Part shown: piece by piece, positions 1 to 31,434 of the stretch | Layout of the letters: each line of letters begins with the position of its first letter | Numbering within the stretch: position 1 is the first letter of the stretch | From: a virus | IMG/VR virus record: IMGVR_UViG_3300037245_004848 | Span: 1 to 31,434 of that record | Length of the DNA stretch: 31,434 nt | Direction: 5' to 3' (one strand) | Notes under the pieces: model-generated | What the model saw: only the letters and a program-made list of their open reading frames with translations | Database searches by the model: none | What the model was told of the DNA's origin: nothing | Program-made: the position numbers and the translations under genes

Positions 1-330
1 ATGGATAGAAATGATTGGCTTGACATAGAACCGTTTTCTATAGATACAGACAAAAAAGATTGGTTTAACGCAGATTTAACTGATGAACAATTGAAGGGCC
101 TTAAAAAGATTGAAAAGGTAAATGCTATAATAAATAGGATTTATTATGCAGTACTTAAGAAAACTGAAGAATACAGGAATGAAGACAGGAATGAAGACAG
201 GAGGTTTGATGAAAAATGTAATCAACGTGAATTTAGGGGATTATCAGAAAAAATTAAACGCGTAGAAAGACAATCAATATGCCTTACGATTGCTTTTGTT
301 ATCTTAGCGATAAGTACATTCTTTCATTAA
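1..330 (+). CDS. Small protein with C-terminal membrane segment
   Basis: 109 residues, function not recognised. The N-terminal 85 residues are highly charged and include a short duplicated stretch (RNED twice) encoded by a perfect 12-bp tandem repeat at 175-198. The last 18 or so residues are hydrophobic and could anchor the protein in a membrane, leaving almost nothing outside. The ATG is the first base of the window, so the ribosome binding site and any longer N-terminus cannot be seen. It is followed after 10 bases by another small membrane protein gene, and all genes up to 3994 read the same way, so it is probably the first visible gene of a long operon. Confidence 0.6.
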   Translation: MDRNDWLDIEPFSIDTDKKDWFNADLTDEQLKGLKKIEKVNAIINRIYYAVLKKTEEYRNEDRNEDRRFDEKCNQREFRGLSEKIKRVERQSICLTIAFVILAISTFFH

Positions 331-340
331 AGGAGGAGTT

Positions 341-463
341 ATGAAAACAGATGAGATGGATGATTATTTAATAAATAAAATAGCGAATAAAACAGCAAAC
401 CGTATTTTCGCTTTAGCCGCTATTATTTATTGTTGTTATTATTTTGGTAAATTGTTTTTTTAA
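341..463 (+). CDS. 40-residue membrane peptide
   Basis: A 40-residue open frame directly preceded by an excellent ribosome binding site (AGGAGGAG ending 2 bases before the ATG). The first 20 residues are polar (MKTDEMDDYLINK...), and residues 22-40 are hydrophobic and aromatic (FALAAIIYCCYYFGKLFF), giving a single C-terminal transmembrane segment. It fits exactly between its neighbours (10 bases after one gene, 14 before the next). Its plan, a charged N-terminus and a hydrophobic C-terminal end, matches the genes on both sides, which suggests related roles at the membrane. Function unknown. Confidence 0.6.
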   Translation: MKTDEMDDYLINKIANKTANRIFALAAIIYCCYYFGKLFF

Positions 464-489
464 ATAGGAGATAGGTTATGAGTAATGAA
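461..489 (+). repeat. 29-bp direct repeat over a translation start, copy 1
   Basis: The 29 bases from the stop codon of the upstream gene through the ribosome binding site to the fourth codon of the next gene are identical to 943-971. The core is TAAATAGGAGATAGGTTATG followed by codons for Met-Ser-Asn-Glu. Identity on both sides of the ATG suggests duplication of a whole translation start module. Confidence 0.85.
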
Positions 490-945
490 GAATGGGGTGA
501 TGATTTTGATAGATGTCCAAGTGAACTTGTTAAGCTGATTAAGGCAGATGTTAAGGCAGAAAAGCCAGTAACGGTAGGTAGCATGGCTGATTTTTTATCT
601 GAAGCAATATGGGCAAAAATAGATGCTAAATTAACAGAAAGAGAAGGAAAAGAAAAAGCTGAGAAAGAAAAGGAGGACAAATTCCGCAGATGGATTAAGG
701 AAGGTTTAAACGCTCCACCCATACGTATTGTCCCTAATATAAATAAAACCATTAAAAGACTGCAAAAAGGAAGTGAACTGTCGAATTCAGAGATTACTGA
801 TTCCATATCAGAGATTACTAATTCCATACGTAATATTACTTATAAATTTAAAATCATGAAAAGAACAATAAATTTTATATTATGTTGGATAGTTATTTAT
901 TCAGTTATTGAGCTTTGTATAGCTTCAATTGCACTTTTTAATTAA
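478..945 (+). CDS. Charged protein with C-terminal membrane anchor
   Basis: 155 residues, function not recognised. Residues 50-72 are a dense Lys/Glu stretch likely to be helical. Around residues 104-118 a short repeat (SEIT-S-I) is encoded by a 21-bp tandem duplication at 787-807 and 808-828 with one mismatch. Residues about 128-153 are a hydrophobic segment (FILCWIVIYSVIELCIASIALF), so the protein is probably tail-anchored with its soluble part in the cytoplasm. The ribosome binding site is AGGAGATAGG just before the ATG. The 29 bases spanning stop, binding site and first codons recur exactly in front of the next gene. Confidence 0.65.
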   Translation: MSNEEWGDDFDRCPSELVKLIKADVKAEKPVTVGSMADFLSEAIWAKIDAKLTEREGKEKAEKEKEDKFRRWIKEGLNAPPIRIVPNINKTIKRLQKGSELSNSEITDSISEITNSIRNITYKFKIMKRTINFILCWIVIYSVIELCIASIALFN

Positions 946-971
946 ATAGGAGATAGGTTATGAGTAATGAA
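943..971 (+). repeat. 29-bp direct repeat over a translation start, copy 2
   Basis: Second exact copy of the stop, binding site and start module at 461-489, here in front of the RecT-family gene. Together the copies flank the gene at 478-945, so recombination between them would delete that gene cleanly and leave a functional start. Confidence 0.85.
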
Positions 972-1796
972 ATACAACTACAATCAGAAGGAATCAGCGG
1001 ATCTATTGTTCAGTTCGGTAACGGATTTGGGACTATGAGTGAAGCTCAGAAATTCGCAGAAATTGTATGCAAAACAGAATTTGTTCCAAAAACAATGCAA
1101 GGTAAACCATTTGATGTTCTTATAGCAATGGAAATGGGGGCTGAAATAGGATTAAAGCCTATGCAATCAATACAGAACATTTCCGTTATAAATGGTAGAC
1201 CTTCTGTTTGGGGGGACGCAGCATTAGCTTTAGTTAAAAGTCATAAAGATTATGAATACTGTAAAGAATATCTTACAAATGATAATAGTTGCGCAATATG
1301 CGAAATAAAAAGAAGGAATGAACCTGTAGTAACAGCATCATTTTCGATAAAAGATGCTGAAGTTGCTGGTCTAATATCTAGCGCAACCTCGCCGCACTCT
1401 CCATGGCGTAAATATCAAAAGAGAATGCTACAGATGAGAGCCAGAGGTTTTGCGTTAAGAGACTCATTCCCAGACGCTTTAAAGGGGTTAATTACAGCAG
1501 AAGAAGCTCAAGATTGTAATGTGATACAAAATCAAGAAACTAAACAATATAAAAATGTGACCCCCGTAGAAAATGAAATTATTACTAATGGAGATGTGGC
1601 AGAAGAAGTGCCTGAAGAAGCGCCCGAGGAAGAAATGATAAGAAAGGAGAATGTTTTATTACTTTTAGACAAAATGTTAGTAGATAACAAATTTACTGAA
1701 AATGAAGTAAGGAAATGGACTAGAAAAGGCGGAGTAAATAATTTATCTGAATTAAAACTCGAGACACTTGAAGCTATTCATAATAAATATAAATGA
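960..1796 (+). CDS. RecT-family single-strand annealing recombinase
   Basis: 278 residues. Residues about 26-185 match the RecT-type phage proteins common in proteobacterial prophages: an N-terminal helix with MSEAQKFAEIV, the stretch GLKPMQSIQNISVINGRP followed by WGDAALALV, and the run KRMLQMRARGFALRDSFPDAL followed by LKGLITAEEAQD. These proteins pair complementary single strands during phage recombination and replication. The C-terminal 90 residues are acidic, then helical, and are not recognised. No partner exonuclease is visible, though the RusA-like resolvase and an SSB-like candidate lie in the window. The start uses the strong duplicated binding site at 943-971. Family assignment is by remembered motifs, without an alignment. 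Confidence 0.85.
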   Translation: MSNEIQLQSEGISGSIVQFGNGFGTMSEAQKFAEIVCKTEFVPKTMQGKPFDVLIAMEMGAEIGLKPMQSIQNISVINGRPSVWGDAALALVKSHKDYEYCKEYLTNDNSCAICEIKRRNEPVVTASFSIKDAEVAGLISSATSPHSPWRKYQKRMLQMRARGFALRDSFPDALKGLITAEEAQDCNVIQNQETKQYKNVTPVENEIITNGDVAEEVPEEAPEEEMIRKENVLLLLDKMLVDNKFTENEVRKWTRKGGVNNLSELKLETLEAIHNKYK

Positions 1797-1799
1797 TAT

Positions 1800-2066
1800 A
1801 TGCTTGATAAACAATTATTAAAACCACTTAAAAGTTTATTAAATAAACATTATAGGTGGCTAAAATCAAATGCAACAAAAGGAGAAAGACTGGACTTAAG
1901 TGATCTTGATTTACGATCATGTAAATTTTCCGGATCAAATCTTACGGGGTCTACAATAACATTAGAACAATTAGAAAGTATGTTTTTATTGGTTGACGAA
2001 ACACTAACTACAATGCGGGTGGGGTTAAATGTTCATAAAATAGAAATAGAAGAGGGGGAAATATGA
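1800..2066 (+). CDS. Short pentapeptide-repeat protein
   Basis: 88 residues. It carries the header shared by the proteins at 2063, 2529 and 3611: a helix with spaced Leu residues, then HxxWLxS...GERLDL. Only about three pentapeptide units follow (LSDLD, LRSCK, FSGSN, LTGST), before a tail (ITLEQLESM) that matches the tails of its paralogues (ITRSQLNEM, IKRSQLDTM). Pentapeptide repeats form a right-handed square beta-helix; this one would make barely one coil. The ATG follows the recT stop by 3 bases with no clear binding site, so translation is probably coupled. Its last codons overlap the next start (ATGA). Role unknown. Confidence 0.7.
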   Translation: MLDKQLLKPLKSLLNKHYRWLKSNATKGERLDLSDLDLRSCKFSGSNLTGSTITLEQLESMFLLVDETLTTMRVGLNVHKIEIEEGEI

Positions 2067-2371
2067 ACGAAGAACAGTTAGATAAAACACTTAGGGATCT
2101 ATTAGAAGATCATAAGAAATGGAATGACAGCTACATTAGAGATGGAGAACAATTAGATTTAACTGAGGCTAATTTAAATGTAGCCAATCTAAGTAATTCT
2201 GATTTGATCGAAGCTTGTTTAAGTTATTCTAATTTAACTGGAGCTTATTTAAGAGAAACTAATTTAACTAAAGCTGATTTAAGTTATTCTAATTTAAGTG
2301 GGGCTTATTTAACTGGAGTTAAAATCACAAGGTCTCAGCTAAATGAAATGATTATAGAGGAAGATTTATAA
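2063..2371 (+). CDS. Pentapeptide-repeat protein
   Basis: 102 residues. Header MNEEQLDKTLRDLLEDHKKW and the ERLDL-like junction (EQLDL) are followed by about eleven A(D/N)LxX units from residue 34 to 90, such as ANLNV, ANLSN, SDLIE and ADLSY, then the conserved tail ITRSQLNEMIIEEDL. The repeats predict roughly three coils of a beta-helix whose surface can mimic DNA; in Qnr/MfpA relatives this protects or inhibits gyrase, but that role is not shown here. Bases 2221-2252 and 2281-2312 are nearly identical, a 60-bp internal duplication. The binding site AGAGGGGGAA lies in the upstream gene. The stop overlaps the next start (TAATG). Confidence 0.8.
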   Translation: MNEEQLDKTLRDLLEDHKKWNDSYIRDGEQLDLTEANLNVANLSNSDLIEACLSYSNLTGAYLRETNLTKADLSYSNLSGAYLTGVKITRSQLNEMIIEEDL

Positions 2372-2532
2372 TGTTAGTTATTTTCGTGTTATTTTTGTGC
2401 TTTCTATTGGCATTTTTGATCCTGTCTTGTGCTCCGCTGATTTCAGAGTTGTTGCTTTCGATACTTTTAATTTCGACAGTGCTTGTTTACATTTGGTCGA
2501 TTTACTTGTTACTAAATAAGGAAAACTTATGA
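2371..2532 (+). CDS. 53-residue two-segment membrane protein inside the pentapeptide operon
   Basis: A 53-residue, almost wholly hydrophobic open frame that exactly bridges two pentapeptide genes. Its ATG shares a base with the upstream stop (TAATG) and its stop overlaps the downstream start (ATGA). Residues 2-20 (LVIFVLFLCFLLAFLILSC) and 26-48 (LLLSILLISTVLVYIWSIYLLL) are two transmembrane segments separated by a short loop APLISE. A binding site AGAGGAAG precedes it. The perfect fit of both overlaps makes this a real gene. Function unknown; holin-like or membrane-partner roles are only guesses. Confidence 0.7.
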   Translation: MLVIFVLFLCFLLAFLILSCAPLISELLLSILLISTVLVYIWSIYLLLNKENL

Positions 2533-2837
2533 ACGAAGAACAGCTATACAAGACCTTAAGAGAAGTTTTAGATAATCATAAGGAATGGGCTAATAGCGGA
2601 GGGCATAGTGGTGAACGGCTAGATCTAATCGATGCTTATTTACAAAAAGCTAATTTAAGCGGGGCAGATTTGAGTGGAGCTATTTTACACAACGCTGATT
2701 TAAGCGATGCTTATTTATATGGTGCTGATTTAAGTGATGCTGATCTACAAGACGCTGATTTACGGGGTGCTGATTTAACTGACACAGAATTACGTAGAGT
2801 TGATTTACGTGTCGCTCATATAGAAAGAGGGGATTGA
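2529..2837 (+). CDS. Pentapeptide-repeat protein, most regular of the set
   Basis: 102 residues. After the header (MNEEQLYKTLREVLDNHKEW...GERLDL) come about thirteen textbook units: ANLSG, ADLSG, AILHN, ADLSD, AYLYG, ADLSD, ADLQD, ADLRG, ADLTD and so on, with Ala at i-2, Leu at the centre and small or polar residues between. This predicts a regular right-handed beta-helix of about three coils. Unlike its paralogues it lacks the (R)SQLxxMI tail and ends in ERGD. The start overlaps the upstream membrane protein stop by four bases. It is followed 4 bases later by a further header-bearing gene. Confidence 0.8.
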   Translation: MNEEQLYKTLREVLDNHKEWANSGGHSGERLDLIDAYLQKANLSGADLSGAILHNADLSDAYLYGADLSDADLQDADLRGADLTDTELRRVDLRVAHIERGD

Positions 2838-2841
2838 TACT

Positions 2842-3060
2842 ATGAATGAAGAACAGCCAAGCAAGAACGTAGAAGAGCTTCTGGGTAAGGCGACACCAGA
2901 ACAAATACAACAACATGCCGAATGGCTTGAAAGCGGAGGAAAGCTCGGAAAACCGATGTATTTAATCAGAACTGATTTAGGCAATATTCCTCATAAGCAT
3001 TTTAGAAACCCAGATTCAAATTGGGATTATTTTTTTGGATCTGATTTTAATTTATGCTGA
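2842..3060 (+). CDS. Header-only relative of the pentapeptide proteins
   Basis: 72 residues. It starts MNEEQPSKNVEELL and has HAEWLESGG, clearly related to the header of its neighbours (MNEEQL...HxxW), but the following residues (YLIRTDLGNIPHKHF...) hold no pentapeptide units. The C-terminus is rich in aromatics (WDYFFGSDFNLC). It looks like a paralogue that lost or replaced its repeat domain. It has a good binding site (AGAGGGGA) 9 bases before the ATG, so it is probably still translated. Function unknown. Confidence 0.6.
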   Translation: MNEEQPSKNVEELLGKATPEQIQQHAEWLESGGKLGKPMYLIRTDLGNIPHKHFRNPDSNWDYFFGSDFNLC

Positions 3061-3088
3061 GACACTATAAAAATAGGAAAAAATATAG

Positions 3089-3412
3089 ATGAAGAAAAAT
3101 GAAACAATTATAGATTTAAGCGGACAAGATCTGAGTAAATCAAATTTAGAAGGCTGCAATTTAAGCGAGGCTAATCTAAAAGATTCAGTAATTAGTACAA
3201 ATCAAGTAATGGAGTTTGATTATATAACTTCTGACTCAAAATTGAATAATGAAGTTGGCTGTATGCTGTTTTCTGTAATTGGATTTCGAAAATGCAGCGA
3301 TGAGATTGAATTAGTTTTTACAGCCAATTCAGAAGTTCCGAAAAAGGCTCTTATTGGCATGATTGATAAACTAAGAAAACAAATCGTAAAGGCTATTAAA
3401 GCGGAGAAATAA
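3089..3412 (+). CDS. Short pentapeptide segment fused to an unknown domain
   Basis: 107 residues. It lacks the MNEEQ header but has about four pentapeptide units at residues 9-32 (LSGQD, LSKSN, LEGCN, LSEAN, LKDSV). Residues 34-42 (ISTNQVMEF) resemble the tail of the other proteins. From residue 55 an unrelated alpha/beta-looking region follows (VGCMLFSVIGFRKCSDEIELVF...) and ends in a Lys-rich helix (LRKQIVKAIKAEK). The binding site is weak (AGGA, 10 bases before the ATG). Function unknown. Confidence 0.6.
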   Translation: MKKNETIIDLSGQDLSKSNLEGCNLSEANLKDSVISTNQVMEFDYITSDSKLNNEVGCMLFSVIGFRKCSDEIELVFTANSEVPKKALIGMIDKLRKQIVKAIKAEK

Positions 3413-3413
3413 A

Positions 3414-3614
3414 ATGACGTATATAAAAACAGTCGTAATACCCACAAAAACAGTCGTAACGCCAAGCAAAGGTATTACATCAGCTGAACATTACAGAAGA
3501 AAATCAAAAAAATATGAAGTAACCGAAAAAAAAATAATGGAAACAATGGAGAAAATGGGCATTGATATTAATGATAGTAGATTTAATAAAAATAAAAAGG
3601 AGGATGTGGAATGA
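3414..3614 (+). CDS. Small basic protein in the pentapeptide operon
   Basis: 66 residues, not recognised. The N-terminus holds two near copies of a short motif (KTVVIPT and KTVVTPS), encoded by 14-bp direct repeats at 3425-3438 and 3446-3459. The rest is Lys/Glu-rich and probably helical (YRRKSKKYEVTEKKIMETMEKMG). It starts 2 bases after the upstream stop with GGAG nearby, and its stop overlaps the next start (ATGA), so it is part of the same operon. Confidence 0.6.
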   Translation: MTYIKTVVIPTKTVVTPSKGITSAEHYRRKSKKYEVTEKKIMETMEKMGIDINDSRFNKNKKEDVE

Positions 3615-3994
3615 AAGAAGAACAGTTGGATAAGACTCTAAGAGAGTTGTTAAAACAACATAAAGAATGGGTTGAAAGCGAAGGAACAGAAGGTGAACGA
3701 ATCGATTTAAATGATGCTGATTTACGTAGAGCTACTTTAATTAGCGCTGATCTACGAGAAGCAAATTTATTTCAAGCTTATTTAATTAACGCTGCTTTAA
3801 CTTTTGCTTTTTTAAATGAAGCTAATTTAAGAAACTCTAATTTAACTGACGCTAATTTAATAAAAGTTGATTTAACTAGAGCTAATTTAAAGGAAGCTAA
3901 GATCAAAAGATCTCAGCTAGATACTATGATAATTGAAGAGGATACAACCACCGAGGATAACTCGGATGTTCAACTTAAGGAGTTACTGAAATGA
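3611..3994 (+). CDS. Pentapeptide-repeat protein, last gene of the operon
   Basis: 127 residues, the longest of the set. Header MKEEQLDKTLRELLKQHKEW...GERIDL, then about thirteen units from residue 37 to 102 (ADLRR, ATLIS, ADLRE, ANLFQ, AYLIN, AALTF, AFLNE, ANLRN, SNLTD, ANLIK, VDLTR, ANLKE), then the shared tail IKRSQLDTMIIEED and an acidic extension. A strong GGAGG lies upstream and the start overlaps the previous stop by four bases. The units differ in detail from those of its neighbours, so the copies have diverged beyond simple recent duplication. A DNA-mimic role is possible from the fold only. Confidence 0.8.
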   Translation: MKEEQLDKTLRELLKQHKEWVESEGTEGERIDLNDADLRRATLISADLREANLFQAYLINAALTFAFLNEANLRNSNLTDANLIKVDLTRANLKEAKIKRSQLDTMIIEEDTTTEDNSDVQLKELLK

Positions 3995-4012
3995 CAAGAG
4001 AATAAAAGAATG

Positions 4013-4098
4013 TGTTGCTCGTGGGTCTATTGTTAATCTGTGGTTTGGGACACGATGGAATAGGTTAAATCAAAGCGAATTGATTTCCACGAGCAACA
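4013..4098. other. 12-bp inverted repeat with nested hairpin between convergent operons
   Basis: TGTTGCTCGTGG (4013-4024) is perfectly complemented by CCACGAGCAACA (4087-4098) across 62 bases. Directly inside the right arm sits a second perfect hairpin, AAATCAA (4067-4073) and TTGATTT (4080-4086), with a 6-base loop, so the two stems stack. The element fills the gap between the pentapeptide operon and the HU/IHF gene, which converge here. No run of T follows either arm, so it is not a classic intrinsic terminator. A structured RNA, a bidirectional terminator or a recombination site remain possible. Confidence 0.6.
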
Positions 4099-4101
4099 AT
4101 A

Positions 4102-4383
4102 CTATTTTATGTCTTCCTTTATTTTATTGCAAACTTTAAATTTCACACGCTTGTGCGCTGGTATTATTACCTTTTCGCCCGTTTTGAAATTTCTTCCTTC
4201 CTTTTCAAGTCTATCAAGAATATAAAACGTTCCAAAGCCTTTTAATTTAACGTCTTCTCCAAGACCAATTGATTCGTGTATTGTATCTAAAAATGCACTG
4301 ACATAATCAGCAACTTTTTTTTTGCTGATGCCAGATAACATAAGTTTGTCCATAACTGATGAAACTAACTCTTTCCTGTTCAT
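4102..4383 (-). CDS. HU/IHF-family DNA-bending protein
   Basis: 93 residues, the usual length. It has the N-terminal helices (RKELVSSVMDKL...ISKKKVADYVSAFLDTI), the beta-sheet motif VKLKGFGTFYI at 46-55, and the arm sequence GRNFKTGEKVIIPAHKRVKFK at 63-83. These proteins form dimers that bend DNA for recombination, packaging or promoter control. At residue 66 the arm-tip proline that normally intercalates between base pairs (GRNPxTG) is phenylalanine. The gene follows the serine recombinase in the same direction after 86 bases that hold their own promoter-like and palindromic sequences. The binding site GAGAGGTG precedes the ATG. Confidence 0.92.
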   Translation of the reverse strand: MNRKELVSSVMDKLMLSGISKKKVADYVSAFLDTIHESIGLGEDVKLKGFGTFYILDRLEKEGRNFKTGEKVIIPAHKRVKFKVCNKIKEDIK

Positions 4384-4423
4384 GACACACCTCTCTATAA
4401 CAATATGTTATTTTGTAACTTAT

Positions 4424-4451
4424 ATTTTACTACGTTTTACTTAAACGTAAA
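4424..4451 (-). promoter_or_regulatory. Candidate promoter and operator of the HU/IHF-like gene
   Basis: On the minus strand TTTACG (4451-4446) and TAAAAT (4429-4424) are 16 bases apart and resemble -35 and -10 boxes. Between and over them lies a perfect palindrome, TACGTTT-5-AAACGTA (4431-4449). A second palindrome, TAACA-3-TGTTA (4398-4410), lies in the leader. This layout would let a dimeric regulator, perhaps the product itself, block transcription. Predicted from sequence only. Confidence 0.4.
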
Positions 4452-4469
4452 TTATATTCATATATTCCA

Positions 4470-5039
4470 TCAATTTGAGGGCAAAGACAAATATCTGTAA
4501 AAGGTTGTTTTAGATATTTTTAAACTATCGCATATCTCTCTAATTGAAACTTCCTTTGTATTATTCATTACTTTCGCCATCTTTACCTTTGGATTGTCTA
4601 TAGAAATTGCTGGTCTGCCCCCGTGTCTTCCTCTGGATCTTGCGGATAATAAACCAGCCCTTGTTCTTTCTTGTATTAATTTGCGCTCAAATTGAGCTAA
4701 TGAAGAGAAGATGTTGAATATCAATTCACCAGATGCAGTTGTTGTATCCATTACACCATCACATATTGAACGGAAATCGATATTCTTTGTGCGAAGATCT
4801 TCGATCAAAGACATTAAATGCGGCACTGAACGTCCAAGACGATCTAATCTCCATACAACTAGAGTATCTCCAGGAGATAAAAATTCTAAACATTTCTTTA
4901 ACTCAGGCCTGTCCGCTCTTGCGCCACAAGATTGCTCTGAAAATATATCATTACAGCCAGCTTTTACCAAAGCTTCTATTTGCAATGAGACATCTTGATC
5001 ACTTGTACTGATTCTTGCGTAGCCAACTAATTTCCCCAT
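4470..5039 (-). CDS. Serine recombinase (resolvase/invertase family)
   Basis: 189 residues, the size of Hin/Gin/Tn3-resolvase proteins. The catalytic serine is S11 in YARISTSDQ, and R9, R64, D66, R67 and R70 (VWRLDRLGRS) are in place. The E-helix region (TASGELIFNIFSSLAQFERKL then ERTRAGL) and the GRHGGRP linker at 137-143 precede a C-terminal helix-turn-helix (SIREICDSLKISKTTFYRYL). Such enzymes cut and rejoin DNA at short inverted-repeat sites to invert or resolve segments. The 189-base gap upstream is packed with palindromic repeats that could be its site and operator. Whether it acts on this phage genome cannot be told, since no matched pair of crossover sites is evident. Confidence 0.93.
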   Translation of the reverse strand: MGKLVGYARISTSDQDVSLQIEALVKAGCNDIFSEQSCGARADRPELKKCLEFLSPGDTLVVWRLDRLGRSVPHLMSLIEDLRTKNIDFRSICDGVMDTTTASGELIFNIFSSLAQFERKLIQERTRAGLLSARSRGRHGGRPAISIDNPKVKMAKVMNNTKEVSIREICDSLKISKTTFYRYLSLPSN

Positions 5040-5049
5040 AATTTACGAC

Positions 5050-5188
5050 TCCCATTAACTGATGAAAAACATGAGTTAATGGGATTATAATATATGGGGC
5101 GAGTTAATGGTACATAAAAGTGGGGTTTTTTTGTGTTTTTTTGGAATAATTCTAATGTACCGTTATACACCCGTTTAACGGTACATTA
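5050..5188. promoter_or_regulatory. Cluster of five related repeats upstream of the serine recombinase
   Basis: Five copies of a TTAAYGGKA motif occur in 139 bases. Two form an 11-bp inverted pair (TCCCATTAACT at 5050-5060 and AGTTAATGGGA at 5074-5084). One is single and direct (AGTTAATGGTACATAA, 5102-5117). Two form a 13-bp inverted pair (TAATGTACCGTTA at 5153-5165 and TAACGGTACATTA at 5176-5188). A perfect TATAAT box for the recombinase lies at 5084-5089 on the minus strand, touching the first pair, so a protein bound there would control the gene. Resolvase res sites have a comparable plan of several paired subsites beside the gene, but the binding protein here is unknown. Confidence 0.6.
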
Positions 5189-5228
5189 AATTATATTAAA
5201 TTCAGACAATATAATGTCCGCATTTTTA

Positions 5229-5666
5229 TTAAAAACTACTATTAAATCCACAACACCAAGATTCATGCGGACTGTTTATTTTAGTATTTGACGTTATTGG
5301 ATCGAAAATAATACGCGCTGCTTCTATTGTTGTTTTAAATATCTCCCTATGTGGGATGCAAAACCAGAACATAGCTGATGCAGACGCTATTCTACTTCTG
5401 CCGCTATACTTACCAAGAAGATCAACTTCTGGCCCTTCTGGCAAACCGGTTATTTTAAACATTCCTGTTTTCTTATCTTCATCACAATAAATTGATTTAG
5501 CTCCATATCCTTTAAATATTACTGCACTCATTAAGTTTTCTTTGAAAGAATGATAGTTGCACACTTTCATTCTTTCTTGCTCACCGCCTTTTACATCTGG
5601 TTCAAACCAAACATAAACAGAATGATATCCTGATTCTTTTTCGCATGAAATGCATACTTTTCCCAT
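5229..5666 (-). CDS. Hypothetical protein with possible zinc-binding motif
   Basis: 145 residues, family not recognised. The N-terminal part has C5-x2-C8 (CISC) and C36-x2-H39 (CNYH), a spacing that could bind one zinc ion in a treble-clef or ribbon fold. The rest is mixed alpha/beta with GLPEGPEVDLLGKYSGRSR and a Cys-rich end (HESWCCGF). It lies between the RusA-like gene and the repeat cluster, in the same direction as both neighbours. The ATG is preceded by GGGG 5 bases upstream. DNA or RNA binding is only a guess from the cysteines and the context. Confidence 0.6.
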   Translation of the reverse strand: MGKVCISCEKESGYHSVYVWFEPDVKGGEQERMKVCNYHSFKENLMSAVIFKGYGAKSIYCDEDKKTGMFKITGLPEGPEVDLLGKYSGRSRIASASAMFWFCIPHREIFKTTIEAARIIFDPITSNTKINSPHESWCCGFNSSF

Positions 5667-5682
5667 ATAGCCCCCATATTTT

Positions 5683-5724
5683 ATTGTTTTATTGTTTTAT
5701 TGTTTTAATGACTGATTAAGTCAT
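5683..5724. repeat. Triple 8-bp tandem repeat and small hairpin
   Basis: ATTGTTTT is repeated three times exactly (5683-5706), then the inverted repeat ATGACT-5-AGTCAT follows (5708-5724). Both lie in the 65-base gap between the RusA-like gene and the gene at 5229-5666. No role is evident. The A-rich minus-strand reading after the hairpin argues against a leftward terminator. Confidence 0.6.
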
Positions 5725-5731
5725 CACCTTT

Positions 5732-6163
5732 CTATACGAGATTAATCGCATTAGAAATCTCTTCAATATGTATCTCTATATATGATTCATCATCAATGTT
5801 TTTAACATACTCTTTTGCAATTATTGCACAAACAACATATCTATCATCCTCAAAACATATATCTTTTAATGCATCTTCAACAAGCTTCAGTATGTTTGAG
5901 CAATCTGGATATGTGGTATGAGTTATATTTCCTGCTTTTATGTCTTTAAATCTTGATTTGGGGGGTGAGAAAAAAGCCTTAATTGATAAACCAACTGGCC
6001 CTATAATCTTTTTTACATCATTCTTCATCATATATTTTTTTGCTGAAAATCCGATGAACTGCTGATATTCTTTGACTCGCTTACTTTGAAAGACTTTGTT
6101 ATTTTCGGATGAAAATTTTGGTGATTTATATGAAACAATTTCTCCATGTACTCTAAATATCAT
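5732..6163 (-). CDS. RusA-like Holliday junction resolvase
   Basis: 143 residues from the ATG at 6163. RusA dimers cut four-way DNA junctions formed in recombination. The family core is visible at residues 86-110: PDCSNILKLVEDALKD then ICFEDDRYV, matching the usual P-D-x-D-N-x-x-K...DAL...DD pattern. The first Asp (D87), Lys (K93) and the later Asp pair (D106, D107) are present, but the second acidic position is Ser89. A GTG at 6169 is also in frame, but AGGA lies only 2 bases before it and 8 before the ATG, so the ATG is preferred. The upstream small membrane gene ends just before it, suggesting coupling. Confidence 0.82.
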   Translation of the reverse strand: MIFRVHGEIVSYKSPKFSSENNKVFQSKRVKEYQQFIGFSAKKYMMKNDVKKIIGPVGLSIKAFFSPPKSRFKDIKAGNITHTTYPDCSNILKLVEDALKDICFEDDRYVVCAIIAKEYVKNIDDESYIEIHIEEISNAINLV

Positions 6164-6165
6164 AT

Positions 6166-6327
6166 TCACATTCCTAAAAAGAATATAACAATACCGGTAA
6201 ATGTTAGTAATAATACGAATATTGAAATGCCCATACTTCCACGAATCGGGCTAATATAATCACTTCCATCTTTTAAATCAAAAAATGGAGCCGACATTTT
6301 ACATCCGTACTTTTTCGCTAAGTTCAT
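6166..6327 (-). CDS. 53-residue membrane protein upstream of the RusA-like gene
   Basis: A 53-residue frame whose stop lies 2 bases before the RusA-like ATG. Residues 1-30 are polar (MNLAKKYGCKMSAPFFDLKD...), and residues 32-52 are one transmembrane segment (MGISIFVLLLTFTGIVIFFL). The ATG follows an in-frame TAA closely, so it cannot be much longer. Its binding site is poor (GGTG), and an internal ATG at residue 11 is an alternative start. Its position, composition and exact fit to the next gene support it. Function unknown. Confidence 0.5.
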   Translation of the reverse strand: MNLAKKYGCKMSAPFFDLKDGSDYISPIRGSMGISIFVLLLTFTGIVIFFLGM

Positions 6328-6353
6328 AACAATATCACACCATTATAAATCGT

Positions 6354-6368
6354 ATGATATTATATCAT
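6354..6368. promoter_or_regulatory. 15-bp palindrome over a TATAAT box
   Basis: ATGATAT-T-ATATCAT is a perfect palindrome in the divergent gap between the leftward small membrane gene and the rightward gene at 6466. On the minus strand its centre contains TATAAT (6364-6359), so a dimeric repressor bound here could shut a leftward promoter. No good -35 box was found. Confidence 0.3.
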
Positions 6369-6465
6369 TTCTAAAGGAAATCAGTAATACTTTGTTTTGT
6401 TATTATAAGTAATCTCTTATGATAATATTTTTCACTTTAAAAATAAAAAAAATGAAGGAGATAAA

Positions 6466-6726
6466 ATGAAAAATACATGTTTTTTCCCAACTATAGCGGG
6501 GGTTTTACCCATACCTAGACAAGACGAAAGGGATGATAATAATGCTTTTTTTGCTGATGCGATAATGTATGTCATGCTTGAAAGACGCCGAAGCAATAAA
6601 GCAGCTAGAATTAGAGAAAAAGAGTTATCGTTACCGCCCCTCAGAAATGATCGTCAAGTACAACTCAATAACATTAAGAGCGGATCGTCTAGCGATTTAA
6701 TAAGGTCAATGTTTGCATATAGATAA
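6466..6726 (+). CDS. Isolated small protein of unknown function
   Basis: 86 residues, not recognised. It has a strong binding site (GAAGGAGAT, 5 bases before the ATG). The N-terminus is hydrophobic and Pro-rich (CFFPTIAGVLPIP), then comes an acidic stretch (RQDERDDNNAFFADAIMYVML) and a basic helical part (ERRRSNKAARIREKEL). It is the only rightward gene between the leftward recombination genes and the leftward late genes, and it converges on the late operon, ending 4 bases from its last stop codon. It therefore has its own promoter; TTGTTA and GATAAT 18 bases apart lie upstream as weak candidates. Confidence 0.6.
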   Translation: MKNTCFFPTIAGVLPIPRQDERDDNNAFFADAIMYVMLERRRSNKAARIREKELSLPPLRNDRQVQLNNIKSGSSSDLIRSMFAYR

Positions 6727-6730
6727 TGTA

Positions 6731-6871
6731 CTATTTCTTTTTCTTTTTCTTACCGCGACCGGCTTTACTGTAGGCAATAGCAATTGCTTGACCTCGTGGC
6801 TTGCCTGAACGTATTTCGGTCGCGATATTTTTACTGATAGTTTTATTTGATTTACCTTTCTTTAATGGCAT
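6731..6871 (-). CDS. 46-residue basic phage protein
   Basis: A 46-residue, very basic protein starting [16 protein letters not shown], with [19 protein letters not shown] and six C-terminal lysines. This plan, MPLKKG-S-KT-S-NI then SGKPxxQAxAIAxxKAG, is one I recognise from a short protein family common near structural genes of podoviruses and other phages; its function is unknown. The binding site AGGTGA precedes the ATG. It is the last gene of the leftward structural block. Its Lys-rich size suits nucleic-acid binding, but that is an inference. Confidence 0.75.
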
Positions 6872-6875
6872 ATTG

Positions 6876-7136
6876 TCACCTACAAAATATTTGAAATAAT
6901 TCGTATATCGCCCCCAAAGAAGCTGTTAACGATCCGATGAGAATAAATACAATCTTTTTATTAAAACCCGGTTCTTTTTTGACTTTCTCATTAATCTTTT
7001 TATCAAGACCATCAATCATTCTTTTTAAATTAAAAACCTCAGCCTCAATCTTGAATAAATGTAAATCAATATTCTTACATTTCTCGTATCTATCACCTAT
7101 ACATTTAGGTTCTGTAAATTTCTTTTTGAAAAACAT
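6876..7136 (-). CDS. Small coiled-coil protein with C-terminal membrane segment (possibly lysis-related)
   Basis: 86 residues from the ATG at 7136, which has AGGAAGGA 7 bases upstream; the longer in-frame reading from 7199 would start inside the preceding gene. Residues 20-55 are heptad-like ([20 protein letters not shown] then [10 protein letters not shown]), suggesting a coiled coil. Residues 60-82 are a transmembrane helix ([20 protein letters not shown]). This coiled-coil plus C-terminal membrane layout is like XhlA-type or other accessory lysis proteins, and the place after the tail genes fits, but sequence identity to any known holin was not recognised. It is 16 bases downstream of the fibre gene. 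Confidence 0.55.
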
Positions 7137-7152
7137 AAAAAATTCCTTCCTA

Positions 7153-8553
7153 TTAAACCCAAACAACATCGCCGGATAAAATCCATGCATTCGCACCATA
7201 TTTATACCATTTTACAACAGCACCATTCCCGTCTGTATAAACATTTGTTGCCACTGTTCCTATGGCTTTGATTGTCTGAGCGCCACCAGCAATAAACTTT
7301 ACTGCGTTAGTATTAATCTGCATGACATATCCGTAGGCACCAATCGGTATTGTTGAATCAGAATCAAAAGTTATCTCAAGATCTGTCGTTGCGTTATTAT
7401 ACGCAATCGTATGATTCATATCATCCTTATCAATGGTTATACCAGTTGTTGCAACTACTATAGTATTTTTTACTTTTGGATATATAAGGTTACATACGGA
7501 ATCTGGTTGTATTACAATAGAATGAAGCCAACTTCCTAATTCGCTTCCTGCGGTTATAATCTGCGCTCCAAGTTTAAGCTCATTTGATTCACCGTAAATA
7601 TTAAAACTTCCGCTTGAACTTGTGCTTTTTAATTTATCGTCACCTATATCATATCTTGCATAATACGCTAAGTTAAGAGGATCGGAAAAAGAACGAGCTT
7701 CGGCAGAGGAGGTTGGGAATCCTTTGTTTATATATCCCGCTATTTGCATTCCCCCTTCATTCGCAAATCTATAATAAAAATTAGCAAGCCCGTTTATTAA
7801 ATCGCCAGTACCGGCCCCTGGAACGTTTCTTTCGTTCCCATTAATATAAACAGTAGTAGAAATACCAGCATCTATACTTCCCTGAAATTCATCATTTATA
7901 ATATATACAGTTACAGATCCTGAACATATTAATGCTTCATCTCCAATGCTAGGATTTATAATTTCTTCACATTTTAAATATACTTCTCCGCTACCAGTAA
8001 TCTCCATAACAGGACAACCACCACTTTCCAAATGATCAACATTGACGTGGACTACACTTCCGCTACCTACGTCTATACGTAATACTCTATCAGTTGCTGT
8101 GGCCGATGCATTTTTTAACGTATCAAAGTCAAAAAAACTTTCCTTGCCACTTCCAACAGTAATATCAATTACACTCCCTGTATAATTAACACTAAATACT
8201 GAGTATGGCGCTTCTATATTAATATTTCCTTGAGATACCACAAGATTTGTATCTACTATATGTTGCGCATCTTGTTTGTATACAACATAAGGCGCAGAAG
8301 CAGCTTGTTCAGCTTCTGCCATATCAATACCTTTTTGTACTGTTTCAAATGCTTCTTGAATATTAGTTCCAGTATTAGCATCGTCTCCATGTCCTGCAAC
8401 ATAAAAGATCTTCTCCTCTGCTACTCTTGTATAATCTTTTATCTGAAGAGCTGTAATTTTGTTTGCAGTCGCACCCCCGGTATCGGTCTCAAGTTGCATA
8501 GTATCACCAACTGATCCAGCGACAGTTAAATCATTTATTTTTTTAGTAGCCAT
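7153..8553 (-). CDS. Tail fibre/spike with beta-helix start and shared docking end
   Basis: 466 residues. Residues 1-40 (MATKKINDLTVAGSVGDTMQ and on) nearly match the N-terminus of the protein at 12908-14035, so this is probably a virion-docking module. At 48-80 the motif FYVAGHGDDANTGTNIQEAF then ETVQKGID resembles the opening of right-handed beta-helix spikes, and the Val/Ile/Gly-rich, periodic region up to about 250 fits a beta-helix. The last 90 residues resemble the end of the giant protein at 8614-12897 (both end in a W/Y-K...W-L-(S/T)GD pattern), so the tip domain is also shared. Function by inference is host recognition or cell-surface binding. The binding site AAGGA precedes the ATG. 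Confidence 0.75.
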   Translation of the reverse strand: MATKKINDLTVAGSVGDTMQLETDTGGATANKITALQIKDYTRVAEEKIFYVAGHGDDANTGTNIQEAFETVQKGIDMAEAEQAASAPYVVYKQDAQHIVDTNLVVSQGNINIEAPYSVFSVNYTGSVIDITVGSGKESFFDFDTLKNASATATDRVLRIDVGSGSVVHVNVDHLESGGCPVMEITGSGEVYLKCEEIINPSIGDEALICSGSVTVYIINDEFQGSIDAGISTTVYINGNERNVPGAGTGDLINGLANFYYRFANEGGMQIAGYINKGFPTSSAEARSFSDPLNLAYYARYDIGDDKLKSTSSSGSFNIYGESNELKLGAQIITAGSELGSWLHSIVIQPDSVCNLIYPKVKNTIVVATTGITIDKDDMNHTIAYNNATTDLEITFDSDSTIPIGAYGYVMQINTNAVKFIAGGAQTIKAIGTVATNVYTDGNGAVVKWYKYGANAWILSGDVVWV

Positions 8554-8613
8554 TTTATAGTCCTTACTTTATTGTGTTTCTAAATAAATATTACCGAAAG
8601 TTCTCTATTTCCT

Positions 8614-11600
8614 TTAATTTGCTGTAGCCGAAATATCACCTGTTAACATATAAACATCATTACTGATTTTCTGCCAAAATACTGACCCACTGTTATAATT
8701 AGTAGCACCAGGATTGGCAATATAATTATTTGGTTCACGACTTTTAAGTGTCTGAGAACCCGAAGTCGTAAGTTGAATAGTTGCAGCATCAGTATTTAAA
8801 GATCTGTGTATCCAGCCAGATGCACCAATTGAAGTAGCATCATTAAATGCATCGGTAAACCTTATCGTCAGAGATGAAGAATAATTATTTTCGATATATA
8901 TACCCACATCCGAATAAGCCATATCATATGCACCAGTTGAAACTTGATTTTGGCTAGCATTATCATTTATTTCATACCATCGGTTTGTAAAATTAGTAAC
9001 CGTCCAGACACCGCTGGCTTGATCAGTTTCAACCGATGTAATACATAAAGATGCATTTTTTAATTCAGAATAAGTACTCGCAGCACCAGGATTATTTCCA
9101 CTGATTCTGATAACGTTAGCACCATTACATGTAACAGTAAGTTTCTCGCCACTTATATTAGTAAAAATAAAACTAATACCTACGCTTCTTGCAGTTATTG
9201 CAGGCAAATTAAACCTACAGTTATCTCCACTAGTGTCACAATTAGCATTAGTGCATACTGCGCCAGCATCATTAAAATTGAGAGTTGTAGAGGTTACTGC
9301 GCCATCTCGCGGGGGATTAATAACCCTTTTTTTCCTCCCATCTAGCCAGAAGATAGAACCGCTATTATTAATACCAAGAATAGTAGATTGATCTCTAATA
9401 TCTGCGTATAAAGTACCGCCAGAATTCACAGTAAGTATCATAATTCCTGAACCAGCAGTTAACCAAAGGGTAGCTCCGTCCTTAACCGTCACGGTTCCAG
9501 CTAATTCTCCACCTATTTTAATATTTGCACGACTATTGCTTTCTAGCGTTATATCTCCACTATAATCATTTACTAAAGTAATGGATGCGCTTTCGCTAGC
9601 AGCTATATCAAGCGTACCGATGATATCTATTCCAGAATGATTTAGATGCCCTGAAGTAATATTAATTGCCGGAGCATTACTATTAAAAGCCTCGATTCTA
9701 TCAACATGACTATATAAAGTTCCATCTTCTATTTTTAAAATAGTATGGCCGCCCCCCTTATTATCTTCCATTAATTGAGCATATAAATAAGATGCACCGG
9801 AACCAGTTTTACGCACTATGTCCGTTGAACCACCTAACCTTGAACGAATAACCCCAACATTTACAACATTGTTTAATCCTATTTCACTTAAGTCATCTTC
9901 AATAACGATATTTGGAGCATTAAGATTTATCCATGGAGATCCCCCCAAATCAAAACTAGTATAAATGCCAGAATCTTCGCAATTAACTGTTATGATATTT
10001 GATGAAGATGGTGTTAAATCACTTGCAGCATTTATACCTTGATCTATTCCAGCTTTTGCCGCATCAGGACTAAATCCATCATTATCCACGTATCCTACAC
10101 TTGAAAACCAAATAGCATTTTTTCTCACTAATCCATTAATTTCAACAAGAGATCCTGGATCAATTGAATCACCCACTGATGTTGTTCTATTAGAACAAGT
10201 TATGTGTACATTATCTCCAGAAGCTGTCGATACCAAACCATCCCAAGCTCCACCAATAGAAACAGTTAAAGTACAATCCCCTGCACAAATAATATCACCT
10301 TCTAAATCACCAATAATACTTACATTAGCAGATTGTGAAAAATCTATTCTTATGCCACCTCTACTATATTTTCCAATATGATTTATGTGACCAGACACAA
10401 CGGCTATTGAACTTTCATTTCTATTAACACAACTTAGTATTTCAACCGTACTATTTAATGTTCCTCCAGAAACAGAAAGTGGAATAGCAAAACCTGTATC
10501 AGCATAAATCTTATTTGCTTTTAGCGTTGATGTTCCAGTGCCAGTTTTTGAAATAATTGCTACATTAGTAGCGCTTACTAAAGTTATATTATTAAGAAAA
10601 ACAGAATTGTTATCTCCAATAATATTACTCTCATCAGTACTACTCTCTATATTAGTGGTAGGAGCATAAATGTTAATCCACGGTTTAGAATCCAATGAAA
10701 ATAGATCATATATATAACCATCCTCACAAGTTGCTGTAATAGGATTTGTTGACGTTGGCAGTAAAGAATTAGCTACAACAATTGCCTCTGCAATACTACT
10801 TTTTGCAGTTGCTAAACTTCTTCCGTCATTCGTCGTTTGACCAACGCTTGACCACCAAACTGCATTATCTTGCGCTGGTTCTGTTGGCGCTGAAGCCACT
10901 CCACCAGTACCACCTGTCGTTCTTATATCTATCCAGCGACCAGAAGATTCGGGTGCAAATGCAGTATCCCCTTGTTTTTGTACATACGCTGTCAATAATG
11001 GCAATCCAACTAATCCAGGAGGAGTTTCAGGAAGAGCACTATTTATGGCATCAATTTCAACTGGAAATTGTTCTCTCGGGTAAATCCAATGAAGAGCTGC
11101 TCCGCAGCTTAAAAACATTCCTTTTGCATATCTATTTGCTGAAAGAGCTGTAACATCAGTTCCATCATCATAATTGTTATTATCTATTTGAGCGTTTGTA
11201 TCTGAATCCCAAGCCGCGCTAGTATGGAAATGTCTAATCATATTGTCTGTTCTGGATACAATCTGAATGACATCCACTCGTTTATGTAAATCATTATAAA
11301 AAGTTCCAGCATCTCTAATTACATCAAAAGCGTTAGTAACATCAGTATCTTCATATACTTCCATTCCTTCCGTAACAACGCTTGGGAATACATTTGAAAT
11401 ACCGCTCAATAAATTAGCTTCCTGCGTTCTAAGAAGATCTTCATCAGACTTAAAATAAATAACCCCATCTTGAGCGCTGAATCTTGATATTGAAACTTCC
11501 GGTTCTACTGGTGGAGTAGTACTTAACGTTAGAGATGTTCCGGAAGACCAATATAAATAACTTACAGCATTATTCGTGCATGCAACAGGGCCTCCAGCAA

Positions 11601-12897
11601 CCGTCAAAACTATTTCTTGAGTTACTTCGTCATAAATACTTCCATTAATCCAACTAACATTAAGACCACCCGTTTCGGTAATTGTTGGAAATTTAGTAAT
11701 ACCGCGATTAACATTATCAATGTAAGATGGGATCATTGGATTATCAACTGGAGTAAACATAACTTCATCTGTATCAGTTGAATCAGTTGCTCCTTGTTTT
11801 ATTACCAAATAATATAATCTGACAATATTTTCAGCTTCTGGAGCTGGAATAAATATCTCACCATCAATAGAGTTTAGAGCTGTCCTAGAAGAATCATAAA
11901 CTGCCCTTCCATAAGTAATGCTCGTTATATTAGCGCCGCCAGCAGCCATAGCCATACGCTGAACACTCCACATTCCAGTTGGAACAGGTGTCAGAACTCC
12001 TTCGTCATTGTAATTATCTGGATCAAGAAAATTTGTTGGAAATATCTTTGGAATAAAAACGCTATTTAAACCAGCATCTAAATAAAAATAAGTAAATCCA
12101 AGTATTGGATTTTCAGTAATCGTAGGTAAGGTATTACAGTTTTTGTCGGTACCAACACCTTGTGCTAACAATTTACCTTCGCTTCTTTGAATTGTTAATG
12201 TACTAGAAACTCCAGAATATTCATTTCCTTCTTTATTAACAATACCTAAGTTACTTAACAGATCTGATACTGATTGACCAGTTTGCCAAACAGGTTGTCT
12301 ATCCAACGTTCCAACTGATCGTACGATAGTATTGTCAGCATGTCCTACTTGTCCAATAACAATCAAATCTCTTTTTTGTTCATCAGTAAATCCCGTTGAT
12401 TGCTGAATTACAGTTCCTGAACTATTCACGGCTAAGTTTGTAAGAGGATCAGTTGCAATATTCGTTATAACCAATTCTGGATTCCCGGGATAACTTACTG
12501 GCGTTATTACTGGAGATTCTGTGTCAGTATAACTATCTAAAATTTGTCCTTCGCCAGCAGCAACAGTTACCGCCTGATCATTTGTTGGATGAACTCCTAA
12601 CGTAAATCCAGCAATTACACCAGTTTGAGTTGAATAACCAGATGTTGTATTTGCTCCTTCAGTCCAATCACTATTTGTTATTCCGCCTTTTAGTTGATAT
12701 GCGACTCCAGTATCTTGAGTAACAACAACCATACCTTCACGTCGTCTACCTGTAGGTATAGCATCTCTCGCTGTAGTATCGGCAACAGAACGCCATCCAT
12801 CTATCCCATAGAATGGGTCAATAACTGGATATGTATCTGAATCATCTGAAGGAGCTACAAATCCTGTAAATCTTACTCCACCGGGTATTGGTGCCAT
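8614..12897 (-). CDS. Giant tail fibre/spike with duplicated beta-helix domains
   Basis: 1427 residues from the ATG at 12897 (MAPIPGGVRFTG), chosen because AGGAGA lies 6 bases upstream; the longer reading from 12918 overlaps the preceding gene. The N-terminus (VSVxDTTARDAIPTGRRREG-like: ADTTARDAIPTGRRREGMVV then VTQDTGVAYQL) is typical of phage fibre proteins. The middle is Thr/Ser/Gly-rich. Two related domains begin near residues 676 and 925 with NAVWWSSVG and NAIWFSSVG, each followed by NDG, AxxxIxxxI, TCEDGYIYD or NCEDSGIYT and a long beta-helix-like stretch. The C-terminus resembles that of the neighbouring fibre at 7153-8553. Probably a surface-recognition protein, perhaps with polysaccharide binding; no catalytic residues were identified. 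Confidence 0.8.
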   Translation of the reverse strand: MAPIPGGVRFTGFVAPSDDSDTYPVIDPFYGIDGWRSVADTTARDAIPTGRRREGMVVVTQDTGVAYQLKGGITNSDWTEGANTTSGYSTQTGVIAGFTLGVHPTNDQAVTVAAGEGQILDSYTDTESPVITPVSYPGNPELVITNIATDPLTNLAVNSSGTVIQQSTGFTDEQKRDLIVIGQVGHADNTIVRSVGTLDRQPVWQTGQSVSDLLSNLGIVNKEGNEYSGVSSTLTIQRSEGKLLAQGVGTDKNCNTLPTITENPILGFTYFYLDAGLNSVFIPKIFPTNFLDPDNYNDEGVLTPVPTGMWSVQRMAMAAGGANITSITYGRAVYDSSRTALNSIDGEIFIPAPEAENIVRLYYLVIKQGATDSTDTDEVMFTPVDNPMIPSYIDNVNRGITKFPTITETGGLNVSWINGSIYDEVTQEIVLTVAGGPVACTNNAVSYLYWSSGTSLTLSTTPPVEPEVSISRFSAQDGVIYFKSDEDLLRTQEANLLSGISNVFPSVVTEGMEVYEDTDVTNAFDVIRDAGTFYNDLHKRVDVIQIVSRTDNMIRHFHTSAAWDSDTNAQIDNNNYDDGTDVTALSANRYAKGMFLSCGAALHWIYPREQFPVEIDAINSALPETPPGLVGLPLLTAYVQKQGDTAFAPESSGRWIDIRTTGGTGGVASAPTEPAQDNAVWWSSVGQTTNDGRSLATAKSSIAEAIVVANSLLPTSTNPITATCEDGYIYDLFSLDSKPWINIYAPTTNIESSTDESNIIGDNNSVFLNNITLVSATNVAIISKTGTGTSTLKANKIYADTGFAIPLSVSGGTLNSTVEILSCVNRNESSIAVVSGHINHIGKYSRGGIRIDFSQSANVSIIGDLEGDIICAGDCTLTVSIGGAWDGLVSTASGDNVHITCSNRTTSVGDSIDPGSLVEINGLVRKNAIWFSSVGYVDNDGFSPDAAKAGIDQGINAASDLTPSSSNIITVNCEDSGIYTSFDLGGSPWINLNAPNIVIEDDLSEIGLNNVVNVGVIRSRLGGSTDIVRKTGSGASYLYAQLMEDNKGGGHTILKIEDGTLYSHVDRIEAFNSNAPAINITSGHLNHSGIDIIGTLDIAASESASITLVNDYSGDITLESNSRANIKIGGELAGTVTVKDGATLWLTAGSGIMILTVNSGGTLYADIRDQSTILGINNSGSIFWLDGRKKRVINPPRDGAVTSTTLNFNDAGAVCTNANCDTSGDNCRFNLPAITARSVGISFIFTNISGEKLTVTCNGANVIRISGNNPGAASTYSELKNASLCITSVETDQASGVWTVTNFTNRWYEINDNASQNQVSTGAYDMAYSDVGIYIENNYSSSLTIRFTDAFNDATSIGASGWIHRSLNTDAATIQLTTSGSQTLKSREPNNYIANPGATNYNSGSVFWQKISNDVYMLTGDISATAN

Positions 12898-12907
12898 ATT
12901 TATTCTC

Positions 12908-14035
12908 CTATGTTGCAACTACTATAGTTATAGAACTTCCAATAATATTTGTTGTTCTATATACCGAATAATTTGTTGTTATTCCATTTACATTGGTTAC
13001 GCTAACTATATCTGGACTTTCCATTGGAACATCCAAACTTGTAGCTTGATCCTTAAAACTTGCTGGTTGATTAAATAAAGATGGCCATGCAAAATACTTA
13101 TAATCACCTGCTGCGAAACTATAATTTCCGGGGACATTTGTATCCAATCTATCATCAGCAAGCGCTTCAATCTCAGATTCAGTCAATGAAGTGTTTGGGC
13201 TAGTCCCCCAATATATTCTCCATTGCCAATTAACCGTATAATTTCTCGTAAATGTCTGCAATTTAGTATTTGTTCCTTCAATTCTCCATTGATTAGAGGC
13301 TTGTGAATTCTTTACAATTGGGGGAGTGAAATCATACTGCTCTGACCCATCATTAATAAGACCAGTAAATAACGTAGATGAACCAGTTATATCATATATA
13401 TTAATACTATTTGATTGTATGTTTGTTGGATTAGTTGTCCCCCATATAAAGGTTTCAATACCAGTTATTTCAGTTCCAACTTCAATAGGAGAGGCTTGAC
13501 CTGAAATACTAAAGCTAGAAAATGCTGGATATTGATATGGGTATAATAGTCCGTCAAACATTTGGGTTAAGTCCTGATCAGTAAATGTTGTTCCAGTTTC
13601 ATATCCACCCACGTCATCAGGCATTGGTGTTGCATTTGTGTATGAAATAACATTAACGCCATTAACTTGATATTCTTGTCCTACCGCTATATCAACAGAG
13701 TTAAATGTAACATCAGATGTAGTAGATAAATCTTGGTCTAACGTAGAACTTGTTTGAACCAATAATGATGAAGTGCCTCTGTTAATCTGAAATTGATTAG
13801 CCGCAGGCTCTGTCAATGTGGTTGTTGATTCATCTAATCCATCTAAAGTAACATTCGTTGTTTGAATGGCATTAGCTAATGTTCCACTAAATTGTAAATC
13901 AGTCGTCAATATCTTTGTTGATAATTGAGCCGCCGTAACTCTATTAGCAACAGAACCACCAATATCAGTCTCGAGCTGCATCGAATCACTAACTGCACCC
14001 GCAAGAACTAGATCATTAATTTTTATATTAGCCAT
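12908..14035 (-). CDS. Tail fibre or baseplate-type protein with shared N-terminal module
   Basis: 375 residues. The start MANIKINDLVLAGAVSDSMQ followed by LETDIGG corresponds closely to the start of the protein at 7153-8553. The middle has SLLVQTSSTLDQDLSTTSDV then TFNSVD, a pattern seen in many phage and virus fibre repeats. Residues from about 150 onward are beta-rich, with Pro/Tyr-rich stretches (YPYQYPAFSSFSISGQASPI) and several Trp residues. It ends 10 bases before the giant fibre's ATG. The binding site AGGAG overlaps the end of the preceding small gene. Role inferred as a virion appendage component. Confidence 0.7.
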   Translation of the reverse strand: MANIKINDLVLAGAVSDSMQLETDIGGSVANRVTAAQLSTKILTTDLQFSGTLANAIQTTNVTLDGLDESTTTLTEPAANQFQINRGTSSLLVQTSSTLDQDLSTTSDVTFNSVDIAVGQEYQVNGVNVISYTNATPMPDDVGGYETGTTFTDQDLTQMFDGLLYPYQYPAFSSFSISGQASPIEVGTEITGIETFIWGTTNPTNIQSNSINIYDITGSSTLFTGLINDGSEQYDFTPPIVKNSQASNQWRIEGTNTKLQTFTRNYTVNWQWRIYWGTSPNTSLTESEIEALADDRLDTNVPGNYSFAAGDYKYFAWPSLFNQPASFKDQATSLDVPMESPDIVSVTNVNGITTNYSVYRTTNIIGSSITIVVAT

Positions 14036-14043
14036 ACAATCTC

Positions 14044-14205
14044 CTAATAATCAGAATCAGCCGTTATTCTAGTATCTCCTTCCGCAGTTATTCTGTTATC
14101 TCCTTCTGCGGTTATTCTAAAAAAGTTCTGGAAAATATGCTGAAAAGGAGTTGCCAACATTCTGAAATATTTCAATGATGTTTTTAATAACTTTTTGCTT
14201 TTCAT
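14044..14205 (-). CDS. 53-residue protein with RITAEGD repeats
   Basis: 53 residues from the ATG at 14205, which has AAGG 6 bases upstream and lies just after the preceding stop; a longer reading from 14226 overlaps that gene. The N-terminal half is basic with aromatics (MKSKKLLKTSLKYFRMLATP then FQHIFQNFF) and could be an amphipathic helix. Residues 30-53 are three 8-residue tandem repeats, RITAEGDN, RITAEGDT and RITADSDY, encoded at 14047-14118. Similar R(I/V)TE-GDTR repeats recur in short proteins among phage tail genes, as known from experience with such genomes. Function unknown. Confidence 0.65.
   Translation of the reverse strand: MKSKKLLKTSLKYFRMLATPFQHIFQNFFRITAEGDNRITAEGDTRITADSDY
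14047..14118 (-). repeat. Three 24-bp coding tandem repeats
   Basis: Three in-frame 24-base units encode RITAEGDN, RITAEGDT and RITADSDY. The first two differ at only a few bases, mostly silent; the third has diverged. The repeat ends at the stop codon. Confidence 0.8.
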
Positions 14206-14213
14206 AAAATACC

Positions 14214-14534
14214 TTATTTCGTCCAATCAGTTAATTGTTGTAGTGTCGTCGCCCAAAACATACCAGTAGAGGTGGTTGTTTCTGGAGCCCCATCAATCGT
14301 TGCTCCTGTCACTATTTGATCGCATAAAATTGGTATGGTCTCACCAGCTTCTGCTTGTATTATATTATAATCGTCATAACTACTGTTATAAGAAACAATT
14401 GTTCCGGCAGTCCCCGCTTTTATCCATGTTGCAAATTCTCCAAATGGAGTGTCTACAATTACACGCCTACTTTTTACAAATTGAATCCCAACTTCATTAT
14501 TGGGGGTCATTCTATTAAATTTTGGTATTGTCAT
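14214..14534 (-). CDS. Small beta-rich virion-associated protein
   Basis: 106 residues, not recognised. It is largely beta-strand in character (EVGIQFVKSRRVIVDTPFGEF then ATWIKAGTAGTIVSYN) and ends in a short helix (TTLQQLTDWTK). It sits among fibre genes, 24 bases after one and 8 bases before the RITAEGD gene, with a good AGGAG binding site. A small head, tail or spike component is likely from context alone. Confidence 0.55.
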   Translation of the reverse strand: MTIPKFNRMTPNNEVGIQFVKSRRVIVDTPFGEFATWIKAGTAGTIVSYNSSYDDYNIIQAEAGETIPILCDQIVTGATIDGAPETTTSTGMFWATTLQQLTDWTK

Positions 14535-14558
14535 ATCTTTTCTCCTGTTTTTTTAAAG

Positions 14559-16316
14559 TTAAGTTAATCTATAATCTCTATATCCAACCGAAAGAGCACG
14601 TAATGAATTAGTACTACTACCACCAGCATCAGAAACATAATAGTCAACAGATTGAGTAGATGTTGTTAGCTGTTGATCTCCGCAAAATTCATTCCCATCA
14701 TCTCCCCCGATATTACATGCAGAAGGCCAAGCAGGATTAGGAAGAAATGTATAATAAAATGTTACGTAAATCCCGGACGTTCCATTAGAATGAAGACGAA
14801 CATTACAAATACAATCTACTGTTACATCAGTTGGAGTATCTACTGTCATTGATCCGCTATCATCTCCGACAAAAGTTCCTGGAGAATAGAAATAAAAATC
14901 TTCTTGATAAAGCGTTAAATTCTGCTGTTGAGTAAACTCTCTTATTTCCGTTCCAGTTGTAAGAGTTTTAATAGAACCAATTCTTCTGTAATATGTATAC
15001 TCAGCCGCTACAACATTTGTATCAGCCAATAAATTTGATGCATCAACAGCAGAATCAAATCCCACATCAACGGTATTAGTTCTATTCCCAAATTTATCTA
15101 TATCTACTTTCATTATTGCAAATACGTGATACCAAGTATCAAGTGCTATAACTATCGTATCTGGGAACCCACCATTACCATCACCTTCAACCCATGTTGA
15201 ATCTGAAAACTTAGTAATAGATGGAACTGCAAATAAATCATTACGTCCAACATCAGTACAATCCCCCAAAGATATTGTGATATTATTTACTGCATTCCAC
15301 GTTAAATATGCTCCAGAGATATAATTAGGAGGAGGATTGAGGGCCAAGGGAAGCTCAAGAGCTCTCTTCTTTATATATTGCTGATCATATGTCAGGTACT
15401 CATAATCAAGTACCGCAGAACCTAAGTTTATTTGAAAGTTTGTAAGGTCAATTTCTGTGGTGACGTTTACGGGGAGTCTAATAATAAATGCAATATAATC
15501 ATCATTATTAGTTCCAAGGGTTTTACCGCTAATTGTTGGTAATGTTAACGTATCATTAATTTTGCTCCATGTTAACGAAACATTATGCGATGATATTGAA
15601 GCACCAACATCTGCACTCGGCGCCCCACCGGTTCCAAAATGTTGAAGATATCTAAACTCTAAAACTTGAACAGGAACTGTTCCCTGCTGTTCAACAGCAA
15701 GAACTATAGGACTTCCCTGGAATGACTCTACGCCTTTTATCTTTATATATACATCTTTGTATGTTTCTCCAATAGGAACATTTGTACATGCGTAATGGAG
15801 ATAATATTTAGGACTTAATGGTGGAGTAGTAGATCCAAGAGCAAAATCTATAAAATCTATTGAATCCGTAGCTGATGTATTGTTTTTATCAAAATACCAA
15901 TAATCAGCAATTGCGGTTTCAGAGGCTGGAAGTGTTGAAATTGACGCATCGTCAAAGAATAAAAATTGTCCGTTGATGACATAATTCAAATAATCCATTT
16001 CAGTAACGCCACCACCTCCACCACCTCCCCCAGCGGGAACATAATTATCAGCCTCCCAGATTAATTGAGTTTCCGTAGAGTCCTTGCAAACAATATAATA
16101 TGGCTCATCGTCATTAAAATATATTAGTCCAACACTTCCTATACTGTCTAATGTTAGTGGGTTGTCATAAGCGGTTATCCCATTCTCATCATAGTAAACT
16201 GCTTTTTTCTTATCTTTAGCAACCGATCTATAGAAAAATATTTTTCCACCAACATTTGGTAAGCCAGCTTTATCTAAAAATTCCCATCTAGGGATTGTAC
16301 CGAGATTGAATGCCAT
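14559..16316 (-). CDS. Tail fibre with head-binding N-terminus and Gly hinge
   Basis: 585 residues. Residues 8-75 follow the pattern of many phage fibre N-termini: P-W-FLDKAGLPNVGGKIFFY...YYDENG...NPLTLDSIGSVGLIYF. A hinge of eight glycines (bases 16008-16031) ends this module near residue 103. Next comes a domain opening NYVINGQF and ADYWYFDK that resembles the core of the protein at 19898-20647 and may be a carbohydrate-binding jelly roll. Residues about 360-470 (DLFAVPSITKFSDSTWVEGD through TWYHVFAIMKVD to YYRRIGSIKT) are a domain common in phage fibres. Likely role: receptor binding at the tail tip. The binding site GAGGAG precedes the ATG. Confidence 0.8.
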   Translation of the reverse strand: MAFNLGTIPRWEFLDKAGLPNVGGKIFFYRSVAKDKKKAVYYDENGITAYDNPLTLDSIGSVGLIYFNDDEPYYIVCKDSTETQLIWEADNYVPAGGGGGGGGVTEMDYLNYVINGQFLFFDDASISTLPASETAIADYWYFDKNNTSATDSIDFIDFALGSTTPPLSPKYYLHYACTNVPIGETYKDVYIKIKGVESFQGSPIVLAVEQQGTVPVQVLEFRYLQHFGTGGAPSADVGASISSHNVSLTWSKINDTLTLPTISGKTLGTNNDDYIAFIIRLPVNVTTEIDLTNFQINLGSAVLDYEYLTYDQQYIKKRALELPLALNPPPNYISGAYLTWNAVNNITISLGDCTDVGRNDLFAVPSITKFSDSTWVEGDGNGGFPDTIVIALDTWYHVFAIMKVDIDKFGNRTNTVDVGFDSAVDASNLLADTNVVAAEYTYYRRIGSIKTLTTGTEIREFTQQQNLTLYQEDFYFYSPGTFVGDDSGSMTVDTPTDVTVDCICNVRLHSNGTSGIYVTFYYTFLPNPAWPSACNIGGDDGNEFCGDQQLTTSTQSVDYYVSDAGGSSTNSLRALSVGYRDYRLT

Positions 16317-16326
16317 ACTTTACTCC

Positions 16327-18018
16327 TCAAAATAAATCTTTACCATATTGTACGCCACCTTTTAATGCGGCCATTTTTGCAACATCTCCCATTCCACCGC
16401 TAAGTATTAAATTTCTTATAGCGGGAACCATCATTAAATATTCAGCTCCTTCTTCCGCAACCTTTGGCCCTAATAATGCAGCAGCACCAGCTAATGGAGA
16501 AGCTCCAACAGCAAGACCGCCAGCAAGCCCATATCTAGCAAGTGTACCAAGTCCTTCTTTTGGTTCTCTTAAGATTCCAGGCATTCTTTGATTTATTTTC
16601 TCTAAATTATCTAACTGCTTCCAGTGTTTTGGGAACAATAACTTCCGTTGATTTTTACCAAGCTTAGAATATCTATTTATTATTTCCTGCGGATTATCCT
16701 CAGCTCCTTTTAAGTAATCATATGCAATCAAATCTCTAGCCTCTTGATTGGGGGCCATTTTTAAATATTGATTTAATAGTTTTGTTTCATCTTTCTTGGA
16801 TGCTTTAATATGTTGCGGAGATATAGCTTCTGTTGTTCCTTTACCTTTCAAATAATAATCAAAGAATGGAGTAGCTTTCTTTTCTCCTTCCATTCTTTCA
16901 AATGGAACAATATTTTCTCTATAGAATTGATCAGCTTCTTCCCATTTCTCCTTTAAGTCTGCTGTAGCTCCAGCGCTATCCTTCACGCTACTTCTCAACC
17001 CTTGCTTTATATTATGAAGGCTAGATCTTATTGGTTTACCAGGCTCTACGTCAGCTATCATATTATTGATATCTCTCTTCAATAAATCAGCATCAGCGAA
17101 ACTATCGATTCTTACATTCTTAAAATCTTTAAGAGTATTGCTTAATTCTTGCTTATCTTTCTTCAGTAATTTTGTTTCCGCATATTGCTCTAAACTTTTA
17201 TTGATCTTTCCAAGCTCTTGATCGATAGATTCATCGTATAATTTCTTTTCGAATTTGAAATCTGCAGGAATATGTTCGTTTAATTCCCCGTATTTTCTAG
17301 CAGCCATTTCATTAAGATCAGCATAATGCTCTTTCTGTAAATTAAATAAATCATTCGATACGGTTTCTGCTGAAGAGCTACCTTTTAAGGATTTTGCAAT
17401 ATCTGAAGCTTGTCGCTTTAGAACTGGAGATGCTGCCCTTTTCAAGGGATCAAATCCTAATTCAGATATTACTTTACCCGCAACTGGAGAGGCCGCACCC
17501 ATGATTCCCCCTAGGGCAGCCCCACCAGTTAACCCTTTCATAAATCCCTCAGGACTTTTTGCGGCCCCATATAGTCCACCTAACGTTGCTCCAGTAAGTG
17601 CCGCACCTGCGGGAGCTGCTAGTTTACCTAACCCTTTAAATTTTGCCATAGGGGCCGCAAAAACGGCAGGATCAAGAAGCCTTCCAGCTTCAAACAATCC
17701 TGGATATTCAACACCTTCTTTCAATTCCGGAGATTTGACCCTCCCAATTGCTTCGGCTAATTTTGGTCTACCAGTAACAGATGCTAATGCGCTTGGAAGA
17801 TTAACAGCTCCTGTCAGCAGATCGAACAGATCTTGAGATGTACCCAGAGCTAAGCTTTCTAATGCTTGAACAGGCTTACTCTTTTCTAATCTTTCTAATA
17901 AAGGTCTTTGTCGCCCACTAATCTCAGGTGACGGAATCCTTCTGCTTACGCCTTGATCAGGAACTTGTTGAGTTTTTAACGCTCTAGCCCTTTTTCTTAA
18001 TGCTTCTAAATCAGCCAT
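16327..18018 (-). CDS. DNA-ejection (pilot) protein, third of the ejection set
   Basis: 563 residues. Position and composition match the injected internal proteins of P22-like phages (gp16/gp20 type), which leave the capsid and form a channel across the cell envelope. A basic N-terminus (LRKRARALKTQQ) is followed by two Gly/Ala-rich hydrophobic regions, at about 125-180 and 495-530, that could insert into membranes. Between them is a long charged helical region (about 200-470). No lysozyme-like motif was seen. The start shares a base with the upstream stop (TAATG). Assignment to a precise P22 homologue is uncertain; the group role is well supported by gene order. Confidence 0.65.
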   Translation of the reverse strand: MADLEALRKRARALKTQQVPDQGVSRRIPSPEISGRQRPLLERLEKSKPVQALESLALGTSQDLFDLLTGAVNLPSALASVTGRPKLAEAIGRVKSPELKEGVEYPGLFEAGRLLDPAVFAAPMAKFKGLGKLAAPAGAALTGATLGGLYGAAKSPEGFMKGLTGGAALGGIMGAASPVAGKVISELGFDPLKRAASPVLKRQASDIAKSLKGSSSAETVSNDLFNLQKEHYADLNEMAARKYGELNEHIPADFKFEKKLYDESIDQELGKINKSLEQYAETKLLKKDKQELSNTLKDFKNVRIDSFADADLLKRDINNMIADVEPGKPIRSSLHNIKQGLRSSVKDSAGATADLKEKWEEADQFYRENIVPFERMEGEKKATPFFDYYLKGKGTTEAISPQHIKASKKDETKLLNQYLKMAPNQEARDLIAYDYLKGAEDNPQEIINRYSKLGKNQRKLLFPKHWKQLDNLEKINQRMPGILREPKEGLGTLARYGLAGGLAVGASPLAGAAALLGPKVAEEGAEYLMMVPAIRNLILSGGMGDVAKMAALKGGVQYGKDLF

Positions 18019-19205
18019 TATTTACCGCTCCTAATATCTTGTATAAGAACACTAACAGGTATACCTTCTTCATCAGCTATTTTAATGACGTCTTGCATTG
18101 AGTACCCAGTACCGCTTAAATCAAATTTATCTATGACGCCTTTCCTTTCATGTTTGGCAAGTAGTCTTGTCGGCTTTTCAACAATATCTCTACGAACTTG
18201 TATTTCTTGCTCTAAAGTATTCATTAGCGTATTAAAAGCAGTCATTGCCATTTCTGGTGAATTTTTCCACGTTGATGGATTTGCGGCTGATTGCAATAAT
18301 TTTTGTTGAGCTTCTGTGACTGATAATCCGTAATACTGCGTTATCTGAGGAACAAGAGTTGAAGTCGCAATCTCTGCAAACTTAGTATAATCAGTTAATT
18401 CAGGACTAACTTCCCCAGATGTTTGTGCATTCTTAACATCTCTGGCATATCTAAGTTTACCTTTATATCCAGAGTAATAAGCCATTGAAGGTCTATAGTC
18501 TTCAATAAGATCCATAGTTTTTTCTACCAATGCACCAGCCGTTAATTTCTTTGCATTATCAGTTAATCCAGCTAGTCTGCTTAAATGTAAAGAATATAAA
18601 GCGCTATCTTCTGATCCAAATTTAGCTTTACTCAGCTCAGGTAAATCTTCTTCAGTTATTTGCGCTAATTTATTCTCCATAGAACTAGGTATAATCTGAG
18701 GTCGTGACAAAGAGTCACCGACTGGGATTCTTTCTCGTGCGGGCGCCTGTAGTCCCAGAGGTTTGCCAGTCGGTGACAAACCGGCACCTACATATCTTTT
18801 CTCCAATAGTCCCTTACCCATGCTTGTTAGTGCTCTTTTTGGTAATGTTTCTTGTAATGCTTGTCTGTATCCTATCTGACCTTGTAAATTCTGTAAGGTA
18901 AGAGCTAAATCTGATTGAGCTTCTTGGAAAATCTTAGAATCTGTACCATATCTAGTACCCAAATCTCTCACATATGCTCGCTGCCTGGCAATCTCAGGCA
19001 ATCCAGCTAAAGATGCTGCTGGATGTTCCATGCCATACAATGTTTTCTTTGTCTGAGCTTCTGTTAATGCAGCTTTAGCTTCTTCCATCTTTTGCTGTTG
19101 CGCTGCTTTCGCTAGAGCAATTTGCCTATCTCTTTGTTGTTGCGTTACCTCCGATAACGTCATCGGTGTAGGATAAGGAAGTTGCCCCATCAATGGATTT
19201 GCCAT
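18018..19205 (-). CDS. DNA-ejection (pilot) protein, second of the ejection set
   Basis: 395 residues. The N-terminal 60 residues are rich in Gln, Ala and Lys and strongly helical (QQQRDRQIALAKAAQQQKME and EAKAALTEAQ), typical of injected virion proteins. The rest is mostly helical with few aromatics. It lies between two other ejection-type genes, overlapping the next by one base. Around bases 18703-18780 the coding sequence carries a GC-rich inverted repeat unlike the surrounding AT-rich DNA (listed separately). Function by gene order with P22 gp20/gp7; direct sequence identity was not recognised. Confidence 0.6.
   Translation of the reverse strand: MANPLMGQLPYPTPMTLSEVTQQQRDRQIALAKAAQQQKMEEAKAALTEAQTKKTLYGMEHPAASLAGLPEIARQRAYVRDLGTRYGTDSKIFQEAQSDLALTLQNLQGQIGYRQALQETLPKRALTSMGKGLLEKRYVGAGLSPTGKPLGLQAPARERIPVGDSLSRPQIIPSSMENKLAQITEEDLPELSKAKFGSEDSALYSLHLSRLAGLTDNAKKLTAGALVEKTMDLIEDYRPSMAYYSGYKGKLRYARDVKNAQTSGEVSPELTDYTKFAEIATSTLVPQITQYYGLSVTEAQQKLLQSAANPSTWKNSPEMAMTAFNTLMNTLEQEIQVRRDIVEKPTRLLAKHERKGVIDKFDLSGTGYSMQDVIKIADEEGIPVSVLIQDIRSGK
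18714..18777. repeat. GC-rich palindromic element inside an ejection gene
   Basis: GTCACCGACTGG (18714-18725) and CCAGTCGGTGAC (18766-18777) are perfect 12-base inverted copies around a 40-base, GC-rich loop. A direct GTGACAAA lies just outside on the left (18703-18710) and is repeated across the right end (18773-18780). An alternative stem, CTGGGA with TCCCAG (18722-18727 and 18753-18758), competes with the outer stem. The reading frame runs through it unbroken. Confidence 0.6.
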
Positions 19206-19217
19206 ATATTACCTCTA

Positions 19218-19886
19218 TTATAATAATCCCAATAATGCACTTCCGGCACCACTCATAGCACCGCCCATTCCGCCACTCATTCCGCTAGCGAAACCACCTA
19301 TAGCTTGCTGCAATGGTTTCATGGCAAATACGCCAGCCTCTCCACGTGATTGCGCTGCCTGTGCCATTAAATCCGCAATATTAGATGTTTGGGTTGTCGC
19401 CAACTGGCCATATTGACCAATTGCTTGCTCTCCTTGGCGAGATATATCCGAAAGTCCACCAGTGTATCCACCATATATTCCAAGCATATTTTGCAACCAT
19501 TGTTGTTCATCCGCAGCAGTTAATTGTTGTCCATATTTTTGTAATCCTTTCAACATTTCGCCACTTCCAAGCATTCCAGACGCTGACGCGCCTTGTGTTG
19601 CCGCTCTAGTTCCTTCCTCTAATGCTAACTGAGCTTCTGGTGAAGTCTGATATCCTTGCATCATTTGAGAATAAAACTGCTGAGGATCCCCCATTCTCTG
19701 AATCGAAGGTAAATATTCAGAAATAGCGGATCCTCCAGCAGAAATATATGGGTCATAATATCCCCCAAATTGTTCTCTGAGTTGTCGCATTTCCTCAGCT
19801 GATCTTTCTGCGGCATGTTGTTCACCTCTAGCCGCTCCATATCCACCGCCAGTTAATACATCCATCCCAAAATCAAATACACCCAT
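19218..19886 (-). CDS. DNA-ejection (pilot) protein, first of the ejection set
   Basis: 222 residues. The N-terminus (MGVFDFGMDVLTGGGYGAAR), a helical Gln/Glu-rich stretch, then YYDPYISAGGSAISEYLPSI and ASGMLGSGEMLKGLQKYGQQ, and the Gly/Ala-rich end (GGFASGMSGGMGGAMSGAGS) follow the plan of small injected proteins (P22 gp7-like) in many podoviruses. These leave the virion with the DNA and help it cross the envelope. Ala-Ser-Gly motifs at 98-108 are typical. Gene order (after the tail plug, before two larger ejection proteins) agrees. The binding site is GAGGTGAGAA, close to the ATG. Confidence 0.7.
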   Translation of the reverse strand: MGVFDFGMDVLTGGGYGAARGEQHAAERSAEEMRQLREQFGGYYDPYISAGGSAISEYLPSIQRMGDPQQFYSQMMQGYQTSPEAQLALEEGTRAATQGASASGMLGSGEMLKGLQKYGQQLTAADEQQWLQNMLGIYGGYTGGLSDISRQGEQAIGQYGQLATTQTSNIADLMAQAAQSRGEAGVFAMKPLQQAIGGFASGMSGGMGGAMSGAGSALLGLL

Positions 19887-19897
19887 TTCTCACCTCA

Positions 19898-20647
19898 CTA
19901 GTTATCAATTTTTAATTTCTCTATAGTCTGGTCAACATAAATTGGCGTAACAAACAAAGAAAACTCCGGCTTTATAAAATATAAATCGAAGTCAAATGCG
20001 GCTGTCGCGTCAAGTATTATCATCTTTACATACACAGTATTCGCTTGATTATCAGAAGTGCTTGTAGGACATCTAAATGTCGCCGTAATCAATTCTGGTT
20101 TACCTAAATTAGGTTCTACATAACCAGGCCTACTCTCTTCAATAAAGTCTTCAGTACCACTATTATCAATATCAAAGCCTACATGGAATTTTACCTTTAT
20201 TTTTGAAGCTCCATTATTCATAATAAGAGCGCTAAAAGTTATCGGTTTCTCATGAAACTTCGATACCTGATTAGCTAAATCTTGAGAAATTTCATATTCA
20301 TTTGCAGTAACCGCCGTTACATCAAAATTCACATATCTTTCAGAACCGGTTAATGCATTATCCTTAATAGAAGTATAATAAGTTGGCGTAACAGTAGAAG
20401 TCATACCTCCAACATCAACATCCCATTCTTCTACAAATTCACCATTACCAACAGTGGGTGTATTCCCTACCGTCCTAGACCAATTAAAATCTGGATTTAA
20501 CACAATATGATTATTCGGAATCAATTTAAAATTATTAGATGCATCATACATTTGGTTCATCCACGTTTGCCAATCTACAGCTATCAAACCGCTCTCACCG
20601 GTTAAGGTGTTAAATACTGGTGGTTGTGATATAGCTACATTTGCCAT
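19898..20647 (-). CDS. Virion protein in the gp26 (tail needle) position
   Basis: 249 residues. It directly follows the gp10-like gene, where P22 has the gp26 tail needle, and has a similar length (gp26 is 233 residues). It does not look like a long coiled-coil needle. After a short N-terminus (MANVAISQPPVFN, then WQTWMNQMYDASNNFK) it is beta-rich, with NHIVLNPDFNWSR and EEWDVD like the presumed carbohydrate-binding domain of the fibre at 14559-16316. A tail-tip or accessory spike protein with a jelly-roll domain is the likeliest reading; whether it plugs the tail is an inference from position. Confidence 0.6.
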   Translation of the reverse strand: MANVAISQPPVFNTLTGESGLIAVDWQTWMNQMYDASNNFKLIPNNHIVLNPDFNWSRTVGNTPTVGNGEFVEEWDVDVGGMTSTVTPTYYTSIKDNALTGSERYVNFDVTAVTANEYEISQDLANQVSKFHEKPITFSALIMNNGASKIKVKFHVGFDIDNSGTEDFIEESRPGYVEPNLGKPELITATFRCPTSTSDNQANTVYVKMIILDATAAFDFDLYFIKPEFSLFVTPIYVDQTIEKLKIDN

Positions 20648-20656
20648 TTTCTTTTC

Positions 20657-22084
20657 TCAACTTTCACAAACTGTATAATCAATATAAGAATCTAAAATAA
20701 TAAACCTAACGGGGGCAAAAAATTCTATCTTAATTACCAAATCGTTAAATATTCCCAAATTCTTCCATTCTGTTCTCGTTGTTCTTTCGCCGGTCGCCCC
20801 GAGGAGACCTTCCATTTTATTCCCAAAAGTTACGCCGCCATCTTCTGATATACTTAGAAATATTTTTGGATCATCATAATAAGTATTCAACTCTCCAACT
20901 CCCTGCAAGAAACTAATACCTATTTCGCTTACAATTAGTCTCCTGTTATATGGATCTTTTATTCTAATACCGCTTCTTTCTCTTCTGAATACTTCAGAAT
21001 CATGCGTAATATATGAACTAGACAATTCATGTAGGTTGCTATCATCATATAATAGAACGTAATGCTTATTTCCATAGAATGCATGCGTTTGAACTTTATA
21101 TCTATTCTCTCCAATATATTCTCTTTCAGACCAACTATTATCAGTAATGTCATAACACCACGTGTGATTAGCTGCTGTGAAACTAAGTTCGTAAAAGATG
21201 TGTCCATCTATCTTATAGATATATCCGACAGCATCTGATACGTCATCGTATAATTGTATTTGTATATCTACGTTTCTTGTACTAACTGAAATTGGTAATG
21301 TTCCGTCAGTCATCACAACAGAACCAACACCATTTTCGTTCTTAGATAACCATATTAATCTATTCTCTCCAGTCGCGATGCTTGCTGGAGCAGCACATCC
21401 ATATGGCAAAATCAAATTATTCTGTCTTCTAAATGGGAAATCGGAACCGCCAGCGTTGTACCAAATCTCAGTAGAGATATCACCAAACACAAATAATTGC
21501 CTATGAACAGTTCCAAGTCCAATAACTCTGTCTGGTTTTTCTGTGATGGATGCAAATCTAAGAACATCCCATGCTGTACCGTCATTTAAAGCTGAAACAT
21601 AAAACTCATTTGATCCACCTTTATTTACTATGAAATAACCATCAATATAAACAACATATTCAGGAGACGCAGGGAATCCGGGGGTTACAATCTGAGTAAA
21701 GGACGTCGCCCCTTCATCATAAATATAACCAGCAGCCCCATCGACAAATATTATTTCTTGGCTGTTATTGTAAGCAATAGAAACATTTCCGGTTACGGTT
21801 CCAATTGTACCAAGCAATGTTGGAGTAAGAGCCGCATCAAATACATATACCCTGTCACCTATTACACCATATAAAAGATTTGTGTTAAATTTCGTGTACA
21901 ATTTTCGTCCAACAGCAGATACAGCTATCTCTACAACTTCTTGATAACCCGGCATATCAACTAATACAGGTAATAACGAATCCTTGTCCGAATGGACATA
22001 CATGTTCACCGTACGTTGTGAATCAACAAGCGGATATATATATTCGTTACTAGATCCTATAAGTTTCATCCGAGCTAAAGTCAT
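20657..22084 (-). CDS. Packaged-DNA stabilisation protein, P22 gp10-like
   Basis: 475 residues against about 472 in P22 gp10. This protein forms the hub below the portal and gp4 ring and closes the tail channel. The N-terminus (PLVDSQRTVNMYVHSD...LPVLVDMPGYQ) and the motifs YIDGYFIVNKGGSNEFYVSA, TEIWYNAGGSDFPFRR, GCAAPASIATGENRLIWLS and DNSWSEREYIG are those typical of gp10-family proteins in many podoviruses. The many beta-strand repeats fit its propeller-like fold. It starts on the stop codon of the gp4-like gene (TAATG) and ends 10 bases before the next gene. Confidence 0.88.
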   Translation of the reverse strand: MTLARMKLIGSSNEYIYPLVDSQRTVNMYVHSDKDSLLPVLVDMPGYQEVVEIAVSAVGRKLYTKFNTNLLYGVIGDRVYVFDAALTPTLLGTIGTVTGNVSIAYNNSQEIIFVDGAAGYIYDEGATSFTQIVTPGFPASPEYVVYIDGYFIVNKGGSNEFYVSALNDGTAWDVLRFASITEKPDRVIGLGTVHRQLFVFGDISTEIWYNAGGSDFPFRRQNNLILPYGCAAPASIATGENRLIWLSKNENGVGSVVMTDGTLPISVSTRNVDIQIQLYDDVSDAVGYIYKIDGHIFYELSFTAANHTWCYDITDNSWSEREYIGENRYKVQTHAFYGNKHYVLLYDDSNLHELSSSYITHDSEVFRRERSGIRIKDPYNRRLIVSEIGISFLQGVGELNTYYDDPKIFLSISEDGGVTFGNKMEGLLGATGERTTRTEWKNLGIFNDLVIKIEFFAPVRFIILDSYIDYTVCES

Positions 22085-22815
22085 TAGAATATCACCCCCA
22101 TTCTGCTGTCTTGCGTTACCGTTTGAACGCCGAATGTTGGATTTTGGTTTATAGATAATGCAAAATCAGCTGATGACTTTATTTCTGATACCATCGTTTT
22201 ATATTCATTTTCTTGGAATGCATTCCAATTATCAGATTTATATATGTCTTTAAGTTCTCTTGCTAAAGCATATCTTAAAAATCTATGATAATAGCCAGGA
22301 ACATCATACAAATGGTCTTGTATATCGACATCAGATAGATATAACTTTGCCCTAAAATTACATCTATATGCAACATCTGGAACTGGGAAAAATATTAATT
22401 TAGACGTATCAACGCCTTTCTGTAAAATGACTTTTGTCGGTCTTGCCGTAGTTGAATTGTTTCTAACGATCATGTCGTATTGATCATAACTTACAATAGA
22501 AACTGGATATGAAGTATCGTACTGTGTAGCATATGATACTGTTACATAATCTAATTCAATAATTGGATTAGAGTTAACATCGGAACTAGCATCTTTAGAT
22601 ACAACATATTCATTTTGTGTTGCAACCATATCAAACGATACATCAGTATAATATGGTATATATAGCCCACTAGATTGGAAATAATCTAACATTTCGTTAA
22701 AGTAATACAATCCTGACAATAGTTGTTCCCCCGATAATAGCTTATACGGAGAATATATTCCTATCGTTTCAAATGCTCTGATAATTAAATCATTGACTGT
22801 GATGTCTACACTCAT
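22084..22815 (-). CDS. Head completion adaptor, P22 gp4-like
   Basis: 243 residues. In P22-like phages this adaptor forms a ring under the portal and receives gp10. The helical start (VNDLIIRAFETIGIYSPYKL followed by SGEQLLSGLYYFNEMLDYFQ) and the late helices (YHRFLRYALARELKDIYKSD) bracket a beta-rich insertion, as in the longer gp4/tail-tube-adaptor relatives; P22 gp4 itself is shorter (166). Gene order between coat and gp10 agrees. Start and stop overlap both neighbours (ATGA upstream, TAATG downstream), so translation is coupled through three genes. Confidence 0.75.
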   Translation of the reverse strand: MSVDITVNDLIIRAFETIGIYSPYKLLSGEQLLSGLYYFNEMLDYFQSSGLYIPYYTDVSFDMVATQNEYVVSKDASSDVNSNPIIELDYVTVSYATQYDTSYPVSIVSYDQYDMIVRNNSTTARPTKVILQKGVDTSKLIFFPVPDVAYRCNFRAKLYLSDVDIQDHLYDVPGYYHRFLRYALARELKDIYKSDNWNAFQENEYKTMVSEIKSSADFALSINQNPTFGVQTVTQDSRMGVIF

Positions 22816-23093
22816 TCGACCACCCTAGTCCTTTTTCTTCTGATTTTTATTTCTGGTTTCTCACCATCTTCAGACTCAACTATGTTTTCATGTTCGTTAA
22901 GTTCGTCCGCAACCACAACATCTTGACATTTAGGTACGATTTCAGCACCAACACATACATAATTGTTCTTATCTACAAGACGAGGATCATCAAACCATTC
23001 AATGTAATCAATAAGATTTTGTGCTTCAGCATCAGTAACAACTTTCTTAAGTCCTAATGTCTTAAAGTTCTTATTATATATAACCTTATACAT
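22812..23093 (-). CDS. Small protein between coat and adaptor
   Basis: 93 residues, not recognised. The N-terminal half looks compact (MYKVIYNKNFKTLGLKKVVT, DAEAQNLIDYIEWFDDPRLV), the second half is acidic (ADELNEHENIVESEDGEKPE) and the end is very basic (IKIRRKRTRVVE). It has no counterpart in the P22 order, where gp4 follows the coat gene directly. Its stop overlaps the adaptor start by four bases, so it is made together with it. A capsid accessory or decoration role is possible by position only. Confidence 0.6.
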   Translation of the reverse strand: MYKVIYNKNFKTLGLKKVVTDAEAQNLIDYIEWFDDPRLVDKNNYVCVGAEIVPKCQDVVVADELNEHENIVESEDGEKPEIKIRRKRTRVVE

Positions 23094-23219
23094 AACACTC
23101 CTTATCCTTTATAAAGTAAGGTTGTGGGCGGGAAAGCAAGAAGAAGAAAGCGCCATCCCACCCCTTAACCTAAACTTAAGATACTAAATAGGTCAAATTA
23201 AATAGTAACTCAAATACAT
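23094..23219. other. Structured gap after the coat gene
   Basis: The 126 bases between the coat gene and the next late gene are the longest break inside the virion operon. On the minus strand TAAGG-TGGG (about 23157-23168) can pair with CCCA-CCTTA (about 23118-23128) across a pyrimidine-rich loop, but no T run follows. It could slow or partly end transcription after the abundant coat message, or protect its 3' end; this is unproven. Confidence 0.35.
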
Positions 23220-24446
23220 CTACGAAATTACTCGGAATGTATGTGATGGTATCCATAAGTAACCACACAAAACATCCACACGTAATACGTTCTTATTATC
23301 TAAAATTTCAGCAGACTTAGAAACACGGAGAGAAATTCCGGTTTTAGGATCTCTGAAAGTTGAAGATTCAGGAGTATCAAGTTTTGCCAACGGTGGTGTT
23401 ACAATATAAAGTGATTCATTCGTATAAGCCAAGTTTGCTCTATGAGTACTAACAACAGTAACAACAGCGTTATCAGGAACAACATTTGTCGCAACAGCTG
23501 GAGAGTTAACAATGTTTTGATTTGGATTTGTTGAATCACCGATAATTGCTGGAGATACAGTAAAGGAAAGTTCACCAGATGGATTCGAACTAGCATCTAA
23601 TGTCGCAACAAATTGCATTAATCTACCAGTATTGGTTTTCGTGATTGGATCAACTTTGTATACATCTGCTATTTCAATAATGTCACCAGCTTTAACAATC
23701 TGGGCAATCGTTGCGGTAAATCCATCCATTGCGATAACATTACCTGAGGAAACGTCACCGTTCACAAGAGGAGTGCCAATGGGGCCAGCCGTATATGCAG
23801 TATGAGTTGCAATCAATTGCTCTTCAAACATATCAAACGCAGACAGATGTCCTAATTTAGATTGCATTGAGATATCAGTATTCAATGTAGTATTGAATGA
23901 ATTCTGAAGTGAAGATTTCAATGCGGAAGAGTTAGCTGGTGTAAGAGCCATATAACGATGTTGCATCGGAATGGCAAGTTCAGTCATTTGGGCACTAATA
24001 GAATCAATAGTCGTAAAACTATTAATCGGCGTTCCAACAGTACCGAACCAGTTATATGTATGTAACGCCGCACTAACAGCGATATCTTTGTTCATTTCAC
24101 CAATAATTGCATCAACACCAGGATAGAACACGCGATCCATCCAAGTATCTGCACGCAATTTCGTTGATAAATCATCCGTAGTATAGGTTACAGGATATGA
24201 ATATAAACTCTGCAACGTTAAAGGAAGTGAAGATTCAACAATATCAGATGCTGTAACTGTATTTCCTCGCTGAACTTTACCAAAGTTTTTCAAACGAATA
24301 TTTACTGTATCACCAGCATCATACGTCCTATCTGTGAACATACCATCGTATGAATGATTCGCAGTGTGAAAGAAAGTGTTGTTTAAAATAAAATGAGCAG
24401 CAGCTTCTTTTGAAAGCAGCGTACTATTAATAAATGAATTAGCCAT
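23220..24446 (-). CDS. Major capsid (coat) protein, P22 gp5-like
   Basis: 408 residues against 430 in P22 gp5. Coat subunits of the HK97 fold build the icosahedral head around a scaffold. The start (MANSFINSTLLSKEAAAHFI then NNTFFHTANHSYD), GDTVNIRLKNFGKVQRG, SLYSYPVTYTTDDLSTKLRA and the C-terminal SLYIVTPPLAKLDTPESSTF then ISLRVSKSAEILDNKNVLRV with YLWIPSHTFRV are typical of P22-type coats. The middle beta-rich part around 225-320 matches where P22 has its inserted domain. It lies between scaffold and adaptor, as expected. The binding site GGAG is 7 bases before the ATG. Confidence 0.9.
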   Translation of the reverse strand: MANSFINSTLLSKEAAAHFILNNTFFHTANHSYDGMFTDRTYDAGDTVNIRLKNFGKVQRGNTVTASDIVESSLPLTLQSLYSYPVTYTTDDLSTKLRADTWMDRVFYPGVDAIIGEMNKDIAVSAALHTYNWFGTVGTPINSFTTIDSISAQMTELAIPMQHRYMALTPANSSALKSSLQNSFNTTLNTDISMQSKLGHLSAFDMFEEQLIATHTAYTAGPIGTPLVNGDVSSGNVIAMDGFTATIAQIVKAGDIIEIADVYKVDPITKTNTGRLMQFVATLDASSNPSGELSFTVSPAIIGDSTNPNQNIVNSPAVATNVVPDNAVVTVVSTHRANLAYTNESLYIVTPPLAKLDTPESSTFRDPKTGISLRVSKSAEILDNKNVLRVDVLCGYLWIPSHTFRVIS

Positions 24447-24530
24447 ATGTCATCTCCATGTAAAATGTATTAGTTAATATAATGCCTTTAAAAGCATTCA
24501 ACTTAAAAATTTATATATATAAATCGGTGA

Positions 24531-25382
24531 TTATTTATCACCATACATGCGCTTCTGTTCAACACGTTTACGACGCATAATAGCTTCAAAGCTACCATCA
24601 TCGACAACCGTCTTCGCAGAAGGTTTCACAGGCGAGATTGGTCTGGGAGCATTAGATATTAGTTTCTGTTTCACTTGATTCTGTGCTTGAAATTCTAAGA
24701 AATTCATAGCTTTCATCTGTTCAACAGGTCTAAGTTTGGATATTTCAACAAGCTTCTCTGGATTACTTTTCCAAGTATTATAGAAAACTTCAACACTACC
24801 GGGAGATGCTATCATGGTTTCAACCATTATTGGAGTTAGATGACTGGTAGCCTGTTCAACTACGTCCTCGTAGTCGTCATATTGATCTTTCAAGTCTTGG
24901 ATTTTATCATTAAATGATTTAACCTGAACTTTACGATCATCATATTGTCTTTGCGCTAATTCAGCCTGTCTTATTTGTTGCAACTTCTTTATAACGAGAC
25001 CTTCAGTACTATTCTCTTCAACATAACTTCCTGTTGTAGGATCTAGTATCTTACCGGCCTGACTTTCATCAGTTGACGGGTTATATACAGCAGCAACCTG
25101 CCTTTTAAGCTCTTCTAACTCTGCATCTTTTTCACGTAATTGTCTTTTAGTTTGCCTATCTTTCTGAGCAAGCCTCTTTTTTACCCAATCTAATTTCTCC
25201 GGCTGCTGATCGTCAGTCAATGCTTCTTCTGGTTCACCTTCAGAAACTTCTTCAATTGTTTCTTCCGATTCACTATTTTCCGTAATATTTTCAGACACTT
25301 CAGTTTCATTACTTAAAGTATCTTCAACAGTTTCGGTTACATCTTCCTCTCTAACCAACAAACCATCTTCAGAATCAATCAT
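24531..25382 (-). CDS. Scaffolding protein, P22 gp8-like
   Basis: 283 residues from the ATG at 25382 (MIDSEDGLL), preferred because AGGAGA lies 5 bases upstream; longer in-frame starts up to 25421 lack such a site. P22 gp8 has 303 residues. Residues 1-65 are very acidic, followed by a charged coiled-coil part (KKRLAQKDRQTKRQLREKDA then ELEELKRQ) and further helices. The C-terminus is short and basic (IMRRKRVEQKRMYGDK), like the helix-turn-helix by which P22 scaffold binds coat. It would guide head assembly and then leave. Position between portal and coat is decisive. Confidence 0.82.
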   Translation of the reverse strand: MIDSEDGLLVREEDVTETVEDTLSNETEVSENITENSESEETIEEVSEGEPEEALTDDQQPEKLDWVKKRLAQKDRQTKRQLREKDAELEELKRQVAAVYNPSTDESQAGKILDPTTGSYVEENSTEGLVIKKLQQIRQAELAQRQYDDRKVQVKSFNDKIQDLKDQYDDYEDVVEQATSHLTPIMVETMIASPGSVEVFYNTWKSNPEKLVEISKLRPVEQMKAMNFLEFQAQNQVKQKLISNAPRPISPVKPSAKTVVDDGSFEAIMRRKRVEQKRMYGDK

Positions 25383-25488
25383 ATTTTTCTCCTGACTGTA
25401 CATTTCGGCGTACATAACCAATTACTATGAATTCCCGGTTCATATTTCCGTCCGCTTACAAAGCGTGATGATTTAGTCTACCATTAAA

Positions 25489-27591
25489 TTATTCATTTTC
25501 AATCTTTAATGCTTTTTTTAGTATATCATTTTCACGTCGTAATTTCATTCCCTCAGTTTTTATCAATTCTTGCTGATAGCTTAGCTTGGCTTTGCCAATA
25601 TTTGCGGCAGCTTGAATCTTATCAGCTTGATTTTTACTAAAATCTTTTCTCATATTAGATTGAGCTGTAATCATTTTAGATTTAGCAGATAATAGACTCG
25701 CATCAGCTTTCTTTTGCTCTGCTTGTGCAACACTCTGCATCATCATTGCCTGTGGATTCGGGGGAGGAGGCGGAGGAGTTTCACCTCTTTCTTCCATCGC
25801 TATGTTAGGTATTACATGATCTCTAATACGCTTAACTATTTGAGCAACGTTGCTTACCTCAAGATTCTCAGCTACTAAATCAGGTATAACTTCACCAACC
25901 TTAGGTATCATTGATATTAAACTAATCATCTGAGCATACGATTCAGCTTTTTGCACTGTAAATGAAGAACCTGCTGTAATTTCAATGTCATAATCTCTTC
26001 GTTTAATTTGATTTTCGTATTCATCCTTACCTATAAGTTTATTAATCTCAACAGGAACTTTTCCAACGCCTTCTTTGTTTAAAGTAATGGTTCTATATGT
26101 ATCATATATTGTTGGAATTAAGTCTAAAATAACTCTACCAAGTTGAGATTGTGCTCTTAAAAGATTATCAGGATACATAAATGCAGTGGTATTCTGCTGA
26201 GTTATTCTTGTTTTTATAGCAACGTTTGCTACCTCATTACTTCTACCTCCAGATGCTGGTTCATATCTACCTAAAATCGTAAACAAATCATGTTCAGCTC
26301 TTTGATATTGCTGTAACAATGAAGCGGGTATTTCTAATGGGGGAATTGGAATCGGGCCCCCACCAGTTTGAGGATCCGGGTCATATAACAAGGCCATGTT
26401 ATCGTTATCTAACCCCTTCCAAGCCTGTTGTTCCTTTTCAACATTTGCTCTCGTTGCTAAAAATCTTTCCTTTCTTCCGCCTTTAATATAACTTATCGTT
26501 TCTGTTGCTAAATAATTTATGAATTTTTGAGTATCAACAGCAAATTTAATAAATGGACGAGTTATTTGCTTACCCCTATCATACCAACTATCGCCCTCAA
26601 CATATATTAATGGTAAGTATTTTGAAGGCCATTCATTCTCTTCTAATATCCTATCCCTTAAAAGTCTGTAATGTTTTATTGTGCAATAAGATGAGTCTCG
26701 TTCATCAACTACTTCTATTGATTCAACTCCAGACGTTAAATTTACGCCACGTCCAGTAGCTTCAGATAAAAGCTCTAAGTTTTGAAGGTTCTTCAATTTC
26801 TCTCTTTTTTCTCTTAATACTTTATCGACATCTTTTTTATCTACCGTACTTCCATCGCTAAGCTTACATATTTTCTTTTTATGCCATTCTTTAACGTAGT
26901 GATCAGCTATTGTTACGGTATCTTCGTTAACCCATTCAATAACATCCATTTCAGCTGGGCTTTCGAATTGCATTTGCCTTATATCATCAGGATTTATATT
27001 ATATTTCTTTTCTAATTCTTTTATTGATATGTAACTTATAACCCCACATACCTCACCATCGCTCTTATCTGATTCTTTGGCGGCAGAATCCCAATAACAT
27101 GATTCTGGTTCCTCTATGCAAACAACTTTTATTTCCTGATCGAATGAATCCTCATTCCTATAATCAACGCTAACAAATATTGCACCATAACCGATCTCTA
27201 ATTGGTTCTTATATGCTGTCTCATACACAATATCTGTTTTCGAATTATATGCGATAGACTTTAATATATCTTCTATAAACTCTGATTCTTCAATCACCTT
27301 TTCATAGTCTTCGTCATCATAATCTTTCGGGGTTATTTTTAGATTAGGTGACATTTGTCTTACTTCACCAATTAATTGCATGACAAACGCGTACAACTTA
27401 TTAACTGTCATCGGAACTTTATTGTGAATCCTATAATACTGTTCGGCTGCGCTATCCCATTGATTACCAAATAAGAAATTTTTAAGCGACCGGCCAGTCA
27501 AATTATTATCTTTAAAATAACTAAACCAACTTTCAATTTGACCTGTAAAAGTATCAATAAGTTCACTGTTGTCTTTGCTATCATTTTCCAT
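25489..27591 (-). CDS. Portal protein, P22 gp1-like
   Basis: 700 residues against 725 in P22 gp1. Twelve copies form the ring through which DNA enters and leaves the head. The N-terminal part (FLFGNQWDSAAEQYYRIHNK, VPMTVNKLYAFVMQLIGEVR then QMSPNLKITP), CIEEPESCYWDSAAKESDKS, LPLIYVEGDSWYDRGKQITR and ARANVEKE-like NVEKEQQAWKGLDNDN then PIPPLEIPASLLQQYQRAEH are typical of this portal family. The C-terminal 110 residues, after a run of six prolines, are Gln/Lys/Ala-rich helix (AEQKKADASLLSAKSKMITA), matching the long barrel of P22. It follows the large terminase by 18 bases, with AGGA upstream. Confidence 0.9.
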   Translation of the reverse strand: MENDSKDNSELIDTFTGQIESWFSYFKDNNLTGRSLKNFLFGNQWDSAAEQYYRIHNKVPMTVNKLYAFVMQLIGEVRQMSPNLKITPKDYDDEDYEKVIEESEFIEDILKSIAYNSKTDIVYETAYKNQLEIGYGAIFVSVDYRNEDSFDQEIKVVCIEEPESCYWDSAAKESDKSDGEVCGVISYISIKELEKKYNINPDDIRQMQFESPAEMDVIEWVNEDTVTIADHYVKEWHKKKICKLSDGSTVDKKDVDKVLREKREKLKNLQNLELLSEATGRGVNLTSGVESIEVVDERDSSYCTIKHYRLLRDRILEENEWPSKYLPLIYVEGDSWYDRGKQITRPFIKFAVDTQKFINYLATETISYIKGGRKERFLATRANVEKEQQAWKGLDNDNMALLYDPDPQTGGGPIPIPPLEIPASLLQQYQRAEHDLFTILGRYEPASGGRSNEVANVAIKTRITQQNTTAFMYPDNLLRAQSQLGRVILDLIPTIYDTYRTITLNKEGVGKVPVEINKLIGKDEYENQIKRRDYDIEITAGSSFTVQKAESYAQMISLISMIPKVGEVIPDLVAENLEVSNVAQIVKRIRDHVIPNIAMEERGETPPPPPPNPQAMMMQSVAQAEQKKADASLLSAKSKMITAQSNMRKDFSKNQADKIQAAANIGKAKLSYQQELIKTEGMKLRRENDILKKALKIENE

Positions 27592-27609
27592 ATTTAATCC
27601 TTAACCATG

Positions 27610-29166
27610 TTAACACCACGCCGGTGCTGAAGAATAAAAATCGTCGCCTATCTTTGTCTTCTTCTGCTCTAATATATATTCTAAGCAAATATACTGCAAG
27701 CAATCTTGAATATCACTGAATGGATGTGTTTTATCAGGCATTTCTCTGAATGTTTCTTCTCCAATTACTCGTAATTTCTTGTAATTATATTTACCTAAAA
27801 ACCCTTTTCTTAATGTTGGACACTTATCTTTATCAATAAGAATTGCTGGCCTACCATCAATTAACTTTGATAAAAATTGTTTTACGGAATCTAATCTTTT
27901 TAATACGTCATTCGATAAAGCTTTTCTTGTTGCTATCCCACACTCCCCCAATACTTGCATACATGAATGTTTAGTTGAATCTGATGGCCTATCTGAAGGA
28001 TCGCCAACAGAAACATAAGGATTTCCAGTAAAGTTTGCTTTAAGATATGGATACACAACATTCTGAGCCAATTCTCTAACAGAAGTATTTTCTGTACAGA
28101 ATTCCTTTAGAATAAGCAGCTGACCAGATTTAGATAACTGCGCAATAAGACATGCTGGAGTTAGACCAAAATCCCATCCAAGTATAATATCCACATTTGC
28201 ATCTTCTTTAATGCCAGAGTCAGCATGTAAATCATCATTATAGTTTGGATATACTTTCTTACCACTAATTACAGCGCCATATTCCCCCATGCAAAATACT
28301 TTTATGAATTCCTTAGTCTCTCCAAGCGCTAAATCTTCATAATATGATGGTGATTGAATATGAATCATATTATCAGCATCTTTATTTGTAATGTATTTTC
28401 CATCTACCTCCATCAATCCAGGAGGTTGTTTATGCATCACATATTTATCAGGCTTTTCAACCTCAAATATCCTGTATATCCAACTATCAATATCGGGTGG
28501 ATTAGTATCGCCAATTATCCCAGTCCAGTATGGACACGGTTCATCCTTTTTTCTTTCTTTCTTTCCAAGCATTTGAGCGGTTGGATATCGTCCATTAATA
28601 CGAGATTTAACATTTGAAAGAACTGCCGAGTCTAACTCGGATGTTTCATTAAGATATGCGCCAGTAAATTCAATGGATTTCATTTTCTTTACATCTTCCG
28701 CTCTATCTACGGCTAAAAACATTAATTCTAAAACAATCTTACCATCTTTTGTTGCAAACTCATGAATACACTTTATTCCATACTGACGATTTATTCGTAC
28801 GTTACCAAGCTTACCAAACCAATGAAGCCATGTCTGAAGTGTAGTCGATTCAAGTTCTCCATATGTATTTCTAATGATTAACCATTTTGAACGTCTAACG
28901 CCGTCAGAACATGGAATCATGTTAATTGCTCTCAACACTATTTCCGCACAACATCCAGAGCTTTTCCCTGATCCGTACGGGCCCATAATTAATCGAACGA
29001 AGCTATCGTCACCATGGAATATGTTAAATGTTTTACTGGGAACATATAATCTGTTTTCCAGTTCAAGTGAATGTTCGATATCGTCTGCCGTTACTGATAT
29101 TTCCGTTGTTCTATTTAGAACTTCCTCCAAACGCTTTATATCGCTTAATACTTTAAGCTTATTCAT
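27610..29166 (-). CDS. Terminase large subunit (packaging ATPase and nuclease)
   Basis: 518 residues against 499 in P22 gp2. The ATPase that pumps DNA into the head shows Walker A GPYGSGKSS at 62-70, Walker B EFTGAYLNE ending at catalytic E174, and the coupling motif GIIGDTNPPD at 216-225. The C-terminal nuclease has GWDFG (D332), VSVGDPSDRPSD and a late acidic motif HPFSDIQDCLQYI. It probably works by headful packaging as in P22; the window cannot show the pac site. Its start overlaps the end of the small subunit gene by 8 bases. Confidence 0.93.
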   Translation of the reverse strand: MNKLKVLSDIKRLEEVLNRTTEISVTADDIEHSLELENRLYVPSKTFNIFHGDDSFVRLIMGPYGSGKSSGCCAEIVLRAINMIPCSDGVRRSKWLIIRNTYGELESTTLQTWLHWFGKLGNVRINRQYGIKCIHEFATKDGKIVLELMFLAVDRAEDVKKMKSIEFTGAYLNETSELDSAVLSNVKSRINGRYPTAQMLGKKERKKDEPCPYWTGIIGDTNPPDIDSWIYRIFEVEKPDKYVMHKQPPGLMEVDGKYITNKDADNMIHIQSPSYYEDLALGETKEFIKVFCMGEYGAVISGKKVYPNYNDDLHADSGIKEDANVDIILGWDFGLTPACLIAQLSKSGQLLILKEFCTENTSVRELAQNVVYPYLKANFTGNPYVSVGDPSDRPSDSTKHSCMQVLGECGIATRKALSNDVLKRLDSVKQFLSKLIDGRPAILIDKDKCPTLRKGFLGKYNYKKLRVIGEETFREMPDKTHPFSDIQDCLQYICLEYILEQKKTKIGDDFYSSAPAWC

Positions 29167-29749
29167 TCAATTCTTTCTCTCTAGCCATTTTCTCAAGATT
29201 ATTAAGCTTCTCTAATATCTCAGAGTTTGTTTCTTCTCTTTCTTCTATCTTTGATTTATTGTCAATCAACGACATAAGATTGCTTGCGGCAGATTGAGTA
29301 ACCATTCCATCTTGAACCATCTCAGTTACTTGCTTAACGGCTTTAGCATTATCTTCAGTTGAAAATCTCTTTGGTAACCCCTTTGCCGGAGCTTCCCAGA
29401 ACAAACCAAGATGCCTTCCAAGTAATTCTAGCGCCTTAACCGCGCATGGCTTTCCTTCGTTCTCATTAATAATAGCTATCAAATTCTCTATTATGTATTT
29501 CTCGTCGACAAGGCTCTCTTTTATTATAATTGAACGCTCATCAACAATTTTTTCACTCATTTTCTCCATTTGTTGTTCATAATATTCATGAACAAGCTTT
29601 CTCCTAAATACCCTAGAAGCATCTATTCTCGTATTGCGATTTACTTTTGTTTTCCCATACGTTTTTACAAATGCGTCTATTTGACTTCCACATTTTATGT
29701 ATTCGTCAATATATGCTCTTTGTTGAAGTGATAACGTTTGAATACGCAT
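29159..29749 (-). CDS. Terminase small subunit
   Basis: 196 residues. The N-terminus LSLQQRAYIDEYIKCGSQID then AFVKTYGKTKV...SRVFRRKLVHEYYEQQMEKM follows the DNA-binding pattern of Terminase_2-type small subunits (L-xxQxxF-xxY...A...Y). Then comes a helical region (IIENLIAIINENEGKPCAVK, ALELLGRHLGLF) that would oligomerise, and a Lys/Glu-rich C-terminal helix that may contact the large subunit. Such proteins recognise phage DNA to begin packaging. It lies directly upstream of the large subunit. The ATG has no strong binding site, so coupling to the short upstream gene is likely. Confidence 0.85.
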   Translation of the reverse strand: MRIQTLSLQQRAYIDEYIKCGSQIDAFVKTYGKTKVNRNTRIDASRVFRRKLVHEYYEQQMEKMSEKIVDERSIIIKESLVDEKYIIENLIAIINENEGKPCAVKALELLGRHLGLFWEAPAKGLPKRFSTEDNAKAVKQVTEMVQDGMVTQSAASNLMSLIDNKSKIEEREETNSEILEKLNNLEKMAREKELNE

Positions 29750-29758
29750 GGGGATATA

Positions 29759-29872
29759 TTAGTTATTACATGGGGGTTGTTTTTTGTCAGCGTTTTCGCG
29801 CTTCTTGAACATTTTCCCTATCTTTTTTAAGAGAAAAGAAAATACATTGACGATAATTTTAAATATTCTCAT
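29759..29872 (-). CDS. 37-residue peptide at the head of the late operon
   Basis: A 37-residue frame with a strong binding site (AAGGAG, 5 bases before the ATG), ending 9 bases before the small terminase gene. The N-terminal 17 residues are amphipathic or hydrophobic (MRIFKIIVNVFSFLLKK) and the rest is basic (IGKMFKKRENADKKQ). It is the first gene after the leftward promoter. It may be a membrane-associated peptide or a leader that feeds ribosomes to the terminase gene, which has a poor site of its own. Confidence 0.5.
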   Translation of the reverse strand: MRIFKIIVNVFSFLLKKIGKMFKKRENADKKQPPCNN

Positions 29873-29915
29873 ATCAACTCCTTTTAATTAACAAAATATA
29901 ATAAATCAATAATAC

Positions 29916-29944
29916 ATTATATGTCCGACGGACACAATAAACAA
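29916..29944 (-). promoter_or_regulatory. Leftward late-operon promoter with palindromic operator
   Basis: On the minus strand TTGTTT (29944-29939) and a perfect TATAAT (29921-29916) are 17 bases apart. The spacer contains the perfect palindrome TGTCCG-T-CGGACA (29934-29922), GC-rich in an AT-rich gap and immediately abutting the -10 box. A dimeric regulator bound there would cover the promoter. The first gene starts about 50 bases downstream. Confidence 0.6.
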
Positions 29945-29993
29945 CGCATCTTAGAGTTTTATAGATTATTTATAAATATCTTATAAATTGTTA

Positions 29994-30022
29994 TTGACAT
30001 ACTAATAAGTTAGTAATATTAT
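29994..30022 (+). promoter_or_regulatory. Rightward early promoter with palindromic operator
   Basis: A perfect TTGACA (29994-29999) and TATTAT (30017-30022) are 17 bases apart. The spacer contains the palindrome ACTAA-4-TTAGT (30001-30014). Transcription would begin near 30029, which rules out the in-frame ATG at 30021 as the start of the next gene and supports the one at 30078. Confidence 0.7.
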
Positions 30023-30077
30023 GTTTTTACATTATTTTATTAATAATGTTCTTTTAGTTTACAAAATGGAGGAAAAT

Positions 30078-30431
30078 ATGTATAATGAATACTCGAAGGA
30101 AATAAATTACTTTGCAAGCAAAGAACTATATTTGCATTCTATTGATAAAATAGATGTGGAAAGACTAGCTTTTCTTTATGTAATAGCTCATCCCATTCAT
30201 ACTGTAACAACTATAGATTGTCAGTTAAATAATCTAATGTTGAGTTTTTATAGCGGTAAAACTAATGTTGAGTCTATTGGTGGAGAGATTTTAGATGTAA
30301 TTCACAAATATATAATAGAAAGAATAGAACTTGATCTGGATGATGAAATATCATCGTTGAGTTGGGAGAAAGTGTTAAATTTTAACACTTTATTAAAAAA
30401 GGAAATTAAAAATAACGCAGGGAGAGAATAA
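30078..30431 (+). CDS. Unknown protein, first gene of the rightward operon
   Basis: 117 residues from the ATG at 30078, chosen because GGAGG lies 6 bases upstream and because the earlier in-frame ATG at 30021 falls inside the promoter. Not recognised. It appears mostly helical (KEINYFASKELYLHSIDKID, VERLAFLYVIAHPIHTVT, GEILDVIHKYIIERIELDLD), with an acidic later part. It is followed after 2 bases by the next gene. Being the first gene after a strong, probably controlled promoter suggests an early role. Confidence 0.65.
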   Translation: MYNEYSKEINYFASKELYLHSIDKIDVERLAFLYVIAHPIHTVTTIDCQLNNLMLSFYSGKTNVESIGGEILDVIHKYIIERIELDLDDEISSLSWEKVLNFNTLLKKEIKNNAGRE

Positions 30432-30433
30432 AA

Positions 30434-30748
30434 ATGAACAACTACAGCGACTCTTTAAGACATTTAATGTTTACAAAAAAGAAACTATCTGATATTTCTG
30501 AAGACGAAAGGAGGGAACTTTATAAATTATACATTAAACGATTTGGATTTGTTATTTTTGCGAATGAATCTGTCGAAAATCTGGTAATTGATATGTTTTC
30601 AGATAACCCCAGTTACAAACACGATAATAAAATAATTGAGAATTTTAAAAAAACCATTTCTAGTGCAGTTGACAATGATTTAATTAGATATTTTAAAGCT
30701 GAAAGCGAATTTAAATCATCGTCTAAAAATAACGAAAAACCATTTTAA
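30434..30748 (+). CDS. Unknown helical protein
   Basis: 104 residues, not recognised. It looks helical and charged ([20 protein letters not shown] then [20 protein letters not shown]), with a Ser/Lys-rich end. The binding site GGGAGAG lies in the end of the previous gene, 2 bases away, so they are one transcript. The next gene is csrA, 23 bases on. Small helical partners of this kind could be regulators, but nothing in the sequence says so. Confidence 0.6.
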
Positions 30749-30771
30749 TCATAAATAACAAGGAGGATAAT

Positions 30772-31020
30772 ATGCTTGTTTTAACGAGAGGTATAGGAGA
30801 AAGAATTATAATTGGCGAAGACATATTAATAACTGTTATAGATTTTATATCAAGCAGAGTTCGAATAGGAATCTTAGCTCCTAAAGATGTTTCTGTTCAT
30901 CGTGAAGAGATTTTTAACAGAATAAAAAAAGAACGTGAATTTTTAAATGAACAGTATAATAATAAAGATACAATCAAATTTGATGTGGAAGAAGATAATT
31001 TATCAAATGGAAACAAATAA
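30772..31020 (+). CDS. csrA: CsrA-family translational regulator
   Basis: 82 residues. Residues 1-54 match Csr[42 protein letters not shown]44 in VHREEI and the N-terminal LTR with R6, which bind RNA in CsrA, are both present. CsrA dimers bind GGA motifs near ribosome binding sites and block or stabilise messages. E. coli CsrA has 61 residues; this copy has an extra acidic tail of about 20 ([16 protein letters not shown]). An excellent binding site (AAGGAGGA) lies 6 bases upstream. As a phage-borne copy it may redirect host expression or control phage messages; that is inferred, though CsrA copies on mobile elements are known in other bacteria. Confidence 0.95.
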
Positions 31021-31035
31021 AGGAGAATTAATATT

Positions 31036-31434
31036 ATGAAGAAAGACATTGTTGGAATATTTTTTAACAGAATAATTTTATTAGGTATAGTGGTCGATAC
31101 ATATGTTAAAGAGGGAGAGGACTCAAAGATAATAATAGAAACCATTAAATTTTCAGAAACAATGAAGACAGAGATAAAAACTATTATATTCAACACTCCT
31201 GTTATTGGAGCATTTATTGAAAAAAATATTGAAAAGGGAGATGTTGTTCATATTACTGGAATATATCAGATGGATAACTTTACAACAAATAATGCACGAA
31301 CGCTTGCTTTTGCTGATAAAGATGGTTGTGAATTAAGAAATAAAAAAAATGAATCCCTTGTTGTGTTAGGAGAGGAGATTTGTATTGTAAACGGGAAAAG
31401 TTCTTCTTATTTGTTTTTATCTCCCAAACAATAA
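31036..31434 (+). CDS. Possible single-stranded DNA-binding (SSB-like) OB-fold protein
   Basis: 132 residues, ending exactly at the window edge with TAA. Residues 10-22 (FNRIILLGIVVDT) resemble the SSB start (N-VxLIGxL), and 64-81 (NIEKGDVVHITGIYQMDNF) resembles the SSB strand-4 motif (KGxxVxVxGxLxxxxW). Between are alternating beta-strands, so an OB fold is plausible. The acidic C-terminal tip of bacterial SSB is missing. The binding site AGGAG is 10 bases upstream. An SSB-like role would fit a phage encoding RecT and RusA-like enzymes, but the match is weak. Confidence 0.5.
   Translation: MKKDIVGIFFNRIILLGIVVDTYVKEGEDSKIIIETIKFSETMKTEIKTIIFNTPVIGAFIEKNIEKGDVVHITGIYQMDNFTTNNARTLAFADKDGCELRNKKNESLVVLGEEICIVNGKSSSYLFLSPKQ

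Follow-up and report, generated by a model that had tools for sequence, protein, structure and literature searches.

Organization of the locus

The DNA analysed here, referred to as the window, is an IMG/VR virus record of 31,434 bases with a P22-like portal protein (nearest Thalassomonas phage BA3, at 27%). On its plus strand, positions 1 to 3994 form an operon-like run of short genes that overlap or are separated by gaps of fewer than 30 bases, and most starts are preceded by a purine-rich, ribosome-site-like sequence. The neighbourhood is headed by a gene for a RecT-like ssDNA-annealing protein (960..1796, plus strand), which matches PHROG 561 (E 1.1e-38) and lies just under the cut-off for Pfam RecT (E 1.3e-4). 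The plus-strand ORFs 5' of recT (1-330, 341-463 and 478-945) encode C-terminal or single hydrophobic segments and belong to no family of note. Positions 455-489 and 937-971 are 94% identical over 35 nt and comprise, for genes 478 and 960 (recT) respectively, the ribosome site and the opening 12 bases of the coding sequence; together with the paralogues described below, they are a further instance of 5' gene ends in common within the run.

Downstream of recT, all on the plus strand and named here by their first position, lie four genes that encode a common N-terminal header followed by pentapeptide repeats. Gene 1800 (1800..2066, 88 amino acids) has few repeats, which together with its tail count as about 1.75 coils, and matches a header profile derived from other phages (E 2.3e-6). 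Genes 2063 (2063..2371, pI 4.3) and 2529 (2529..2837, pI 4.5) both encode 102 amino acids with a header and about 3.5 coils, which in 2063 are followed by an SQLxxMI tail; they match PHROG 7713 with E 2.2e-14 (residues 8-91) and E 1.7e-25, respectively. Gene 3611 (3611..3994, 127 amino acids) combines the header with four coils and the SQLxxMI tail (PHROG 7713, E 1.5e-20). Two further members are incomplete. Gene 2842 (2842..3060, 72 amino acids) is a divergent header-only copy that matches no family, and gene 3089 (3089..3412, 107 amino acids) has about six repeats, equivalent to about 1.75 coils, without a header (Pfam Pentapeptide, E 4.7e-6, residues 9-32). The repeats of 3089 precede a C-terminal region of about 65 residues without a convincing family (weak match to PHROG 36083, E 0.004). 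Between 3089 and 3611 lies a basic ORF of 66 amino acids (3414..3614, pI 9.6) with only a weak match to PHROG 5277 (E 8e-4).

A putative gene of 53 codons (2371..2532) is located between 2063 and 2529. It encodes two predicted hydrophobic spans, matches no protein family, has a plausible ribosome site inside 2063, and overlaps 2063 by TAATG and 2529 by ATGA; the coordinates and the span prediction thus agree with the preliminary description of a two-span ORF placed between two paralogues. Just past the array, the minus strand carries a gene for a small DNA-binding protein (4102-4383; PHROG 379, E 8e-26), HU/IHF-like by eye, and one for a serine recombinase of DNA-invertase type (4470-5039; PHROG 125, E 1.5e-65). 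Searches of the window for RNA families and tRNAs gave no match, and promoter- and terminator-like sites were no more frequent in it than in shuffled sequences.

A paralogous family related to PHROG 7713

The relationship among the header-bearing genes was assessed by aligning the first 33 residues of each protein (42 for 2842) and comparing the scores with those of 2000 shuffles. All pairs among 1800, 2063, 2529 and 3611 scored between 67 and 112, well above the shuffle maxima of 41-50, which bears out the earlier proposal of a common header. The consensus MNEEQLxKTLR that had been proposed for all four suits 2063, 2529 and 3611, whereas 1800 starts with MLDKQLLKPLK. For the header of 2842, alignment with 2529 and 3611 gave scores of 62-64, where shuffles reached at most 46-51, and alignment with 2063 gave 45, where they reached at most 37; with 1800 the score was no higher than 36, which 2 of the 2000 shuffles attained. 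The preliminary reading of 2842 as a header without repeats therefore holds for a divergent copy, and the complementary reading of 3089 as repeats without a header agrees with its Pfam match and with the lack of any header similarity in the same alignments. At the DNA level, 70 nt from the 5' end of 2529 and from that of 3611 share 74% identity with 2063 in both cases, which is consistent with duplication inside the lineage of this virus.

The repeats are recognized by Pfam PF00805 (Pentapeptide) above the gathering score of 20.2 bits in 2063, 2529, 3089 and 3611 and below it in 1800 (16.5 bits). An SQLxxMI tail had been ascribed to three genes. The tails of 2063 ITRSQLNEMIIEED and 3611 IKRSQLDTMIIEED are clearly related, while that of 1800 (ITLEQLESM) shows a looser likeness and 2529 has no such tail. 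When 3611 is aligned with 2063 and 2529, a single ten-residue gap, corresponding to two units, falls inside the repeats. Each unit measures 15 bp in the DNA, and in orf232 of the P22-like phage L a 15-bp in-frame deletion took out one repeat unit (PMC8022706); length change by whole units is thus documented in the family. The proteins 2063, 2529 and 3611 have pI values of 4.3-4.7, and the net charge over their repeats is -5, -9 and -2, respectively; short phage proteins are often acidic, and both the charge and the early-region setting are given here without a control set.

One of the refuting conditions set beforehand was a header match to a well-described domain of known function; the header does match a described family, the phage pentapeptide-repeat family PHROG 7713, itself without known function. 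The header motif L..LL..H..W....G.RxDL corresponds to the N-terminal part of this family. PHROG 7713 covers header and repeats of 2063, 2529 and 3611, starting in each at profile position 7-8; its match to 1800 is weak (E 0.0046), that to 3089 is confined to the repeats (E 0.001), and 2842 is not matched. Outside the window, PHROG 7713 matches that include the header region occur in the Listeria phages A500 and LP-101, the Salmonella phages Oslo and epsilon34, Staphylococcus phage Romulus, Rheinheimera phage Barba17S and several IMG/VR contigs, and those in A500, Oslo, epsilon34, Romulus, Barba17S and IMG/VR contigs start at profile position 1-6. In Listeria A500 gp54, Salmonella epsilon34 gp42 and ST160 Orf232, and Romulus gp101, the same header (L..iL..H..W....G.RadL) is directly followed by the repeats. 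Like the window proteins, these examples are encoded in early or replication regions. In contrast to them, the window copies are shorter and arranged in tandem, and they are devoid of the extra C-terminal region that follows the repeats in the PHROG 7713 examples (GCQ.H..EEW in Salmonella).

The distribution of the family is broad. A tblastn search with 2063 matched 296 phage records, 149 of them with a coverage of at least 80%, and a query combining header and repeats found at least 338 IMG/VR stretches and 12 contigs in a collection of bacterial and archaeal genomes. In plasmids, the header gave a chance-level match only. In the PDB, the header search aligned no pentapeptide chain across the header, and a marginal match to a CRISPR-associated protein (profile positions 2-28, E 0.83) was disregarded. 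A header profile built from 54 headers of other phages, with no window sequence included, ranked 2529, 1800, 3611 and 2063 highest among the window ORFs (E 2.8e-7, for 2529, to 1.8e-3), followed by 2842 with E 0.056. In this search, 2063 (11.6 bits) and 3611 (15.5 bits) scored below the highest value obtained with 4000 shuffles of the 2063 header (16.6 bits); the membership of these two therefore rests on PHROG 7713 and on their being paralogous to 2529 and 1800, rather than on the outside profile alone. When ten headers of this type were aligned with that of 2842, H17, W20, G28, L33 and L38 were invariant.

Tandem arrays of header paralogues are not special to the window. Three consecutive header genes are present in each of the outside loci L096 and L097, in the latter with a common tail of their own (LNNTxF), two are present in L079, and Romulus has two header genes about 1.8 kb apart. 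In a 413 amino acid protein (L108:2325-3566), what appears to be a second header-like segment, DVRKILSDHMTWIRESGARGSRAVL, separates two blocks of repeats, so that the header can occur internally too. The full gene set of the window was not seen together elsewhere, and no close relative of the virus was among the IMG/VR matches; searches of IMG/VR via RecT, the terminase and the membrane ORF by exact short-peptide patterns, which find close relatives only, confirmed none. The preliminary description had singled out the locus as unusually distinctive, a view that does not hold for header and repeats, which are those of PHROG 7713 and widespread in phages, tandem arrays included. The locus is a fairly ordinary PHROG 7713-type set.

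The genomic neighbourhood of homologues in other phages fits the position beside recT in the window. The left early operon of P22-like phages contains the homologue, close to N-type and kil/c3 genes and upstream of erf, which follows it in Oslo and ST160. In A500, ssb lies two genes after it, and in Acba_14 it is followed by a RecA-like recombination gene, although the pentapeptide protein of this phage has repeats without an evident header. Among 132 neighbour proteins, Erf-like and Sak4-like proteins, SSB, primase/helicase and replication initiators are the commonest, and DNA methyltransferases also occur; these neighbours were hand-picked from diverse loci without a background set and show a setting, not an enrichment. 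With recT here and erf, sak4 and ssb in other phages, the neighbourhood suggests an accessory gene located in the early recombination/replication region.

Predicted fold of the header and the repeats

An AlphaFold2 model of 3611, computed from a hand-chosen alignment of 14 sequences, has a mean pLDDT of 87 and a pTM of 0.76, with block pLDDT values of 93-97 over residues 11-100. In this model, 3611 is confidently predicted as a pentapeptide solenoid. The header forms a single helix (residues 3-22), one-residue bridges recur regularly between residues 32 and 97 with a spacing of five, and residues 100-105 form a short helix that coincides with the SQLDT tail common to paralogues. Header and tail can be read as two end-caps, a prediction for 3611 that is extended to the paralogues by homology. 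The single-sequence model of 2842 was uninformative (pLDDT 51). Together with the Pfam and PHROG matches, the 3611 model supports the earlier description of the locus as a family of small beta-solenoid (pentapeptide) paralogues in an operon-like plus-strand run beside recT, and we hold the assignment of family and architecture with high confidence.

Structural matches to the 3611 model comprise synthetic pentapeptide solenoids, NP275, MfpA, HetL and QnrB, with VIA-align Z scores of 15.3 for NP275, 14.2 for MfpA (6zt4_B) and 11.6 for QnrB1. SV2 and other low-ranked VIA matches resemble the model in solenoid shape alone. The cyanobacterial proteins NP275, HetL, Alr5209 and Alr1298, among the better natural structural matches, share the solenoid fold but differ in genomic context, and sequence matches to pentapeptide proteins in the PDB cover the repeats, not the header. 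MfpA, Qnr, McbG and AlbG likewise are acidic, right-handed quadrilateral beta-solenoids; the window proteins differ from them by having about two to four coils, a helical N-terminal header and scores far below the Qnr/MfpA family cut-offs.

Possible roles in early infection

The explanation that we consider best comprises several steps. PHROG 7713-type proteins have been duplicated in tandem in the early recombination region beside recT, each full copy being predicted as a small, acidic, right-handed beta-solenoid. At the N-terminal end of the solenoid, the header is predicted to form a capping helix of 20 residues, and the SQLxxMI tail would be a short C-terminal cap. In-frame deletion or duplication of 15-bp units can alter the number of coils, and whole genes have been duplicated and have diverged, as in the header-only 2842 and the headerless 3089. 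The products would act as accessory early proteins whose solenoid surface binds a host protein. This partner would most likely be an enzyme that handles DNA and accommodates an acidic rod resembling DNA, and its identity would differ from one paralogue to another. As a whole, this explanation is put forward tentatively, at somewhat less than an even chance. Early occupation of a DNA-handling enzyme of the host by such a rod is the likeliest mechanism that we can infer, target and action included, and is nevertheless doubtful. The solenoids are short for DNA mimicry, and the wide variation of repeat net charge among the paralogues weakens a DNA-mimic role common to all of them. In the open-licence literature, no experimentally determined function was found for header-bearing phage pentapeptide proteins.

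The acidic solenoids could instead act in anti-defence, by inhibiting restriction or another DNA-recognising defence system. This is in line with acidic proteins encoded in early regions that also contain methyltransferases and, in ST160, ral, and with gene and repeat numbers that vary as expected for host-interaction genes. However, the pentapeptide DNA mimics McbG and QnrB did not inhibit BREX (PMC7261183). None of ten proteins from the region matched a PADLOC defence profile at E 0.01, this library not being one of anti-defence proteins. We consider an anti-defence role unlikely.

A role as gyrase or topoisomerase modulators of the Qnr/MfpA type, which would reduce supercoiling in the host to the benefit of phage replication, is suggested by the common fold class and the above similarity to MfpA and QnrB1. 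MfpA and Qnr proteins have eight to nine coils. The window proteins are much shorter than these, with 1.75 to 4 coils by count where eight or more and a C-terminal dimer interface are expected of this type, their charge is unequal among paralogues, and their scores of at most 31 bits compare with curated NCBIfam Qnr/MfpA cut-offs of 240-500 bits. Moreover, HetL, NP275 and synthetic solenoids, which are not gyrase-related, are also similar in fold. In favour of such a role, a Listeria phage operon protein is reported to resemble gyrase-inhibiting pentapeptide proteins, by HHpred only (PMC12282133), and other phages encode small gyrase inhibitors, the unrelated Gip and Igy (PMC10886550). Gyrase modulation appears quite unlikely, and both this and the anti-defence role are partly contained in the proposed occupation of a DNA-handling enzyme.

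It is decidedly unlikely that the array reflects a neutral or weakly selected expansion, in which recombination would duplicate genes rich in repeats and these would be retained without serving a particular function. The 15-bp repeats, the divergent header-only copy and the headerless copy would all be compatible with such an expansion, but the conservation of H17, W20 and G28 in distant phages and the wide distribution of the family suggest selection.

The preliminary description had also proposed a membrane partner, and the tight translational overlaps that set 2371 between two paralogues would fit a single membrane complex of solenoids and the 53-residue protein in superinfection exclusion. 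In addition, ST160 has a gene annotated as superinfection exclusion on the downstream side of the homologue, and sieB is nearby in Oslo; both are, however, usual parts of P22-like left operons. No relative of 2371 was detected in phage records, even at E 10, or, by exact short-peptide patterns, in IMG/VR, so that conservation lends support neither to its being a coding gene nor to a link with the repeats. A small neighbouring ORF with a hydrophobic span accompanies just 7 of 109 outside header proteins, and the seven are all different and unrelated in sequence. The products of 1-330, 341-463 and 478-945 have hydrophobic segments as well, and a membrane neighbour is therefore not specific to the repeat genes. 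The partnership is thus unsupported, and the exclusion complex is very improbable. It is hardly probable that, beyond capping, the header helix serves for docking, with 2842, 2371 and the solenoids forming a membrane-tethered early complex that occupies host DNA enzymes.

Since the family and its tandem arrays were already present in databases, the locus is modest as a discovery. Pentapeptide proteins with such a header are common in phages, and among those found here none has a demonstrated function. The locus offers a compact natural series of short, middle, four-coil, header-only and headerless forms, with which the roles of the header and of coil number can be probed.
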